Assembly: GCF_034259205.1 (NCBI RefSeq)
Contig: NZ_CP139487.1
Coordinates: 1,922,001-1,986,000 of the forward strand
Direction: 5' to 3'
Source of the DNA: Peredibacter starrii
GTDB lineage: Bacteria; Bdellovibrionota; Bacteriovoracia; Bacteriovoracales; Bacteriovoracaceae
Length of the DNA stretch: 64,000 bases
Positions 1 through 64,000 of the stretch are shown piece by piece. The translations under genes were made by a program, and so were the position numbers. The notes under the pieces were generated by a model. It saw nothing but the letters and a program-made list of their open reading frames with translations, had not been told where the DNA came from and searched no databases. Within the stretch, counting starts at the first letter, position 1. Every line of letters starts with the position of its first letter.

Positions 1-280
1 TTACCCATACTTCACCTGGCTTAAGGAATCCGCCTGGAGCAGATACACAGTGACCGTTAGTCATCATGATTGCTTTAGCTGTAAGAGGCATACCGTTGAA
101 AGCAACGAGTGAGCCTGAACAGTTAGATAATTTCACAATACCTTCGAAGTCATAGTTACGAGCTTCGAAAGATTGAACTGATTTAAGATTTGAACGCTCA
201 AGAGCGTTGTGTGGGGCAACTGGGAAAGCGAAAGCGGCCGTGCTAACCAGTGCGAATGCAAGAGCGAAAAGAGTTTTCAA
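1..280 (-). CDS. Trypsin-like serine protease, N-terminal part (cut by window edge)
   Basis: Only the first 93 codons are inside the window. The start is a TTG directly after a strong GGAGGAAATT ribosome site, and it opens a signal peptide (KTLFALAFALVSTAAFA). The mature part contains VKLSNCSGSLVAFNG followed by MMTNGHCVS. That is the N-terminal half of a chymotrypsin-fold domain: the region before the first cysteine and the catalytic His in the NGHC motif. The Asp and Ser of the triad lie outside the window, so activity cannot be judged. Probably a secreted or periplasmic protease; several such enzymes are usual in predatory Bdellovibrionota. The family call is based on the His motif and signal peptide only. 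Confidence 0.7.
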   Translation of the reverse strand, partial: MKTLFALAFALVSTAAFAFPVAPHNALERSNLKSVQSFEARNYDFEGIVKLSNCSGSLVAFNGMPLTAKAIMMTNGHCVSAPGGFLKPGEVWV

Positions 281-379
281 AATTTCCTCCTAAGATTTTT
301 TGGAGGATTTTTATATCAAGGGAAGGAACTGACCGTCCTTCCCTGTAAGTTTTTTTGAGTAATTAAGTGTACACAGAGG

Positions 380-1000
380 TTAGGCCGCTTTGACCTTCTT
401 ATGTTGCTCGAGAATACAGTGCATCATTTGCTGATAAAGCTCTTCTGAGTAATGAAGATTGCGGAGAATACACTCTTGTTCATTCTGAGAAAGGGATGAA
501 ATGGTCTTAATGGCTTCTTCCAGATGATGAGGATCCTCCTCTGCATGGACCTTTAGAAACAGTACAGATCCTTTATGAAGATCTTTGATCTCCATGTAGC
601 TATCTTTGGCCCAGTTTACGGCGAGACCTTCTAGAAACAGGATGTAGCCCAAGAGGCTGGTCCCGCCTTCAAAAGAAATTCGATAATACTGTGAGTGGTA
701 GAAGGCCTGAGTGGGAATCATTTCCTGATACTGCGAAATGTTTTTTCCCAGACGTTCGATGTCCTTTAGCGCCAGAAGATCGTGACGTTCTTCTTCGCCC
801 AAGTGATGCTCGAAATGATGTCGCAGTTCCTCGTTTTTCAGGTGGGGCAGAGAATAACCCAGAAGAGAAGTGGAGTGGCGAACAAAAAAATATGTCTGGG
901 CGAGCCATTCGCCATAGACCTCTTTGTCTTTAAACAAAGTCGAAGGATTGTTTTTGGAAAACTTTTTCATCGAATCCTGATAGGCCTTTTTGATATTCAT
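380..1000 (-). CDS. Haem-oxygenase-like iron-containing redox enzyme (TENA/PqqC/UndA fold)
   Basis: A 206-residue all-helical protein with two metal-ligand-like clusters: HHFEHHLGEEERHD (about residues 62-75) and HAEEDPHHLEEA (about 151-162). This Glu/His arrangement is typical of the haem-oxygenase-like di-iron oxidase/oxygenase superfamily (PF14518-type proteins, relatives of UndA and BesC). No signal peptide, so cytoplasmic. It starts two bases after the stop of the upstream GNAT-like gene, with an AAGGTGG ribosome site inside that gene's end, so the two are translated from one mRNA. The pairing suggests modification of an acylated or amino-acid-like small molecule; the substrate is unknown. 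Family call fairly sure, function inferred. Confidence 0.7.
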   Translation of the reverse strand: MNIKKAYQDSMKKFSKNNPSTLFKDKEVYGEWLAQTYFFVRHSTSLLGYSLPHLKNEELRHHFEHHLGEEERHDLLALKDIERLGKNISQYQEMIPTQAFYHSQYYRISFEGGTSLLGYILFLEGLAVNWAKDSYMEIKDLHKGSVLFLKVHAEEDPHHLEEAIKTISSLSQNEQECILRNLHYSEELYQQMMHCILEQHKKVKAA

Positions 1001-1002
1001 AA

Positions 1003-1719
1003 CTATGCCACCTTTTTGAAAGGAACAATGTTCGAAGTTACTTCAAATTCACTGACGTGATCGAGACGAGTCCATAAATCTGAAAAGAGGGAAGAAAGAT
1101 TTTTCCTCTGAATCATCGCCTCAATTCCTGATCGTTCATAGGCCACGAGTTGTGCCGCCAGAGGAACCCCATAGTAGTTGAAAGGGTGATTTTGATTCAG
1201 AACCGTGGCGCCAAATTCCTCACCACCCGCGTTCTGCATACCGCGAGTGAGATTCAAGTGACCGGCCATGACACCACTCATGGAATTCAGAAAACGCAGA
1301 TGGTTGTAGTAGAAAAGAATTTCTTTCCATCTCACCACGTGTCCTTTACCGGTAAATTCAGGACTCACAGTGAACTGTGAGCAGATAATACAGTCGGGAG
1401 AAATTTGTCGAAGTTCATTGAAGGCCTCCTGAGTCCATGGTTTAAACCAGGAGTGATCAGGCATTGGACCTTTTGATAAAGTGCCATGAGTGAAGGAGGC
1501 CAGACCCACACAACGGTCTTGATAAAACAAAACTCCCATCTCATCCGGAATGATAAACCCATCTGAACTTAAGGGTTCTTTCACACCAATTTCAGAGCGA
1601 AACTTTTCCCATGCGGTCCTCCAAACCTGGTAAGCGGCATAGTACTCTTTCTCGTAGCCCTCTAATGGATGTCGAGATGGCATTAACACGTACTTCAGAT
1701 CTTTAACCCAGCTTTCCAT
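1003..1719 (-). CDS. GNAT-fold acyltransferase-like protein
   Basis: A 238-residue cytoplasmic protein. The centre (residues 85-165) reads as an acyl-CoA N-acyltransferase fold: a strand with CSQFTVSPEFTGKG then VVRWKEILFYYNHLRFLN, analogous to motif A (V-x-P-x-x-R/G-x-G) and its helix. It resembles N-acyl-amino-acid-synthase-like proteins in size and layout more than short RimI-type enzymes. The start is an ATG after AAGGGAGACAT. First gene of a two-gene operon with the haem-oxygenase-like enzyme (2-bp gap). Substrate unknown; the fold call rests on the motif-A-like stretch and could be wrong. Confidence 0.5.
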   Translation of the reverse strand: MESWVKDLKYVLMPSRHPLEGYEKEYYAAYQVWRTAWEKFRSEIGVKEPLSSDGFIIPDEMGVLFYQDRCVGLASFTHGTLSKGPMPDHSWFKPWTQEAFNELRQISPDCIICSQFTVSPEFTGKGHVVRWKEILFYYNHLRFLNSMSGVMAGHLNLTRGMQNAGGEEFGATVLNQNHPFNYYGVPLAAQLVAYERSGIEAMIQRKNLSSLFSDLWTRLDHVSEFEVTSNIVPFKKVA

Positions 1720-1889
1720 ATGTCTCCCTTGTGTTCAGCGCAAGAAAGCATAAGGGGATTCTTAATGTATTGAGTCTTAGACGGAAATTAGACAAATATA
1801 AGTAGCGGAACCCAAAAGGATTTAAAAGGCAGTCTTAAGAAAAATTATAAAATCTATTAAGAGACTTCCTATGGAAGTTGGCAGCAGGT

Positions 1890-3218
1890 TCAGGTAATCA
1901 GGTCACTTTTCTGTTTAGTTTCCTTGAAGCTTTTGGCCGTGCTCTTCTTGAGGCTCACGGTAACGGTGGTTCCCTTGTCCATGCCGTCTGAGTGGATGTG
2001 GTGAGTTCCGTCGAATTGACGAAGGAAATAACCCATGACCATGACTCCAAAGCCTGAACCAAGTTCACCCTTTGTACCTTCAGTTGAATGAAGGAGTCGT
2101 TTTTCCAGACGATCAGGATCTATTCCAATACCAGAATCAATAAAGGCAATTCGAATGGTATTATCAACCTCGGTTACTTTGATCTTGATTTCTGAACCTT
2201 CATGGGAAAACTTCAAAGCGTTTGAAAGAATATTGGCAAATACGTGTTCAGTCAGAGTATTTTCTTCGGCCGCCACGTACACATCTAATGGGATCGAACT
2301 CTCATAAGCAATTTTAACGTTTTTCTCTTTTAGGCGAGAATCAAATTGAGTCATGAGTCTGTGAATCGCACGATCAATTGAGACGTCATGGATGGCCACA
2401 ATGCTGGCCTGGTTTCTGGTGACGATGGCATCACGAATACGGGAAATCATATCCAGGGCCGATTTGGTGTTCATTTGAATGCGGTCCCAGATCATTTTAA
2501 CGTCAGACTCTTGAATGCGACCTGATTGAAGCATGCCGATATAGGCGTTGATGACCGTAAGAGGATTGGCCAGATCGTGGGAAACAGTCTTGATCAAAAT
2601 CTCGTTCACTTCACGACGGTGATTGATCAGAAGTGGTAGGAAAATGGAAATACACTGATACTGAGCGATTGAAACACCCCAACCCCACCAAGCGGCCGAT
2701 TCTTCTAAGCGGAAGAAGGCGTAGTTGAAGTGGTTGATGATTGAAGTTAGAAGAACAATTGAGAGGCCCTTCTCAATCCAGTTGGCCTCAAAGCGTTTAC
2801 TCACCAGAGAATTCCAAACTGGCTCCCAATAAGGCAGGGTCGTTGAAAACGTCACCGGTAATAGGGAAATCGTAAAGCCCAAATCTGTATAAAGCAGCAG
2901 GTAAGCCGATGCCACCATACCAAAGGCCTGAACCGCTAGAAACTTTTTCCAATCTGACTCGATACCGCGCGAGTCGCGAAGGACCTTTGTCTTCAAGAAC
3001 GCAGGAATGAACTGAAAGAAGTAGGCAAAGCCAATGGCCGTAGGAGAATCGTTAAGTAAGGCAACTGCCACGTAAGTAGCAAATAGCGAAGTCCAATACC
3101 AAATGAGCTGATTAAACTCCTTGTTCTTGGTCTTGATCTTGGCCGCCCAGGCGATACCAAAGTTAATAATGGTCGTGCCAATCAGGAAGAAGAATATGTA
3201 CTTTACTACTTCATTCAT
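1890..3218 (-). CDS. Membrane sensor histidine kinase
   Basis: A 442-residue sensor kinase. Residues 1-200 hold about six hydrophobic helices with short loops and no large periplasmic domain, so the sensor is probably within the membrane. The kinase core follows: H-box SHDLANPLTVINAY with the phospho-accepting His at residue 214, N-box EHVFANILSNALKFS, G1 FIDSGIGIDP and G2 GSGFGVMV. It belongs to the HisKA/HATPase_c class. No response regulator is adjacent, so it is an orphan kinase here; the lone receiver at 12.3-12.7 kb is not demonstrably its partner. No clear ribosome site is seen before the ATG. Confidence 0.9.
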   Translation of the reverse strand: MNEVVKYIFFFLIGTTIINFGIAWAAKIKTKNKEFNQLIWYWTSLFATYVAVALLNDSPTAIGFAYFFQFIPAFLKTKVLRDSRGIESDWKKFLAVQAFGMVASAYLLLYTDLGFTISLLPVTFSTTLPYWEPVWNSLVSKRFEANWIEKGLSIVLLTSIINHFNYAFFRLEESAAWWGWGVSIAQYQCISIFLPLLINHRREVNEILIKTVSHDLANPLTVINAYIGMLQSGRIQESDVKMIWDRIQMNTKSALDMISRIRDAIVTRNQASIVAIHDVSIDRAIHRLMTQFDSRLKEKNVKIAYESSIPLDVYVAAEENTLTEHVFANILSNALKFSHEGSEIKIKVTEVDNTIRIAFIDSGIGIDPDRLEKRLLHSTEGTKGELGSGFGVMVMGYFLRQFDGTHHIHSDGMDKGTTVTVSLKKSTAKSFKETKQKSDLIT

Positions 3219-3302
3219 AAGACTAAATTAGAACCCGAAGCTGAGTCTTAGGCAAGTTAAGAAGGCTGAACCTGTTAGGATTACTTACTTAATGACCTGA
3301 TT

Positions 3303-4094
3303 TTAAAGTTCTTCTCCGGCAGGCTCAAATAATGGCTCGAAGTCCCCTAATTCTTTAGATTTTTCCAATAATGCGATCAGGTCCTGGTCGAGTATTTTGT
3401 ACAAATCAGTGAATTTATCCAGTACGTAATAAAGTGGCTGAGGGATGTCGATTCGATACGGCGTTCTAAGGGCAGTCAGAGGATCAAATGGTTCTCGTTT
3501 TGGAACAGGGCTTTCCACTGACCAAACGGTCTCGTGAATTGATGAAAGCATCCCACCACCGTAGGCACGAATGCCTTCCGGAGTCTTTAATAGGCCAAAT
3601 TCGATGGTAAACCAGAATAAACGGAAGAGACGTCTGCGATCTTTGCCGTTCACTGAAAGCGCGATCTTACCAAACTCTTCCATGAAATTAGCGTAATCTG
3701 GAAAAGTCAAAAGAGGCACGTGTCCATAGAACTCGTGGAAAATATCGGGCTCTTGGATGTAATCCAGTTCTTCCGGAATGCGAATGAAACTTGCGGCCGG
3801 GAATTTTTTGTTGGCCAGAAGGGTGAAAAACTCTTTGGCAGGAATGAGGGCCGGAACCACTTCCACTTCCCAACCAGTGAAGTCTTTCAAGCGAGAGTTA
3901 ATTTCGGTGTGCTGAGGTACATGATCTACAGAAAATCCGATGCGGTTAAGACCTTCCAGAAACTCAGGGCAAGCACGGGTCTTAACGATTTCCGCCTGAC
4001 GAGTAATAAGGGTGCGCCAGGTATTGTTTTCGGCCGCTGTCCAGTCGATCAGACCTTTTGCATTTGGTTGCTTGGAAATGTAGGTTGTTTTCAT
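3303..4094 (-). CDS. phhA: Phenylalanine 4-monooxygenase
   Basis: Tetrahydropterin- and iron-dependent hydroxylase converting phenylalanine to tyrosine. The iron ligands are visible: His120 and His125 in FHEFYGHVPLL, and Glu165 in FWFTIEFGLL, with spacing as in bacterial PhhA. The chosen ATG lies after GAGGGAAG and gives 263 residues; an upstream in-frame ATG at 4112 would add six residues but has a poorer ribosome site. No pterin-recycling dehydratase (phhB) or regulator is next to it. For a predator it would supply tyrosine or channel prey phenylalanine into catabolism (inference). Confidence 0.93.
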   Translation of the reverse strand: MKTTYISKQPNAKGLIDWTAAENNTWRTLITRQAEIVKTRACPEFLEGLNRIGFSVDHVPQHTEINSRLKDFTGWEVEVVPALIPAKEFFTLLANKKFPAASFIRIPEELDYIQEPDIFHEFYGHVPLLTFPDYANFMEEFGKIALSVNGKDRRRLFRLFWFTIEFGLLKTPEGIRAYGGGMLSSIHETVWSVESPVPKREPFDPLTALRTPYRIDIPQPLYYVLDKFTDLYKILDQDLIALLEKSKELGDFEPLFEPAGEEL

Positions 4095-4174
4095 GTCTTC
4101 CCTCAACTCCATTATAGTGAGGAAAGATTCCTTAACCTATGGAATTGTAAAATATTCTCTGATAGCTTACGAGC

Positions 4175-4855
4175 ATGTCCATGCCAAATAACCAACTTTT
4201 TATATCACCGTCCGAGGAAGTGGATGAATATCTGGGATTTAAAATCAAAGATATTGAACATGGTCTGTTTCTGAAAGCGAAGGGCCTAAGGCCAGAAGGT
4301 GATCTGAATAACTTGGGTCATGTACTTCATGGTGGACACCAGACTTGGGTGGGTCTTGATCCGCAGACACTCAACACTCCTTATGAAGAATTAAAGACCC
4401 TTTGTGATGTGCTGAGACCTCACTCGGGAGAGTTGATGGTGGATCTCGGTGCCGGTTATGGTCGCCTAGGAGTGGTGCTGGCCCATTTGTATCCCGAAGT
4501 TCATTTCATTGGGTATGAGTTGGTGGATGAACGAGTTCAGGAAGGGAAGCGGATTTTTGAGAAGCTAGGGTACGCTAACGGAACCTTGGTGACAGCGGAT
4601 TTGACCTCAGATTTTAAACTTCCGGTGGCGGAGTATTACTTCATCTACGACTACGGAAAAGTCGCTCATATCAGACAAACGTTAAAAGAATTAGATGGCC
4701 TCGCTGATCAGCATTCTTTCACTGTGATTGCCCGTGGAAAGGGTGTTCAAAGTATCATTGAGCACGAGCATCCTTGGCTGGCGGACATTTACCCGGTTCA
4801 TCGGGAAGAAAATTTTTCTATTTATTCAATGACGGATCCGGACAGTCGCGGATAA
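4175..4855 (+). CDS. Class I SAM-dependent methyltransferase
   Basis: A 226-residue cytoplasmic protein. Motif I is VDLGAGYGRLGVVLAHLYP (around residue 88), followed by the acidic strand FIGYELVDERV and a later strand TADLTSDFKLPVAEYYFIYDYG. This is a Rossmann-type methyltransferase; the GAGYGRLG form is also seen in Dot1-like and other poorly characterised bacterial enzymes. Substrate unknown. The ATG has no ribosome site; a second ATG lies two codons in. Its last 38 bp overlap the convergent acyltransferase gene. Confidence 0.75.
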   Translation: MSMPNNQLFISPSEEVDEYLGFKIKDIEHGLFLKAKGLRPEGDLNNLGHVLHGGHQTWVGLDPQTLNTPYEELKTLCDVLRPHSGELMVDLGAGYGRLGVVLAHLYPEVHFIGYELVDERVQEGKRIFEKLGYANGTLVTADLTSDFKLPVAEYYFIYDYGKVAHIRQTLKELDGLADQHSFTVIARGKGVQSIIEHEHPWLADIYPVHREENFSIYSMTDPDSRG

Positions 4856-5510
4856 GCCTGATCTGAAGATCCTGCACCATTTTAATTTTTCGCTCACGAG
4901 GATTCTCAGGAAATTGCTTTTTGTATTCAGCAATATCAAGATAGCTCATGTTCATGTGAATGGTTTTAAACACCTTCGGAAGTGTTTGTCCTGGAGCTTG
5001 AATGTGATGAAGGCCTCCTGAGAAAGCGAGAACCATTCCACCGTGATCGATGTTTTCAATGATATCGGCAACGCCACCACGAACCGTCATGGGCTTTCCG
5101 AATTTATCGAGACCATTTGGTCGCTTCATACGACCTTCGGCCGCAATCATAATCACAGAATCTTTATCAATGGATTTTAAATAATTGTCCCAAGTTGAAT
5201 CTTTCTTGCGAGAGACCGAGGCGATGTTGGGAATCATGAGCTTATAGAAGCGACCCACGAGTGGGCGATTCAAAGTAATGTCTGCTCCCGGCACATTCAT
5301 GTGATCGGCCAGATGCCAGAGGTAAGAAAACGGCAGAAGCTGAATGAAGATCGGCTCGTAAAGAGAAGTATGGTTTAGAAACACGTAAAGGCGTGCTTTT
5401 TTCCAATGATCTTTAGGGACATCAGTTAGCCAGGATGATTTGGCCCGAAATAAAACCCAAGAGACAGATTTAACAGTTGAGAGAATGAGAAAGGCTAAGA
5501 TTCGGCGCAT
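4818..5510 (-). CDS. PlsC-type 1-acyl-glycerol-3-phosphate acyltransferase-like protein
   Basis: A 230-residue protein with an N-terminal hydrophobic anchor. It has the acyltransferase block I as NHTSLYEP (usual form N-H-x-S-x-x-D, here ending in Glu), block II-like GADITLNRPLVGRFYK, and block III AAEGRMKRPNG. Membrane-bound glycerolipid acyl transfer is likely. The Asp-to-Glu change in the HX4D catalytic motif is unusual and may alter activity. It follows the GNAT gene with a 16-bp overlap (translational coupling) and overlaps the methyltransferase gene tail to tail. Confidence 0.75.
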   Translation of the reverse strand: MRRILAFLILSTVKSVSWVLFRAKSSWLTDVPKDHWKKARLYVFLNHTSLYEPIFIQLLPFSYLWHLADHMNVPGADITLNRPLVGRFYKLMIPNIASVSRKKDSTWDNYLKSIDKDSVIMIAAEGRMKRPNGLDKFGKPMTVRGGVADIIENIDHGGMVLAFSGGLHHIQAPGQTLPKVFKTIHMNMSYLDIAEYKKQFPENPRERKIKMVQDLQIRLIRDCPDPSLNK

Positions 5511-6025
5511 TTGTTTTTAAATTCACTGGCAGTCATATCATAAACAATCCAGGCCTGTGGTTCACAAGGGTCTTTGTGATATCCACGAAAAGTCATTCCC
5601 ATTTTTTGCATGACTTTGATGCTTCCGACATTGTCGGGCATCGCCTTGGCGATGATACGTTTAAGGTTAAGGGTCTCGAAACCATACTTCAAAGTGACAA
5701 GAGATGCTTCAGTGGCATATCCCTGGCCCCAATGTTTTTTCATAAAACGATAACCAAGATCAACTTCATCTGATTCTGGAAAGTAACGAAGACCACACCA
5801 ACCAAGATATGTTCCATCTTTCAGCGTGACTGAAAAGCGTCCCATTTTATATTTCTGGAACTGAGGAAACATGCGTTCTTTGATTTGAGTTTCAGCTTCA
5901 AGAACAGTTTTAAGAGAAGAGTCACCTGTATATCGAACGACTTCAAAATCCGAGTTGAGTTCATAGAGATGAGGTGCATCTTCTAAGACTGCTGGGCGGA
6001 GGATGAGTCGTTTGGTTTCAAGCAT
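5495..6025 (-). CDS. RimJ/RimL-type GNAT N-acetyltransferase
   Basis: A roughly 176-residue GNAT protein with the family opening LETKRLILRPAVLEDAPHL, the middle YLGWCGLRYFPESDEVDLGY, and motif A HWGQGYATEAS. RimJ/RimL-like enzymes acetylate N-terminal amines of proteins or small amines. The ATG at 6025 is chosen because the family begins just before the ETxRLxLR motif; a TTG ten codons upstream is possible and has a GGGAAAAC upstream. It overlaps the PlsC-like gene by 16 bp. The gene to its right diverges, with 45 bp between the chosen starts. Confidence 0.8.
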   Translation of the reverse strand: MLETKRLILRPAVLEDAPHLYELNSDFEVVRYTGDSSLKTVLEAETQIKERMFPQFQKYKMGRFSVTLKDGTYLGWCGLRYFPESDEVDLGYRFMKKHWGQGYATEASLVTLKYGFETLNLKRIIAKAMPDNVGSIKVMQKMGMTFRGYHKDPCEPQAWIVYDMTASEFKNKCAES

Positions 6026-6070
6026 GCTTAAGACTAGCGTGTTTTGGTCTTTCAAGCTACAGTTTTCCCT

Positions 6071-6928
6071 ATGAATCAGAAAACTCAGTCATTGATTTTT
6101 GGAGTTATCACCATTCTATGTTGGGGAAGTCTCGCAACTTTCGGAAAACTCCTGATTCATCTTCCGCCTTTTTATGTTTTGGGCGCCTGTTTTCTCATTG
6201 GATCTTTGCCTGCATTTGCCCGGCCCAAGGAGATGTTTCCCGATTTAAAAATCTTGATTTGGGGAGCAGGCGGGTATTTTGGTTATCACTTTTTATTGTT
6301 CTATGCTTTTAGATTCGCTCCGGCGATTGAGGCCAATCTGATTAATTATCTCTGGCCCGTGATCATGGTGATCATAACTCCCATGTTTTTTCCGGAACAA
6401 AAACTTCGTTGGTATCACATCGCGGGTGCTGCACTGGCCGTTGTTGGTTCAGTGGTTTTAGTTTTCGGGAAAGGTGGAGAGTTAAAGAGTGAATACCTAA
6501 CTGGTTATTTGCTCGCTTTGGGTGCGGCTTTTGCCTGGCCCATTTATTCTGTCGGGAAAAAGAAAATGAAACCCACAACTGTTTGGGCGATTGGGGGATT
6601 TTGTTTTGTGAGTGGAGTGTTGTGCTTTCTTACTCACATGTGGCTAGAACCGAGAGTGGTTATTCAACCGGAAGATCTGTGGAAATTGATTGTGATGGGA
6701 CTTGGACCTTTTGGTCTGGCATTTTACTGCTGGGACATTGCCCTTCGAATGGGAGATTCCCGTGTAATTGGGGCCCTTGCGTACTTAACTCCGGTTATTT
6801 CAACCATCGGACTCGTGATTTTTGCGAGTGAGTTGCTAGTTTTTAATACTGTTGTTGCTATTGTGCTGATTATTGGTGGAGCGAGTGCAGGACTGCTGGA
6901 TTTTTTACCTTCAAAACGGTTAAAATAG
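6071..6928 (+). CDS. EamA/DMT family exporter, YddG-like
   Basis: A 285-residue protein with about ten hydrophobic helices in two EamA repeats. The stretch IEANLINYLWPVIMVI carries the NYLWP signature of the YddG branch (aromatic amino-acid or metabolite efflux). The final repeat includes DSRVIGALAYLTPVIST, also typical of EamA. The ATG at 6071 is preferred over an upstream TTG. A TACAGT hexamer ends seven bases before it and could be the -10 of a leaderless message, although no matching -35 is seen. Substrate by homology only. Confidence 0.85.
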   Translation: MNQKTQSLIFGVITILCWGSLATFGKLLIHLPPFYVLGACFLIGSLPAFARPKEMFPDLKILIWGAGGYFGYHFLLFYAFRFAPAIEANLINYLWPVIMVIITPMFFPEQKLRWYHIAGAALAVVGSVVLVFGKGGELKSEYLTGYLLALGAAFAWPIYSVGKKKMKPTTVWAIGGFCFVSGVLCFLTHMWLEPRVVIQPEDLWKLIVMGLGPFGLAFYCWDIALRMGDSRVIGALAYLTPVISTIGLVIFASELLVFNTVVAIVLIIGGASAGLLDFLPSKRLK

Positions 6929-6943
6929 CTCCAGAGGTAAGAT

Positions 6944-7927
6944 ATGCAACATCACTGTACGATTGAACAAAAAGACACAGGCGTTTTTCTCGCCAATGAA
7001 CAAAAAACGAAATGGGTGACGATCATCACACTCGTTACCATGATTGTTGAAATCGCAGTCGGTTATTGGACCGGTTCGATGGCCCTTTTAGCAGATGGCT
7101 GGCACATGGCCTCGCATACTCTGGCCCTCTTTTTATCTCTGGTTGTTTACTATCTTTATCGTCATCCAAAATTCAGAGCATCGTTTACTTTCGGTGGAGG
7201 AAAAATTCTTTCTCTCGGCGGATATACGAGTGCTTTATTTTTGATTTTCATTGCTGGATCTATGATCGTTGAATCGATCATGCACTTTTATGAAACAAAA
7301 CCGATTAAATATGATGAGGCGATCGTCGTTGCGGTGATTGGCCTTGTGGTCAATATTGTTTGTGCCATTATTCTTCACCAAGGTGAGGATCATGGGCACT
7401 CGCATTCGCATGGTCATTCGCATGGACATGATCATTCGAATTGCTCGCATGGTAAGAGTAAACTTGCTCCGGCCGGTGGCGGTCATCATCACCACCACGG
7501 TCATTCACACTCTCACGCTGAAGATTTCAACCGTGAAGGTGCTTACGTACATATTTTGACTGATGCTTTGACGTCAGTGTTTGCGATCGGTGCACTTCTT
7601 TTGGGAAGATGGCAGGGACTAAGCTGGCTTGATCCGGCAGTCGGTATCTTGGGTGGTATCGTTGTTTTCAAATGGTCACTCGGACTTATTCGTCAAAGTG
7701 GGATGGATCTCCTGGATGCTCATGAAGCTTCTATTGATCGCGACAATCTTATTAAAACACTTGAGACAGATGGTTCAAAAGTTTTGGACATTCATCTTTG
7801 GAAGCTCGCTCCTGGACAAGTTGGTTGTGAGATCATGATTAAGGGTTGTGGTAAAACTTCGGCAGAGTATCGTGACCTTATTCAGAAAGAGTTCAACATT
7901 CATCACTTGATTATTGAAGTTGTGTGA
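6944..7927 (+). CDS. dmeF: Cation diffusion facilitator, DmeF-like Co/Ni/Zn efflux
   Basis: A 327-residue CDF exporter. Six helices are visible with metal-site residues in ALLADGWHMASHTLAL (helix 2) and VHILTDALTSVFAI (helix 5). Between helices 4 and 5 (about residues 146-195) is a very His-rich loop (runs of GHSHSHG, then GGGHHHHHGHSHSH), and the N-terminus is MQHHC; both features fit the DmeF group. It expels divalent metals using the proton gradient. It starts 15 bp after the DMT gene, and its stop is followed one base later by the next ATG, so three genes are probably co-transcribed. The repetitive His codons create long spurious frames on both strands. Confidence 0.88.
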   Translation: MQHHCTIEQKDTGVFLANEQKTKWVTIITLVTMIVEIAVGYWTGSMALLADGWHMASHTLALFLSLVVYYLYRHPKFRASFTFGGGKILSLGGYTSALFLIFIAGSMIVESIMHFYETKPIKYDEAIVVAVIGLVVNIVCAIILHQGEDHGHSHSHGHSHGHDHSNCSHGKSKLAPAGGGHHHHHGHSHSHAEDFNREGAYVHILTDALTSVFAIGALLLGRWQGLSWLDPAVGILGGIVVFKWSLGLIRQSGMDLLDAHEASIDRDNLIKTLETDGSKVLDIHLWKLAPGQVGCEIMIKGCGKTSAEYRDLIQKEFNIHHLIIEVV

Positions 7928-7928
7928 G

Positions 7929-8537
7929 ATGTGGACTCCCGCTGAGAAAAAGTTTTTAAAGTCACTCAATACACCTCATAAAATTCAGCGCTATCTGGAC
8001 GATCTTATTTATAATCCGGATAATTCGGCCTGTTCTCCTCGTTATGTGATGATGACGGGTGATGGGCATTGTTTTGAAGGTGGACTTCTTGCGGCCGCTG
8101 CTTTGGAACTTCAAGGTCATCGGCCTTTGATGGTGGATCTCGTGGCCCATAATGATGATCATCATGTGTTGGCGGTTTATAAAACCAAGACCGGTTGGGG
8201 GAGCATTTCAAAGTCCAATACCACTCTTCTTCGAGGTCGTGAGCCTTTTCATAAATCGATTAGAGAACTTGTGATGAGTTACTTTCCGTTTTACTTCAAT
8301 ACCAAGGGACATTTAAGTCTTGAGGCCTACTCAGCTCCAATTAATCTTAATCGTTTCAATCACTGGAACTGGCGCACGTCAGATGAGGACTTAGAAGAGA
8401 TGGGAATGAGCTTTAATGATCTTCCTCATTTCACGATTGCTTCTAAACGAACTTTGACAAAACTTCCCAAAGTGAAGGATCAACTGTTAGAGGCCTGTTT
8501 TTTAGGGGCAGATCAGAACGGTTTGTATCAGGCCTAG
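7929..8537 (+). CDS. Transglutaminase-like cysteine-fold protein of unknown function
   Basis: A 202-residue cytoplasmic protein starting at an ATG one base after the dmeF stop (MWTPAEKKFLKSL). A possible papain/transglutaminase-like triad is present: Cys in GDGHCFEGGLLAAAALE, His in NDDHHVLAVYKT, and an acidic residue later. The order (Cys at the start of a helix, His on a following strand) fits the fold. I do not recognise the family precisely. Its stop shares four bases (CTAG) with the convergent DUF1460 gene. Coupling to dmeF may simply be packing. Confidence 0.6.
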   Translation: MWTPAEKKFLKSLNTPHKIQRYLDDLIYNPDNSACSPRYVMMTGDGHCFEGGLLAAAALELQGHRPLMVDLVAHNDDHHVLAVYKTKTGWGSISKSNTTLLRGREPFHKSIRELVMSYFPFYFNTKGHLSLEAYSAPINLNRFNHWNWRTSDEDLEEMGMSFNDLPHFTIASKRTLTKLPKVKDQLLEACFLGADQNGLYQA

Positions 8538-9412
8538 TTTAAGCTCATGAGGTGAATGCCCTTCATGGTCGGGTGATTCACGAACTTCTTTAAATAATCC
8601 AGGAATGGTTCTTCTTTAACTTTTCCCGTGGTACTCGCGTGACGAAGATAGACCACGTTGTTTCGTTTAAAGATAAAACCCTGGTGAGAGATGTTCTGAC
8701 GAGTTCCGATGAGGTCGGTTAGGTCCCAGTTTGGGCGAACGAAGTTTACAATTGAGCCGGTAGGGATCTTGTTTAAGAGCTGCGGTTTTTTCACCAGCAT
8801 ATTGATCTCAAGATAATTCACACGTGCCATAGAGGAAGTGTAATACTCTGCCTGCGCGTGAAGTTCCTCTAAACGCTCTTGTCTCTCAAGCTCAGAGGCG
8901 TTCGGCATTTTAATTTCAGAAATTTTGATCTTACGAAGCCAGTTTGGGAAATTGATCAGGGCCTCTGCGATCTTGATTTCTTTTGTGACTGCCGAGTTGA
9001 TCTCAGTCATGTAGCCATTTTCGATGTTAAACGGAATCCATTGAAGATCGGTGAAGTGATTACGCTTTAAATAATCAATTTCACCATTTTCATAACGGAT
9101 TTTATCCAGGTGCACTTCGAACTCAGCAACATCTCGGGCAAGTGCCAGGGCCATGATGGTTTCAACATAGGTCGTGCAATCAAATGTATCAAAGCGGTAA
9201 AGGGGATCCTGATCATAGCGACCGTCCGGGCCTTCACCCAGTGGGCCACCTTGGCCGTAGGGAAGTCCTACGAAGGTCTTTGAGATAAGATCCAGGCGCT
9301 TAGTCAGTGAAGTTTCGTCTTTAAAACGCAATAGAATGTCCTGGGCCTCCTCACGAGGACCGGCAAAGGCCAGGGATTGACTCAAAACGAGCAAAACTAA
9401 AAACTTCAACAT
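8534..9412 (-). CDS. DUF1460 exported amidase-like (NlpC/P60-fold) protein
   Basis: A 292-residue secreted protein with signal peptide LKFLVLLVLSQSLAFA. The catalytic block YRFDTFDCTTYVETIMAL contains the conserved Cys of DUF1460 (N-acetylmuramoyl-L-alanine-amidase-like, NlpC/P60 superfamily). A later FVYLRHAS-like His block (VVYLRHASTTGKVKEEPF) supplies the His. Such proteins act in the periplasm, probably on peptidoglycan peptides, which suits a predator that remodels walls (inference). The start could be the ATG at 9412 or the TTG three bases later; AAAGG lies directly upstream. Confidence 0.82.
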   Translation of the reverse strand: MLKFLVLLVLSQSLAFAGPREEAQDILLRFKDETSLTKRLDLISKTFVGLPYGQGGPLGEGPDGRYDQDPLYRFDTFDCTTYVETIMALALARDVAEFEVHLDKIRYENGEIDYLKRNHFTDLQWIPFNIENGYMTEINSAVTKEIKIAEALINFPNWLRKIKISEIKMPNASELERQERLEELHAQAEYYTSSMARVNYLEINMLVKKPQLLNKIPTGSIVNFVRPNWDLTDLIGTRQNISHQGFIFKRNNVVYLRHASTTGKVKEEPFLDYLKKFVNHPTMKGIHLMSLN

Positions 9413-9459
9413 CCTTTAGTTGTCCCTTTTTTGGAAAGAGTCTGTCAAAAGCTGTAAGA

Positions 9460-12261
9460 CTATTTTGTACTTTCTACGCGCGGAAGTCCGCGACGGAGAA
9501 GACCGTGAAGCATGCGGTAAATGAGCTCATCTGTCGTCAGCGGCAGGAGGTTCATTTCGAATCTTGAACGGCGAATCAAGGTCTTAAGCCCAGAAATGAT
9601 CAAACGGTAGGTAATAATCTTGATCCGGTGAAGGGTCCCGAAGGTATATTGGCCCACTTTCTCGGAGCCCATTTTTTTACTGAGGATGTAAAAGTAGCCC
9701 TGTTCACGGCGCTCAAAGCGCTCTTCGAATCTCACCAGGAGCTTCCAAAGGAATCTGTTCCATCTTGAGACCGTCATGAACTCTGAGGTCCAGATGTTTT
9801 GATAGCGGCGGGTGAAGAGGTTTCTTGAGGCCACCCGGATATCACTGATGAGGCTACTTTCTTCCCATGAGCGCTGTTTTGGATGAGCGTTCCAGGATTC
9901 CACCACGTTCCAATAATCTTCAAGGGAATGTCTTCGAAGTTGCTCCAGGCATTCCACGAGACACAGGGTAAAGCCCATACCTTGGAGCTTTACGTATTCC
10001 TGGCGATCTTTCAGCCACTCTTTGGTTGGCGTCTCTAGGATATATTTCACTGATGCTGGTTTAGTTTCAGTCAGAATTTCAATTCGAAGATGCGTACTTT
10101 TAATGAGACTCGATCCATCGGTTGCGAGAGTGAGGTGCGTGTTTTCCTCAGGCGAAGTTCTGATGAGTTCGATGTTACATACGTTCTCAGCGTTCAAGAG
10201 TACCAGTGCTTCTTCAATTGAAGTCAGGTCTCGTTCATCTAAGGTCGGGCCCACTTCCTGTTCAGGTGAGTTCTTCACGAGATCAAAAGCAATTGGAAGA
10301 ACGGCCTTTGCTACTTTAAACGGACCGATGGAAAGAATATGGCGAATGAGCATCTTCCAGCCAAACTGCTTCTGGAAAATCTGTCCGAAGTTGTGGCGAG
10401 AAGAAATCGCAGTCGAAGTTAAGTAGACTTGAGAAAGCCCGCGCATTGCCGCTTGTACTTCAATTCTTAAATTAATGTTCGCTTCACCTAAAAGTCGGAC
10501 AAAGTCCGATAGATAACGGATGAAGGCACCTTGATTTCCGCGCTCAATAAATTCTTCGATGAGCTTTTGCGTGCGCTCGTTTTTTAATTCTTCTGGATTC
10601 TCAACCAGACCTTCCAGTGATTCAAAAATTCCTTTTTCATCACTTAGAATCAGTCGGTAAAGGAAGCCGATGAAAATTTTGATGGTACGGTCGTCCCAAG
10701 TAAAACACGGATTCAAGTCGATGAGTTTTACTTGTAAACGATCCGGATCATAAAGAATATTTCCAGCATGTGGATCGGCCCAGATAATTCCTTTCTGAAA
10801 CATGAGGTAGAGATAAGCATCACTCACGAGATCCGCGATGCTCATGCGCTCAAGGTATTTCGAGTGAACCACTGAAGTGATCTTTTCACCTTGAATTTTT
10901 TCCATCATGGAGACATCAGATTCCACATGGAAGTATTGAGGGACCTGAAGATCAAATTGACCTTTGAGGGCCTCTCGAACGCGATCGGCGTTTCGCTTTT
11001 CTACTCTAAAATCAAGCTCACCAATACTTTGAGTGGCGTAGTTGATGATTGTGCGTTTTAAGGCCGTGACAAGACCTCTGACTTCGAGTTGTTCATCAAG
11101 AGTCAGTTCCGTGCTCTCGAGGTTTCGATCCAGATGGGTCAGAATATCGAGGAGAGTTTCTTTTTGTTTCTCAAAAAGTTCAGTCAGCCCTGGTCTTTGA
11201 ATTTTAATCAGTACCGAGTTATTGGGATGAAGTTTTCTTCTTCCTAGTTCAGTTAATTCAAATTCATAAATTGCTCCAACCGAGGCGCCAGCGAAAGCGT
11301 TCTGCACTCCATTTGGGATATGAATGTAATTTTTTAAGCGGCTCCAGCTTGGTCGCTCTAGCACGTTTAAAACATAGGCCCATGATTTTTGCTGGCTTCC
11401 GAAAATGCCACCAAGTTTATCTTGTTGGTGACGAAGTTCTTTCGCGAGCGACGGAGGTGCAAGTTCCGCCAGAACTTGGGCAAGCTTCACATACATGCCA
11501 CCAAGTTCCTGAAGCACAATCGAAATAATTCTCCCTTGGGAGAGTTCTTCTCTCGGTGTACACAAAATGCTGATGAGTGAAGTCATACAGCGATCGGCCG
11601 GCAGGTGATTTAAGGCCTCATCAATCAGCGGCAGGAGAAGATTTCTTCCTTTCACATTCTGTTTCAGGATTTCTACCAGCTGCGGACGCACTTCCTGTTC
11701 ATAGAACTTATGCATGATTCTTTCTGTGAGAAGAATCAGCTTATGGTGTTCAATCTCCGGCAGTTCATAAAGAGCAGTAAAGAGTGGTTCCTTCAAATAG
11801 GGAACGATACTCAGCGCCTGATCTGAAAAAACCGGGAAGAGTTGCAGAACCGGCAGGTAGCTCTTTGCAACGGTTCCAATCATATCTTCGATAAGATCTG
11901 CTTGGTCCAAAAGATCGAAGATCTCTGGGTGCTGGCCAATGGTCTCGAAGAACTTATTGAAGAATTCCGTCAGGACGGGCGCGAGGGTCTCCTCGTCCAT
12001 CATTTCCTGATTGTACTTATCGATACCAATGGTCTGAACTGCACCTAGGGTGGCATCCAGATCAGGCGGTCCTGCGAAATCAGGATCAAATCGGAGGTGG
12101 ACAAGATCGCGAGCAAGTGTGGCCCATGAACGTTTAAGTTCAAAGTCGGAGACTTCTTCGAAGGTGACTTTGGAGAGTGCTTTGGCAAAATAGGCCCCAA
12201 GTGATGGCGCATAATTTTTGCTTTCCAATGCAATGTCCGCAATCCACGAAAAATCTCTCAT
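9460..12261 (-). CDS. Very long ABC1/AarF/UbiB atypical kinase-like protein
   Basis: A 933-residue protein; ordinary UbiB/ABC1 proteins have about 450-560. The ABC1 core lies at about 230-640: a KxGQ-like block YVKLAQVLAELAP (KLAQ here), the Ala-rich loop as AGASVGAIYEFEL, the ATP lysine in VLIKIQRPG, the catalytic loop DPHAGNIL (Asp496), and a metal loop LIDLNPCF in place of DFG. About 230 helical residues precede it and nearly 300 follow (with RWNRFLWKLLVRFEERFERR) that I cannot assign. UbiB relatives support quinone synthesis or lipid homeostasis at the inner membrane. Start ATG after AAAGGGGCC. The extra domains are the unusual part. Confidence 0.85.
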   Translation of the reverse strand: MRDFSWIADIALESKNYAPSLGAYFAKALSKVTFEEVSDFELKRSWATLARDLVHLRFDPDFAGPPDLDATLGAVQTIGIDKYNQEMMDEETLAPVLTEFFNKFFETIGQHPEIFDLLDQADLIEDMIGTVAKSYLPVLQLFPVFSDQALSIVPYLKEPLFTALYELPEIEHHKLILLTERIMHKFYEQEVRPQLVEILKQNVKGRNLLLPLIDEALNHLPADRCMTSLISILCTPREELSQGRIISIVLQELGGMYVKLAQVLAELAPPSLAKELRHQQDKLGGIFGSQQKSWAYVLNVLERPSWSRLKNYIHIPNGVQNAFAGASVGAIYEFELTELGRRKLHPNNSVLIKIQRPGLTELFEKQKETLLDILTHLDRNLESTELTLDEQLEVRGLVTALKRTIINYATQSIGELDFRVEKRNADRVREALKGQFDLQVPQYFHVESDVSMMEKIQGEKITSVVHSKYLERMSIADLVSDAYLYLMFQKGIIWADPHAGNILYDPDRLQVKLIDLNPCFTWDDRTIKIFIGFLYRLILSDEKGIFESLEGLVENPEELKNERTQKLIEEFIERGNQGAFIRYLSDFVRLLGEANINLRIEVQAAMRGLSQVYLTSTAISSRHNFGQIFQKQFGWKMLIRHILSIGPFKVAKAVLPIAFDLVKNSPEQEVGPTLDERDLTSIEEALVLLNAENVCNIELIRTSPEENTHLTLATDGSSLIKSTHLRIEILTETKPASVKYILETPTKEWLKDRQEYVKLQGMGFTLCLVECLEQLRRHSLEDYWNVVESWNAHPKQRSWEESSLISDIRVASRNLFTRRYQNIWTSEFMTVSRWNRFLWKLLVRFEERFERREQGYFYILSKKMGSEKVGQYTFGTLHRIKIITYRLIISGLKTLIRRSRFEMNLLPLTTDELIYRMLHGLLRRGLPRVESTK

Positions 12262-12311
12262 CAGGCCCCTTTTTAACAGTGAACATTGTACTGAAAAAGA
12301 TAGGGGAACGA

Positions 12312-12701
12312 CTACAAGTTTGCCGCTAGAATCCCAAGATCATACTCGATAAGGCTTTGAACATGGCTGAAGTTCATAGGCTTCGAGATAAATCGGTACA
12401 CACCTAGTTCTTTCATCGCCCGAGCATACTCTGATTCAGCGTATCCACTCACAAAGTAAGTTGGAATGCCGCTTCCAGTTTTCCGAACAAGCTTCATAAC
12501 CTCAGGCCCATCCAAATGAGGCATGTTTATGTCGCTCAAAATCAGGTCCGGTTGGTTGTCCTTAAACCAGCTTAAAAACTTTCTCGAATCCGAAAAGAAT
12601 TTCAGATTGATAAGGCCTCTTTTAATTTGTTTTTCTAAAATGAGTTCATAAAGATCTTCCATTTCCAGTTCGTCATCGATCACGGCAACCACTTTCTGCA
12701 T
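12312..12701 (-). CDS. Stand-alone CheY-like receiver
   Basis: A 129-residue single-domain response regulator. Acid pocket Asp9-Asp10, phospho-acceptor Asp57 in LILSDINMPHLDGPEV, switch Ser in YFVSGYAESEYA, and Lys107 in FISKPMN are all present, so it should be phosphorylatable. There is no output domain, so it must act by protein binding. It sits 50 bp downstream of the start of the ABC1 gene on the same strand. No adjacent kinase; the partner is unknown. Confidence 0.9.
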   Translation of the reverse strand: MQKVVAVIDDELEMEDLYELILEKQIKRGLINLKFFSDSRKFLSWFKDNQPDLILSDINMPHLDGPEVMKLVRKTGSGIPTYFVSGYAESEYARAMKELGVYRFISKPMNFSHVQSLIEYDLGILAANL

Positions 12702-12792
12702 TTTGAATCCCGAAGAAATTGAATTGAGGCGAACCTTTTAACTCAACTTTTCTTTAGCTCCACCTAAAGAAATTCTTAAGTGTTTGTGTACG

Positions 12793-12823
12793 GGCAAAAT
12801 GCACTGCCACTAGTGATTTTGCC
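12793..12823. promoter_or_regulatory. Nested inverted repeat upstream of gst
   Basis: GGCAAAAT is matched by ATTTTGCC, and inside it CACT is matched by AGTG, around a short centre. This makes a 31-bp nearly perfect dyad ending 49 bp before the gst start. It could be a DNA operator or a hairpin in a 5' leader. No regulator in the window is linked to it. Confidence 0.4.
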
Positions 12824-12872
12824 GCACATAGGCCAAGATATCCCATCCTAAAAATTTATAAGGAGTTCTTGA

Positions 12873-13493
12873 ATGAGACTTTTTTACAAGGCCGGTGCCT
12901 GTTCCCTTGCTCCGCATATCGTTATGGCCGAGCTTAACATGGTGTATGAGATCGAAGCTGTAGATCTCGTAAACAAAACATGCGCTTCTGGCGATTACAA
13001 ACTAATCAACGCAAAAGGTTCTGTGCCTGCTCTTCGTATGGAAAACGGCGAAGTGCTGACTGAAGGTGCAGTTATCATGCAATACCTTGCTGATCAGAAT
13101 CCAGAAGCAGGTCTAATGCCTAAGCTTGGTACGACTGATCGTTACCGTTGTATGGAGTGGTTAAATTTCATTGCTTCAGAAGTTCATAAAAATTTCTCTC
13201 CTCTTTTCAGATCAAGTGTAAAAAATGCTGAAGGTCTAAAAGAGCTTAAAGACGGTCAGATTGAAACTCTAAAAAACAAAATCGGTTTCATCTCTGAGAA
13301 ACTTGGCTCAAATGATTTCCTTATGGGGAAAACGTTCACTGTAGCTGACGCTTACCTTTTCACTTGCCTTGGTTGGGGCAAATTTGTTGGCCTTGATGTT
13401 ACTCAATGGTCAAACATCGCAAACTACATGGGTCGCATTGCTGAAAGACCAGCAGTTATGCGCGCTATGAAAGAAGAAGGCCTTCTTAAGTAA
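12873..13493 (+). CDS. gst: Beta-class glutathione S-transferase
   Basis: A 206-residue GST. The N-terminal thioredoxin-like domain starts MRLFYKAGACSLAPHIV; Cys10, the residue that marks beta-class enzymes, is present, as is the cis-Pro/glutathione block GSVPALRMENGEVLTEGAVI. The helical C-domain follows from about residue 88. The role is conjugation or reduction of electrophiles and peroxides with glutathione in the cytoplasm. Good ribosome site AAGGAG 6 bp before the ATG. Ends 8 bp inside the convergent HNH gene. Confidence 0.92.
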   Translation: MRLFYKAGACSLAPHIVMAELNMVYEIEAVDLVNKTCASGDYKLINAKGSVPALRMENGEVLTEGAVIMQYLADQNPEAGLMPKLGTTDRYRCMEWLNFIASEVHKNFSPLFRSSVKNAEGLKELKDGQIETLKNKIGFISEKLGSNDFLMGKTFTVADAYLFTCLGWGKFVGLDVTQWSNIANYMGRIAERPAVMRAMKEEGLLK

Positions 13494-14334
13494 ATCTTCC
13501 TGGCGGGGCCATAAGCCCCGCTCTTATTCTTGCTCGCTGATTACATAGTGAGCACAATAATCTCAAATTCTCTTTCGTGTTTGATCCTCCCATTGAATAG
13601 GGAAGGATATGATCATAGTTTAAATTCCTATATGAGCCGCAATTAGAGCATTTCTTATCTCGTGCATAGATATCTCTTTTAACTGCGGACGGAATGATTC
13701 GTCCCACTTTCGCTGGCGAAAGTGATTGTCTCGGTTTGGTCTGCTTAAACTTGGATTTTTCCACTGATTCAATTGCCTTCTTCGCCATAAATTGCACGAG
13801 CTGATCCATGTCGAGATCTTTACCGAGAAGATCTTTGAGCTTCTCAACATAGGCCATTGTTTCATCAGTTAAAACAAACGCAACTTGTATCTTATCTTTT
13901 GAAATACGCTTCTTTTTATCTTTTGGTTTTTCTTCTTTGCCTGTTATCTCGAAGAGCTTTTGTTCACATTCATTCTTAGTAAGATTTTCTACTTCTTTTA
14001 AAACCTCTCGACGTTCGATCGGATCTTGGATGAATTGATTCACCAATGAAATATTTGTGAGATTTAAACTTCCATCTTCGATTTTTGCTTCAATTTCTGG
14101 CATTTCTGCCAATGCCCGTGCGGCGACAATTCGTCTTTGGGCCGCACCTTCTGAATAACCTAATTCATGCACGCAATAAGCGAAAAGCGATGAATACTTT
14201 AAGTCGCAATAGAGCTTTCTTCGCTCTATTTCTTTCAAGTGATGAAGAAGTTTGGTTGTTGCACTTCTTTCAGCGCTCACCAATTTTTTTGTATCACTTA
14301 GTAAAATTTTATTTGCAAGATGTTTAAGTCTCAT
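13486..14334 (-). CDS. HNH endonuclease family protein
   Basis: A 282-residue protein from the chosen ATG at 14334. The N-terminal two-thirds is helical and charged, with SLFAYCVHELGYSEGAAQRR, and has a DUF222-like flavour. The C-terminus is a zinc-bearing HNH domain: KCSNCGSYRNLNYDHILP, then GGSNTKENLRLLCSLCN with the second Cys pair. Probable DNA-cleaving nuclease. A TTG 12 codons upstream is rejected because its bases form a TTGACA promoter box. A paralogue lies at the right edge of the window. The gene contains one copy of the 18-bp palindrome discussed below; another lies just upstream. Confidence 0.85.
   Translation of the reverse strand: MRLKHLANKILLSDTKKLVSAERSATTKLLHHLKEIERRKLYCDLKYSSLFAYCVHELGYSEGAAQRRIVAARALAEMPEIEAKIEDGSLNLTNISLVNQFIQDPIERREVLKEVENLTKNECEQKLFEITGKEEKPKDKKKRISKDKIQVAFVLTDETMAYVEKLKDLLGKDLDMDQLVQFMAKKAIESVEKSKFKQTKPRQSLSPAKVGRIIPSAVKRDIYARDKKCSNCGSYRNLNYDHILPYSMGGSNTKENLRLLCSLCNQRARIRAGLMAPPGRFT
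13503..13521. terminator. Hairpin terminator inside the tail of the HNH gene
   Basis: GCGGGGC and GCCCCGC pair around CATAA, followed on the + strand by TCTTATTCTT. It can end gst transcription. It also encodes part of the last codons of the convergent HNH gene (AGLMAPPG region), so one sequence does both jobs. Confidence 0.6.
13705..13724. repeat. ACTTYCGC palindrome, copy 1 (inside the HNH gene)
   Basis: Perfect 9-bp arms CACTTTCGC/GCGAAAGTG around TG. It shares the core ACTTYCGC-(TG or CA)-GCGRAAGT with copies at 14389-14420 and 42173-42194. Here it is read as codons for SLSPAKVG. Confidence 0.7.
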
Positions 14335-14341
14335 GCTAGAA

Positions 14342-14370
14342 GATTTACGGAAAATGTACGGACTTGTCAA
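14342..14370 (-). promoter_or_regulatory. Promoter of the HNH gene (leaderless)
   Basis: Perfect TTGACA (14370-14365), a 17-bp spacer, then TAAATC (14347-14342; weak -10). The expected start point falls on or next to the A of the ATG at 14334, and no ribosome site is present, so a leaderless message is likely. Confidence 0.5.
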
Positions 14371-14388
14371 CTGTTAAAAAAAGACAAT

Positions 14389-14420
14389 AGAAATCACTTC
14401 CGCTGGCGAAAGTGATTTCT
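14389..14420. repeat. ACTTYCGC palindrome, copy 2 (between hydrolase and HNH genes)
   Basis: 15-bp arms AGAAATCACTTCCGC/GCGAAAGTGATTTCT around TG with one mismatch (C14400 against A14409). Read on the - strand it is followed by ATTGTC and a T run, so it can also act as terminator of the hydrolase gene. Confidence 0.7.
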
Positions 14421-14438
14421 AAAAAAATGAAAAGGAGA

Positions 14439-15140
14439 TTAATGAAGGTTATCTACAATAAGATCAGCAATTTCTTTTAAATTGCTACGCTCGAGTTCGT
14501 GCTTCGAGTGAGAAATAGTTTTGACCTGAGAGTGATGCAGCCAAGAACTTGTGAGATGAGTTTCTTCTGAAGTAACCATTCGGTCTTGATCGCCAAGAAT
14601 GAGAATAACTGGGACGTCGATCTCACTCATGTCTTCGCGGGTAAGGCCATCTAGTCTTTCAAGGTTCTGCATCATATGTGCAGTGGAGCGCAGGAGTTGC
14701 TTCCAGCGATCGCCATGCTTTTGCTTTAAGCTCTCGGCAAAGTTAGGGAACTTTTCCAATAGATGATCCGGATTCATCATAGGAAGTTCTTTACTCACGG
14801 CCTTCTCGGACCAATTAAATTTTGTCCCGTAAGTGAAAATGCGATCAATGGGAGAGTCTTCGTAGTTGGCCTTATGGTAAAGGGCCACGTAACCACCCAT
14901 GGAATAGCCAAACACAATCGGGTTTTTAAGTTGATTGTCTTTGAGAAACTTTTCTAGATCCCTGGCGAAAAGATCGATTCTGAACTCGGTTGGCTCGGCA
15001 GCGCCTTGGCCATGACCACTGAAGTTGAAGGAATGAGTAGCGTATCCTTTCTCACGAAGAAGTCCCATAAGGGGCTCCATATCTTGAGCAGTGCCTAAGG
15101 CCCCGTGGAGGAACAGCAGAGTGGGTTTCGATTTGTCCAT
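14439..15140 (-). CDS. Alpha/beta hydrolase
   Basis: A 233-residue cytoplasmic hydrolase of the MhpC/BioH type. Oxyanion block LFLHGALGT, nucleophile elbow FGYSMGGYVALY (Ser80), acid in LILGDQDRM and His in SHSKHELERS are all in the expected order, so the triad is complete. The substrate cannot be read from sequence. It appears to be a single-gene unit ending at the palindromic repeat. Confidence 0.85.
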   Translation of the reverse strand: MDKSKPTLLFLHGALGTAQDMEPLMGLLREKGYATHSFNFSGHGQGAAEPTEFRIDLFARDLEKFLKDNQLKNPIVFGYSMGGYVALYHKANYEDSPIDRIFTYGTKFNWSEKAVSKELPMMNPDHLLEKFPNFAESLKQKHGDRWKQLLRSTAHMMQNLERLDGLTREDMSEIDVPVILILGDQDRMVTSEETHLTSSWLHHSQVKTISHSKHELERSNLKEIADLIVDNLH

Positions 15141-15375
15141 GATGCCCTTTGATGTAAATACTTTGAACTCTATTCTAGCAAGAGGGATTTGCTTTCAAAA
15201 GAGGTGGCATTAATTATCTTTCATTTGCCCTACATAAGGAGTCGGGTATGTAAGTTAAAAGTAATTTTTGGTGAAAGAATTTTTACAAAACTAAATGCAA
15301 AATGCATGTGCTGGAAAGAGCAAAAGAGAGTGAAAAACATTTACGAATATTAATAATTAAAAAAAATTCATATAC

Positions 15376-15404
15376 TTGGTTTAGGTATTAGGCGGGAGTA
15401 AGAT
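15376..15404 (+). promoter_or_regulatory. Candidate promoter of the DAB operon
   Basis: TTGGTT, 17 bp, TAAGAT, starting 57 bp before the dabA ATG. The -35 is weak. The preceding AT-rich gap (15141-15375) holds no gene that I can support; it contains a 13-bp dyad ATGCA-AAA-TGCAT at 15295-15307 that could be an operator. Confidence 0.35.
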
Positions 15405-15432
15405 TACAGCAGATCATCCACTAAGGCTCAAC

Positions 15433-18177
15433 ATGGACTTTAATCAACTCATATCTCGCATAAGAACTAAACTTCCTATACAAAATCCTCTTCACGGCTT
15501 TGTTCATAATAACATCCTGTTAATGTTTGAGAACCAGGATTTTCACAATGCTGTTAAAGAAGCGGGAGTGCTTTATAGAGCGAGGCCCTATTGGCAAGAG
15601 CACAAGTATATTCAACGTTACAAAGAAGGAAAAATCACGGATCAGGATATCTTCCGTGCCATTGATCATTACGCTGGAACTTATCCATCGATTGAATCAA
15701 TGGATGCCCTTCAGTTGTCGACCAAAGAATTTTTTTATCGATTGATGTTTTCAGAAATGAATTTCAATGATGATGAGGATCAACAAAGCATCAATGATCA
15801 ACACCTATGGAATCTTTGTGTTGAGAAAATGCATGGTCAATCACTCACTCTTCGTCGCTCGCCAGTGAAATGGAGAGGGAAGGAATATTGGGAAAAATAT
15901 CATAACGAATCTTACGCTCTTAGCGTTCATCCATTTATCATTCGCCTGATCTCTAGTTACCTCGATCAAGGTCAGAGTTTTTGGCAGAACCCTTTTGTGA
16001 ATAAGGGCTTTTGGAGTTTCTTTTCCTTCGACGTTGAAGCACTGAAAGGCTTCACAACTGGATGGCAAAATGTATTGATTGAAAAGGTTCTGGCGGTTAA
16101 AGACCAAAGGCCGGAAGACATTATACAGAATGAACTTAAACGCATGGAGATTCCAGAGGACGTTTGGGAGAGTTACATTCTGGAAATTCTTTTTGATTTA
16201 AAGGGGTGGTCTGGAATGGTGAACAAGCTTGAGCTTGAACCATGGCAGGCGACTGTGAAAGCGCCAGAGATCAAATTGGTAGATTATATTGCGGCTTTGA
16301 TTCTTATTGAATCAGCAATGGATCAGTATCACGCGGAAGAGCAGTCGATTGAACTATCGATGATTCGTGGAAGAAAACAAAATATCGATTTAAAGGGATT
16401 CCAGCTCTCACTGGCCCTTTATCAGATTACGAATTCTTTCAAACTCGATCAGCGTTGGATGCAGCGATTTGAACCTGCAACTCTTCTCAAAATCATCGAT
16501 GAAATCGATGAAGCTGAGGGAGTTCATCGCGTAAGACTGTGGCACGAAGCTTATGAGCATCACTTTTATCGTGAGGCGATTGAGGCCGTGGCCGAACACT
16601 CAAAAGATGTGAAAGACCAACCCATTGGCCCGGCACAGGTGATGTTTTGTATTGATGATCGTGAAGAATCGATTCGTCGTCACTTAGAGGAAATTGATCC
16701 AATCGTAAAAACTTACGGTGTGGTTGGTTTCTTTGGCGTTGATATGAAGTTTGCAAGTATTAAAAGCAGCCGTCTGGTGGCGCAATGTCCTCCAGTGGTG
16801 ACTCCTAGTCGAATTATTTCTGAGGTCCCTCGGGACTCTCAATCGGCGAAGACCTTTGAGCGTTGGAACGTAATGACCGGTGGCGGGAATCTCGCCCTGT
16901 ACTATCATTCTAGAACGATGTTCAGAGGTTTCTTCTCGACAATTTTTTTAGGTGTAGCAAGTATGTTTCCGATGTTCATGCAGGTCTTCTTTCCGGAGAA
17001 GACCCGTGATCTGAAGAATAAAGTGATGGGTACTTTTACTCCGGTACCAAAGACAGAAATTTCTTTGGATCAGTCGGATGCTCAACACGGATATAGTAAA
17101 CCAGAGATGGCCAAAATTGTTCAGGCCATTCTGGACATGTGCGGAATCAAAAATGAGTATGCGCCATTAGTTGTTCTTTTGGCCCACGGTTCATCAAGTA
17201 ACAACAATCCATTCCGTCAGGCCTATGGTTGTGGTGCTTGTGGTGGTAACGCCGGTATTCCGAACTCTCGTGCCTTTGCGAAAATGGCGAATGATCCGGA
17301 GGTGAGAGCAGAGCTTGCTAAACTTGGTTATCCAATTCCGAAGGACACGTTCTTCGTTTCTGGATTCCACGATACATGTACAGATGAGATTCACTTTTTT
17401 AACCTTGAGCTTATGCCTGAATCGCATAAGTCAGAGTTTGAGAAGCTTCGTAAGAACTTAAATGAAGCAGGGGCGAGAAACGCTTTTGAGCGTTGTCAGC
17501 GCTTTAGTTCTGAATCAGCAAAGTCCTCTCCAATGGAGGCCTTAAAGCATGTGAAAGAGAGGGCAGTGGATCTGGCCCAGCCTCGTCCGGAGTATGGCCA
17601 CTCATCAAATGCTCTTGCGATTGTGGGCCGTAGAGAGATGACTCGTGGGTTGTATCTGAATCGTCGCGCTTTCCTTCATACCTATGACTGGAGACTGGAT
17701 CCGGATGGATCGATTCTGAAGTCGGTGGTAGTGGGTGGTGTTCCAGTTGCTGTGAATATCAACATGGACTACTACTTCTCAAGTGTTGATAACGAAAACT
17801 TTGGTTGTGGTTCGAAGCTGCCACTGAATATGACTTCGCTATTGGGAGTTATGACTGGTTCACAAAGTGACCTTCGTATTGGTCTGGCCCGTCAGATGGT
17901 TGAGATTCATGAGCCAATCAGGAATTTAACAATGATTGAGGCACCGCTGGCCCGCGTGAAGAATCTCTTTGATAACCATCCACGTTTGAAAAATATTTTG
18001 TACCACCACTGGATGCGTCTTGTGGTGATTGACCCTGAAACAAATCAGTGGCACTTGTTTGGGCACAATGATTTTACTGCTCTGACTTTTGAGAAATCGA
18101 AGATGAAGCATTTTGCGACTTCAGTTGATCTGATCAATAAGACCCACACTGAAGAAGATTTTGCGGAGATTGGATAA
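15433..18177 (+). CDS. dabA: DabA, zinc-dependent inorganic-carbon accumulation subunit (DUF2309/UPF0753)
   Basis: A 914-residue soluble protein, larger than many DabA proteins. The beta-carbonic-anhydrase-like zinc site is visible: Cys406 and Asp408 in MFCIDDREESIRRHL, His585 in LLAHGSSSNNNP and Cys600 in QAYGCGACGGN; the 15-residue His-Cys spacing matches known DabA proteins. DabA with a NuoL-like partner couples the ion gradient to one-way hydration of CO2 to bicarbonate. In a heterotroph this feeds carboxylases, as MpsAB does in staphylococci. It leads a four-gene operon; its stop overlaps the next ATG by one base. Confidence 0.93.
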   Translation: MDFNQLISRIRTKLPIQNPLHGFVHNNILLMFENQDFHNAVKEAGVLYRARPYWQEHKYIQRYKEGKITDQDIFRAIDHYAGTYPSIESMDALQLSTKEFFYRLMFSEMNFNDDEDQQSINDQHLWNLCVEKMHGQSLTLRRSPVKWRGKEYWEKYHNESYALSVHPFIIRLISSYLDQGQSFWQNPFVNKGFWSFFSFDVEALKGFTTGWQNVLIEKVLAVKDQRPEDIIQNELKRMEIPEDVWESYILEILFDLKGWSGMVNKLELEPWQATVKAPEIKLVDYIAALILIESAMDQYHAEEQSIELSMIRGRKQNIDLKGFQLSLALYQITNSFKLDQRWMQRFEPATLLKIIDEIDEAEGVHRVRLWHEAYEHHFYREAIEAVAEHSKDVKDQPIGPAQVMFCIDDREESIRRHLEEIDPIVKTYGVVGFFGVDMKFASIKSSRLVAQCPPVVTPSRIISEVPRDSQSAKTFERWNVMTGGGNLALYYHSRTMFRGFFSTIFLGVASMFPMFMQVFFPEKTRDLKNKVMGTFTPVPKTEISLDQSDAQHGYSKPEMAKIVQAILDMCGIKNEYAPLVVLLAHGSSSNNNPFRQAYGCGACGGNAGIPNSRAFAKMANDPEVRAELAKLGYPIPKDTFFVSGFHDTCTDEIHFFNLELMPESHKSEFEKLRKNLNEAGARNAFERCQRFSSESAKSSPMEALKHVKERAVDLAQPRPEYGHSSNALAIVGRREMTRGLYLNRRAFLHTYDWRLDPDGSILKSVVVGGVPVAVNINMDYYFSSVDNENFGCGSKLPLNMTSLLGVMTGSQSDLRIGLARQMVEIHEPIRNLTMIEAPLARVKNLFDNHPRLKNILYHHWMRLVVIDPETNQWHLFGHNDFTALTFEKSKMKHFATSVDLINKTHTEEDFAEIG

Positions 18178-19496
18178 TGATTGAGAAACTGTTTCACACC
18201 ATTTTAACAATTCCATTTGCCTGGGTTGGTTTCCTGGCATTGGTCTTTTTTACGAAGATAACGATTCCTGAAAGATGGCTTTCTGAATCGGCCAAGTTCT
18301 ATTCCATGATCATGGTCGGGATGTGTCTCGCCTTGTTTGGAATGACTTATGTTGAGTCACCGTCATCACTTCTGCTTGATTACAATGAACTGATTAACGT
18401 CGGGACTTACCAGTTTAAAATGCGCTTTATAGTGGATCTCTTGGGGTCGACCTATGCGCTTTTATCATCGATTTTGATCGGGATTATTTTTAAGTTTTCT
18501 CGCAACTATCTTCATAAGGAAGAAGGATATTTTCGATTTATCTTTCTCATGTCGATTCTTCTTTTCGGGTTGATCGTCGTGTCTTTTGCTCGTTCTCTCG
18601 ATCTCCTCTTTGTGGGGTGGGAGCTTGTAGGGACAACTTCGGTGCTTCTGATCGGATACTTCTATGCTCAGAACCAACCTGTAAGGCATTCCGTGAAGGC
18701 GATCATTTCATATCGTCTTTGTGATATGGGAATTCTTGCGGCCTCAGCATGGGCCCACCATTATCTTCATTCAACTGATTTTGTTCTTCTGCCAAAAATG
18801 CTAGGTCACGCTCATGAAGGGATTGCCTTGATCTTTATTGGTCTATTTGTGATTTGGGCCTCACTGGCGAAGGCCGGGCAATTACCAATGAGTTCTTGGT
18901 TGCCGACAGCGATGGAAGGTCCCACGCCATCAAGTGCCATTTTCTACGGCGCACTTTCGGTTCACCTTGGGCCGTTTCTTCTTATGAGATTCCATGACTA
19001 TTTTTCTCACTTTCCGGTGCTTCTGGTGGTGATTGGTGTGATTGGAGGAGTGTCGGCCGTTTATGCAAGCTTAGTTGGTAGAACGCGCTCTGATGCGAAG
19101 ACCATGCTTGCTTACGCCACGATCACTCAAGTAGGGATCATTTACATCGAGATTGCTCTGGGATTTACGAACTTTGCTTTGTTCCACATTGTGGCCCACG
19201 CAAGCCTTCGTACGTATCAGTTCCTTCGATCCTCTTCAATCATTCAGGATTTTTATGAAAACCCTGTAGTGATTCAGAACGAAACGATTAAGCGTAAGTT
19301 ATCGTTTGAAAAGTTTCTCTCGCCTCAAATTAGAAAGAAAGTTTATGTTCATGCCCTTCATGGCTTCCACCTGGATTACTTTACGTCTCAGGTTTTGAAT
19401 GTGCTCTGTCTACCGGCAAGGCTCTATATCAAATGGGAAAATCAGTGGATGGAGTATGATAGAAAGCTACTTAAGTGGATTGTAGGAAAAAAATAA
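18177..19496 (+). CDS. dabB: DabB-like proton-conducting membrane subunit (NuoL/MrpA family)
   Basis: A 439-residue polytopic protein with about 13 helices. It keeps the antiporter-like landmarks: Glu in LFVGWELVGTTSVLLIGY and the signature KAGQLPMSSWLPTAMEGPTP with the helix-7 Lys. It belongs to the proton-translocating NuoL/M/N superfamily (PF00361) and forms the ion-conducting partner of DabA. The start overlaps the dabA stop (TAATGA). Usual DAB loci place dabB before dabA; here the order is reversed. Confidence 0.9.
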   Translation: MIEKLFHTILTIPFAWVGFLALVFFTKITIPERWLSESAKFYSMIMVGMCLALFGMTYVESPSSLLLDYNELINVGTYQFKMRFIVDLLGSTYALLSSILIGIIFKFSRNYLHKEEGYFRFIFLMSILLFGLIVVSFARSLDLLFVGWELVGTTSVLLIGYFYAQNQPVRHSVKAIISYRLCDMGILAASAWAHHYLHSTDFVLLPKMLGHAHEGIALIFIGLFVIWASLAKAGQLPMSSWLPTAMEGPTPSSAIFYGALSVHLGPFLLMRFHDYFSHFPVLLVVIGVIGGVSAVYASLVGRTRSDAKTMLAYATITQVGIIYIEIALGFTNFALFHIVAHASLRTYQFLRSSSIIQDFYENPVVIQNETIKRKLSFEKFLSPQIRKKVYVHALHGFHLDYFTSQVLNVLCLPARLYIKWENQWMEYDRKLLKWIVGKK

Positions 19497-19497
19497 T

Positions 19498-20865
19498 ATG
19501 CACAGTTTAAATCAATATGTAGAGATCATTCCGCTGCTCACGACCTTCGGGACGGCGATCATCTCTTGCTTTTATGAATTAGGAAAAAGATGGCAGGACT
19601 TCATCATAGGCCTATTGGGCGTGTTGTTTGTCTTCTTTGCTTACCTTTTCTTTACTGAGGACTTCACGTCATCTCTTGCGGTTCATACGCTTTTTGATAT
19701 CCGTTATAACAAGATCGGTATGTTTACCGGTGGTTTATTTTGTTTGTCGCTTTTTATTGGATTATTTCCAATTAGAAAGAGCATGACACTTAACTCGAAC
19801 TTTTTGTTCTTTATCGCGGGTGGGTTAGGGATCATTCTGGCCAACAATCTTCCGACCTTCTTTTTCTTTTGGACATTTCAGCGCGCTCTTCCTGGCAATG
19901 GCTTTTTAAGAGATGCAGTTCATAAGGAATCTACGGTTGGTGCGACTTATATCATTCAGCACCTTCTGACTTTCTTCTGTTTCTTGGGACTATTGTACTT
20001 TGCTAATCAGCAGGGTCTTCTTATTACTCCGATGACGGAGTTTCCGGCGAGCTTCTTTACTTGGCCGGTGCTACTTCTTTCATTCATTATTATCTATCAG
20101 ATTCACGGGATCTTTCCGTTCCACTCTTGGGTACATGACCTGGTTGAGAGAAGTACTTGGTATGAATTCTCGGCGATTTTCCTCTCTCGTGCCGGAGTTC
20201 TGTTGTTTGTTCAACTTCTACTTCCAACGCTGAAGCACGATCCGGATGCTTTTAAGATTCTGCTTTTGAGTCTTTCGATCATCTCTTCGATCTACTGGTC
20301 TTTCCGCGGGATCATGGAGAAAAACCTTAACCGTACGGCGAACTATTTTTATATTGCTCAAGCTTCGCTTCTCTTAACTGGACTTCAGGCCGATATGACG
20401 GCCGCGAAGGGGTCCTACCTACACATGATGGTGATTTCGATTTCAGGTCCAGCATTGTTTTCAATCCTGAGCTATATTGAGCACACCTTCAGTATGAAGC
20501 GCTCTAGTCAATACTACGGCTTTGCTCAGTATTATCCGATGCTCGCTACACTGTTCTGTCTCTTTGGCTTCTGTATGATCGGGGTACCACTGGGTGCTTC
20601 GTTTGTGGTAGAGGACTTGGTGATTACAGGACTTCTTGAGTATCAGCCTTACCTTGGACTTGGACATATCATTGCCACCTGTTTAAACGGTATTCTTTTT
20701 TTCCTGATGTTTACTCGCCTGTTCCTGGGGCAAAGCCCTTACAGCATGCCAGTAACTAACAAGGACATGCCGCTTTCTCAGATGCTCCCTTACATCATCG
20801 CTCTCATCATGCTAATCTTGATAGGTGTGCTTCCATACCTATTCTTGGAGAAGATTACTTGGTAG
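19498..20865 (+). CDS. Second NuoL-like membrane subunit of the DAB operon, degenerate
   Basis: A 455-residue polytopic protein with about 13 helices, starting one base after the dabB stop. It resembles the NuoL/M/N fold: IYQIHGIFPFHSWVHDLVER occupies the place of the K-x-x-Q-x-P-x-x-x-W-L-P signature, but the Lys is missing and the MEGPTP element is replaced by RSTWYEFSA. It therefore looks like a paralogue of DabB that has lost a key ion-path residue, perhaps a structural or regulatory subunit. Standard DAB/MpsAB loci have one such subunit; two are unusual. Confidence 0.75.
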   Translation: MHSLNQYVEIIPLLTTFGTAIISCFYELGKRWQDFIIGLLGVLFVFFAYLFFTEDFTSSLAVHTLFDIRYNKIGMFTGGLFCLSLFIGLFPIRKSMTLNSNFLFFIAGGLGIILANNLPTFFFFWTFQRALPGNGFLRDAVHKESTVGATYIIQHLLTFFCFLGLLYFANQQGLLITPMTEFPASFFTWPVLLLSFIIIYQIHGIFPFHSWVHDLVERSTWYEFSAIFLSRAGVLLFVQLLLPTLKHDPDAFKILLLSLSIISSIYWSFRGIMEKNLNRTANYFYIAQASLLLTGLQADMTAAKGSYLHMMVISISGPALFSILSYIEHTFSMKRSSQYYGFAQYYPMLATLFCLFGFCMIGVPLGASFVVEDLVITGLLEYQPYLGLGHIIATCLNGILFFLMFTRLFLGQSPYSMPVTNKDMPLSQMLPYIIALIMLILIGVLPYLFLEKITW

Positions 20866-21107
20866 AAGATCTCGTTTTAGGCGGCGTTTATCAGCATTAT
20901 AAGGGCAAGAACTATCTTGTGAGAGATCTTGCCCGACACTCAGAAACCATGGAGTGGATGGTGCTGTATGAATGTTTGTATGAGAACGAAGAAGGGCGTT
21001 TGTGGGTTAGACCCCTGAAAATGTTTCTTGAAACCATTGAGTTAGATGGAAAGACCGTGCCGAGATTTCAGTATATCGGTAATCAGAAGGGCCGCTCTAG
21101 GCTTTAG
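20859..21107 (+). CDS. DUF1653 small protein
   Basis: An 82-residue soluble protein: a short beta-rich domain with GGVYQHYKGKNYLVRDLARH and EWMVLYECLYENEEGRLWVRP, typical of DUF1653. Start is TTG overlapping the previous stop, with GGAG nine bases upstream, so translation is coupled. DUF1653 has no defined function. Its position at the end of the DAB operon may be chance. It overlaps hrpB tail to tail by 11 bp. Confidence 0.8.
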   Translation: MVEDLVLGGVYQHYKGKNYLVRDLARHSETMEWMVLYECLYENEEGRLWVRPLKMFLETIELDGKTVPRFQYIGNQKGRSRL

Positions 21108-23403
21108 GCAGATGGGACTTCAGTAGAAACGGTTTTGCTTCCCAAGGTTTATCCGGCCAGTAGTGCCTTGGATAGTCTCGTTGATATTCTTTCTTCATTT
21201 CCTGATACGTTTTGGCCCAGAAGTTTTTAAGGTCTTTGGTGACCTGAATGGGACGTTTATGTGGGCCCAAAAGTTTTAATGTTAGAGGTACCTGGCCCTG
21301 CATAATAGAAGGCGTATCGTTTAATCCGTAAAAGTCCTGAATTGGGGCCTCGAGATAAGGATCCATGTTCATAGGATAATGAACGATGAGCTCCCGTCTA
21401 CCACCCAGATTAATTTTGGATGGAAGTTCCCGGTCCAGATTATCGACATCGAGATTCGCCTCAATTTCAGACTTAAAATAGCTCTCGATATTGTTCCAGT
21501 TTAACTCACCGGCATAGTCAAAATATCCCAAGGCGGAGAGTTCGATATTCTCAATGTCTTTGTTTTTCTTTTTTGCCCAGTAATAGAGCCTTTCAAACAC
21601 CGGAGTCTCTTTAAACTTTTCTAACTCAGACTTAAATTGAGAACGAGAAAGATCAGAGATCTTGGTTTTGAATGATTCATTAAGTTCCGTCCACACGAGT
21701 TTTACCGGGGACTCTTCAATCACAATACTTCCGAGCTTGGTTTTTCGTTTCAGGAGAATTTTCTCTCCGGTCTCAACCTCTTCCTCTTCAGTAAAAGGAA
21801 AAGGATCCAGGTCCCAGAACCATTCTTCTTCAACAGGAAAGACCTTAATCGCTTCTTGCCTCTGAGTGATGTCGAAGATGATGTAGAAATCACCATGAAT
21901 GTTCTCAAGACTATTGTGAGCACGGATGGTTTTGCCGGAATAGTGAATGAAGTCACGCTGCTTCTGACGAAGTCGCGCCACCTGATCAACGAATCCCACG
22001 AGGAGACACTTTTCCCAAGGCGTATTCTCCGTGCCGGAGTTCTTTATATAGAACTGCAGGCGGCGATAGAGATTGCCGGTGCGGTCATTCTCAATGTCCT
22101 CGCAAATAAATCGCAGAAGTCTTTCTTTGGATTTCTGCGGAAGATTTTCACCTTCAAGTAAAATACGTGAGAGTCTCGCCGAGAGCGGCAACTCCAGCAT
22201 ACGCTTACCGATCTTGGTTATTCCATTTTCATCAGTTGCACCCAATCTCTCACAAAGCGCCTGGGCCTTGTCCCACTTATCTTTGGTGGGAGGATGAAAC
22301 CACATTGGAGTAAGTCCCGTGCCTTTGATCAAAAGATAAATATCAGTTAAATCCGCACGGAAAATTTCCGGGATCGTATGCTCTTCACGTTCATTAAAAT
22401 CTTGCTGGCTATAAAGACGCAAACACTCACCCGGAGCAGTTCGGCCCGCACGACCAGCACGTTGAATGGCCGAAGATTTAGTCACTGGAGTGTCTTCAAT
22501 AAATTTCAGTCCGTTCCAGGGAGAGTAGTGGGCCTCTCTTTGAATCCCCGAATCAATCACGATTCTGATTCCTGGAAGCGTCACAGAACTTTCTGCGATA
22601 TTAGTCGAAAGAATAATCTTACGTTTCGAAGAAGGTCCTAGTGCCTGGGCCTGTTCTTCCTTGGTGAGATCAGCGTGAAGTAAAAATACCTCAAAAGGAC
22701 CCGAGAGCACATCTTGCACCCGGAGCATCTCCCGCATACCAGGAAGAAACACCAGAATATCGCCTGGTTTATCCAGCGCACTTTCAACTGCTTTTTTTAC
22801 TTTCGCTTCTAAACTCTGATTTAAAACACTGGGAGTATTTGGAAGATAAGAAATCTCCACCGGATAATTAACACCTTCAATCTCAATGGTTTTTGAATCA
22901 GGAAAATTATCCAACATGCGGGTATCAAGAGTCGCTGACATGATGATGACTTTGAGGTCCTTACGTTTGGATTGAAGATCACGTAGAAGGGCCAGAGCTA
23001 AATCCGTATCAAGATGCCTTTCATGGAATTCATCCAGGATGACAATATCAACACCTTTGAGTTCTGAATCACCCAGGAAGCGTTTTAAAAATGTTCCTTC
23101 GGTATAAAAGATGAGAGAGGTGGAATCAGTTACATTTTTATCAAAACGAAAGTGATAACCCACTTCCTTACCTAACGTCAGTTCTTCTTCATCGGCAATT
23201 CTTTGTGCGGCCAATTTGGCGGCAATTCGGCGAGGCTCCAACACCACCACACGTCCGCCAAGATTTTTTACCAGCGCCCAGGGAAGACGAGTGGTCTTTC
23301 CGGATCCAGGAGACGCTTTGACTAAAATAGTCGAGTGTTCGCGAACCGCGTCGGATATTCCAGGGAGAAAAGAATCTATGGGAAGGGGAACTTTTATTTG
23401 CAT
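21097..23403 (-). CDS. hrpB: ATP-dependent helicase HrpB
   Basis: A 768-residue DExH helicase. Walker A SPGSGKTTRLP, motif II DEFHERHLDTDLAL, motif III SATLD, motif VI QRAGRAGRTAPG, then the HrpB-specific C-terminal domain ending VTKDLKNFWAKTYQEMKKEY and RHYWPDKPWEAKP. It is a putative RNA helicase of uncertain substrate in bacteria. Size is a little below the roughly 800 residues usual. It stands alone, with a convergent DUF1653 gene and a divergent ychJ-like gene. Confidence 0.93.
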   Translation of the reverse strand: MQIKVPLPIDSFLPGISDAVREHSTILVKASPGSGKTTRLPWALVKNLGGRVVVLEPRRIAAKLAAQRIADEEELTLGKEVGYHFRFDKNVTDSTSLIFYTEGTFLKRFLGDSELKGVDIVILDEFHERHLDTDLALALLRDLQSKRKDLKVIIMSATLDTRMLDNFPDSKTIEIEGVNYPVEISYLPNTPSVLNQSLEAKVKKAVESALDKPGDILVFLPGMREMLRVQDVLSGPFEVFLLHADLTKEEQAQALGPSSKRKIILSTNIAESSVTLPGIRIVIDSGIQREAHYSPWNGLKFIEDTPVTKSSAIQRAGRAGRTAPGECLRLYSQQDFNEREEHTIPEIFRADLTDIYLLIKGTGLTPMWFHPPTKDKWDKAQALCERLGATDENGITKIGKRMLELPLSARLSRILLEGENLPQKSKERLLRFICEDIENDRTGNLYRRLQFYIKNSGTENTPWEKCLLVGFVDQVARLRQKQRDFIHYSGKTIRAHNSLENIHGDFYIIFDITQRQEAIKVFPVEEEWFWDLDPFPFTEEEEVETGEKILLKRKTKLGSIVIEESPVKLVWTELNESFKTKISDLSRSQFKSELEKFKETPVFERLYYWAKKKNKDIENIELSALGYFDYAGELNWNNIESYFKSEIEANLDVDNLDRELPSKINLGGRRELIVHYPMNMDPYLEAPIQDFYGLNDTPSIMQGQVPLTLKLLGPHKRPIQVTKDLKNFWAKTYQEMKKEYQRDYPRHYWPDKPWEAKPFLLKSHLPKA

Positions 23404-23464
23404 AACATTTCGTTGAATATTTTGTATCTTACCTCGATAATAGGGGAATTCCTAGGAGATCACT

Positions 23465-23971
23465 ATGTCAATTTGTCCATGTCGGTCTAAAGACCAGAAT
23501 AAACTTACGTACGAAAACTGCTGCGGTCCTTACGTTGAAGGTAAGAAGAAGGCCCCAACTGCTGAGGCCATGATGCGTTCTCGTTACTCAGCTTACGTTG
23601 TTAAGAACATTGATTACGTTGATCAGACTCAAATCGTAGTTGAAAACGAAGTGTTCGATAAAGAAGAAGCAAAAAAATGGGCAGACAGCTCTGAATGGCT
23701 TGGTCTTGAAATTCGTAAAGTTTCTAAAGGTGAAGCAAACGATAATACTGGTACAGTTGAATTCGTTGCTCACTATAAAGATATCGCAAGCGGTACCGCT
23801 CTTGTTCACCACGAGACATCTCTTTTCCAAAGAAGAGACGGCGAGTGGAAATTCAAAGAAGGCCAGATTCACGGTAACCAACCGGTGAAGCGTCTTGAAC
23901 CGAAAATCGGTCGTAACGATCCTTGCTCGTGTGGCTCGAATAAGAAATTTAAGAAGTGCTGCGGAGCCTAG
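23465..23971 (+). CDS. YchJ-family protein with two SEC-C zinc motifs
   Basis: A 168-residue protein. An N-terminal SEC-C-like motif ([17 protein letters not shown]) is followed by the YchJ NTF2-like middle domain ([18 protein letters not shown]) and a classical C-terminal [22 protein letters not shown]. This matches YchJ (UPF0225). The function is not established; SEC-C motifs bind zinc and often mediate contact with ribosomes or SecB. Strong ribosome site TAGGAGATC. The next gene begins directly at its stop codon. Confidence 0.9.
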
Positions 23972-24448
23972 TTGAAAAAAGAAATTCTTGATGAATTAAT
24001 CAGACGCTCTCGTGAAGAGCTTACTGGTCTTGAAGCATCTGCCAAATCGAATCGTGATTTCGCGACCGATCAGGAGTTTAAGGCCGAAAGTAAATACGAC
24101 ACGAGAGCTCTTGAAGCTTCTTACCTCGCCAGTGCTGAGGCCAAACGAGTAGAAGAACTAAAACTCGAAATTCAAATCCTAGAAGAAGTTGATGTTGATG
24201 CTTCCAAGAAATTGGGAGAGATCAGCATCGGCGCTCTGGTTGAACTCCTTCATGGGGAGCAAAAGCGTTTGTATTTTCTTATTCCAACTGCAGGTGGAAC
24301 CATCATCAAAGTTAAAGACGAAGCCGTACTGGTTGTCTCGGTTTTCTCTCCGATTGGTGATGCTCTCATGGGTCTAAAAGCGGGGGACGAGTTTGAAGTG
24401 GAAACGCCCAAAGAGACTCGTACTTACCAGGTTTTAAACTTCCTTTGA
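23972..24448 (+). CDS. GreA/GreB-like transcription factor
   Basis: A 158-residue protein: an N-terminal helical hairpin (residues 1-75, rich in Glu/Lys/Ala) and a C-terminal FKBP-like GreA domain ending VFSPIGDALMGLKAGDEFEV then ETPKETRTYQVLNFL. Gre factors insert a coiled coil into the RNA polymerase secondary channel; here the coiled-coil tip lacks an obvious acidic DE pair, so it may be an Rnk- or Gfh-like variant. The start TTG follows the ychJ stop with no gap, so translation is coupled. Confidence 0.82.
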   Translation: MKKEILDELIRRSREELTGLEASAKSNRDFATDQEFKAESKYDTRALEASYLASAEAKRVEELKLEIQILEEVDVDASKKLGEISIGALVELLHGEQKRLYFLIPTAGGTIIKVKDEAVLVVSVFSPIGDALMGLKAGDEFEVETPKETRTYQVLNFL

Positions 24449-24544
24449 CCACAAATGTTGTCACTTTATTAGACACCCTAACATCTTGTAACCTCTAAGA
24501 TGCTGGATTCTGTTGAGCTTTAATTTTTTTTCAGGCCATAAGCG

Positions 24545-24573
24545 TACCTCGCCGATACTTACTCAGCGAGGTA
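24545..24573 (+). promoter_or_regulatory. Hairpin covering a ribosome binding site
   Basis: TACCTCGC (24545-24552) pairs perfectly with GCGAGGTA (24566-24573) across a 13-base loop. The right arm contains the GAGG ribosome site and ends three bases before the ATG at 24577, so folding of the leader would block translation. Confidence 0.55.
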
Positions 24574-24576
24574 ACT

Positions 24577-24912
24577 ATGAAATGGCTTCTTACATTCTCA
24601 CTTCTGATTGGCTTTTCCACTGTTAAAGCTGAGGTATCGCCGGAACACGTAGACGATATGCTTGGTCAAATGGTAAGAGAAAATGTGATCTCTGCTGAGG
24701 AGGCCCAAAAGGCGAGAGTAAGGATGCGTTCAATGTCATCTGATCAATGGGCGGCCATCAATAATCAAGCCGCTAAAATTGCTGCTCGAACTCCTGCATC
24801 AGTGTCTTCACAGAACAAGATTGAGGAAGTCAAAGGCATTGACCTGGACGGTGCTCAGTTCAAGCAGATTCAGGACGAAGTAAAAAAGATCGTCCCGCAA
24901 TACAAGGACTAA
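24577..24912 (+). CDS. Small exported protein, unknown function
   Basis: A 111-residue protein with signal peptide MKWLLTFSLLIGFSTVKAE. The mature part is short, helical and charged (VRENVISAEEAQKARVRMR, then a C-terminal KQIQDEVKKIVPQ). No recognised domain. Probably periplasmic. Its ribosome site is in the right arm of a stable leader hairpin. The downstream MFS gene begins right at its stop with a TTG, so the two are likely co-translated. Confidence 0.75.
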   Translation: MKWLLTFSLLIGFSTVKAEVSPEHVDDMLGQMVRENVISAEEAQKARVRMRSMSSDQWAAINNQAAKIAARTPASVSSQNKIEEVKGIDLDGAQFKQIQDEVKKIVPQYKD

Positions 24913-26127
24913 TTGTTTTATCTCGATATCTCCCCGTTAAAAAAATACCGTAACTATCGTTGGTTATACACAGGTCAATTGATCTCCGTTTTCGGAAGCA
25001 TGATCACCTATGTGGCCATTCCTTATCAAATGTATGAGATCACGAAATCAACTTTCCATGTGGGAATGCTTGGGATCGTACAACTCATTCCATTGGTGAT
25101 TTCTGGATTCTGGGGAGGTGCTGTCGCCGATAGTTTCAATCGCAGAAAAATTGTTATCATGACAGACATTAGCTCTGCCATTGGAAATCTTCTTCTGATT
25201 CTCTTCACTCTCTCTGGTTCAAAAGAATACTTTGTACTCTATATCCTCGCTGGAATCATGGCGATCTTTAAGGGCTTCGAACGTCCGGCTCTTGAGGCGA
25301 TGATTCAGCAGCTTTTTGAGAAGAAAGACATTCCAAAGGTAAGTACGCTTCAATCGCTTAAAACTACTTCAGGCATGATCCTGGGGCCCGCTCTTGGTGG
25401 GGTGCTTATTTCTTCGGTGGGAATTACCTGGACGTACACAATCGATCTTCTGACCTATGCCGCGAGTTTATTCTGTGTGCTTCAGCTTCGTGATTTGAAA
25501 GAGCTCAAAGAGAAACGTAAAGCTAACATAGGGGCCATCCTTGATGGTTTTAAATACGCCTGGAAGCGACCAGACCTCATGGGAACTTATGTGGTGGACA
25601 TGGCGAGTATGACCTTCGCTTTTCCGAATCCTTTGTTTCCGGCCCTCGCAACCATGCTCGGTGATCCGGGAAAACTGGGTTGGTTCTATTCAGCTCCGGC
25701 AGTAGGCGCTTTCATTGGATCTCTTACAAGTTCTTGGACCCATAAAGTAAAACGTCATGGAAAAGGCATTACCATTGCGGCCCTTCTTTGGTGCGTGGGG
25801 ATTTTTGGATTTGGTTTCACCAATGACTTTTATCTGTGGCTCTTCTTCCTGGGCTTTGCCGGTTGGGCGGATATGATCTCAGGGATTTTCCGCGGTACCA
25901 TGTGGAATGAAACGATTCCGGAAGACTATCGTGGGCGCCTGGCCAGTGTAGAAATGATCTCATATTCATCAGGACCACTTTTGGGGAACACCTTTATGGG
26001 GACCCTCGCCGATAAAGAAGGTTTTCATAATGCTCTGATGATTGGCGGAGTGATGGGTGGAGCGATGGTGTTGATCTTAGGACTTGGAATTCGTCAGTTC
26101 TGGAAGTATTCGGCGGAGAGATCCTAG
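24913..26127 (+). CDS. MFS transporter (EntS-like exporter)
   Basis: A 404-residue protein with 12 hydrophobic helices. The opening (NYRWLYTGQLISVFGSMITY) and the loop 2-3 signature GAVADSFNRRKIVIMTD are those of the EntS/enterobactin-exporter-like MFS group (MFS_3). The substrate is unknown: siderophore, drug or metabolite. TTG start immediately after the small exported protein's stop. It shares four bases (CTAG) with the convergent DUF1232 gene. Confidence 0.88.
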   Translation: MFYLDISPLKKYRNYRWLYTGQLISVFGSMITYVAIPYQMYEITKSTFHVGMLGIVQLIPLVISGFWGGAVADSFNRRKIVIMTDISSAIGNLLLILFTLSGSKEYFVLYILAGIMAIFKGFERPALEAMIQQLFEKKDIPKVSTLQSLKTTSGMILGPALGGVLISSVGITWTYTIDLLTYAASLFCVLQLRDLKELKEKRKANIGAILDGFKYAWKRPDLMGTYVVDMASMTFAFPNPLFPALATMLGDPGKLGWFYSAPAVGAFIGSLTSSWTHKVKRHGKGITIAALLWCVGIFGFGFTNDFYLWLFFLGFAGWADMISGIFRGTMWNETIPEDYRGRLASVEMISYSSGPLLGNTFMGTLADKEGFHNALMIGGVMGGAMVLILGLGIRQFWKYSAERS

Positions 26128-26471
26128 TAAGGATCTCCCACGTATTTCCAAAGTTTCTTCTTCACAAACCACGGTACAAAAAACGAAGTGAGTTTTGCCA
26201 TGGCCTTGACCTGGGTATAACTCTTCATGCCCCAGGGCCAGTGGGAGAGTAGAATGCGGCTATCAAGCACGCGGAAAAAATAATCCAGAATAATTGAAAG
26301 CAGAACCAGGTCATCTAGTTGACCGAGAATCGGAATCCAATCCGGAATAAGATCAATCGGAGAAATGATAAGAGCAATCATTGCGAGTAAAATTTTTTTA
26401 TCGCGAGAAGGAATACGCTCATCATTTGCCGTGGTTTTTAAAAACTCTTTTATGTCGGTAAAAAACTTCAT
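26124..26471 (-). CDS. DUF1232 (YkvA-like) membrane protein
   Basis: A 115-residue protein with the DUF1232 signature ISPIDLIPDWIPILGQLDDLVLL. One or two hydrophobic segments, so a small inner-membrane protein. Function unknown. It starts at the stop of tcdA (1-bp overlap), making it the last gene of an rlmN-tcdA-DUF1232 run. Confidence 0.88.
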   Translation of the reverse strand: MKFFTDIKEFLKTTANDERIPSRDKKILLAMIALIISPIDLIPDWIPILGQLDDLVLLSIILDYFFRVLDSRILLSHWPWGMKSYTQVKAMAKLTSFFVPWFVKKKLWKYVGDPY

Positions 26472-27274
26472 TATTTTTCACTCTCTGTCGGTACGTTAAG
26501 ACCCTTGGTCATTTCCCTTAGAATAAGTGAGGTGGCCGCAAATGCAAAGGCTCCAGTGACGAAACTGGCCGACCCAAATCCTTCCTCACAGTCCATATTC
26601 TTGGCCATTCCAGGTGGTTTATACGTGAGACAACCGTTCGCTGTTGGATAGACCGCTCTTTCATGTGACCACACCGCCCAGACACCAAAATTTCCTTGGT
26701 TTTCCAGAGGGAAAGCAAAGTCCTGACGAAGCTTCTTACGAAGTCGTGCCAGGAGGCGATCATTTGATGAAGTAGACATATCGGTTACTTTGATTTGAAG
26801 CGGATCGATCTTTCCGCCAGCTCCACCCATCACCACGAGGGGAATATTATTCTTACGACAATGATCGATGAGGTAACATTTATTCGTAAAATCATCACAA
26901 GCATCCACCACGAAATCATAGTGACGGTCAAAAATGTTCTCGAGGTTCTTGGGGTTGAAGAAACACTGCTTGGTTTCTACTTCACACAACGGTTGAATGT
27001 CCTTGATACGATTTTTCATCACATCAACTTTAAACTGGCCAACGGTAGAACTCACGGCCAGCACCTGACGATTGATATTCGTGATACAAACGTCATCCAA
27101 ATCAACTAACGTCATGGCACCAAGACCTGTACGTGCCAGAGATTCGGCGACCCAAGAGCCTACGCCACCAATTCCGATGACAAGAACCCGTGCGCTTTTA
27201 ATTTTATCCAGACCGGTTCTTCCGAAGAGTCTTCCAATGCCGCTAAAGCGGGTGTCGTAATCAGTATATTCCAT
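26471..27274 (-). CDS. tcdA: tRNA threonylcarbamoyladenosine dehydratase
   Basis: A 267-residue E1-like (ThiF/MoeB) protein. Nucleotide site VLVIGIGGVGSWVAESLART, then TLVDLDDVCITNINRQ, and VVDACDDFTNKCYLIDHC. TcdA (CsdL) cyclises the t6A base of ANN-reading tRNAs to ct6A with ATP. The C-terminus (GFGSASFVTGAFAFAATS) also fits TcdA. It overlaps rlmN by 14 bp; both modify RNA at or near the decoding machinery, so co-expression makes sense. Confidence 0.92.
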   Translation of the reverse strand: MEYTDYDTRFSGIGRLFGRTGLDKIKSARVLVIGIGGVGSWVAESLARTGLGAMTLVDLDDVCITNINRQVLAVSSTVGQFKVDVMKNRIKDIQPLCEVETKQCFFNPKNLENIFDRHYDFVVDACDDFTNKCYLIDHCRKNNIPLVVMGGAGGKIDPLQIKVTDMSTSSNDRLLARLRKKLRQDFAFPLENQGNFGVWAVWSHERAVYPTANGCLTYKPPGMAKNMDCEEGFGSASFVTGAFAFAATSLILREMTKGLNVPTESEK

Positions 27275-28310
27275 TGTTCCTCGCGAACTTATTCACTTTT
27301 AACTGTCCACAGGCCGCCAGGATGTCATCACCCTTAGTGGTTCTCACCATGACCCGTAGTTTTTTAGCTACTAGTTTTTCTTTAAAGCTTTCAATCTCCT
27401 CAATACCCGGACGCTCCCACTTGGAACCCGGAAATGGATTGAAAGGAATGAGATTTAAAATCGCCTTACGATGTCCCAGAAGAGTATGCAGACCCTCAAC
27501 ATGTTCATCTGACATATTGAAGTCTTTGATCAAAAGATATTCGTAAGTAATAAATTGTCTTTTTAAGAGGGGAATTTGATCCAGTGCCGGTAATACTTCA
27601 CTTAAAGGGAAGCGCTCATTGACTGGAATAAGTTTTGCTCTTTGTTCTTCAAAGGGAGAGTGTAGGGAGAGAGCAAAATTAATCGAAGGAAAATCTTTTA
27701 AGTTTTTTAGTCCTGGAAGATACCCCACGGTTGAGAGAGTCATCTGGCGATGTCCTACTCCAATGAGTTTGGTGTCATTCAAAACTTTAATCGCCTGTGA
27801 GACCTCAGTTAAGTTATGAAGTGGCTCACCCTGGCCCATAAAAACAATGCTCGGATTAAGAGCTAAATTATTTTTGGCCTTTAACCAATTCATCGCCACC
27901 AGATACTGTCCTACGATTTCACCAGCAGTGAGATTTCGTTTTAAACCTTGAGTACCGGTGTAACAGAAGCTGCAGTTCATGCCACAACCCACTTGAGTTG
28001 AAAGGCAAACGGTAAAACGTTTGTGAAAGGGAATGAGGACGGTTTCAACTTCCATCTCATCATGAAAGCGCACTAAAAATTTTACGGTACCGTCTTCCGA
28101 TTCCTGCGTTTTAGAAATAGTCGGAAGATCAAAATTGAATTTTGCTTTCAGGTTTTGAATCAAATCCTGAGAGACATGTCGGGCCCAGAGTTCGGGATTT
28201 TTATAAAGTCCATCCAACCAAAACGACAGCACATGGGACGAGTGTCCTTCACTAACAAGAAGGTCCTTCCATTGAAGATGGGTTAGGGAATAGGCCGACG
28301 GATTCAACAT
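27261..28310 (-). CDS. rlmN: Dual-specificity RNA methyltransferase RlmN
   Basis: A 349-residue radical-SAM enzyme making 2-methyladenosine in 23S rRNA (A2503) and some tRNAs. The cluster motif is Cys109, Cys113 and Cys116 in GCGMNCSFCYTG. The two extra catalytic cysteines are in place: Cys102 (VCLSTQVGC) and Cys334 (DDILAACGQL). GQGEPLHN and the C-terminal RTTKGDD block are also present. All residues needed for activity are seen. Confidence 0.95.
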   Translation of the reverse strand: MLNPSAYSLTHLQWKDLLVSEGHSSHVLSFWLDGLYKNPELWARHVSQDLIQNLKAKFNFDLPTISKTQESEDGTVKFLVRFHDEMEVETVLIPFHKRFTVCLSTQVGCGMNCSFCYTGTQGLKRNLTAGEIVGQYLVAMNWLKAKNNLALNPSIVFMGQGEPLHNLTEVSQAIKVLNDTKLIGVGHRQMTLSTVGYLPGLKNLKDFPSINFALSLHSPFEEQRAKLIPVNERFPLSEVLPALDQIPLLKRQFITYEYLLIKDFNMSDEHVEGLHTLLGHRKAILNLIPFNPFPGSKWERPGIEEIESFKEKLVAKKLRVMVRTTKGDDILAACGQLKVNKFARNNGIY

Positions 28311-28478
28311 GGGGCGAAGTATACATTTTCAGTCACAAAATGTCTTATTTTATCCTCCATTGGTTGACCCCGGAACCCCGGCTTTAAGTCAAATAATTCT
28401 GCCAGTTTAAATCTTCCCTTCCATACTTTTTTAAGGTTTAGGACTAAGAATGGGACCATCAACACCACGGAGATCCCT

Positions 28479-29294
28479 ATGAAATCTATAATTCAGTTTA
28501 CGATTGCCCTGATTCTTCTTCTCGGTCTTATTTCCTGTAATGACAAAAGTGTGAGCTCCCAGTCAGGAACTGGGTCCTTAAGAATTGTTGCCACCGATGC
28601 TCCATTTGATTTTGATACCGTCGCTTCGGCCAAACTTACCATCGATAGCATTAAGCTACGTCAGGCCTCAGGTAATACCATTACGGTCATGGATGAGCAG
28701 GTGACTTTGGATTTGCTCCAGCTACGAAATGGTCTGGTTGAGACATTAAGTGAGATTGAAGTACCGGCCGGAAAATATGATGAGATTATGCTGATCGTTT
28801 CAAGTGCCACAGTTGATTTGAAAGATGAAAGACACTTTGATCTTAAAGTTCCAAGCGGCGCACAATCAGGACTCAAAGTTTTTGTTTCACCAGATTTAAC
28901 AGTAACAACTGGTCTAAGTCATGATGTACTTTTAGATTTTGATTTAAGTCGATCATTTGTTGTTCAAGGAACAAGCACTGACATCAAGGGTTTCAATTTT
29001 AAACCAGCCATACGCGCGGTTAATTTAACTTCTGCCGGATCGATTTCAGGTTCTGTTCAGGGTCTCAATGAAGTTGGTCTTTCCGGGGCCACTGTTACAG
29101 TGACGAAAAACGACGCGACCGTTGCCACGGCCGTAACAGATGAGTTCGGCTATTTCAAAGTTCTGGGTCTAACTGAGGGCACCTATTCGGTCACCGCCGA
29201 GAAGGAAGGTTATAGCTCTTTGAAGAATGATTCTATCTCGGTCACGGCCGGGAATGAGGTAACAACTCAGTTCATTCTTACGGTTAATCAATAA
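28479..29294 (+). CDS. DUF4382 lipoprotein with a carboxypeptidase-regulatory-like domain
   Basis: A 271-residue lipoprotein: signal sequence ending in lipobox GLISCN. Residues 30-175 match the DUF4382 layout (GSLRIVATDAPFDFDTVASA, then EVPAGKYDEIMLIVSSATV). Residues 180-270 form a carboxypeptidase-D regulatory-like beta sandwich (GSISGSVQGLNEVGLSGATV, TDEFGYFKVLGLTEGTYSV). Probably a surface or periplasmic adhesive or structural protein. Ribosome site CGGAGATC. The gap upstream (28311-28478) shows no further gene. Confidence 0.8.
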   Translation: MKSIIQFTIALILLLGLISCNDKSVSSQSGTGSLRIVATDAPFDFDTVASAKLTIDSIKLRQASGNTITVMDEQVTLDLLQLRNGLVETLSEIEVPAGKYDEIMLIVSSATVDLKDERHFDLKVPSGAQSGLKVFVSPDLTVTTGLSHDVLLDFDLSRSFVVQGTSTDIKGFNFKPAIRAVNLTSAGSISGSVQGLNEVGLSGATVTVTKNDATVATAVTDEFGYFKVLGLTEGTYSVTAEKEGYSSLKNDSISVTAGNEVTTQFILTVNQ

Positions 29295-29301
29295 GCATAG
29301 A

Positions 29302-29330
29302 TTGACCTCTTTTATCCGGATGGCCATAAT
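29302..29330 (+). promoter_or_regulatory. Promoter giving a leaderless message
   Basis: TTGACC (29302-29307), exactly 17 bp, CATAAT (29325-29330), then six bases to the ATG at 29337. Both boxes match the sigma-70 consensus at five of six positions. No ribosome site exists, so transcription should start at the initiation codon. Confidence 0.65.
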
Positions 29331-29336
29331 GTTGGC

Positions 29337-29912
29337 ATGACTAAAATTGTTGCTTTTGGCCTACTTTTAACGATTGCTTCTTGTTCAAACTTACCGTTTG
29401 GTAAAAGACCGGCGCCGACCCAACCCAAAGTTGCGGTTACGCCGGTTGAACCTGCTCGAACAAAACCTGAAGTTAAAGGTCCAACCGCAGTCTGGTATCT
29501 CCACTCACACGATCGAGTGACTTTATATTTAAGAAATGTAGATGATACTTCATCCGCTTCTATGATTCTGGAAAAAGGGCTCAACCGATTCCCGATTCCA
29601 GAGGGCCATTGGGAGCTTACTGGCTTTGAAGAAGCAGATCGTTCGTTCACATCCATGAACACCTCTAAGAAATTTGTCTTCCGTGTGCGTCCTCGTTCTA
29701 CTACCTATGCAGGTTCTATCGTCATTGGTTGTCCAAAAGTCCAAAGTGACGATTTCAAATTTCTAAAGCCCATGAAGTTTTTCGACCGCTATCCATTCAG
29801 TTCGGAAGTCGGTTTATGTGAAATGATCGTAGGCAATGATTTTGCATCGGTCAAAACTGAGTTCAAAAAGGCCCACAAAACTAAGGGTTTAAATCTCACA
29901 ATCGGCTTTTAG
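29337..29912 (+). CDS. Lipoprotein, unknown function
   Basis: A 191-residue lipoprotein with lipobox TIASCS. A Pro/Lys-rich linker (residues 22-48) leads to a beta-rich domain that contains VWYLHSHDRVTLYLRNVDD and PIPEGHWELTGFEEADRS. Two cysteines (in IVIGCPKV and VGLCEMIV) could form a disulphide. I do not recognise the family. It is driven by its own leaderless promoter and is separate from the gliding-type operon that follows. Confidence 0.75.
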   Translation: MTKIVAFGLLLTIASCSNLPFGKRPAPTQPKVAVTPVEPARTKPEVKGPTAVWYLHSHDRVTLYLRNVDDTSSASMILEKGLNRFPIPEGHWELTGFEEADRSFTSMNTSKKFVFRVRPRSTTYAGSIVIGCPKVQSDDFKFLKPMKFFDRYPFSSEVGLCEMIVGNDFASVKTEFKKAHKTKGLNLTIGF

Positions 29913-30016
29913 CCAACAAATATCGCCACTCACTTAGGCGTGTACGCAAACTCTTGGCACCGCCTTTCTAAAGCTTCATAACACAAGCCCTTTTAACTTT
30001 TTTTAACTGGATCACG

Positions 30017-30044
30017 TTGAAAAAAAAATTCAGTAGCGTAGAAT
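30017..30044 (+). promoter_or_regulatory. Promoter A of the VWA/barrel operon
   Basis: TTGAAA (30017-30022), 16 bp, TAGAAT (30039-30044). The same architecture with near-identical boxes recurs at 34273-34300 ahead of the ExbB operon. The gap from 29913 to this point shows no gene. Confidence 0.6.
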
Positions 30045-30075
30045 CGGCCTTGTTAGTTACACATTCTTTTACTTT

Positions 30076-30131
30076 TTGATTTTGTAGTTGGACGTTAATT
30101 CAAGCTGCACGTATGTAGAGACCAAAATCAA
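30076..30131 (+). ncRNA. Structured 5' leader element, copy A
   Basis: Stem TTGATTTTG (30076-30084) with CAAAATCAA (30123-30131), perfect over nine pairs, closing a 38-base loop whose core is GTTGGACGTTA, two bases, TCAAG, one base, TGCACGT. Inside it ACGT (30092-30095) can pair with ACGT (30109-30112). GGCCTTG near the predicted start (30046-30052) is complementary to CAAGGCC (30141-30147), which would close an outer helix. Copy B at 34324-34380 keeps the core and changes the stem by compensatory substitutions. It could be a riboswitch-like sensor, a protein-binding leader or a stabiliser. No match to known motifs comes to mind. Confidence 0.6.
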
Positions 30132-30233
30132 GAAGAACCGCAAGGCCAAAGAGCTATTTTCAATTAACGCAATCTTGGTTTTTTGAGAGTAGAGAACACA
30201 TTTGTCGCCTTACGCTCCTTTAGGAGTCTAGTC

Positions 30234-31757
30234 ATGAAGACCAGAGTTACAAGCATCACAAATTTGATGTTCTCTTTAACGTTTTGTTTAGGACTTGCTT
30301 CCTGTAACAAAGACGAATTCTATCAAAAAGAATTCTTAGACAATCCTTATCAGCCCGATACCACAGGATCGGTGAACGGTGGAGGCCAGGGAGGCCTTGA
30401 TGCTGGTTCGGTTGGGGGCACTCAAGGTGGAGTGGATAATGGGGTAGATGGTGGTACATCTGGAAGTACCACCGGTTCCTCTACTGGTGGCGTTGATGGA
30501 TCTGCCACTACAGGTGGAACAGTTGGTGGTGTCGATGGATCGACAACCGGCGGATCAGTGGGTGGATCAGTTGTAGGTGGTGTTGACGGATCAGCAACCA
30601 CTGGTGGTGTTGATGGATCAACTACAGGTGGTTCAACAGGATCTACAACTGGTTCAACTGTTGGTGGAGTAGACGGATCTACAACATCAGGTTCTACAAC
30701 TGGTTCAACAACATCAGGTTCTACGACCGGTTCAACAACATCAGGTTCAACAACTGGATCAACAGTTGGTGGCGTTGATGGTTCAACAACTGGTGGTACA
30801 ACAGGTTCAACAACTGGTTCTTCAACTGGTGGTTATCTTGACTGTAACCAAGGTCACGGTAACGATGCAGATGGTGTTGATGAATCGAACCCAACTATTG
30901 GAACCGATCCAAGATGTAAAAAAGAAACTTTCCGTCAGGCAAATTCGCAAACTAAGAAACTGGATATCGTATGGATCATCGATAACTCTGGTTCTATGTC
31001 TGATGAGCAGGAAGCTCTTGGTGACAACTTCAGCGCTTTCATTGAAGACTTCATCACAAAAGATGTGGACTTCAAAATGGCCATTACGACTACTGATACT
31101 AGTTCTTCTTCTAAGAAAGGTCAGATGGTTTATGGTTCAGATACAAAATTGACTTCTGCTAAAGCAAAATTAAATGAAGCTCAGTTTATGAGAGATTTTA
31201 AATCGCTGGTAAGAGTAGGTACAAGTGGTTCTGGTTATGAAAAAGGTCTGGAAGCTTCAGAAGGTTTCATGCAGAAGTATGCTTCTTCATGGGTAAGACC
31301 GGATGCTTACCTGGCAGTAGTGGTTCTGTCGGATGAAGAAGATCAGTCTTCTAAATCTGTAAAGGCCTACACTGATTACCTTAAATCGTTCAAATCAGAG
31401 GCCGGTCTCGTAAAAATGTACTCGATCGTTGATGTTGGTATGTCGAATGTTGGATCAAATGGTGTGACTACTGGTTACCAAAGATATGCTGATGCTTCAA
31501 AAAACACTGCAGGTATTGTTGCAGACATCCGAGATGATTTTTACAAATCACTTGATGATATGGGTGAATCGATTATCAAACTTCTTGATTCTTTCGCCCT
31601 TGCTAATGAACCAGTACCAGGAACTCTAAAAGTGTATGTAAACGGTGTTGAGTCTTCTAACTATACTTACGATGCAGCTACACACTCGATCAAGTTCGAT
31701 CAAGGAAATCTGCCTCCAGTTGGTGCTGAGATTACAGTTACATATGTGAAACAGTAA
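30234..31757 (+). CDS. VWA-like lipoprotein with a long Gly/Ser/Thr repeat linker
   Basis: 507 residues from the ATG at 30234, which follows TTTAGGAG; an earlier in-frame TTG is rejected because it lies before that ribosome site. Lipobox GLASCN. Residues about 45-200 are low-complexity repeats of GGVDGSTTGG and GSTTGSTTS units. Then comes CNQGHGNDADGVDESNP and a VWA-like domain with MIDAS Asp250-x-Ser252-x-Ser254 in VWIIDNSGSMSDE, and a C-terminal beta module (VPGTLKVYVNGVESSNYTYD). Probably an outer-membrane-tethered adhesin or structural component. First gene of the gliding-type operon behind promoter/leader A. Confidence 0.82.
   Translation: MKTRVTSITNLMFSLTFCLGLASCNKDEFYQKEFLDNPYQPDTTGSVNGGGQGGLDAGSVGGTQGGVDNGVDGGTSGSTTGSSTGGVDGSATTGGTVGGVDGSTTGGSVGGSVVGGVDGSATTGGVDGSTTGGSTGSTTGSTVGGVDGSTTSGSTTGSTTSGSTTGSTTSGSTTGSTVGGVDGSTTGGTTGSTTGSSTGGYLDCNQGHGNDADGVDESNPTIGTDPRCKKETFRQANSQTKKLDIVWIIDNSGSMSDEQEALGDNFSAFIEDFITKDVDFKMAITTTDTSSSSKKGQMVYGSDTKLTSAKAKLNEAQFMRDFKSLVRVGTSGSGYEKGLEASEGFMQKYASSWVRPDAYLAVVVLSDEEDQSSKSVKAYTDYLKSFKSEAGLVKMYSIVDVGMSNVGSNGVTTGYQRYADASKNTAGIVADIRDDFYKSLDDMGESIIKLLDSFALANEPVPGTLKVYVNGVESSNYTYDAATHSIKFDQGNLPPVGAEITVTYVKQ
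30366..30833 (+). repeat. Degenerate tandem repeat coding for Gly/Ser/Thr units
   Basis: Imperfect copies of GGTTCAACAACTGGATCAA-like and GGTGGTGTTGATGGATCA-like units run through the linker part of the VWA lipoprotein gene. Unit length varies and the frame is kept throughout, which suits expansion and contraction by slippage without loss of reading frame. Confidence 0.75.
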
Positions 31758-31775
31758 GAGGATTAAGAGGGACGT

Positions 31776-32474
31776 ATGTTAAAACTTTCGATCATTGCTC
31801 TTGGACTTATGTTGATGCTCACAAAAAACACACACGCCGGAGAGAAGTCGTTATACGACTTCCTCTGGCTTGATCCAGACAAAAAAGTATACGTTCTTCA
31901 GAACAAGCTCTACAAGAAAGAGCATTCGTTTTACGCAGATGTGGGTTACCTTTCAAACTTCACATCTAAGTTCCAGGACACTCAAGGTATTGCCATCCGC
32001 GCTGGATACTACTTCCACGAAGAATGGGGATTGGAAGTTTTTTATAACCAGTATTCGAACTCTAACAACGATGATTTCAGAAACGTTCAATTTATTAACG
32101 AAGCTGAACCATTTGTAAGAAGACTTAATTCTACTTACGGTGCGATGCTGATCTGGTCACCATTCTACGGTAAGATCAATACCTTTAACCAGATCTACTA
32201 CTTTGACTGGTCATTTGGTGCAGGGGTATCGAAGATCAATGCTGAAAGTAACTTGAAAACGGTCACTCAAACGAACGTTCCAAATAATTACGCAAAAGAA
32301 AATTACACAGGTGCTGTTTTAAAAACTAAGGTCAAGTTCCACTTAACAGAGCATGTCCACTTGGGTCTGGAGTATATGAATACTTACTACAATGCCCCAG
32401 GACCAAAAAATCCTAAGTCGGACAAGCTTCGTACTAATACTGATGTTGTATTTAGCGTTGGATTTTCTTACTAA
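31776..32474 (+). CDS. Outer-membrane beta-barrel protein (TIGR04565-like)
   Basis: A 232-residue protein with signal peptide (LSIIALGLMLMLTKNTHAG). Alternating aromatic/polar strands follow, with motifs such as YADVGYLSNFTSK, IAIRAGYYFHEEWGLEVFYN and a terminal strand VVFSVGFSY ending in an aromatic residue. This is the layout of the outer-membrane barrel family found in myxobacteria and Bdellovibrionota near gliding genes. Probably the outer-membrane part of the machine. It starts 18 bp after the VWA gene with ribosome site AGAGG. Confidence 0.75.
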   Translation: MLKLSIIALGLMLMLTKNTHAGEKSLYDFLWLDPDKKVYVLQNKLYKKEHSFYADVGYLSNFTSKFQDTQGIAIRAGYYFHEEWGLEVFYNQYSNSNNDDFRNVQFINEAEPFVRRLNSTYGAMLIWSPFYGKINTFNQIYYFDWSFGAGVSKINAESNLKTVTQTNVPNNYAKENYTGAVLKTKVKFHLTEHVHLGLEYMNTYYNAPGPKNPKSDKLRTNTDVVFSVGFSY

Positions 32475-32485
32475 GAGGACGGACC

Positions 32486-33886
32486 ATGAAGTTTTCACTA
32501 ATTATCTTCACGTTACTGCTCGCGAAACCGGTCTTCGCAGAAGAGAAGAAGCCGGAGAAAACTTTGTCTCAGAAACTTGAAGACAAGAAATATTATTACT
32601 CGGCCCTGAACGAATTCTTCCGTGAGACTTATTCACGTGAAGTCATTAACGATGATCTAAAACGCCTGGAAGACCTTCTGTACTATACAGGGATTGAGCT
32701 TCTGGAAGACTATGATCCGTCGCTATTAAACCGTTATCCAACTTCTTCGACTAGATTCATCCTTGGTCGTCAAGCGATGCAGAAGAAGGACTATAAGCGT
32801 GCCTTGGATCTATTTGGGAAGATCCACCCTGATCACCGATATTTTCCAGAAGGGAAGCTATTAGAGGCCCAGGTTTATGATCAACAGAACATTCCAAAAA
32901 GTCGACTAACTGCTTATGAGGCCTGCCAGAACTCAGCGGAAAAGAACGAAGGCTCGGCCAAAACCGATAAGATTAAACGTTACTACCGAATGGTGTATGA
33001 GATCTGTCTAGTGAACAAGGCCCGTCACCATTTCAAAGTTGAGGAATACCAGGAATCATTGGATGCTTATAACAAGATTCCAAAACAATCTTATAAGTGG
33101 CCGTATCTTCTTCTAGAGAAAGCATGGGTGTACTACCAGATGGGTGATTACAACCGTGCCTTGGGACTTCTCACAACGTATAAGTCACCACTTCTTGATA
33201 CTTATTTCTTTCCGGAGGCCGAATATCTTGCGGCACTTTCATACTTCAGACTTTGCCTTTACGAAGATAGTTTAACGATCATTAACCAGTTTTATAAAGA
33301 GTATCGTCCTCGCTTCCAGGCACTGGATGCAGTGTTGAAGCAGAACCGTAACTCACAAAACTATTTTTATAACCTCATGTTTAAACCAGGTGAAGAACTT
33401 AAAAAACATGAAGAGTTCGTAAAGCACATCATTACTCGTATGAAGAAGCAGACTCGTTTCAGTCTGGACTTCAACGCCATCTTTAAGATCAATCAAGAGA
33501 TGAAGCGCATTGCTCATAACGAGAAGCCAGTGATTCAGGAACGTCTGAATGGTCACTTGGCGCAAGTGAAAGAGAACATGATTAACAAGATTAACTACAA
33601 CGCCAAGACCGATATCTTCCAGTTCCTGGAAGGTGTGCCTTTCCTGTCTTCGGAGTTGTTTAAGCTAAATCTAGAAATTATCTCTCGAAAGAAAGATTTG
33701 ATTTATGGAAACAAGAAACTTATTGCTGACCGTAGCCGCGGGGACTACTCCAACGTTAAGCGTTCACGCTTTGAGTACTTCTGGACTTTCCAAGGTGCTT
33801 TCTGGGCCGATGAATTAGGGGACTATTCATTGGGTCTAAAATCTAACTGTCAAACTGTTCGAAATCAAACCACGGAAGAGGAGTGA
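32486..33886 (+). CDS. Exported TPR protein of the gliding-type operon (AglT/GltE-like)
   Basis: A 466-residue periplasmic protein with signal peptide MKFSLIIFTLLLAKPVFAEE. Several tetratricopeptide-like helix pairs: LGRQAMQKKDYKRALDLFGK, ARHHFKVEEYQESLDAYNK, AWVYYQMGDYNRALGLL and LAALSYFRLCLYEDSLTII. Such TPR scaffolds occur in the periplasmic part of Glt/Agl motility complexes. It starts 11 bp after the barrel gene (ribosome site AGAGGAC). Assignment to AglT/GltE is by context and TPR content, not by close residue match. Confidence 0.75.
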   Translation: MKFSLIIFTLLLAKPVFAEEKKPEKTLSQKLEDKKYYYSALNEFFRETYSREVINDDLKRLEDLLYYTGIELLEDYDPSLLNRYPTSSTRFILGRQAMQKKDYKRALDLFGKIHPDHRYFPEGKLLEAQVYDQQNIPKSRLTAYEACQNSAEKNEGSAKTDKIKRYYRMVYEICLVNKARHHFKVEEYQESLDAYNKIPKQSYKWPYLLLEKAWVYYQMGDYNRALGLLTTYKSPLLDTYFFPEAEYLAALSYFRLCLYEDSLTIINQFYKEYRPRFQALDAVLKQNRNSQNYFYNLMFKPGEELKKHEEFVKHIITRMKKQTRFSLDFNAIFKINQEMKRIAHNEKPVIQERLNGHLAQVKENMINKINYNAKTDIFQFLEGVPFLSSELFKLNLEIISRKKDLIYGNKKLIADRSRGDYSNVKRSRFEYFWTFQGAFWADELGDYSLGLKSNCQTVRNQTTEEE

Positions 33887-33889
33887 TTT

Positions 33890-34138
33890 ATGAGAATTCT
33901 AGTTTATGTCCTTGGCCTTTACATGATGTCTGAGGCCTATGGTGAAGACCAGAAAGTCATTTATCAGTATAAGAAATACGAAAAGTTTGACTTAGGTAAT
34001 TTAGAAGTAAAAGGGCAGTTGATTGCCCCCGGGGACATCTCGGTTCGTGAACGTGAGAGAAAGCGCTTTGAGCTGGATCTTTATACACGAAAGGATTTCG
34101 ACGGCTTTATTAAGAAGGACATTGAGTCGCTAAGATAA
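33890..34138 (+). CDS. Small exported protein of the gliding-type operon
   Basis: An 82-residue protein with a short signal peptide (LVYVLGLYMMSEAYGE) and a mature part rich in charge: YQYKKYEKFDLGNLEVKGQ, IAPGDISVRERERKRFELDL. No known domain. It begins three bases after the TPR gene stop with GAGGAG upstream, so it belongs to the operon, and is its last gene. Likely a small partner of the TPR protein. Confidence 0.75.
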   Translation: MRILVYVLGLYMMSEAYGEDQKVIYQYKKYEKFDLGNLEVKGQLIAPGDISVRERERKRFELDLYTRKDFDGFIKKDIESLR

Positions 34139-34176
34139 TAAATCCAGCGACTTGTCCCTCCGATTATGCCTCGAAA

Positions 34177-34206
34177 AGTGGTCACCTTGAGAGGGTGACT
34201 ACCACT
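34177..34206 (+). terminator. Bulged hairpin after the first gliding-type operon
   Basis: AGTGG and TCACC pair with GGTGA and CCACT with a three-base bulge (CTA) on the right side and a seven-base loop. It is followed by ATTTAAGG, without a real T run, so termination strength is uncertain. Confidence 0.4.
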
Positions 34207-34272
34207 ATTTAAGGCACTCGGTTAATAACATTTTGAACTCTGGCGTTTTACCATTTTTTTAATAAATCTCGA

Positions 34273-34300
34273 TTGAGATAAATTTTGAGAAGAGTAGAAT
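34273..34300 (+). promoter_or_regulatory. Promoter B of the ExbB/ExbD operon
   Basis: TTGAGA (34273-34278), 16 bp, TAGAAT (34295-34300). It has the same spacing and the same -10 as promoter A, and is also followed by a TGTTAG stretch and the structured leader. Confidence 0.6.
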
Positions 34301-34323
34301 GCCGACTGTTAGAATATTTTTCT

Positions 34324-34380
34324 TCGATTCTTCTGTTGGACGTTATCTCAAGTTGCACGTTTGTTGATGTCTAGAATCGA
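34324..34380 (+). ncRNA. Structured 5' leader element, copy B
   Basis: Stem TCGATTCT (34324-34331) with AGAATCGA (34373-34380) around a 41-base loop. The core GTTGGACGTTA, TCAAG, TGCACGT, TGT, GA is identical to copy A at 28 of 32 positions. Two stem pairs differ from copy A as T-A to C-G exchanges on both strands at once, evidence for RNA pairing. Downstream in the leader are two more hairpins: GACTC/GAGTC (34391-34403) and TTTCGTTT/AAACGAAA (34468-34502), the latter 12 bases before the GGGGGAC ribosome site. No gene is seen in the 34139-34527 gap. Confidence 0.6.
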
Positions 34381-34527
34381 GAAAAAGAAAGACTCTACGA
34401 GTCTGTTCCGGATTTTAATGAATCATTCACACACAAAGAAACATTTCCTCAATGCAGGCATTGTATCTTTCGTTTTCATATCTACGAAAATCTCAAACGA
34501 AATTGAGTCACTTTAAGGGGGACGCTT

Positions 34528-35214
34528 ATGGAAGAAGTCGCTGCTAATCCAGTTGTGCAAGAAAACATCATTCAATGGGCCGCGCGCTTCATGAATGAAG
34601 GCGGGGTCTTTATGTGGATCATCGCCATTGTTTGGTGTATGGGAATCGCCATTGCAGTTGAACGTTTGAAGGCATACTTCAAGTTCGATGTGGATGGTGC
34701 AAGTATGATGGGTAACATCAAGAAGAATGTTATCGGTAATCAGGTGCAGGATGCTATTCAGTCATGTTCTGAGTCACCGGCCCTTCTATCATTTGTGATG
34801 AAGAACGGACTTAAGCGTGCCAATCAATCGAAAGAACAAATTCAGGACGCTCTTGAAGCAAGTATTCTTGAAGCGGTTCCTAAAATTGAAAAACGTCTTT
34901 CTTATCTTGCTCTAGCGGCCAACCTTTCAACGCTCCTAGGACTTCTCGGAACCATTCAGGGTCTGATCCAGTCATTCGCAGCGGTTGCCCAGGCCGAGGC
35001 CTCTCAAAAAGCCCAGCTACTAGCAGAAGGTATTGCGGTGGCGATGAATACGACGGCTTTAGGACTAGTATCTGCGATTTCTCTTATGGTTGTTCACTCA
35101 GTGCTCATGGCCCGTGGTGAAAAAATGATTCAAGAGATTGAAGAGAACTCTGTGAAGCTTTTGGACCTTCTTGCTACTAAGAAAGGTTCTTCATCAATGG
35201 ATAAAGCAGCTTAA
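34528..35214 (+). CDS. ExbB/TolQ/MotA-type proton channel subunit (AglR-like)
   Basis: A 228-residue inner-membrane protein with three hydrophobic helices: GGVFMWIIAIVWCMGIAIAV near the start, then LSYLALAANLSTLLGLLGTI and GIAVAMNTTALGLVSAISLM. The last two carry the conserved small and Thr residues of the ExbB pore. With two ExbD-like partners it should form a proton-driven motor. In Myxococcus, AglR-AglQ-AglS of this type power gliding; TolQR or ExbBD are the alternatives. First gene of the second operon, behind leader B. Confidence 0.88.
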   Translation: MEEVAANPVVQENIIQWAARFMNEGGVFMWIIAIVWCMGIAIAVERLKAYFKFDVDGASMMGNIKKNVIGNQVQDAIQSCSESPALLSFVMKNGLKRANQSKEQIQDALEASILEAVPKIEKRLSYLALAANLSTLLGLLGTIQGLIQSFAAVAQAEASQKAQLLAEGIAVAMNTTALGLVSAISLMVVHSVLMARGEKMIQEIEENSVKLLDLLATKKGSSSMDKAA

Positions 35215-35223
35215 GAGGTCGTT

Positions 35224-35685
35224 ATGAAAGTTGGACACAAAATCAAAAAGCCAGAAAAGTTGAACCTCGTTCCTATTTTGGACTCGGTGTTCATCTTCAT
35301 CTTCTTCCTTTTGATGTCTGCCCAGTTCGTAGATGTGTATGAAATCGGCTCTTCTGTACCAATGACTAAAGAGGCCAAGGACGAGAAGCAGGAGAAGGAC
35401 CCCCTGAATCTCACATTGGAAATCAGCAAGGAACAAATTGTCGTGAAAACCGGTCTAAGAAACCCACGCTCACGTACTTTTGCTTCCGAACAAAAAACAG
35501 AGATGAAGGACTATCTCGCGGAACTTAAACGTCAGAACCCTAAAGAAAACACGATGATTCTTAAGACTGACCCTAAAGTTCCGTTCCAGACTCTGATTAC
35601 TGTTATCGACAGCACAAAAGAAAACAAAGAAGCGAAGGACATGCTTTTTCCACAGATTGTGTTTGATAACAATGGAGTGAAGTAA
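35224..35685 (+). CDS. ExbD/TolR-type stator subunit 1
   Basis: A 153-residue protein with one N-terminal transmembrane helix: LNLVPILDSVFIFIFFLLMS, with the proton-accepting Asp at its start. A periplasmic ExbD-like domain follows (LILKTDPKVPFQTLITVIDS-like block). It starts nine bases after the ExbB gene. It pairs with the second ExbD, as AglQ and AglS do in myxobacteria. Confidence 0.85.
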   Translation: MKVGHKIKKPEKLNLVPILDSVFIFIFFLLMSAQFVDVYEIGSSVPMTKEAKDEKQEKDPLNLTLEISKEQIVVKTGLRNPRSRTFASEQKTEMKDYLAELKRQNPKENTMILKTDPKVPFQTLITVIDSTKENKEAKDMLFPQIVFDNNGVK

Positions 35686-36162
35686 ATGAAAAAGAAATTC
35701 ACAAGACACAAGGAAAGAGAAGCAGTGGACGTGGATATCACTTCATTACTGGATATCTTAACGATCCTACTGGTGTTCTTGCTTAAAAGTTATAACGCCT
35801 CGGACTTAAAACTCGACCTTCAAAAGGGACTTGAGATGGCCGATTCCGATGCGAGAACAATGACTCGTTATGCTCCGGTAGTTCAGGTCAACAAGGAAGA
35901 AAAAGTTTTCCTGAACAATAAAGAAATCGGTCGTATGCCAGCATCAGGAGAGATGCCGGTTCTGACTGAAGCTCTTAAAAAGGCCAAGGCAGGCATTGAA
36001 GCTGATAATGCTAAGAAAGCAAAAAATCAGCAAACCAATACCGAACTTGTAAACCTGGTGTTTGATAAAGACATGGACTATGCCGTCGTTCAAAGAGTTA
36101 TGCATGACTCTGCACTTGCCGGGTATTCACAATTTAAGTTCATTGTGAAAGGGAATTACTAG
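35686..36162 (+). CDS. ExbD/TolR-type stator subunit 2
   Basis: A 158-residue protein starting directly at the stop of subunit 1. Transmembrane helix VDITSLLDILTILLVFLLKS contains the essential Asp. The periplasmic part has FDKDMDYAVVQRVMHDSALA, the usual ExbD C-terminal fold element. Two different ExbD proteins with one ExbB is the arrangement of the Agl motor rather than of simple TolQR. Confidence 0.87.
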   Translation: MKKKFTRHKEREAVDVDITSLLDILTILLVFLLKSYNASDLKLDLQKGLEMADSDARTMTRYAPVVQVNKEEKVFLNNKEIGRMPASGEMPVLTEALKKAKAGIEADNAKKAKNQQTNTELVNLVFDKDMDYAVVQRVMHDSALAGYSQFKFIVKGNY

Positions 36163-36163
36163 G

Positions 36164-39040
36164 ATGAAATTTCTACTCTTTGCTCTACTTTATTCATCTG
36201 TAACCATCGCCGCGGAGACTAAAGCTCCTAAGAACGAGCGTTGGAACAAACTCATGACTCTAGTGGGTCAAGAGATGAAGATCCTGGAAAATGCCAAACG
36301 TAAAGGTGTTGAGATCAAGTATCGCATGCTCGAACTTCATTCAGAGAAGGTCAAACTTATTCACGAGAAGAATAACCGTGAGTTCATGGAGAAATCAAAA
36401 GCGAATCCAGCGCTTGCCAGAAACAAGGAAGGTTTCTTTGCTGAGACTCGTGCTTACTATCAAGTGACCAAGGATTTTGGTCTAAAAATCTTGAAAGAAA
36501 ACCCGGTGAACCATCGAAAAGCGGAGGTCATGTACGCCATGGCCCTGAACTCCCGCGATTACGGCCGGGACAACATTACTGAGCAATATCTATTGCAGGC
36601 GATTGCCCTTGTGAAGGACCACAAGAACTCAATCCGTCACCATGCTGAAACTGCATTGGCCGACTTTTATTACAACGAAAAACGTTTTCCTGAGGCCATC
36701 ACTTATTATCAACGAGTAATTAAGAACACTGAAGACGACTGGATGACAAAACACTTGTTCAACTTGTCGTGGTGTTACCTTAAAAACCGTGAGTTCGATA
36801 AGGCAATTGATACTATTAAAAAGTCTTATTTTGAGTCGAAGAACCCACTTTATGTGAACATCAAAGATCAGGTATTGGATAATATCGGTTCTTTCTATGT
36901 GTATGCCGGCCGTCCACTGGATGGTCTCGAGTTCTATCTTGATAACGAGAAGGACCCTGTTCCTTATCTTATTCCGATGGCGCTAAAAACTTCTGACAAA
37001 GGTCACGAAAAAGAAACAAAGGAAATTCTGGATGCTGCTCAGAAGGTAGTTGATAAAAACGAATTCTACCAACACCAGGAAGAACTTCTTCATACTTATT
37101 TAGATTATTACCGTCACTACAACAGATTTGCAGATCATGAAAAAATGTCTCGCAATCTTGTAGCATACTATAAAAAAGCACACCAGGAACTGGCCGACGA
37201 TAAGAAATCGAAGTTCCAGATCGCCCTGAAAGACGACGCCATCGAAAAGATGCGTTCGGTTGCAGGTTTTTTACAGGTGAAGCTCGCAAAAGATGTTAAA
37301 AAAGATGAAAGTAACTATAATGAAGATGAACTTGAAATCGTTTTAAACTATTTCTCGCATCTGATTACCTTAGATCCAAATCGTAAGGTTGAATATTTCT
37401 ATTTCCGGGCCGAAACTTATTACTCAGTACTTCAGTATAAGAGCGCGGCCCCTTGTTACGTGGAGGCCGTCAATGAAGCAAAAAGAGTTAAGCATGATGA
37501 ACTTGCTCGTAAATCTCTCAATTCTCTTCTTGCTCTTACCGGGCAAGAAGTCCTTGATAAAGATGAAAACAAAAAGTACCTGATCTTCGCCTATTCTAAT
37601 CACGTAGAGCTTTGGCCTCGTGACGAGAAGAGTGAACAGATCTATCCAAAGCTTTTCGAGATCTATCGTGAAGCTCAAGACGACAAAAAATCAACCGCAG
37701 TTATTCGTTCTTATAACAAAGCTTACCCAGAGCACCTGAAAGAACAGCAGACCTTCATGACGAAGATTCTGGATCAGTTCATTGATAAAAAGAACACTGA
37801 ACGCCTGACTTATTGGGTGGGTGAGTTTAAAACCGGCTTCCTTTCATTCTCAAAAGATGTGATCGAGAAGACAGAAATCACTCTTGGTAACATCCTGTTC
37901 ATTCAGTATCAAGAACTTGCTAAGAAGGGTGAACGTGTTGCTGCGATTAAAGGTTTCGAGAGCCTTTATGTGCACAAACTTTATCCTGATAAGGTGAAAT
38001 ACCAAGCTGCTTTCTTCGCTTCAATGCTTAACCTGGAACTTGGTGAGACTGTGAAGTCTTATCACTGGCAGGCCCTTGCCTACGCTCGTATGACTGAAGA
38101 AGAAAAGTTAGAGCGTCGTGAAGAGCAGATGAAGATGGCAGAACGTACTTACCGTCTTCAGGATTTTAATACTTCATATAAGATCGCTGATTTCCTTTTA
38201 AAGAAATTCTGTTCTTTGAAAGATGATACTCAGACTCGTCTCTACGAGATCGGCGTGATGACAGCTCTTGTGGAAGAGAAAGCGGCCGATGCGGAAAGAA
38301 TCGTTTCAGAGTATTCAAAATGTCTTAAGAAGCCTGAAGTAAGAGACTCGGCCCTGGCCCAGATCTACTCCCTTCATGAGAAGAAAGGGGACTTTTTTGG
38401 ACTTCGTTTATTTGTAAAACGTCACCATGTAGAGCCTTATATTACTCAGTACCGTTTTTCGCTTCAGAAGTGGTTTTGGGAGAAAACAGACGTGAACCTT
38501 AAGGCCCATATTCAGGCCGAATTTAAGGAACTTAAGCACCCGGAAACCCTTGCTTGGCTTCAGGAGATCAACCTCCACAAAGAGGCCGAAAAAGACATGC
38601 AAGAAATTCGTGCCACTGTGGTTTGGAACAAGCCTCAATTTGATGGCGAGGCCTTCAATAAGTCTCTGGAAAGCTATCTTTTGAAGCTTAAAAACTTCAA
38701 AGACCGTTACCAACCACTGACTCAGTCGACGCAAGTTGATCTTGCAATTCTTACCACTCGACTTTTTTCTGAGGTATACTCTCACATCGGTCAAACCATT
38801 CAGGGGCTTCGTCCAGCTGGAATGGATGCTCAGACTATGAACGATTTTGGGAATGCAATGAAACAACTTTCACAACAGTTCCTGGTAGCGGCCCGTCAGT
38901 ATGATAAGAATCTAGAGAAGGCCCTTAAAGAGAAAGAAACTCTTGCCTGGGGCTCTCGTTCAATTGCTTCAGTAGAGAAAGTAGAAAACCCAGTGTTCTC
39001 ATTTTTCACTGGTCTTACCATGGATAAGAGTAAGGAGTAG
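36164..39040 (+). CDS. Large exported TPR-repeat protein
   Basis: A 958-residue periplasmic protein with signal peptide (KFLLFALLYSSVTIAAE) and many tetratricopeptide-like repeats across nearly its whole length: ALADFYYNEKRFPEAITYYQ, LSWCYLKNREFDKAIDTIKK, FRAETYYSVLQYKSAAPCYV. The C-terminal 150 residues are helical with no further assignment. Such large TPR proteins form the periplasmic spine in Glt-type machines. It starts one base after ExbD 2, so stoichiometric expression with the motor is likely. Confidence 0.82.
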   Translation: MKFLLFALLYSSVTIAAETKAPKNERWNKLMTLVGQEMKILENAKRKGVEIKYRMLELHSEKVKLIHEKNNREFMEKSKANPALARNKEGFFAETRAYYQVTKDFGLKILKENPVNHRKAEVMYAMALNSRDYGRDNITEQYLLQAIALVKDHKNSIRHHAETALADFYYNEKRFPEAITYYQRVIKNTEDDWMTKHLFNLSWCYLKNREFDKAIDTIKKSYFESKNPLYVNIKDQVLDNIGSFYVYAGRPLDGLEFYLDNEKDPVPYLIPMALKTSDKGHEKETKEILDAAQKVVDKNEFYQHQEELLHTYLDYYRHYNRFADHEKMSRNLVAYYKKAHQELADDKKSKFQIALKDDAIEKMRSVAGFLQVKLAKDVKKDESNYNEDELEIVLNYFSHLITLDPNRKVEYFYFRAETYYSVLQYKSAAPCYVEAVNEAKRVKHDELARKSLNSLLALTGQEVLDKDENKKYLIFAYSNHVELWPRDEKSEQIYPKLFEIYREAQDDKKSTAVIRSYNKAYPEHLKEQQTFMTKILDQFIDKKNTERLTYWVGEFKTGFLSFSKDVIEKTEITLGNILFIQYQELAKKGERVAAIKGFESLYVHKLYPDKVKYQAAFFASMLNLELGETVKSYHWQALAYARMTEEEKLERREEQMKMAERTYRLQDFNTSYKIADFLLKKFCSLKDDTQTRLYEIGVMTALVEEKAADAERIVSEYSKCLKKPEVRDSALAQIYSLHEKKGDFFGLRLFVKRHHVEPYITQYRFSLQKWFWEKTDVNLKAHIQAEFKELKHPETLAWLQEINLHKEAEKDMQEIRATVVWNKPQFDGEAFNKSLESYLLKLKNFKDRYQPLTQSTQVDLAILTTRLFSEVYSHIGQTIQGLRPAGMDAQTMNDFGNAMKQLSQQFLVAARQYDKNLEKALKEKETLAWGSRSIASVEKVENPVFSFFTGLTMDKSKE

Positions 39041-39043
39041 ATC

Positions 39044-39862
39044 ATGAAGACGATTAGTTTTATCTTTGCCCTTATGTTCTTCGCTTCATGTTCGACGTCT
39101 CGTATCGATCGTAAGATTGAAGATGTGACTTGGGACTCTCTTGCGGACGAATCATATCTTCGTTGGGGGGAGACACGTTTAACTAAGGCCAATCCTGAAC
39201 ATACAGTTGTGAACTGTTATAAAGGTGAAGCGCAAGAGACTCTTGATAAGTATAAAAGAGACTACATCACAAAGGGCCAGACTCCATACTACTGGCTCCA
39301 TATTGGTAACTGTTATTTCGTTCAAGATCAGTGGTCAAAGGCCGAGTTCTTTTACCGCATGACTCTTGATGAAACAAAGGTTCCAACGATTAAGTCAATT
39401 GCTCTTAATAACCTTGGTTTGATTTCTTTCAAGTATGAGCAATGGGAAAAAGGGAAGGAATATCTTCGTCAGTCGATGGCCCTTGCTCCTAAGTTCAAGG
39501 TTCCACGTTACAACATGTCTCAACTTTATCTTCAGTTCGGTCTGTATGACAAAGCAATTGATGTGTTAAGTGAGAGTGCTTTCCGTGGTCACAAAGATAT
39601 CGATGTTTATTTCTCATTGGCGAATGCTTATTTGTATAAGGGTGACCTTAAAACCGCATCTCGCTATTTTAATATGATTCCTCCTGAGCATTTTCGCCGC
39701 GAGGACATTGCCGCAACTTATGCTCTTTACCTTATCCGTCAGGGTGATGTGAAAGGAGCTAAGGAAATCATGAATGCCAGAGACCGCTCTGATGTTCCTG
39801 AACTAACGGCCATCTCACAAAAGATTGAAAAGATTCTCTCTCAAAGAATGAAAGAGGAATAG
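39044..39862 (+). CDS. TPR lipoprotein of the motor operon
   Basis: A 272-residue lipoprotein: lipobox FFASCS (MKTISFIFALMFFASCSTS). TPR repeats at LHIGNCYFVQDQWSKAEFFY, LNNLGLISFKYEQWEKGKEY and VYFSLANAYLYKGDLKTASR. Probably anchored in the outer membrane as a docking scaffold. It begins three bases after the large TPR gene with AAGGAG as ribosome site. Confidence 0.83.
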   Translation: MKTISFIFALMFFASCSTSRIDRKIEDVTWDSLADESYLRWGETRLTKANPEHTVVNCYKGEAQETLDKYKRDYITKGQTPYYWLHIGNCYFVQDQWSKAEFFYRMTLDETKVPTIKSIALNNLGLISFKYEQWEKGKEYLRQSMALAPKFKVPRYNMSQLYLQFGLYDKAIDVLSESAFRGHKDIDVYFSLANAYLYKGDLKTASRYFNMIPPEHFRREDIAATYALYLIRQGDVKGAKEIMNARDRSDVPELTAISQKIEKILSQRMKEE

Positions 39863-39865
39863 AGT

Positions 39866-41668
39866 ATGAAGACCGCGACTTTACAAGGACAGTTTAGTTT
39901 AAAATGTCTTGATCCAAGGATCGAAGATGCCTTGATCATCGACAAGAAGAAGATCCTTATCGGTTCATCTGATAAATGTGATTTTAAACTGAACGACAAA
40001 TCTGTTTCCTCTATGCATGCTTTTCTTTGCCTTAAAGGTGAAGGCTTCATGGTGAAAGACCTGTACTCTGAAGGTGGAGTATTTGTTAACGGCCGCCGTG
40101 TTGACGAGGCCAGCGTTTATCCAGGTGACACTCTAACAATTGGTACTTTGAGTTTTGCCATCGAAGGTCTGGAAGAAAACGTTCCAGTATTTAACCCTGA
40201 TGAGGCGATTGTTTCAGTTGAAACTCCGGTTTCAGTTGAGCTTCCTCCACGTCCAGGTCTGATCTTCATCGATGGTGAGTACTGTGATATTGAATTCGAT
40301 GATTCGAACTTCAAACCATTGACTGAGATCCCTAAAATCTCTATTAACGGCGAGTTCATTGATCTAGAACAGACTGAAGAAGTTCTGGATATTGGTTACT
40401 CGGTTAAAGACAAGCGTCTTGAGATCATTTCTTATGTAAATGGTCTTATGATGGATGTGTCTTATCTATCTCTAAAAAATGGTGACTACAGCTTCAATTC
40501 TCAGAAGAAGAAAAAGACCGATATCCTTTTCCATACTCTGAGCAATACAAAGATCTTCTCGATTCAGAATGGCGAGCTTAAGTTCTACGCTTCTGAAGCG
40601 GTGACTCCATCAACTGATTGGGACAAGATCAATCTTAATGACACTGTTTTCTTTAGCCATGGCACTGAGCAAGTGTCTTTCCGCCTAGTTGATCATACGA
40701 CTGGTTGGAGAGGTATCCCAGCTTTCTATCGTGACCGTGAGTTCTTTAAACAAGGTGGTAAGGTTTTCGCTTCGGTGTTCTTGCCATTATTGATTCTTCT
40801 CTTCATCACTATTCCTAAACAAGATGAGTTCAAAGAAGAGATCGCAGTTGTATACAAACTTCCTGAAAAAGTGGTTAAGCCTCAAGAGTCTCAGGAGAAG
40901 TCTGAGCTTTCAGCTGAACAGTTAACTTCTAAAACTGAGAACACGGGCCACAAGGAAACTGAACAACCGAACCAAAAGGTTGAGTTCGCTGCCGCTTCTC
41001 AAAATAAGAAAGTACAGGCCAAGGCCGCTGCTCCAACTCCGGCCGCAGCTCAGCCTGTTGCTACTCAGCCAGTTAAGGCCTACGAATTTAAGTCTTCTGT
41101 GGCGTTTAACTCTCTTGTAGGGGACGCTCCAAAGATCAATACTAATGGCTCAACTGCTAAAGGTGCTGTTAAAGACACAAGCTTTAACTCTGGTACATCC
41201 GATAACGGCCAGCTAGTTGCTGGGGCCGATATCGGTGTTTCTAAGTTCAACGGTTCAGATAAGAGCGGTTCTGGTTCTGGTTCATATGGTTCAAGAGGTC
41301 TGGCCTCTAAATCGGGCTTTGATTCTTCTTACCTAGAACCAAAAACAGTGGTGCTTGGTTCAATGGACCCAGAATTACTTCGTAAGATTCTAAGAGAGTA
41401 TATTCCTCAGTTCCGCCACTGTTACCAACAGGAACTTATCGCTAACTCTGATAAGATTAAAGGTGTAATCGACCTTAACTTTACAATCAGCGCTGGTGGT
41501 AAAGTTTCTAAATACGCCATCAAGGTGAAGGACGCTCAGTTCTCGGCCAAAGGTGTAGGTTGTATGGGTCAGGTGCTTAGCTTGATCGAGTTCCCAAAAC
41601 CAAAAGGTGGCGGGGTAGTGGACGTAAGACAGCCGCTTAACTTCTTCTCAGAAACAGAAAAAATCTAA
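39866..41668 (+). CDS. FHA-domain transmembrane protein with AgmX/PglI (TonB-like) tail, GltG/GltJ-like
   Basis: A 600-residue bitopic protein. An N-terminal cytoplasmic FHA domain (residues 25-95: LIGSSDKCDFKLNDKSVSSM, DLYSEGGVFVNGRRVD) binds phosphothreonine. A single membrane helix FASVFLPLLILLFITIP lies near residue 300. A Pro/Ala/Gln- and Gly/Ser-rich periplasmic linker follows, then an AgmX/PglI C-terminal domain (LREYIPQFRHCYQQEL, SAKGVGCMGQVLSLIEFPKP) with two cysteines. This is the expected link between motor and envelope, as GltG/GltJ in Myxococcus. Last gene of the operon, followed by a strong terminator. Confidence 0.88.
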   Translation: MKTATLQGQFSLKCLDPRIEDALIIDKKKILIGSSDKCDFKLNDKSVSSMHAFLCLKGEGFMVKDLYSEGGVFVNGRRVDEASVYPGDTLTIGTLSFAIEGLEENVPVFNPDEAIVSVETPVSVELPPRPGLIFIDGEYCDIEFDDSNFKPLTEIPKISINGEFIDLEQTEEVLDIGYSVKDKRLEIISYVNGLMMDVSYLSLKNGDYSFNSQKKKKTDILFHTLSNTKIFSIQNGELKFYASEAVTPSTDWDKINLNDTVFFSHGTEQVSFRLVDHTTGWRGIPAFYRDREFFKQGGKVFASVFLPLLILLFITIPKQDEFKEEIAVVYKLPEKVVKPQESQEKSELSAEQLTSKTENTGHKETEQPNQKVEFAAASQNKKVQAKAAAPTPAAAQPVATQPVKAYEFKSSVAFNSLVGDAPKINTNGSTAKGAVKDTSFNSGTSDNGQLVAGADIGVSKFNGSDKSGSGSGSYGSRGLASKSGFDSSYLEPKTVVLGSMDPELLRKILREYIPQFRHCYQQELIANSDKIKGVIDLNFTISAGGKVSKYAIKVKDAQFSAKGVGCMGQVLSLIEFPKPKGGGVVDVRQPLNFFSETEKI

Positions 41669-41675
41669 TAGGAAG

Positions 41676-41699
41676 GCCCCCGGAAGGGGGCTTTTTTTT
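41676..41699 (+). terminator. Rho-independent terminator of the motor operon
   Basis: GCCCCC and GGGGGC pair around GGAA and are followed by eight T residues. It is the clearest terminator in the window. Confidence 0.92.
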
Positions 41700-41719
41700 G
41701 GTTAAGAATTCTTATCTAC

Positions 41720-41995
41720 ATGAATATGAAGAGACCAGTTTACAATGGTGTTATGAAGAGGCTTCTTGGTGGTTTAAAATCCTTTCTCTTTAGGTTTTCC
41801 AAAGGAGTCAGCCTTGCTGAGTGGCTGTGTTTGGGTCTCGTTGTAGGCACGATTCTAATAAAATATTGGCCACTTATTACTCATAAGAAAGAGGCTGAAA
41901 ACTATCACCACCTTCGAGATTACGATATGAATATGAAGGATAGTTATTATGAAGAAGGTCGAGGGCGAACAATCTTTTCGGATTTCAACAAATGA
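41720..41995 (+). CDS. Small membrane protein, unknown
   Basis: A 91-residue frame with one hydrophobic segment (LAEWLCLGLVVGTILIKYWP) and a charged, Tyr-rich C-terminus. No recognised family. The start is uncertain: ATGs occur at codons 1, 3 and 12. No good ribosome site is seen. It lies after the motor operon terminator and overlaps the next tiny frame as ATGA. Confidence 0.45.
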   Translation: MNMKRPVYNGVMKRLLGGLKSFLFRFSKGVSLAEWLCLGLVVGTILIKYWPLITHKKEAENYHHLRDYDMNMKDSYYEEGRGRTIFSDFNK

Positions 41996-42081
41996 TTAAA
42001 TTTCTAGTGAAACACAATCCAATTATTTCAATATTATTGTTTGTACACATCAGCTGTATTGGGACATTAATAATGCCCTAA
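41992..42081 (+). CDS. Possible 29-residue hydrophobic peptide
   Basis: The ATG overlaps the previous stop (ATGA), which is typical of translational coupling. The product is MIKFLVKHNPIISILLFVHI followed by nine more residues: a single short membrane helix with a positive start. Too short for any family call. Confidence 0.3.
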   Translation: MIKFLVKHNPIISILLFVHISCIGTLIMP

Positions 42082-42172
42082 ATGTAGACATAAATTTTTT
42101 TGGGAATATTTGAATAAGGGACAGACTCAGGGGAGTTGTAGTAAATGCGGGTATCAAGCTTGGTAATTAAAA

Positions 42173-42194
42173 TTACTTCCGCCAGCGAAAGTAA
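42173..42194. repeat. ACTTYCGC palindrome, copy 3
   Basis: TTACTTCCGC and GCGAAAGTAA around CA, with one mismatch (C42179 against A42188) at the same place as in copy 2. It lies downstream of the BrnA-like antitoxin gene. Confidence 0.65.
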
Positions 42195-42207
42195 ATGACG
42201 CGTTTCC

Positions 42208-42223
42208 ACTTCGACGTCGAAGT
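42208..42223. other. Perfect 16-bp palindrome
   Basis: ACTTCGACGTCGAAGT, a perfect dyad with no loop, 12 bp downstream of the antitoxin stop. Without a loop it suits protein binding better than a terminator hairpin. It shares ACTT/AAGT ends with the neighbouring repeat but not the core. Confidence 0.5.
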
Positions 42224-42234
42224 AAACCTTAAGA

Positions 42235-42471
42235 TCAGCCCGCAATTTTTTTAGCTTCTTCCTTATCAATCAATTCTCCATTCACATAACGGTGAACGAT
42301 ACTACTCAAGAGCGTTTGATAGGGGATTCCCAGGCGATCAGCTTCTCGTTTTAAATCCGCTAAATCTGCCCCATGCAATCGAAGTGAGATCATGGTCTTG
42401 TTGGCATCTGGATCTGGCTTACGCTTTACAGGTTTCTTTTTAAGTTTCTTTAAGTCATATTCATTCTTCAT
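42235..42471 (-). CDS. brnA: BrnA-like ribbon-helix-helix antitoxin
   Basis: A 78-residue protein. The Lys-rich N-terminus (MKNEYDLKKLKKKPVKRKPD) is followed by a ribbon-helix-helix part KTMISLRLHGADLADLKREA and the BrnA/CopG-type end GIPYQTLLSSIVHRYVNGEL. It should dimerise, bind its own promoter and neutralise BrnT. The upstream toxin frame overlaps its start but is truncated, so this is an antitoxin without an intact partner next to it. A TTGTATATACAA palindrome 131 bp upstream may be its operator. Confidence 0.8.
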   Translation of the reverse strand: MKNEYDLKKLKKKPVKRKPDPDANKTMISLRLHGADLADLKREADRLGIPYQTLLSSIVHRYVNGELIDKEEAKKIAG

Positions 42472-42589
42472 AAAATTCTCTTTCTTGTTTTGTAGCCTTT
42501 CTGGACGAAATGATTCGAATGGTGTCTAAGGATGGTTCACTGTAGATAACAATCAAGAGGCCTTTAACTGTTTGACCAATCCATGCTTC
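42461..42589 (-). pseudogene. brnT: brnT toxin remnant (C-terminal end only)
   Basis: Reading the - strand from 42589 gives EAWIGQTVKGLLIVIYSEPS and then a stretch with TIRIISSRKATKQEREFYEE and a stop that overlaps the antitoxin start. This is the C-terminal part of BrnT: the G-x-L-L-I-V-x-Y strand and the RIISxRKATxxER helix. Directly upstream the frame has TGA and TAG stops, and the N-terminal catalytic half is not found. The toxin is therefore inactivated while the antitoxin survives. BrnT is a RelE-like ribonuclease when intact. Confidence 0.75.
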
Positions 42590-42602
42590 CTATCATTTGT
42601 CT

Positions 42603-42620
42603 TTGTATATACAATGTCAA
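42603..42620 (-). promoter_or_regulatory. Promoter/operator of the brnT-brnA remnant
   Basis: On the - strand, TTGACA (42620-42615) is followed at once by the perfect 12-bp palindrome TTGTATATACAA (42614-42603). The dyad sits between the -35 and the expected -10, the usual place for an autorepressing antitoxin to bind. Confidence 0.5.
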
Positions 42621-42698
42621 TTTTTTTTGATTTCAACTAATTTGTACATTCTTAAGTGAAGTTGCCATTTCTACCTCAAGAATTCTTCATCTTTTTAA

Positions 42699-42762
42699 GT
42701 GCTCCCTTGGCAAAGGGGAACCATCCTTTCAACCGAAACGGCTCCATCGCAGAAAAAAGGAG
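42699..42762 (+). promoter_or_regulatory. Folded 5' leader of the PL6 lyase gene
   Basis: Hairpin CCCTT-GGCA-AAGGG (42704-42717), a small CCG-AAA-CGG hairpin (42733-42741), and two segments able to pair with the ribosome site: CTCC (42742-42745) with GGAG (42759-42762), and GTGCTCC (42699-42705) with GGAGTAC. The alternatives are mutually exclusive, which resembles a translational switch. No known riboswitch consensus was matched. Confidence 0.35.
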
Positions 42763-42767
42763 TACGT

Positions 42768-45266
42768 ATGAAGCTTCTGCTCAAATTGGGCCTGGCCGCC
42801 CTCTTATTGCCTATTGGTCCAGCTCTCGCTGAGGTTCTTTATAAAGAGGCTTCACAGCACTCTGGTCTAGTGCCATCTATGGTCATTCAAACGGCCTCAA
42901 ATTCTCCGACTGGTCATCGCGTTCACACCACTCTTGCAAACACTGGTGAAGCTCTTTTTGAATTCGAGCTTGATGAACCTGGGAAATTTGAGGTCGAGGC
43001 ATTGCTTTATGCCGATGCTATTTACCGAAATTCAATGGCCGTATCAGTAAATGGAGGTGCGGTTGGTGAATGGGAATTGGACATAGATAATACTGCTTAT
43101 CAATGGAGGAAATTTCCCCAAGAGTTTCAAGGGCAGGCCGGTATTCAACAGGTTCGTCTCCTCGGAAGAGAGACCTATGTTCGAATTGCGGCAGTCAGAA
43201 TCAATAAAATCATTGAGGTCCCAGTTGAAAAACTGGAAGTTCATGCTTCAGAGGCCGTGCTTACACCTCCGATGAATTTGACAGCAGATTCTACTGGTGA
43301 CTATCTTTCGTCTACGACCAATCATCAAGGGCAAGCGGACTTTACGTTCCTTCTCCTTGAAGATTCTCAGGTGCGCCTTGATCTTCTGGCGCAAGGATTA
43401 ACCTCTGCAAGTGATTCATTCTGGTTAAAGCATGCGGATGGAACACAAGAGGCCATCCACCTGGGAGCATCGGCCGATTTTAAATGGAAACTTGGACCGA
43501 CTCTGAATTTACTTGCTGGTTCTCATACCATTAGTATTGTTGGTCGCGAGGCCCTGGCCCGACTACGAACACTTAAGTTAACGAAGCTAGGGGCGATTCC
43601 AGATCCTGAACCACAACCAGATCCCATTATTCCCGCGGCACCGGCCCCGAGTCGCTTTGAGAGCGCTACTAACCTAACTGAAATTAACGCTCTAAGTTTC
43701 TCAGATGCGGCCACTAAGGCCTTGGCAGCTGCTCCCAATTCAAAAATCATTTTACCTTCTGGAACATTCTCGAATGTGAATGTGACATTAAGAGGTGAGG
43801 GAATTCAAAATGCTCCTATCATCATTGAAGGTCAACCTGACGGCTCTACGATCTTGACTGGTAAGATTCTTCTGACAGTCAAAGGTAGTTATGTTTTGGT
43901 CAAAAATCTTAACGTGCAAAACTATGACTCTTTTTCATACGGTAGCTACGGCATAGTCGTTTTTGATGATTGTGCTTATTGTGGTCTTCAAAACAGCCGC
44001 TTTGATACCAGTGTGGCCGCAGTGATGGATCTTGAGTATAAAAATGATGCAAAACATTTTAAAACCATCCGGATCAAGCCTAATTCTCAAAACGTCGAGA
44101 TCTCAAATAATACATTCAAGAACAAGCAAAATGCTGGCTCCTCGGTTCTTGTGGATCGGGAACTCAACCGAGCAAACCTGCATGAAGGACATCGCATTTT
44201 CCGAAATCTCTTCTTAGATCGGAAGTTGGAAAAAAATGATGCCAATGATTTTGATTCGATTCGTATTGGCGATAGTGATCGTTCACATTCACCCTCGCAG
44301 GAAGACGCTGAAGCTCTGATGACTGGAGAAAATGCGACCCTGGTCGGAACTACAGTCGAGTTCAATGTGTTTGAAGGAACAAGACTGACGGATTCAGCTT
44401 ATAATTCTTGTGTCAGTGCCGGGAATTGGAGTGCCAAAGTCTGTAAAGGTGAACCTGAAATCATCTCTATCAAGGCCCCTCAAACCATTGTTCGCTTTAA
44501 CACTTTCAGAAATAACAGTGGTGGTTTGACCATTCGTCATGGTTACATGAGCATTGTAGAAGGAAACTACTTCTCGGGTGTCAATCTCCCACAGGGAATT
44601 TCTACCATCATGCCAAACTCCTACGGAATTCGAATTATTCATCAAAATCATCTAGTTTTAAATAACCACATCGAAGAATTGATAACAACTTCCAAACTCC
44701 ACGGCGGTATTTCGATACTTCCGGGTAATACAACAACCGTAAAAAAAGAGTATTGGAAGGTGATTGATACGATTGTCTCGGGAAATTTCATCCGCAACGT
44801 ATCCCCGCGCCCCATTTCTCTTGCCTCAGACTATGGAGGAGATGGTAAAACTTTGTTACCAGAAGGTATTGTGCTTACTCACAACGTAGTGTCTCTATGT
44901 TCTGTGGCGGTGGTTAATCAGGCCCCGGATGAAGCATATCTCGCTACTTTCAGTTCTTACGAAAACTATTTTGATTGCCTAAGTTGGGGAGTGGGTCTTG
45001 TGGGTTCTGTCCAGATTCCACTTGCACCAACGATCCTGAACAATGGTTTTAATCTGCCAAACGATCCTGGCATTATCGGGGCCACTGGAGTGTTGTATAA
45101 TTCTGCCTCCAAGCATGCTGGCCGTCTGAGTGCACTTTCGACTCTTTCAGGAATTCAAGCGGCCTCTAGAATGGAGAAGCTGTCCCAATTTTTGATGATT
45201 AAGAAAGGATCATTGTACGATAATTATCTCCCTCAGAATCGTAATGAAGTAGGCTCAAGTTTTTAG
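42768..45266 (+). CDS. Secreted PL6-family polysaccharide lyase (alginate/chondroitin lyase-like)
   Basis: An 832-residue secreted protein; the ATG at 42768 follows AAAAAAGGAG and starts signal peptide KLLLKLGLAALLLPIGPALA. Residues 25-300 hold two similar beta-sandwich modules, each ending in a GRE-x5-8-RxxxL/I-x-K strand, probably carbohydrate-binding and internally duplicated. From about 325 a right-handed beta helix follows with the PL6 hallmarks: EIISIKAPQTIVRFNTF with Lys569, then GGLTIRHGYMSIVEGNYFSG with Arg590. The Lys-Arg spacing of 21 equals that of chondroitinase B (Lys250/Arg271). It cleaves uronate-containing polysaccharide by beta-elimination. Own terminator. Confidence 0.85.
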   Translation: MKLLLKLGLAALLLPIGPALAEVLYKEASQHSGLVPSMVIQTASNSPTGHRVHTTLANTGEALFEFELDEPGKFEVEALLYADAIYRNSMAVSVNGGAVGEWELDIDNTAYQWRKFPQEFQGQAGIQQVRLLGRETYVRIAAVRINKIIEVPVEKLEVHASEAVLTPPMNLTADSTGDYLSSTTNHQGQADFTFLLLEDSQVRLDLLAQGLTSASDSFWLKHADGTQEAIHLGASADFKWKLGPTLNLLAGSHTISIVGREALARLRTLKLTKLGAIPDPEPQPDPIIPAAPAPSRFESATNLTEINALSFSDAATKALAAAPNSKIILPSGTFSNVNVTLRGEGIQNAPIIIEGQPDGSTILTGKILLTVKGSYVLVKNLNVQNYDSFSYGSYGIVVFDDCAYCGLQNSRFDTSVAAVMDLEYKNDAKHFKTIRIKPNSQNVEISNNTFKNKQNAGSSVLVDRELNRANLHEGHRIFRNLFLDRKLEKNDANDFDSIRIGDSDRSHSPSQEDAEALMTGENATLVGTTVEFNVFEGTRLTDSAYNSCVSAGNWSAKVCKGEPEIISIKAPQTIVRFNTFRNNSGGLTIRHGYMSIVEGNYFSGVNLPQGISTIMPNSYGIRIIHQNHLVLNNHIEELITTSKLHGGISILPGNTTTVKKEYWKVIDTIVSGNFIRNVSPRPISLASDYGGDGKTLLPEGIVLTHNVVSLCSVAVVNQAPDEAYLATFSSYENYFDCLSWGVGLVGSVQIPLAPTILNNGFNLPNDPGIIGATGVLYNSASKHAGRLSALSTLSGIQAASRMEKLSQFLMIKKGSLYDNYLPQNRNEVGSSF

Positions 45267-45274
45267 GTCTTATT

Positions 45275-45302
45275 AAGGACGGGGAGTGATCCCCGTCCTT
45301 TT
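45275..45302 (+). terminator. Terminator of the PL6 gene
   Basis: AAGGACGGGGA and TCCCCGTCCTT pair perfectly around GTGA (11-bp stem), followed by TT. Confidence 0.85.
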
Positions 45303-45378
45303 GGAGCATAAAAGAATTTGGGAATTTTGGATGAATCAAAGTATGTGGTAGAGACTCCTCAATTCAAAAGGAGTCCCT

Positions 45379-45597
45379 ATGAAAAGCATCATTCTTCTTG
45401 GTCTATTATTTTCTTCAATTGGTTTTGCCAACACAAAGACAGTAGCATTGGGTTTTCAATGTCGTGCAGACGGTGCCGATGGCACAGTGGCCTTCGCTAC
45501 TCACATGAACCGTTACACATCGGAGGCAATGGCCCTTCAACAGTGCCAGGCAAGTAGCCGTCGACCGGGAACTTGTAGAATCGTAAGCTGCCTTTAA
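45379..45597 (+). CDS. Four-cysteine secreted mini-protein 1
   Basis: A 72-residue protein: signal peptide KSIILLGLLFSSIGFAN, then a mature part of about 55 residues with Cys spacing C-x27-C-x9-C-x4-C (ending RIVSCL). The same pattern and the shared words P-x-(T/S)-C-x-I-V-x-C recur in the protein at 45872-46132, so they are paralogues. Two disulphides are likely. Ribosome site AAAGGAGTCCCT. Function unknown. Confidence 0.8.
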   Translation: MKSIILLGLLFSSIGFANTKTVALGFQCRADGADGTVAFATHMNRYTSEAMALQQCQASSRRPGTCRIVSCL

Positions 45598-45600
45598 AAA

Positions 45601-45645
45601 TTCTAAAGAGGTTCTTCTCATTTTGGGAGGAATCTCTTTTTAGAA
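45601..45645 (+). terminator. Long imperfect hairpin after mini-protein 1
   Basis: TTCT-AAAGAGGTTCTTCTC pairs with GGGAGGAATCTCTTT-TAGAA through wobble pairs and one bulge around a five-base loop. The right arm contains five T residues. The rest of the 45646-45871 gap is AT-rich with a CATTC/GAATG hairpin and no supported gene. Confidence 0.55.
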
Positions 45646-45871
45646 ATTCTTAAGCATACTTTTTAAATTTCCATTTTTTCACTCTTAAAAAACGAAACTC
45701 TTCTCACTCAAACACCACCAAGAAATCTTAAATCCATTCATCTTTAGAATGAGTTAAGTCACTTCTTTATAAAAATTTCAATTCTCACAAAACCTGTCAG
45801 CTCGAAATTTACGAACTCACTTCTATTCACTAATAAAGCTGCACCAAATTTTTTACTTTAAAGGAGTACCT

Positions 45872-46132
45872 ATGAAAATGTTAGTTCTAGTTGGTCTTAT
45901 TCTTTCTTCTGTTGCTTTCGCTGAAACAGCTCAGGTTGAGTCTGTAGATACTATTGAAGCAATGGATGTTCCTGCTCAACGTTGTGAAGCTCGTTCTTCT
46001 GACGGCGCGATTGGTGTTGGTGTTAGCCCGAATGTTTTCATCGCTCAAGATATCGCCATTCGTTACTGCATGAACAAAAGTTTCTACCCTGATTCTTGTA
46101 TGATCGTAGGATGTGTTAACACTATTTACTAA
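45872..46132 (+). CDS. Four-cysteine secreted mini-protein 2
   Basis: An 86-residue protein: signal peptide KMLVLVGLILSSVAFAE, an acidic propeptide-like stretch (QVESVDTIEAMDVP), then the domain CEARSSDGAIGVGVSPN with cysteine spacing C-x27-C-x9-C-x4-C, identical to mini-protein 1. Ribosome site AAAGGAGTACCT, again nearly the same as in the first. Duplicate genes with separate transcripts; function unknown. Its stop shares four bases with the convergent DUF805-like gene. Confidence 0.8.
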   Translation: MKMLVLVGLILSSVAFAETAQVESVDTIEAMDVPAQRCEARSSDGAIGVGVSPNVFIAQDIAIRYCMNKSFYPDSCMIVGCVNTIY

Positions 46133-46674
46133 GAACTTTTCTTAAAGACATCGTCTTTATAGTGCTTGTATTCATCCTCAGAAATGCCACCAGTTTCTTT
46201 TAGATGATAGAGGCGGGAAAGATTATCGATCTTTTTCGCCTCTCTTTCTTCCTTGGATTCTTCAAATCGATTATTTGATAACGAACTTTCTAGTCTTCCA
46301 AAGATTGATCCGTGGCCCGTCACTGCGCCCTCAGCGAAAAGTAAAATGCCCAATGGGATAATGGATAAATAGGGAATGGCCATCAAGACCGCCAGTCCGA
46401 TCTGAAAGGGAATTTCATTATGAGTTTTCCCCCGCAGGTCTCTGAGACGTTTAAAGGAATTGATGAGGCTCAGGTAACTGATCCCAATCAGAAGGACAAG
46501 CATGGTCACAAAAAAGGCCGCTTCAAGCGCTTCATTTGTAATGACCTCACGAAAGCTAACGATGTAGATGACCATGGTAGCGGCAAAAAGTATCATCATG
46601 TTTTTGAAATAATCCATTCTTCCCAGTATTCCGCCTCGTCGAAAGAGATTTTTATTAATGTTTAGATTATTCAT
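46129..46674 (-). CDS. DUF805-like membrane protein with C-terminal SHOCT domain
   Basis: A 181-residue protein. The N-terminus NLFRRGGILGRMDYFKNMM resembles the DUF805 opening (F-x-G-R-x-x-R-x-x-Y/F-W), followed by four hydrophobic helices. The C-terminus IDNLSRLYHLKETGGISEDE followed by EYKHYKD is a SHOCT (short C-terminal) domain, an oligomerisation module. Inner membrane; function unknown. Confidence 0.7.
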   Translation of the reverse strand: MNNLNINKNLFRRGGILGRMDYFKNMMILFAATMVIYIVSFREVITNEALEAAFFVTMLVLLIGISYLSLINSFKRLRDLRGKTHNEIPFQIGLAVLMAIPYLSIIPLGILLFAEGAVTGHGSIFGRLESSLSNNRFEESKEEREAKKIDNLSRLYHLKETGGISEDEYKHYKDDVFKKSS

Positions 46675-46747
46675 TTGAACCTCTCTATAAGAGTGATTCT
46701 TTCATAAATATTCTAATGGGAAAATTAACGAACTAAATGCGGTCAGC

Positions 46748-46768
46748 GATCCACCTTTCCAGTGGATC
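46748..46768. other. Small stem in the gap before the 47-residue frame
   Basis: GATCCAC and GTGGATC pair around CTTTCCA. There is no T tail, so it is not a clear terminator. The rest of 46675-46821 shows nothing else that I can support. Confidence 0.35.
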
Positions 46769-46821
46769 AATTTCTCGATGACGTGTCGGTGTCCTCAAGA
46801 AATTTGAAATATACTTAGTAC

Positions 46822-46965
46822 ATGCCAAATTTGATAAGGTCCATTTGGACAAAATGTTTCAGTTATTGTGATAACGATTGGTCAATCGTGGTGGAAGGAA
46901 TCGTGTTTCTTTTTATCATGGCGATGATTTGTTTCAAATTCAGCGAATTTCTTTCTCTGAATTAA
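46822..46965 (+). CDS. Possible 47-residue membrane peptide
   Basis: ATG-started frame: MPNLIRSIWTKCFSYCDNDW, then one hydrophobic helix IVVEGIVFLFIMAMICF and the end KFSEFLSLN. No good ribosome site. In its favour, its stop shares exactly four bases (TTAA) with the convergent neighbour, the same geometry as five other convergent pairs in this window. Confidence 0.4.
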   Translation: MPNLIRSIWTKCFSYCDNDWSIVVEGIVFLFIMAMICFKFSEFLSLN

Positions 46966-47276
46966 GCGGCCCTCTTCTTATTATGGAAGTCTTTTAAAAT
47001 TCGTTTCTGCATGTAAGCTTCAATTTTCTTCACCATCACTGGGTTGGTGCTGAAACGGAATGAACCACGATTTCCATCGTAGGTTTGCCATTCAATTTTT
47101 CCCCAAAAAATGAATTTAGGAACAGTAATTTCAAAACGCGATAGGGCCTGAAGTTCCCAACTCGTAACAGGATCTTCTTTTGAGAAAACAGTTCTCCATC
47201 CTTTCTTGATCAAACTAAGTTTGTCGTCGTGGATTTCAAGCTCGTGACTCGGTCCCTGAAGAGTGTAGAAAATCAC
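46962..47276 (-). CDS. Small soluble protein, unknown (PH-like pattern possible)
   Basis: A 104-residue protein with alternating short strands (HELEIHDDKLSLIKKGW, FEITVPKFIFWGKIEWQTYD, RGSFRFSTNP) and a final helix MVKKIEAYMQKRIL. The strand-strand-helix pattern recalls bacterial PH-like domains, but no signature is certain. Single gene; the 175-bp gap on its upstream side toward dps shows only the dps terminator. Confidence 0.6.
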   Translation of the reverse strand: MIFYTLQGPSHELEIHDDKLSLIKKGWRTVFSKEDPVTSWELQALSRFEITVPKFIFWGKIEWQTYDGNRGSFRFSTNPVMVKKIEAYMQKRILKDFHNKKRAA

Positions 47277-47404
47277 AATTCGCCTCCGTGAAGTGTGTTG
47301 GCTTATCGATAAAGCCTCTTAAAAGATAACCCTTTTTAGGCCTAATTTTTTAAGAATATTTTTTTATTTATGTGGGGATTGTTGAGTACGATTTGGGGCC
47401 AAAT

Positions 47405-47438
47405 TGAAAAAATTGAGCTGCTAGTTTTACCTAGCAGC
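47405..47438 (-). terminator. Terminator of dps
   Basis: On the - strand GCTGCTAG and CTAGCAGC pair around GTAAAA and are followed by TCAATTTTTT. Confidence 0.85.
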
Positions 47439-47451
47439 CCAGTGGGAATTA

Positions 47452-47922
47452 TTATTTTTCGAGTAAACTACGAAGCATCCAGGCGTTCTTTTCATGAAGC
47501 TGCATACGTTGTGTGAGTAGATCTGCAGTCGGCTCATCTGAGGCCTTATCAACTGTTGGGAAGAGTGAGCGAGCAGTTTTTGTGACCGCTTCCTGGCCAT
47601 GAACCAAGTGTTTAATCATCTCTTCGGCCTTAGGCTGGCCTTTAACTTCCTTAATTGAACTTAGCTGAGCGAACTCTGAATACGTTCCTGGTGCTGGATA
47701 TCCTAGAGCGCGAATTCTTTCTGCAATGAGATCCACCGCCAACGCCAATTCGTTGTACTGAGTTTCAAACATCAGGTGAAGAGTATTGAACATCGGTCCT
47801 TTCACGTTCCAGTGAAAGTTGTGAGTCATAAGGTAAAGTGTGTATGTGTCGGCCAGAAGGTGATTAAGGCCATTTGCGATCGCTTTACGATCTTTTTCTG
47901 AGATACCATTATCGATTTTCAT
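47452..47922 (-). CDS. dps: Dps-type DNA-protecting ferritin
   Basis: 156 residues from the ATG at 47922 (ribosome site AAAGGATG); an upstream start would add 15 residues but has no ribosome site. The Dps signature is complete: [18 protein letters not shown] with the ferroxidase His, then [20 protein letters not shown] with the Asp/Glu ligands. It forms a 12-mer that oxidises and stores iron and consumes peroxide. Single-gene unit with its own terminator. Confidence 0.94.
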
Positions 47923-47993
47923 AAAACATCCTTTGGTTACTAGAGTTGGAATAATTCTAGTATCCAAAGGCGCTTTAATCTAATCGATATTTG

Positions 47994-48902
47994 TTATGGG
48001 CCGATAATTTTTGTCGATTTAGCAGAGTTTAAAACTCGGGAAATTTCTTCGTAGCTTGAAGTCATGAATTCCACATCAGTAGCTCTGAATTTATTCAATT
48101 CATCACCCAGGTTTTCCTCATAGTAGAACACAGCTTCTTGAAACTTTGAGCGGAACATTCTTTCAGTATCGTAGCTCTCTCCTGAAGGAATATAAGGCTT
48201 AGGTGAGCCGATTTTATATTCAGCTTGTACCAGACGCTCCTCATATTTTTTAAGTATCTCATTAAACTTCATGTAATCCGGTCGATTGAGGAAGAACAGC
48301 GAAGACAGGTGTTGCAGCTCAGAGTCAGTCATGTCATGGAATACCGGATGAAAAGTCTGGGCGAAACGAATAGTCTCGTGAACATAGAGAATCTCCGACG
48401 AAAGCCCATCAAGCTGTTCAAAGACCGGTTTAAAGACCACAATCGATCCGTTTCTAAATGTCATCATGGCCGGGGAGAAGTCTTTGCAAATGGAGTGGTG
48501 AGTAGTGAGTTCACCTTTAAAGATGCCGTCTAATTTGAAGGTTGAAACTTGCACACGACGAAATAACTTAAAGAGCTCATTAAAGATAAGATGAGTTTTA
48601 GGATGAGTGGTCGAAATCTGGCTAATACGTTTCAAAGCACGTTTTACGTAGTATTTGCCAGTCAGGTTTGCATATTGAGTGTTAGGAACATAATTCCACT
48701 GAGGATTTATATCATAGCTACGGATTGATCGACTTGGTCTCCGAAGGATGATTTCCGGGTACATGATTTCCTCAATTGAGCGCCATTCTCTAACGCCATA
48801 GAAGTTTCTTACCCAACATCCGTTCATGCCACTTCCGGTTTGGCCGCCGGCAAAGGCAGAAGTAAAAGAAAAAGATAATATTAAAGCGATAATGAATTTC
48901 AT
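47994..48902 (-). CDS. Exported protein, partner of the TIGR02147 regulator
   Basis: A 302-residue protein with signal peptide (KFIIALILSFSFTSAFAG). It includes ILYVHETIRFAQTFHPVFHD in mid-sequence; the HE-x-x-R and following His residues recall, but do not match, a metallopeptidase motif. No firm family. The start overlaps the regulator stop by four bases (ATGA type), so the two are co-translated. Similar regulator plus exported-protein pairs are common in Bdellovibrionota; the role is unknown. Confidence 0.65.
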   Translation of the reverse strand: MKFIIALILSFSFTSAFAGGQTGSGMNGCWVRNFYGVREWRSIEEIMYPEIILRRPSRSIRSYDINPQWNYVPNTQYANLTGKYYVKRALKRISQISTTHPKTHLIFNELFKLFRRVQVSTFKLDGIFKGELTTHHSICKDFSPAMMTFRNGSIVVFKPVFEQLDGLSSEILYVHETIRFAQTFHPVFHDMTDSELQHLSSLFFLNRPDYMKFNEILKKYEERLVQAEYKIGSPKPYIPSGESYDTERMFRSKFQEAVFYYEENLGDELNKFRATDVEFMTSSYEEISRVLNSAKSTKIIGP

Positions 48903-49639
48903 ACTTCTGAACCTTTAGTGAGAGGGAAGAAAGAAACTGTCAGTTGATAAACTTCATTCAGAGAGCTCTTTTTCTGAATGTATTGCCCAAGCTCGGCCTG
49001 GAAGGCCATGATCTTGTCTTTAATTTCCGGCAGACGGTTTTTGTCTACGGCAACAGTCAATGAACCGTGGTAACGGGATTCGATTCCCACTTTATCAATA
49101 GCATCATAGCTTAGTTGCGAGAGTCGCTTCTGAAGCATTTTACGGGCCTCGGAAGTTTTGCTTCCATCCACCCACGAATTGTTCGGCTTCAGAAGTTTAT
49201 AAACGTTCTGGTCCTGGCTGATAAAACCCAGCTTTAAAAGCTGTTCCAGGATTCCCTGCATGTCTTCCACTGGAATATGAAAACGATTGGCCAGAAACTC
49301 AACCGAGCACTTATTGTCGATCTTTAAATATTCAAGAACACCCCAGAATCTCCAGTCGCCGATGACCGTCATTAAAGATTCTTCCAGTTCGGTGTATTCG
49401 CTCAGGAGAGTTCGTCTTTCCTCTTCAAACTGGGCAATGACCGTTTCGCTGGCGCCAAGTCTCTCTAAACATTGAGTTCTGATGGTCCAAGACAGGTCTC
49501 GCGCCCCATTGAAAAACTTTGAAAGGGTAGATTGGTCCACGCCCAGAAGTTTTGCGAAGGCCCGAAGTGAATAAGATGGATTACGATTTCTTCTCTCGAG
49601 AAATTCTTTTTCCAGGTATGCAGCGAAGTTCTTTTGCAT
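48899..49639 (-). CDS. TIGR02147-family regulator (DUF4423)
   Basis: A 246-residue protein. The N-terminal helix-turn-helix SLRAFAKLLGVDQSTLSKFF is followed by a winged helix and a DUF4423 domain (MTVIGDWRFWGVLEYLKIDN, then FHIPVEDMQGILEQLLKLGF), and a C-terminal part (SRYHGSLTVAVDKNRLPEIK). This family is strongly enriched in Bdellovibrionota and Fibrobacter. It probably controls its own operon with the exported protein it overlaps. Confidence 0.85.
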   Translation of the reverse strand: MQKNFAAYLEKEFLERRNRNPSYSLRAFAKLLGVDQSTLSKFFNGARDLSWTIRTQCLERLGASETVIAQFEEERRTLLSEYTELEESLMTVIGDWRFWGVLEYLKIDNKCSVEFLANRFHIPVEDMQGILEQLLKLGFISQDQNVYKLLKPNNSWVDGSKTSEARKMLQKRLSQLSYDAIDKVGIESRYHGSLTVAVDKNRLPEIKDKIMAFQAELGQYIQKKSSLNEVYQLTVSFFPLTKGSEV

Positions 49640-49746
49640 ATAAATCCATAGGTAAATAAAGGTTTACAAATTTTCTTAACGAAGAATGTTTTCTTTGAAT
49701 AGTCTGTAAAAAACAGCACTTTGGTTAGGGATTATGAGAGTGCGAA

Positions 49747-49759
49747 ATCACATTGTGAT
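49747..49759. promoter_or_regulatory. 13-bp palindrome upstream of the ZIP gene
   Basis: ATCACATTGTGAT, a perfect dyad about 170 bp before the ZIP start, in the 49640-49927 gap that otherwise shows no supported gene. It could be an operator for a metal regulator; the distance is long. Confidence 0.3.
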
Positions 49760-49927
49760 GGCAGAGGCCTTCCATCAGTTTCTTCATCTGTTCAACTTAG
49801 TAAACGCATAATTTTCAGAGAAAAGGATGGCACTTGAATTATCTGATGAGGCATGAAGCGATCCTGAATGATCAGAAGATAGGAATTGAGAGGAGTGAGG
49901 GGTACTCTTTTCTTTTGGAGGTTGGAC

Positions 49928-50644
49928 ATGAACTTGTCGACCTTTTTTGGGCTCCTATTTATTACCGGCGGATCTACCACCCTCGGCTCGTTGCCAGTTC
50001 TCTTTCATCATTACTTCAAAGAATCGCAATGGAACTGGTGGGAGAGTTTTGGGGGAGGAGTAATGGTGAGCGCCTCTTTCTTTTCTTTGTTGTATCCGGC
50101 CTATGAGATGGGTGGAGTTAAAGCTCTACCTATTGGTATGCTTTGTGGCTTCGCTTTTATTTTCTTCATGGCCTATCTCATTAAAAGACTCACTCAGAAC
50201 ATTCATCATCAAAGGGCCTTTCTCTTTGTGTTTGTGATGGGACTTCACAATATCCCCGAGGGACTTGCGGTAGGAGTAGACGTGGCGGCACTTGGGTGGA
50301 GAGAGTCTCTTCCTCTTACGGTTGCGATCTTTGTGCAGAATCTTCCCGAGGGGCTGGCGAGTTCTATGAGTTTCATTATTGCGGGATTCAGAGTGAAAGA
50401 AGCTCTGATTGCAAACGGAGTGACGGCCGTGATTGAGTCCCTCTCTGCATTTTTGGGACACAGTTTTGTCTCTGGATCCGTCTTAGGACTTCCATTCTTG
50501 CTCTCATTCTCCGGTGCTTGCATGTTGTCTGTGGTAGCGCGTGAAGCATGGGTGAAATATCAAAGTGCAGAAGCGGCAAGTATTTCCGTGTCCGGATTCG
50601 TGGTTGGGCTGTTTGTGTGCGGTGCTCTTGATTTACTTTTGTAA
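49928..50644 (+). CDS. ZIP-family divalent metal transporter
   Basis: A 238-residue protein from the ATG at 49928, chosen because of TTGGAGGT directly upstream; an earlier in-frame start has none. Eight hydrophobic helices with the two binuclear metal-site signatures FVMGLHNIPEGLAVGVDVAA (helix 4) and VAIFVQNLPEGLASSMSF (helix 5). The second site has Gln-Asn where many ZIPs have His, so metal preference may differ. It belongs to the GufA/ZupT branch and moves zinc or related ions into the cytoplasm. Confidence 0.88.
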   Translation: MNLSTFFGLLFITGGSTTLGSLPVLFHHYFKESQWNWWESFGGGVMVSASFFSLLYPAYEMGGVKALPIGMLCGFAFIFFMAYLIKRLTQNIHHQRAFLFVFVMGLHNIPEGLAVGVDVAALGWRESLPLTVAIFVQNLPEGLASSMSFIIAGFRVKEALIANGVTAVIESLSAFLGHSFVSGSVLGLPFLLSFSGACMLSVVAREAWVKYQSAEAASISVSGFVVGLFVCGALDLLL

Positions 50645-50725
50645 AGCGCGTCCGCATTGTGCACGTTTACATGTAAGAATTTGTTAATTTCTGGCCGTTT
50701 TTCTCGATATATTTTATCGGAGATT

Positions 50726-50741
50726 ACACTAAATCTAGTTA
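50726..50741. promoter_or_regulatory. NrdR-box-like site 1
   Basis: ACACTAAATCTAGTTA resembles the NrdR consensus (ACACwATATmTwGTGT). Site 2 lies 42 bp downstream, a whole number of helical turns. Confidence 0.5.
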
Positions 50742-50767
50742 TAAAAACCGTCAAAAAAATGTCGATA

Positions 50768-50783
50768 CCACTATATATAGATT
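50768..50783. promoter_or_regulatory. NrdR-box-like site 2
   Basis: CCACTATATATAGATT matches site 1 at 11 of 16 positions and contains the CACTATATATAG core of NrdR boxes. It ends 93 bp before nrdB. Confidence 0.5.
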
Positions 50784-50876
50784 TTTCGCTTTTCAAATGT
50801 CAGATCAACTACTACGCTTATTTTAAGACAGATAAAACAACACAACCACACACATCATGAAGAAGGAGCTGGGGTT

Positions 50877-51869
50877 ATGAGCGCAAGCACGGAGCTTTTA
50901 CTTAAAGAAACAACTGATCGTTTTGTACTTTTCCCGATCAAGTACCACGACATCTGGGACATGTACAAAAAGGCAATGGCAAGTTTTTGGACTGCCGAGG
51001 AAATCGATCTTTATTCCGATCTAAATGATTGGGAAAATCTGAATGAGCAAGAGCGTCACTACATTTCGCATATCCTAGCGTTCTTCTCTGCGTCAGACGG
51101 GATCGTTAACGAGAACCTTGCCCTTCGTTTTTATAACGACGTTCAGATTCCAGAAGCTCGTTCTTTTTACGGCTTCCAGATCGCGATGGAAAACATCCAC
51201 GCTGAAACATACGGTCTACTAATTGATACATATATTAAAGATCCTAAGAAGAAGGACTACCTTTTCAAGGCGATCGACAATATCCCATGTATTAAGAAGA
51301 AAGCTGACTGGGCCATGAAGTGGATCTACGGAAACGGTTCATTTGCTGAAAGACTTGTTGCTTTCGCTGCCATCGAAGGAATTTTCTTCTCTGGTTCATT
51401 CTGTTCAATCTTCTGGTTAAAGAAGCGCGGCCTTATGCCGGGTCTGACTTTCTCAAACGAGCTTATCTCTCGTGATGAAGGTCTACACACTGACTTCGCT
51501 TGTCTTCTATACAGAAACTATATTCAAGATAAGCCATCTGAAGCACGCATCCGTGAGCTAATCACTGAAGCAGTAAACTTCGAGTGTGAGTTCATCACTG
51601 AAGCTCTTCCGGTTTCTCTAATCGGTATGAACGCTGACATGATGAAAGAGTACATTAAATTTGTTGCCGACCGTCTTATGAGACAGCTTGGTTACTCTGA
51701 TGTGTACGGTGCTAAGAACCCATTCGATTGGATGGAGCTCATTTCTATGCAAGGTAAAACTAACTTTTTCGAGAGAAAAGTTTCTGAATATCAAAAAGCT
51801 GGTGTTGTTAACTCGACAAAAGAAGCTGCTGGTTCGAACTTCGCTTTCTCAACTGATATGGATTTTTAA
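50877..51869 (+). CDS. nrdB: Class Ia ribonucleotide reductase, small subunit
   Basis: A 330-residue beta subunit holding the di-iron tyrosyl radical. Ligand-bearing helices are visible: [40 protein letters not shown] and [21 protein letters not shown]. The C-terminus [10 protein letters not shown] is the peptide that docks on NrdA. Strong ribosome site AAGAAGGAG. It precedes nrdA by nine bases, the reverse of the enterobacterial order. Two NrdR-like boxes lie upstream, suggesting repression by NrdR-ATP/dATP. Confidence 0.95.
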
Positions 51870-51878
51870 GGAGTAGTC

Positions 51879-54227
51879 ATGTTTGTTACAACACGTTCAG
51901 GGAAAAAAGAACCCGTACAATTTGATAAAATCACTCACCGTATTTCTCAGTTAACATATAACTTAGATCCAAAATACGTTGATTCTGTTCAAGTAGCTAA
52001 GCGTACGATCAATGGATTGTTTGATGGTATTACGACTGATGAACTAGATAATCTTTCAGCTGAAGTTTCTGCTTATATGACTTCAGTTCACCCGGACTAC
52101 GCTCGTCTTGCTGGCCGTATTGCTGTAGCGAACCTTCACCGTTCGACTTCAGATTCATTCATGGAGACTTTCGAGACTCTTTATAACTACACGAATGAAT
52201 TCACTGGCGAGAAGCAACCACTTATCTCTGACGAGATCTTTGATTTCGCTCGTGAGCACAAGAACAGAATTTCTGCTGAAATCGCTTACTCTCGTGACTT
52301 CGAGTTCGATTATTTCGGATTCAAGACTCTTGAGAAGTCTTATCTTTTAAAAGTTAACGGTAAAATCGTTGAGCGCCCTCAGCACTTGTTCATGCGCGTG
52401 GCCCTAGGAGTACAAGTTGGAAACATTGAAGAAGCTATCAAAACGTATCACCTTATCTCTGAAGGTTTCTTTACGCATGCTTCTCCTACTTTGTTTAATG
52501 CCGGTACTAATAAGCCGCAAATGTCGTCATGCTTCCTGGTAGCAGCGAAGGACGATTCAATCGAAGGTATTTACGAAACACTTAAGCAGTGTGCTCTTAT
52601 TTCACAATCTGCTGGTGGTATCGGTCTATCGATCCACAATATCCGCGCGAAAGGTTCATTCATCCGCGGAACAAACGGTACATCTAACGGTATCGTTCCT
52701 ATGCTTCGCGTGTTCAACGATACTGCTCGTTACGTTGATCAGGGCGGCGGGAAACGTAAAGGTGCTTTCGCCATCTATCTTGAGCCTTGGCACGCTGATA
52801 TCGAAGACTTCATTGAACTTCGTAAGAACCACGGTAAAGAAGAGCTACGTGCTCGTGACCTTTTCTACGCTCTATGGATCAACGATCTATTCATGCAACG
52901 AGTGGAAGCGGACGCTGACTGGACTCTTATGTGTCCAAACAAGTCACCAGGTCTGGCCGACGTTCATGGTAAAGAGTTCGCAGCTCTTTATGAGAAATAT
53001 GAGAAAGAAGGCCGCGGTCTTAAAGTTGTTAAAGCTCGTGACCTTTGGTTCAAAGTTATCTCATCTCAAATTGAAACTGGTATGCCGTTCATGCTTTACA
53101 AAGATGCAGCGAACGAGAAATCAAACCAGAAGAACCTTGGTACAATCAAGTCTTCTAACCTTTGTACAGAAATCATGCAGTACACTTCTGAGAAAGAAAT
53201 TGCTGTATGTAACCTTGCTTCGATCGCTCTTCCTAAGTTCGTTGTGGATGGCGAATATGATCACAAGAAACTTTACGAAGTTACTTACCAAGCAACTCGT
53301 AACTTGAACCGTATCATCGATCTTAACTACTACCCAGTAGAAGAAGCTCGTTACTCGAACATGAAAAACCGTCCAATCGGTCTAGGTGTTCAGGGTCTGG
53401 CAGATACGTTCTTCAAAATGAGAATGTCGTTTGATTCGGCCGCTGCTCGCGAGCTTAACAAGCAAATTTTCGAAACAATCTACTTCGCGGCACTTTCAGC
53501 TTCTGCTGATCTTGCTAAAGAGCACGGTCACTACGATTCGTACGAAGGTTCACCAATCTCTCAAGGTATCCTTCAGCACGATATGTGGGGTGTAACTCCA
53601 TCTAACCGTTGGGACTGGACAACTCTAAGAGCGAAAATTAAGCAGTACGGTGTTCGTAACTCACTTCTTATGGCACCTATGCCGACTGCTTCAACGTCTC
53701 AGATCCTCGGTAATAACGAGTGTATCGAGCCGGTAACTTCTAACATCTATACTCGTCGAGTTCTTTCTGGTGAGTTCGCTATGGTGAATAAACATCTTGT
53801 GAAAGATCTTATTCAGCTTGGACTCTGGAATGAAGAGATGAAGGACCGTATCATCGCTCACAATGGATCGGTTCAGTACATTCCAGAGATTCCAGCTGAT
53901 CTTAAAGAGCTTTACAGAACAGTATGGGAAATTAAGCAGAAGTCGATCCTTGAGATGGCCGCTGACCGTGGTGCTTACATCGATCAATCTCAATCGCTTA
54001 ACATCCACATGGAAGATACTAACTTTGGTAAGCTTTCTTCACTTCACTTTGCTGCGTGGAAGCTTGGCCTTAAGACTGGTATGTACTATCTTAGAACTCG
54101 TCCAGCAGTGGACGCGATTAAGTTCACAATTAAAGAAACTGCAAAAACAGCAACAGCTGCTGATCAACAGGCTGCAATGGTTTGTTCTCTGGACAACCCA
54201 GAAGCATGTGTTAGCTGCGGTAGCTAG
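51879..54227 (+). CDS. nrdA: Class Ia ribonucleotide reductase, large subunit
   Basis: A 782-residue alpha subunit. An N-terminal ATP-cone (residues 1-90, opening [20 protein letters not shown]) senses ATP/dATP. The catalytic barrel has the active-site cysteine in [20 protein letters not shown], and [20 protein letters not shown] with the redox cysteine. The C-terminal tail EACVSCGS carries the CxxC that accepts electrons from thioredoxin or glutaredoxin. It reduces ribonucleoside diphosphates aerobically, needed for rapid genome replication during growth in prey. Ribosome site AAGGAG. Confidence 0.96.
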
Positions 54228-54242
54228 GTTTTTTCTGTCAGG

Positions 54243-54277
54243 GGCCTCTCACAACGGGATGTTGTGGGGGGCCTTTT
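54243..54277 (+). terminator. Terminator of nrdBA
   Basis: GGCCTCTCACAAC and GTTGTGGGGGGCC pair (with mismatches in the middle) around GGGAT, followed by TTTT. Confidence 0.85.
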
Positions 54278-54293
54278 CTCGTTTTGAGGTCAT

Positions 54294-54641
54294 ATGAAAT
54301 TTCTTTTTGGTCTTTTGTTCTCTTTCTCTGCTTTTGCCGCTGTTCCGGGCTACGAGATTGCTTTCGAAATTGAAGGCAAGGCCGTGACTAAAACCGCTGG
54401 CAAAATTCGTATTAAAGAAGGCGAGACAGGTGCCATTTCCTATAAAGGAACTGAACTGCAAGTAACCAGCAAAGAAGGAGAAGTGCAGGGACACAAGGGA
54501 ATCATGGTGGGTTTTGTTGTGAAACAGAAGAAGGACGTGATTTCAACTCCACAACTTCTTGTGGATGAAAAAGAAGAGGCGCAAATCTCAATCGATGATG
54601 CGATTTCTTTAAAAGTTTCTGCAACTCGAATCAGTCTTTAA
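54294..54641 (+). CDS. Small exported beta-rich protein, unknown
   Basis: A 115-residue protein with signal peptide FLFGLLFSFSAFAAVP and a mature domain of short strands (YEIAFEIEGKAVTKTAGKIR, GIMVGFVVKQKKDVI). No recognised family. It starts just after the nrdBA terminator, with GAGGTCAT before the ATG. Shares four bases (TTAA) with the convergent gene. Confidence 0.7.
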   Translation: MKFLFGLLFSFSAFAAVPGYEIAFEIEGKAVTKTAGKIRIKEGETGAISYKGTELQVTSKEGEVQGHKGIMVGFVVKQKKDVISTPQLLVDEKEEAQISIDDAISLKVSATRISL

Positions 54642-55474
54642 TAGTTGATGTTGTAACCCATCTCAGGACGTCTAAGTTCCTGAGAGAGATTCTGGGTGTT
54701 TTCCGGAATCGGTTGATGAGGGGTCACCGGGAAAACATACCCCTTACGTGTCTTTCTGAATCTGATCGCCTCTCGATTTTCCAAAGTCTTCACATCAATC
54801 CCACGACGACGAATTTCCGCCATGGCGTCTCGAAGTTCAAGCACCAGACCTTTTGAATAGATATTGAGACCAGTGATGTCCGTGTGAAATGAAACTCCAC
54901 CTGGGCGAAGCACTCGCATGATTTCGTTAAAAAGCTCAAACTTGTACTTAATCTGGGTGATGGTGTCCTCGCTAAAAATCAGATCGAACTTATTATCGTC
55001 ATATGGAATGCGAGCACCAAAATCCAGGTCCTGAAAAACCACATAGGGCAGATCAATCTCTTCAACTTCTTGCTTATTAAAAATCTCAAACTTCAGGGCC
55101 GTGAGGATAAAACTCTCTCGGCGATAGAAGGCACGGGTCTTCTCACGGTTTAAAGCGTAGAACTCCACTTCTGGAAATTGTTTTTTTAGTTCCATCAGAA
55201 TGCGGCCATCTCCCGCTTCAATTTCCATCACACGAGTCTTTTCACCCGCCAGACGATTCTTCTCATAGGTCTCTTGAATGAGGTCTTGAAGACGATAGGG
55301 CGAGATCTTTTTATTGTACTCGTTTAATGAATAGGAGCGGGTCTCAGCGTCCTGAAGATTTTTGTATTGATCCCAGTTTACGGTCTGAACTTCCGTGTCT
55401 GTTTGAAAATACAACGACAGACAAAGGCCAACGATAATGCACGAAATGATGAAGAGAATGTTTCTTAAACCCAT
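54638..55474 (-). CDS. Membrane-anchored SAM-dependent methyltransferase-like protein
   Basis: A 278-residue protein with one N-terminal helix (LFIISCIIVGLCLSLYF), so anchored to the inner membrane. The catalytic domain reads as class I: VMEIEAGDGRILMELKKQFP in place of the usual E/D-x-G-x-G-x-G, then FQDLDFGARIPYDDNKFDLIFSEDT, MRVLRPGGVSFHTD. The glycine motif is altered (EAGDGRI), but the post-motif elements are typical. Substrate unknown. It follows the serine protease gene with a 6-bp gap. Confidence 0.75.
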   Translation of the reverse strand: MGLRNILFIISCIIVGLCLSLYFQTDTEVQTVNWDQYKNLQDAETRSYSLNEYNKKISPYRLQDLIQETYEKNRLAGEKTRVMEIEAGDGRILMELKKQFPEVEFYALNREKTRAFYRRESFILTALKFEIFNKQEVEEIDLPYVVFQDLDFGARIPYDDNKFDLIFSEDTITQIKYKFELFNEIMRVLRPGGVSFHTDITGLNIYSKGLVLELRDAMAEIRRRGIDVKTLENREAIRFRKTRKGYVFPVTPHQPIPENTQNLSQELRRPEMGYNINY

Positions 55475-55480
55475 TAGGGA

Positions 55481-56386
55481 CTATTCAACCACAGAACGGT
55501 TGAACTTCTCAAGAGTTTCCGGATCATCTTGAAGGGCCCTGCGAATAAGTGAGATCACAATATCTGTCGGAGTGGCGATGTTGTAGACATAATTAGTAAA
55601 CTGAGAAATTTTAAAGTTCGTTTCTTGCTTAACCACACCAATTACGAGTCCTTCTTCATTAATCAGTGCGCCACCAGAATTTCCTGAGCGAATGGGTGCC
55701 CAAAACTTGAAGCGATTAATTTCTCGCTCAATCCCGCGACCCTGAGAAATGTGAATGCCCCAGCCGCCAGAGTTACCGATCGCCGTCATGACTTCGTGAT
55801 CATTGTTAGTAGGGAAATAGCTCGCTTTAAGTTTTAATGCTGGGCCATCGGCCAGAGAGATTTGGATTTTTTCCGAAGCACAGAAAAGACACGCTTTTTT
55901 TGAGATCGTGAGTGGTTTAATCTCAATCAGGCACACATCCTGAAAGGCGCTACAGTAGTGGACCTTCTTACAGTCAAAGGTGTGGCCTTCGTTGTTTTTA
56001 ATCTGAAAGTCGGCACACTCAGTTGTGTTTTTAAACTCCATGTTCAGCACATGGGCATTAGTGAGCACCAGGCTTTCGCCGATACTAAAAGCAGTGCCGC
56101 GCCGGCCATCATTTGCGGGATGTTCACTCTCAGGAATCATTTGAAAAACCGGCATGGAGAGTCGTTTAAATTCCTCGTATTGTTCTAAGGGAAGTGTGAT
56201 TCTTGTTCCGTTTCTTTTGAATCTGCCAACTTCATCGTAGCTTGTGGCCTTAACGGACACGGTGCCATCGTCATTCATCTGCGCTTTTTCAAAAATGTTC
56301 AAATTCGGATACACGATACGAGGAGGAACCACGGAACGTGCAAAGAGGGCGCCAGAGATGAGGATCAGGAGCATAAATAATTTCAT
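55481..56386 (-). CDS. Secreted trypsin-like serine protease
   Basis: A 301-residue protein with signal peptide KLFMLLILISGALFARS. The triad is complete: His112 in SLVLTNAHVLNME, Asp150 in CSAFQDVCLIEIKP, Ser237 in PIRSGNSGGALINEEG. Four or more cysteines are present (123, 139, 145, 152, 166, 169). It resembles other exported proteases of Bdellovibrionota, and the N-terminal fragment at the left edge of the window is a relative by fold. Likely acts in the periplasm, outside, or in the prey. Confidence 0.88.
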   Translation of the reverse strand: MKLFMLLILISGALFARSVVPPRIVYPNLNIFEKAQMNDDGTVSVKATSYDEVGRFKRNGTRITLPLEQYEEFKRLSMPVFQMIPESEHPANDGRRGTAFSIGESLVLTNAHVLNMEFKNTTECADFQIKNNEGHTFDCKKVHYCSAFQDVCLIEIKPLTISKKACLFCASEKIQISLADGPALKLKASYFPTNNDHEVMTAIGNSGGWGIHISQGRGIEREINRFKFWAPIRSGNSGGALINEEGLVIGVVKQETNFKISQFTNYVYNIATPTDIVISLIRRALQDDPETLEKFNRSVVE

Positions 56387-56479
56387 TAGGGAGATTGTAG
56401 GACCATTTCAAATGCAGGGGGCGGGTCTTGTAAAGGTTTTACGGAAGGACTAATATCAAGGGCTTAAGGAGTCATTTTC

Positions 56480-56920
56480 ATGAAGTTAATCGTTTGTTTG
56501 TTCTTAATGCTTTTTAATATCACTGCATTCGCGAACCAATTAGGCGTTGGTGTTTCAATCGGAAACCCTACAGGACTAAATGGTAAGTACTGGCTCGACG
56601 AAAAAACTGCCATCGATGGTGGTTTCGGGATGTCGCTTGGGAAGAACACTGATGTGAGCATTCACTCAGATTACCTTCTGCATAAGGAAGGGGCCTTTTT
56701 CTTTAACGATGTTCATCCGTTGGATCTTTATTACGGTCTTGGTGCTCGTATGGAATTTGAAGACGACATTAATTTAGGTGTTCGTATTCCGGTGGGCCTC
56801 GCTCACAGAGTAGAGAACAAGAGAGCTGATGTTTTCGCGGAAGTAGCTCCCATTATTGATTTCGTAACATCGACTGGGCTTGAGCTTCATCTCTTGTTCG
56901 GCGGGCGTTATTACTTTTAG
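56480..56920 (+). CDS. Small outer-membrane beta-barrel-like protein
   Basis: A 146-residue protein with signal peptide KLIVCLFLMLFNITAFAN followed by LGVGVSIGNPTGLNGKYWL, DGGFGMSLG, LYYGLGARMEF and a terminal strand LLFGGRYYF ending in Phe. The alternating pattern suggests an eight-strand barrel, similar to DUF3996-like proteins. Ribosome site TAAGGAG. Function unknown. Confidence 0.7.
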   Translation: MKLIVCLFLMLFNITAFANQLGVGVSIGNPTGLNGKYWLDEKTAIDGGFGMSLGKNTDVSIHSDYLLHKEGAFFFNDVHPLDLYYGLGARMEFEDDINLGVRIPVGLAHRVENKRADVFAEVAPIIDFVTSTGLELHLLFGGRYYF

Positions 56921-56991
56921 TTATAGGGCCATAGAAATTATCAATTTTCTTAAAAAACCTTACTGTGCGATAAACTCGGCAAGGAGATTTT

Positions 56992-57102
56992 ATGAAAATC
57001 GTATTCGCTCTCTTATTAGTATTAAGTGCCCAACTTTCTTTCGCTCAAACTCATGAGGAAGATGAAGTACAACCAGTAAGAATCATCAGAGAATTAAGAT
57101 AA
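56992..57102 (+). CDS. Secreted 36-residue micropeptide precursor
   Basis: The frame begins with an excellent ribosome site (AAGGAGATTTT then ATG). The product is a clean signal peptide MKIVFALLLVLSAQLSFA followed by only 18 mature residues, QTHEEDEVQPVRIIRELR: an acidic half and a basic half. It is followed by a strong hairpin terminator. Promoter-to-terminator organisation suggests a real gene. The role is unknown: signal, envelope micropeptide or toxin component. Confidence 0.65.
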   Translation: MKIVFALLLVLSAQLSFAQTHEEDEVQPVRIIRELR

Positions 57103-57104
57103 TG

Positions 57105-57130
57105 AAGGGGCCCTTGCGCCCCTTTCTTAT
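57105..57130. terminator. Hairpin terminator of the micropeptide gene
   Basis: AAGGGGC and GCCCCTT pair around six bases, then TCTTAT. It lies between convergent genes and can serve both. Confidence 0.75.
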
Positions 57131-57687
57131 TGGACCAGAATTTTTTGTTTGATTGATGCTTTCTTGCCGTTAATTTCAGTGATCCGCAGTTCTCCGCCAA
57201 GATTTTTCTCGACCGGATTTTTATTCATTGGATTTAACTGAACTCGATAGTCTGCCTCGAATTTAACTTTCGCATTTTTTCCAGTTAAGTGACCAGCACG
57301 CATTTCCAGATTCAGAATTGGCTTGGCCTCAAGCATGGCGGTTATTTTATTTTGGCTTTCGACCTTGCTGTAAGACTGAATGTTTCGAAGATCGAGTGAT
57401 GCAGGGAAGGTCTGGAACACTTTTGGTTTGATAGTTCCTTGAATGTCGCACCCGTCTTTAAACTTATAAGTGACGCTGGCCTCTTCTTTCATCGTGAGGA
57501 CATTCATCCAATTAATCTTTGTTTTGTCGCAGCCATCCACTCGGAACTTTTCTGTTCCTTTAGGACGTGTCTTACTCGCGCCGGCAATCAAAGGGCGGAT
57601 AAGTTCTTGAATAGAGCGTTTGGCATCCTCAACTTCCGTTGAGGCCATTAAGGAATTAGAAATAAGTAAAATGATCAGGAATTTCAT
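57127..57687 (-). CDS. Exported protein, unknown
   Basis: A 186-residue protein with signal peptide KFLIILLISNSLMAS. Two cysteines (VDGCDKTKINW and FKDGCDIQGTIKP) could form a disulphide. The rest is beta-rich (RNIQSYSKVESQNKITAMLE, LGGELRITEINGKKASIKQK). No recognised family; probably periplasmic. Confidence 0.7.
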   Translation of the reverse strand: MKFLIILLISNSLMASTEVEDAKRSIQELIRPLIAGASKTRPKGTEKFRVDGCDKTKINWMNVLTMKEEASVTYKFKDGCDIQGTIKPKVFQTFPASLDLRNIQSYSKVESQNKITAMLEAKPILNLEMRAGHLTGKNAKVKFEADYRVQLNPMNKNPVEKNLGGELRITEINGKKASIKQKILVQ

Positions 57688-57775
57688 GTAACCTCATATA
57701 TTTAGCTAATATTTATTGTATGACATGAGGAATTTTTTGATAAAATATTTTTTTGAAAGAACCGATCGGATAAGT

Positions 57776-58489
57776 ATGGAAGAAGATGTTCTCAAAGGAA
57801 AGACCCTATTAGTTGTGGATGACGAAGTTGATCTTCGAGACATCGTTGCCTCTGAACTTGAGTTCATGGGTGCGAAGGTGTTTCAGGCCGAAAATATTCT
57901 CTCGGCCCAAAGGGTGCTTGCATCTCATAAGATTGATCTCATTATCTCCGACATTCGTATGCCTGGTGGGACCGGAGTGGATCTGCTCGACGTCGTGAAG
58001 GCAAAAGATGTGCAGGTTCCACCTGTGATCTTGATTACAGGGTTTGCCGATATCACGAATGAAGATGCTTTCGATAAGGGTGCTGAGGCCCTCTTAAATA
58101 AACCATTCAAGCTTGATGATCTGATTAAAATGGCCGTGAGGTACACTTCTCCAGTTGAAGAACGTTTTAATCACGGAACAATTGAGACCCGAAAAGAAGT
58201 TAAACCGATCAATGGCGAGCTTAAAATTGGCCGTGGTGGTGTTTCACTTAAACTCGATACTCATGGAACTAAGTATGAGATCGGGGAAGTGGTGAGATTC
58301 AATTTCACTTACGGGGATAAGTCATTTACTGGCGAAGGCATCTGTCGTTGGTTTAAACCAACGGATCAAGGTGCACAAAAGGCCACAATGGGTGTGGAAT
58401 TCCTGCACCTGACTCCAGAGACATTAGACCATTTCAAAGACTACTTTGAAGACAGTAAGGTCGTTCCTTACATTCCTTCGTTCTCTTAA
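57776..58489 (+). CDS. Response regulator with a PilZ-like output domain
   Basis: 237 residues from the ATG at 57776; earlier in-frame starts at 57716 (TTG) and 57725 (ATG) lack a ribosome site. Receiver domain (about 8-120): TLLVVDDEVDL, phospho-acceptor in LIISDIRMPGGTGVDLL, VILITGFAD, NKPFKLDDL. The C-terminal PilZ-like domain (about 130-225) has VSLKL, EVVRFNFTY and MGVEFLHLTPE. The c-di-GMP residues are not intact: the R-x3-R box is R-x3-K and the D-x-S-x-x-G box reads KIGRGG. It may act without c-di-GMP. Confidence 0.85.
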   Translation: MEEDVLKGKTLLVVDDEVDLRDIVASELEFMGAKVFQAENILSAQRVLASHKIDLIISDIRMPGGTGVDLLDVVKAKDVQVPPVILITGFADITNEDAFDKGAEALLNKPFKLDDLIKMAVRYTSPVEERFNHGTIETRKEVKPINGELKIGRGGVSLKLDTHGTKYEIGEVVRFNFTYGDKSFTGEGICRWFKPTDQGAQKATMGVEFLHLTPETLDHFKDYFEDSKVVPYIPSFS

Positions 58490-59034
58490 TCTCTCAACCA
58501 ATGACATGTGTATCCACCGGGATTCTTTTTTAAGTAATCCTGGTGGTATTCTTCGGCCGGATAGAATTTTGAGGCAGGAATGACTTGAGTCACGATCGGA
58601 CGTGGCCACTTCTTAGAAGCATTCACTTTCGCGATAGTTTCTTCAGCAAATTGTTTCTGTTCAGGAGAGTGATAGAAAATCGCTGAACGGTATTGTGTAC
58701 CCTTGTCATTACCTTGTTGGTTCAAAGTTGTTGGATCGTGAAGACGGAAGAAATAGCCAAGTAAATCAGCATAAGAAAGTTTATTGGCATCGAATTCCAC
58801 TTCGATCGATTCAGCGTGATTTGTCGTTCCGAGTTTTACGATATTGTAGTTAGGATTATCCACAGTCCCGCCCGTGTAACCGACCGTTGTATTGGTTACC
58901 CCAGGAATGGCACGAATAATCTCTTCCACGCCCCAAAAACATCCACCAGCAAGAGTTGCGATTTCTTTTTTCATGGTCTTTGCTCCTACAGTAGTCCACA
59001 TCATGACAGATAATAAAAGTGCTAGTACTTTCAT
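58486..59034 (-). CDS. msrA: Exported peptide methionine sulfoxide reductase A
   Basis: 182 residues from the ATG at 59034, which follows GAGGTTTTT and opens a signal peptide KVLALLLSVMMWTTVGAK. The catalytic Cys lies in TLAGGCFWGVEE; EV(E)FD, YFFRLHDPTTLNQQGND and GTQYRSAIFYH are the other MsrA landmarks. It reduces methionine-S-sulfoxide in proteins. The signal peptide places it in the periplasm, unlike the usual cytoplasmic enzyme. Its stop shares four bases with the receiver-PilZ gene. Confidence 0.92.
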   Translation of the reverse strand: MKVLALLLSVMMWTTVGAKTMKKEIATLAGGCFWGVEEIIRAIPGVTNTTVGYTGGTVDNPNYNIVKLGTTNHAESIEVEFDANKLSYADLLGYFFRLHDPTTLNQQGNDKGTQYRSAIFYHSPEQKQFAEETIAKVNASKKWPRPIVTQVIPASKFYPAEEYHQDYLKKNPGGYTCHWLRD

Positions 59035-59112
59035 AAAAACCTCATGGATCAATAATACGCCTCAAAAAGAGAATTGGCTTCCATAAACCATCACACTCAG
59101 GTATTAACAATC

Positions 59113-59140
59113 TCGACTCATATCCAAACTTTGTTACAAT
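59113..59140 (+). promoter_or_regulatory. Possible leaderless promoter of the m5C methyltransferase gene
   Basis: TCGACT (59113-59118), 16 bp, TACAAT (59135-59140), six bases to the ATG at 59147. The -10 matches five of six; the -35 is weak. No ribosome site lies before the ATG. Confidence 0.4.
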
Positions 59141-59146
59141 GATTTT

Positions 59147-60019
59147 ATGACGAAAGGCCCTGAAGGTTTTGAACAGTTCTATTCTGAGATGTATGGTGAG
59201 CGTTGGCCTCGTCTGAAAGAGGCATTGCTGGCGCCAAAAAAACACGTTGCCGTTGCCAATCCATTTTCTAAGTTTAAATTCTCTGAAGCTCCCTTACATG
59301 TAACGGGAGTGTCTTTCGAACACGATGTGAGAGAAAGTTTTCCTCAGCCTGAAAAGACTGAAGAAGGCTACATGAATTACTACCTCATGGATGCGGCCAG
59401 TATTCTGCCTGTTGAAGCACTGGATCTTCAACCTGGTGAGAAAATGGTTGATCTTTGTGCGGCCCCAGGTGGTAAGAGTTTTCTCTGTGCTTTGAAATTA
59501 AAGAACCAGGGACTTCTCGTTTCCAATGATCGCTCTGCTGCTCGTCGCGCGCGCATTCATAGAATTTTTGATGATTATCTTCCAAAGTCAGAACAAAAAA
59601 ATCATACCGTGACTGGACACGACGCCACTAAGTGGAGTCTGTATCAGAAAAGTATTTACGATAAAGTTCTTTTAGATGCTCCTTGCTCGTCGGAGAGACA
59701 TGTTCTGGAAGACTCGAAGGAGCTGGCGATCTGGGCGCCGGGAAGAACTAAGGCGATTGCGATTTCTCAGTTTGCAATGCTCGCTTCAGCGCTGGATATT
59801 GTGAAAGTAGGTGGCACGATTGTGTATTCAACTTGTGCGCTTTCGCAATTAGAGAACGACGATATCATTCGTAAGCTCTATCAAAAACGTCCTGGTCGTT
59901 TTGAACTTATCCGCAAAGAGTTTTCATTCGGTGAACCGACAGAGTTTGGGTGGCAGGTGCTGCCAGACAATACTGGATGGGGCCCATTCTATCTGGCCGT
60001 GGTTAAACGAACTAAGTAA
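59147..60019 (+). CDS. RsmB/NOP2/Sun-family RNA m5C methyltransferase
   Basis: A 290-residue cytosine-C5 RNA methyltransferase. SAM site [19 protein letters not shown], motif [14 protein letters not shown] with one catalytic Cys, motif [19 protein letters not shown] with the second. It lacks the N-terminal NusB-like domain and C-terminal PUA of RsmB/RsmF, so it is a minimal enzyme closer to NSUN4-like proteins. The target (rRNA or tRNA) cannot be read here. It overlaps ung tail to tail by eight bases. Confidence 0.88.
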
Positions 60020-60674
60020 CCGTCCAATCAATTGGTTTAAGATTGTGTTCTTTCAGATAAGCATTTGTCTGCGAGAACGGTTTTGATCCCATGAATCCGC
60101 GATACACTGATAATGGTGAGGGATGCACTGATTTTAAAATGAGATGCTTCTTTTCATCAACGTGCTGGGCCTTTTTCTGGGCAGGAGAGCCCCAAAGAAT
60201 AAACACAACGTTTTCTTTTTGGTTTAAAACTTCGATCACTTTATCTGTGAATTTTTCCCAGCCTTTTTTATGATGACTGCCGGCCTTGCCGTCTTCCACA
60301 GTTAGAACTGTATTAAGGAGGAATACTCCCTGACGGGCCCAGCTCTCTAGACACCCATGATCTGGAATATCAATTCCCATGTCGTCTTTAAGCTCTTTAA
60401 AGATGTTCACCAGCGATGGTGGCGTCTTCACCCCGCGCTGAACCGAAAAACACAATCCATGGGCCTGTCCGAAACCGTGATAAGGGTCTTGTCCCAGGAT
60501 CACCACTTTGACGTTGTCGTAAGAGGTAAGTCTGAAGGCCTCGAAGATATTTTCCTTCGGAGGATAGATTGTTTTGGTCTGGGAATCTAAAAATTCTTCC
60601 AGTTCCTTAAAGTAAGGCTTTTTAAATTCAGGGCTTAGAAGGGGCATCCAGCTTGGGTCGAGAGTGAAATTCAT
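60012..60674 (-). CDS. ung: Uracil-DNA glycosylase
   Basis: A 220-residue family-1 UDG. Catalytic water-activating motif [20 protein letters not shown] with Asp63, [25 protein letters not shown] and the DNA-intercalation loop [13 protein letters not shown] with the catalytic His. All key blocks are present. It removes uracil from DNA as the first step of base excision repair. Confidence 0.95.
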
Positions 60675-60703
60675 GGCCCAAATTCTCTCTAATCTTGTAA
60701 GAT

Positions 60704-61987
60704 ATGTCTATGGGCCCGCGACGTTATGTGATCTGCGACATTGAGGCAACAGGGTTAGACGAAGACCGAGATCTGATTGAGATCGCGCTGATTACTTTTG
60801 AAGACGACAAAGTGATCGAGGTCTACGACACTTTAATCAATCCTCTGCGCCCGATTCCCGAGTTTATTTCAAATCTCACCATGATTTCTAACCGCGAGTT
60901 AGAAACCGCCCCGAAATTTTATGAAGTGGCCGATGCCATTCGCATGCGTTTAGAGGGAGCGGTGTTTGTTTCTCACAATACGGAATTTGATCTGGGACTT
61001 CTCCGGAAAAAATATAAGGAGATGGGACAGGAGTTGAAGGTAAAGAACTTTTGTACCTTGAAAGTTGCGCAACACGAGATTCCAGGGCTTCGGAATTATA
61101 ATCTGGATGCTCTTTGTAGTTTCTTCGGAATTAAGATTGAAGAACGCCATCGTGCGGTTGGTGACGCTAAAGCGACTCTGGGTCTTTTTAAAGAGCTCTT
61201 ACAGTTGCGCTTAAAGACCTACACCAAAATTTTATTTCTTCCTCATCATGAGAAGATGCTGAAGAAGATTCCTTCGAAAGCAGGGCTATTATATTTCAAA
61301 GATCCGAATGGAAAGGTCCTTCGTTTTGAAGCCTCTTTTAATATGGAGAAGACCGCTCGTGAGTTGTTAGAGGTCAAGGCCGATAATCGGGACCTCCTTA
61401 TGAAAGTTGAAATGGTGGAAGGTGAAGTCACAGGTTCAGCGTTGATTGCTGAATTTAAGAAGCTGCTCTTTCATCCTTATCAACCTCACTGGATGATTGT
61501 GACCCAAGAGTTAGATACAGGTGAGAAGTTCTTTAAGATTCGCCCTTATAAAAAAGGTTTGAATGGTTTGTGGTATTTTAAAGAATACCTCGATGCGAAG
61601 AAGAAGCTCAGAACTTTAGAGCATGGTTTAAAAGACCAGACCTTTGCTTATCGCGATAGTGGAAAGTCTAAGGAAGAAATTGTTCAGCATAACCGGAAGG
61701 TCGATAATTTCTCTAAAGAGGCGCGCTTTCCGAATGATAATTTAGTGATTGTTGGCGAAGGTCGTACGATGGGTGAGAAATCCCTGATCCTCGTCAGAGA
61801 CAACCATGTAGTGGGTTATGGTTATACTGAAGCGTCGGAAGATGAAATCTATGCGGGGCCCGAACAGTATCTCACGCGAAGATTCTTTCAGCATCTGGGC
61901 GCTGATCTCGCGACGAGAAAATATATTCGAGTCTTAAAGAATTTAAGGAATAAAACAGAGTCATGGCGAAGTTTATCTTTATCTTGA
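60704..61987 (+). CDS. DnaQ-like 3'-5' exonuclease with a degenerate GIY-YIG-like region
   Basis: A 427-residue protein. Residues 1-170 are a DEDDh exonuclease: [46 protein letters not shown] with the catalytic His. Residues 175-290 align in order with the UvrC/Cho GIY-YIG domain ([19 protein letters not shown], then [20 protein letters not shown]), but the Y-V-G-K-A-x-x-L-x-x-R block is [16 protein letters not shown] and the catalytic Glu is not in place. Residues 290-427 are unassigned. It looks like a Cho-type DnaQ-GIY-YIG fusion that lost nuclease residues. First gene of an overlapping four-gene operon. Confidence 0.82.
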
Positions 61988-62376
61988 TGTTGTCAGTGAG
62001 CGCTTTTGCCCGGACAGATGTTAAATATTTAAGAAACTATGATGGTGATACCATAACCTTTGACGTGGGGAAGGTGAGAGTTCTAGGGATTGACACCGCT
62101 GAACTTAAGAGCCGTAAACCATGCGAGAAGGAATATGGGAAAGTCGCTCAAATCTTCGTTGAGAAGGAGCTTCGAGCGGCCAAGGAAATTTACCTAACAA
62201 ACAACAATAAACGTGATATCTATGGGCGAATTTTGGCAAAGGTCCACTATGACGGAAAAGACCTAGGAGAGGTGCTTCTACGTGAACAGCTGGCCGTGCC
62301 TTATGTCCCTAAGAAACGCCAAAAAGTAAATTGGTGTAAGGTGCAGGAGAAGAGAAATGAATCCAAAAAACTTTAA
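61963..62376 (+). CDS. Secreted thermonuclease-like (SNase) protein
   Basis: A 137-residue exported nuclease: signal peptide [15 protein letters not shown], then NYDGDTITFDVGKVRVLGID with the catalytic Arg/Asp area, and RDIYGRILAKVHYDG with the second Arg of staphylococcal-nuclease-fold enzymes. Probably degrades DNA or RNA outside the cytoplasm, for instance prey nucleic acid. Its start lies 25 bp inside the exonuclease gene, and its end overlaps the next gene by 20 bp. Confidence 0.88.
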   Translation: MAKFIFILMLSVSAFARTDVKYLRNYDGDTITFDVGKVRVLGIDTAELKSRKPCEKEYGKVAQIFVEKELRAAKEIYLTNNNKRDIYGRILAKVHYDGKDLGEVLLREQLAVPYVPKKRQKVNWCKVQEKRNESKKL

Positions 62377-62800
62377 ATCAACCAAACGCTTTAGTGGTTT
62401 CCCTTGTACCCACCGTCAGTGGCGTGCGGAATCTCACTGTCGTTTTGTTCACGGATACTCTCGTGAATTCTATTTCGAGTTTGAAGGCAAAGAACTCACT
62501 AAAGAAGGATGGGTCGTGGATTTCGGGGGCCTAAAAGAAGTGAAGGCCTGGTTGAACTATATGTTTGATCACACGTTTCTGGTTTCGCAAGATGATCCTG
62601 CTATGGAAGAGTTTAAGAAACTCGATCAGAGTGGTGTGATTCAACTGCGTGTGTTGCCTAATCCTGGCATGGAAGGCTCTGCTCAGTATGTGTATGAAGA
62701 AGCTTCGAAGATTTTAAAGAAGCTTTACGGTGACCGCGTTTGGATCAGTATGGTTCAAGTCAGCGAGAACGAAAATAATTCTGCCATCTTCACTCCATGA
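62357..62800 (+). CDS. queD: 6-pyruvoyl-tetrahydropterin synthase/QueD-like enzyme
   Basis: A 147-residue protein. Zinc ligands in ESHCRFVHGYSREFYFEFEG (His and His of the C-R-x-x-H-G-H-type motif), VVDFGGLKEVKAWLNYMFDH with the catalytic Asp-His, and a final VSENENNSAIF block with the pterin-binding Glu. This matches QueD/PTPS, which makes 6-carboxytetrahydropterin for queuosine or a tetrahydropterin cofactor. No other que genes are near; a link to the pterin-dependent phhA 58 kb away is speculative. It overlaps both neighbours. Confidence 0.85.
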   Translation: MNPKNFKSTKRFSGFPCTHRQWRAESHCRFVHGYSREFYFEFEGKELTKEGWVVDFGGLKEVKAWLNYMFDHTFLVSQDDPAMEEFKKLDQSGVIQLRVLPNPGMEGSAQYVYEEASKILKKLYGDRVWISMVQVSENENNSAIFTP

Positions 62801-63438
62801 GTTTTTGGGACCGCTTCGAACCTTCATCTTGTTATCCAGACAAGTGCCAGTGTGAGGCGGTCCAGGACGCTTTAATCCGTCAACCATCGTCTTTTTGGTC
62901 GTCCCTTGCTTATGTGGTAGCGGGTCTCGCTATCTACCGTGAAATCGAAAATAAAACCCATGAATTGAAGATGTGGGCGGGTGTTTGCTGCCTCATGGGT
63001 CTGTCGAGCATGTTCGGTCATGGGAGTTTCATTAGAGTTTCTTTGGCGCTCGACTTTGCTTCGATTGTTTTGGTTTTGAGCTTCTTTGCCTTATTGAATT
63101 ATCTCAGAAAGTTCTCGGTACTGAAGATCATGGGCTTTTTTAGCGCGTATTACGTGGCACTTTTCATGGCCATGTATCAGCTAGGGAAGTGGCCCAAGAT
63201 AGGAGCGTGCCTGGCGATCTTTGCGGTCTCATTGGGTGAGGTCGCTAAAAGAAAAGTCGATAAGAATTTATTCTTATGCCTGGGAATTCTGGCCCTATCG
63301 TTTGGCTTTTTCGTTATCGATGAAATGCACCTGGGATGTGATCCCCATAGTCTCTTTCAGTTTCACTCTCTGTGGCATTTAGGCACAGGTCTTTCGATGT
63401 ATTTCTATGGCAAATGGCGTTTCACAAACGCTGTTTGA
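62797..63438 (+). CDS. CREST-superfamily membrane hydrolase, ceramidase-like
   Basis: A 213-residue polytopic protein with about seven helices. The landmarks of the alkaline-ceramidase/CREST superfamily are visible: CEAVQDALIRQPSSFWSSLA near the start, SSMFGHGSF with Ser and His, LALDFASIVLV with Asp, and the C-terminal zinc pair in FQFHSLWHLGTGLSMYFY (H-x3-H). It should hydrolyse an amide or ester lipid in the membrane; ceramidase activity is the family example. ATGA overlap with queD. Bacteriovorax stolpii is known to make sphingophosphonolipids, so a ceramide-handling enzyme fits. Ends 17 bp inside the convergent HNH gene. Confidence 0.75.
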   Translation: MSFWDRFEPSSCYPDKCQCEAVQDALIRQPSSFWSSLAYVVAGLAIYREIENKTHELKMWAGVCCLMGLSSMFGHGSFIRVSLALDFASIVLVLSFFALLNYLRKFSVLKIMGFFSAYYVALFMAMYQLGKWPKIGACLAIFAVSLGEVAKRKVDKNLFLCLGILALSFGFFVIDEMHLGCDPHSLFQFHSLWHLGTGLSMYFYGKWRFTNAV

Positions 63439-64000
63439 TTCTTTGCCTCTGATTGCAGTTTCTGCAGAGTAATCTCAAATTGTCTTTTGTGGTTTTACCT
63501 CCGTGGGCGAATGGGGTGATGTGGTCGAATTCGAGCCCATAGATGCTGCCGCAGAGCTGGCATTTCTGGTCTCTTTGGTAGACTTCTTTTTTAATTAAAG
63601 AAGGTACATATCTTGGATTATCTGAAGTCTGCATCTTTAATGCTTTTAATTTAAACTTTTGAGTTTTAATATCTTCGACTGCGATAGTGAATACTCTTTT
63701 CCAAAAGTCTGGCGAATGTGCCAGTAGACCTCGTAGCTCATCGTAGAGCGAAAGTTCCTCTTCTGTAAGTATAATGTTTAGGCGAGGAAGTGGTTTTGTT
63801 TGTTTTTCTGGATTAATGATTTCCAAGAGTGTCTTTTCACAGGTCCTGGCGGATGTATTTTCAATTGATGCGAGGATTTCCTTTTTAAAACTTTTATCCG
63901 TTATGTTTTCCTGCTTAAAAGTATCAGATGCTTTGGCAATGTTTGAAATATTCAATTCACCACTTTCGATTTTTTCCTCGATTTCTGGAATCTCTTCTAG
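63422..64000 (-). CDS. HNH endonuclease, second paralogue (5' end beyond the window)
   Basis: The frame stays open to the right edge; the outermost visible residues are LEEIPEIEEKIESGELNISN, aligned with LAEMPEIEAKIEDGSLNLTN of the 13.5-14.3 kb gene. About 193 residues are visible. The HNH domain KCQLCGSIYGLEFDHITPFA plus HGGKTTKDNLRLLCRNCNQR keeps both Cys pairs and the catalytic His. The linker between the shared N-terminal part and the HNH domain is diverged. Two copies in one window point to a multi-copy, possibly mobile nuclease family. Confidence 0.85.
   Translation of the reverse strand, partial: LEEIPEIEEKIESGELNISNIAKASDTFKQENITDKSFKKEILASIENTSARTCEKTLLEIINPEKQTKPLPRLNIILTEEELSLYDELRGLLAHSPDFWKRVFTIAVEDIKTQKFKLKALKMQTSDNPRYVPSLIKKEVYQRDQKCQLCGSIYGLEFDHITPFAHGGKTTKDNLRLLCRNCNQRQRIKQRL

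Follow-up and report, generated by a model that had tools for sequence, protein, structure and literature searches.

A structured RNA element upstream of envelope motor and lipoprotein genes of Bacteriovoracaceae, a candidate operator of translation

The loops of the guanidine-II riboswitch (mini-ykkC, RF01068) are ACGR on two separate hairpins. Within the phylum Bdellovibrionota, the predatory Bdellovibrio has a structured RNA, the merRNA (PMC3627812), which we consider together with the GEMM riboswitches for cyclic dinucleotides; the merRNA is free-standing and reported only in the Bdellovibrio lineage. The element described here is found in two leaders of the window, by which we mean the whole 64,000-nucleotide stretch of Peredibacter starrii DNA that was analysed. 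Like guanidine-II, it has two similar short units in a 5′ leader, each built around ACG, but its ACGU-type units are located inside one outer stem, without closing stems of their own. Guanidine-II was rejected because in both units the base after ACG is U, no closing stems covary, and there is no Rfam match. The element also differs from GEMM in having no Rfam match at the gathering or the relaxed threshold. In Rfam 15, no family was matched in the window at the gathering threshold, and the relaxed threshold gave only chance-level matches at ten other loci. Furthermore, a search of the literature on structured RNAs of Bacteriovoracaceae and Bdellovibrio found no description of the element. The original prediction, made from the sequence alone, knew of no RNA family with such a core, and this held, as there is no Rfam 15 match. 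We are probably dealing with an undescribed RNA family, one with strong covariation support.

Both window leaders have a promoter-like site with the common consensus TTGARA-N16-TAGAAT, and a hairpin follows it. The coordinates of the features are given in Table 1. The cores of copies 1 and 2 are identical at 28/33 positions; the next-best match to the core anywhere in the window is 19/33. The original prediction had described a twin promoter and hairpin in both leaders, and enclosing stems that pair in both copies, and these claims held, positions included. Its core identity of 28 of 32 also held, with the length corrected to 33. It had further described a TGTTAG stretch, which is present in both window copies and is not conserved in relatives. 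There are 3 promoter-like sites in total within 29900-34560, two being those of the leaders. Shuffles average 8.5, more than the real sequence, so the count alone proves nothing. The single-copy folding energy of either hairpin is no better than that of shuffles (z = -0.6 to -1.1). Since single-sequence folding is unremarkable, the case for structure rests on comparative evidence.

Table 1. Features of the two leaders and operons, in window positions, and of the core-bearing RNAs outside the family, in positions of the named locus.
Feature	Position	Strand	Support
Promoter-like site, copy 1: TTGAAA-N16-TAGAAT	30017..30044	+	sequence
RNA element P1, copy 1 (stem and conserved core)	30067..30138	+	92.8 bits, model R1
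Stem, copy 1: TTGATTTTG/CAAAATCAA	30076-30084 with 30123-30131	+	
Conserved core, copy 1: GTTGGACGT and CTGCACGT, imperfect tandem repeat	30087..30119	+	
Ribosome-binding-site hairpin, copy 1: GCTCC-TTTA-GGAGT, Shine-Dalgarno-like GGAG in 3′ arm	30214..30227	+	sequence
VWA/MIDAS-like lipoprotein gene (adhesin/CglD-like), first after copy 1	30234..31757	+	MIDASAdhsBdello 1.6e-19, CglD 1.5e-10, both below naming cut-offs
Outer-membrane beta-barrel protein gene, operon 1	31776..32474	+	TIGR04565, over cut-off
GltC-like TPR protein gene, operon 1	32486..33886	+	NF033756, 3.5e-35, below naming cut-off
Promoter-like site, copy 2: TTGAGA-N16-TAGAAT	34273..34300	+	sequence
RNA element P1, copy 2	34315..34387	+	72.9 bits, model R1
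Stem, copy 2: TCGATTCT/AGAATCGA	34324-34331 with 34373-34380	+	
Conserved core, copy 2	34335..34367	+	
P2 hairpin, copy 2: AGACTC-TAC-GAGTCT, trinucleotide loop	34390..34404	+	
Leader ORF MNHSHTKKHFLNAGIVSFVFISTKISNEIESL, stops 11 nt 5′ of tolQ-like start	34418..34516	+	
TolQ/ExbB-like motor gene, first long gene after copy 2	34528..35214	+	MotA_ExbB, 7e-27
Rest of operon 2: two ExbD/TolR-like, two TPR and one FHA/GltG-like protein	35224..41668	+	
Core-bearing RNA outside the family	L174:2616-2764		
Core-bearing RNA outside the family	L215:1491-1652		
Core-bearing RNA outside the family	L239:1476-1646		

The comparative evidence shows that the structured RNA family is real and that its fold is kept by compensatory change. 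In an alignment of 82 sequences, 13/13 stem pairs have changed on both sides, and 89.6% of the cells pair. The compensated cells number 212, compared with 50 in shuffled and 32-69 in slid controls. This alignment was fitted to the structure. An ungapped MAFFT alignment, A3, built without the structure, agrees with it, giving 12 compensated cells against 2.8. Furthermore, the 12 strongest pairs by mutual information are all stem pairs. The original prediction had taken compensatory change between the two stems as the mark of a functional RNA, and this held, as the stems of relatives pair through compensatory changes.

The core is an imperfect tandem repeat of GUUGNNCGU, with the units about 17 nt apart. 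Within the units, G8 and T9 are invariant in both and C7 nearly so, and positions 5 and 6 are variable. Mutual-information and pairing analysis of the alignment found no second helix inside the core. A hairpin inside each core half was considered and rejected, as many copies break, without compensation, the TTG/CAA pairing of unit 1 and that around ACGU in unit 2. For ACGU-ACGU pairing between the units, both are almost invariant, hence there is no covariation signal either way. With so little variation in the core, its internal pairing is unresolved.

The element is a widespread RNA of Bacteriovoracaceae rather than a two-copy curiosity. A blastn search with copy 2 gave matches in 26/26 genomes of the genus, many of them at chance level only, and revealed extra copies beyond the pair. 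The core pattern has 53 matches across the 26 genus genomes, and the reversed control has 0. A covariance model built from 14 copies (R1) matched 23/26 genus genomes and 47/129 family genomes, and a second one built from 82 copies (R2) matched 86/129 Bacteriovoracaceae genomes, in 28/48 genera. Elsewhere in the phylum, model R2 matched only 2 of 240 genomes. When named genomes were scanned with a pattern, the records returned were almost only those of Bacteriovoracaceae, Bacteriovorax and Halobacteriovorax. Antisense model matches, which originate from the near-palindromic core, were left out.

The P. starrii genome itself has exactly 3 matches to the core pattern. The third copy of the element (G000:C1:2969834-2969907, minus strand) is upstream of an unrelated lipoprotein gene. 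At this locus (L033, G000:C1:2967000-2971500), the lipoprotein has 259 aa and no Pfam or NCBIfam match, and the GCACGT and GGACGT units of the element are in swapped order.

Which genes follow the element? Of the 125 distinct family copies, 120 sit upstream of one of six gene families, on the same strand. The VWA/MIDAS lipoprotein genes are downstream of 59 of the 125 copies, and a TolQ-like gene is downstream of 20. Three further lipoprotein families, which we mark 'GVKVET', 'IPGV' and 'FFPTEE', follow 26, 8 and 6 copies, respectively, and none of them has a Pfam or NCBIfam match. The outer-membrane protein gene of the cluster follows 1 copy. The other 5 copies precede none of the six families, two of them being at contig ends. 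In the window, GltC-, GltG-, CglD/MIDAS- and TolQR-like genes occur across the two operons. These names are all below the NCBIfam naming cut-offs, and thus they denote kinship, not identity.

The original prediction had spoken of two gliding-type operons that share a leader and are under joint control. The gliding-type description fits the genes found, and the set of genes is wider than these two operons. The covariance-model search proposed as a check found further copies in 25/26 genus genomes, besides the family genomes counted above. The regulon is strongly supported by the 120 copies; control itself, its sign and its trigger are inferred only.

Some further features of these loci may be noted. 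The TPR protein of operon 2 is matched in nearly all family genomes, usually twice, which likely reflects two paralogous clusters. The second match in the P. starrii genome (G000:C1:635929-638073) is probably such a paralogous cluster, and it is without the element. A weak copy of the element (L206:3092-3161, E 0.23) is directly 5′ of a relative of the operon 1 outer-membrane protein gene, which is there apart from the VWA gene. Just 3′ of operon 2, positions 42699-45266 encode a large, probably secreted protein of 855 aa.

A TAGWAT box is found 5′ of the element in 38/55 genus copies, compared with 10% in shuffles, and it is mostly 10-22 nt upstream. The signal is weaker in other genera. Given this box, transcription should start just before the hairpin, and the element would then be transcribed as part of the mRNA; this start is inferred from sequence alone, with no transcript data. 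The distance from the end of the element to the start codon has a median of 41 nt. The presence of a second hairpin is shown by a count of P2-type hairpins (loop of 3, at least 5 Watson-Crick pairs, no more than 32 nt 3′ of P1), which occur in 40/122 copies, with 3.1 expected, and all four Watson-Crick pair types occur at the inner positions. By this strict test, P2 is detected in just a third of the copies. Before the VWA genes of relatives, a Shine-Dalgarno-like sequence is often within a small hairpin similar to that of copy 1, as read by eye and without a chance comparison.

In the TolQ copies, an ATG stands where the start codon is normally found and begins a leader ORF of 25-41 codons, which usually ends just before tolQ. 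This frame runs on without a stop to 20 nt or less from tolQ in 16/17 loci, and the other informative frame does so in 4/17. The leader peptides are only about 15% identical (median), showing that the frame is kept open without conservation of sequence. In one genome (G012), the leader ORF is fused in frame to tolQ.

We suggest, as the reading that these data favour by a modest margin, that the element is a 5′-terminal cis-regulatory RNA operator that controls translation initiation, probably through a protein bound to it. An RNA near the 5′ end, beside start codons and on a closed set of genes, makes control of translation initiation the simplest mechanism. The action on translation, the binding protein and the sign of control are inferences, made without transcript, binding or expression data. 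Judged by the promoter position, transcription would begin a few nucleotides 5′ of the hairpin. The variable stem, of about 13 pairs, would display the nearly invariant loop with its two repeat units to a trans-acting factor. This factor is most likely an RNA-binding protein specific to the lineage, for which the repeat would be a double site. Two things make a protein the more likely partner: the element is restricted to a single family and a single machine, and its core is a double site. No candidate binding protein has been identified. The bound factor would set translation initiation at the start codon downstream, which in many copies is preceded by the second small hairpin. For the lipoprotein targets, the controlled start codon would be that of the gene itself. 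For the motor operon, it would be that of the short leader ORF, the stop of which adjoins the tolQ start, and the effect would be relayed by translational coupling. In this way, the cell would co-ordinate its supply of one envelope machine with that of the machine's surface lipoproteins. Overall, the structured RNA family is real and its regulon is tight; the translational mechanism is plausible, the control itself being inferred.

Several other explanations can be considered. The one that survives best, though we regard it as unlikely, is a 5′ stabiliser or localisation signal, in which the hairpin protects the mRNA from decay or guides the messages of envelope proteins without any switch. 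In its favour, the hairpin is close to the inferred 5′ end, and the targets are nearly all envelope or lipoprotein genes. However, a mere stabiliser has no need of a nearly invariant 33-nt core, and the second paralogous motor cluster of the P. starrii genome lacks the element. A riboswitch, in which the two similar halves of the loop bind a small molecule, such as a symmetric second messenger, and switch access to the ribosome-binding site, is slightly less probable still. It is supported by the large invariant loop in a covarying stem next to ribosome-binding sites, by the two-fold repeat, by the presence on several genes in one genome, and by the control of gliding by cyclic dinucleotides in the related Bdellovibrio (PMC9140294). 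However, the element is found in essentially one bacterial family and on one machine, no pairing was found that would join core and ribosome-binding site, and there is no match to an Rfam riboswitch. Known riboswitches are usually more widespread and associated with metabolic genes.

A DNA operator, with a transcription factor on the direct repeat GTTGNNCGT just 3′ of the promoter and the inverted repeat only incidental, is very unlikely. In its favour are the direct repeat of about 17 nt close to the promoter and the palindromic ACGT, but the arms change at every position and stay complementary over 28 genera, which a DNA site does not need, and the association of the element with the start codon, the P2 hairpin and the leader ORF also speaks against it. 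Control of elongation, by attenuation or processive antitermination, instead of translation is likewise very unlikely: one target is a long operon and the element is near the promoter, but many of the targets are lone short genes 30 nt 3′ of the element, and no terminator-like hairpin is present on the coding strand of either window leader, the G+C-rich hairpin and U run of an intrinsic attenuator being absent.

Outside the family, two model matches and one further pattern match combine a sequence resembling the core with a long hairpin 3′ of it, the loop of which is C-rich (CUCCCCCCC). Two of these three RNAs, each convergent with a TIGR02147 gene, have no same-strand gene after them and look free-standing. 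The third is possibly the leader of an ABC transporter gene. The L174 RNA ends in a T run. These sequences show that action in cis is not obligatory for the core, and they suggest its recognition in trans. Three sequences are too few for a covariance model. The TIGR02147/DUF4423 genes were considered as a lead and set aside, since they are beside 2/3 of the outside copies but number about 15 in the P. starrii genome and so are non-specific. This is an expanded family with an HTH-like part, and one member is in the window near 48914-49642. A literature search on TIGR02147 gave nothing relevant. A further pattern match with 3 mismatches, L213, has neither the core nor the hairpin and was dropped. 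A bolder reading, which we consider unlikely as a whole, is that the tandem core is the site of an unknown Bdellovibrionota RNA-binding regulator. In Bacteriovoracaceae, it would serve in mRNAs as the operator of a single envelope machine, used for predation or gliding, and the leader ORF would pass the control on to the motor operon. In other families, it would be on a separate small RNA with the C-rich loop, acting as a decoy or partner.

To return to the operator that we favour, the element is kept by evolution in dozens of species, and it may well set how much of the surface machine is translated, although this is inferred. It provides a sequence handle on how relatives of Bdellovibrio co-ordinate the TolQ/Glt motor with its surface lipoproteins. 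The three unmatched lipoprotein families are likely partners of the TolQ/Glt machine, and the element hints at a new RNA-binding regulator to be sought.

Among systems bound by proteins, the CsrA/RsmA leader sites and the CsrB-type RNAs also have a repeated short motif near ribosome-binding sites, and, as with CsrB-type RNAs, the core of the element occurs in apparently free-standing RNAs. However, a CsrA site was rejected, as the GGA that it needs is missing in many copies (GCA, CCC, TTC), the second unit being mostly GCA and the first variable. In contrast to the leader operators of ribosomal proteins, the targets here are envelope motor genes and the binding protein is unidentified. Nevertheless, the element has in common with those operators a conserved loop in a variable stem, near the ribosome-binding site, on several transcripts of one machine.
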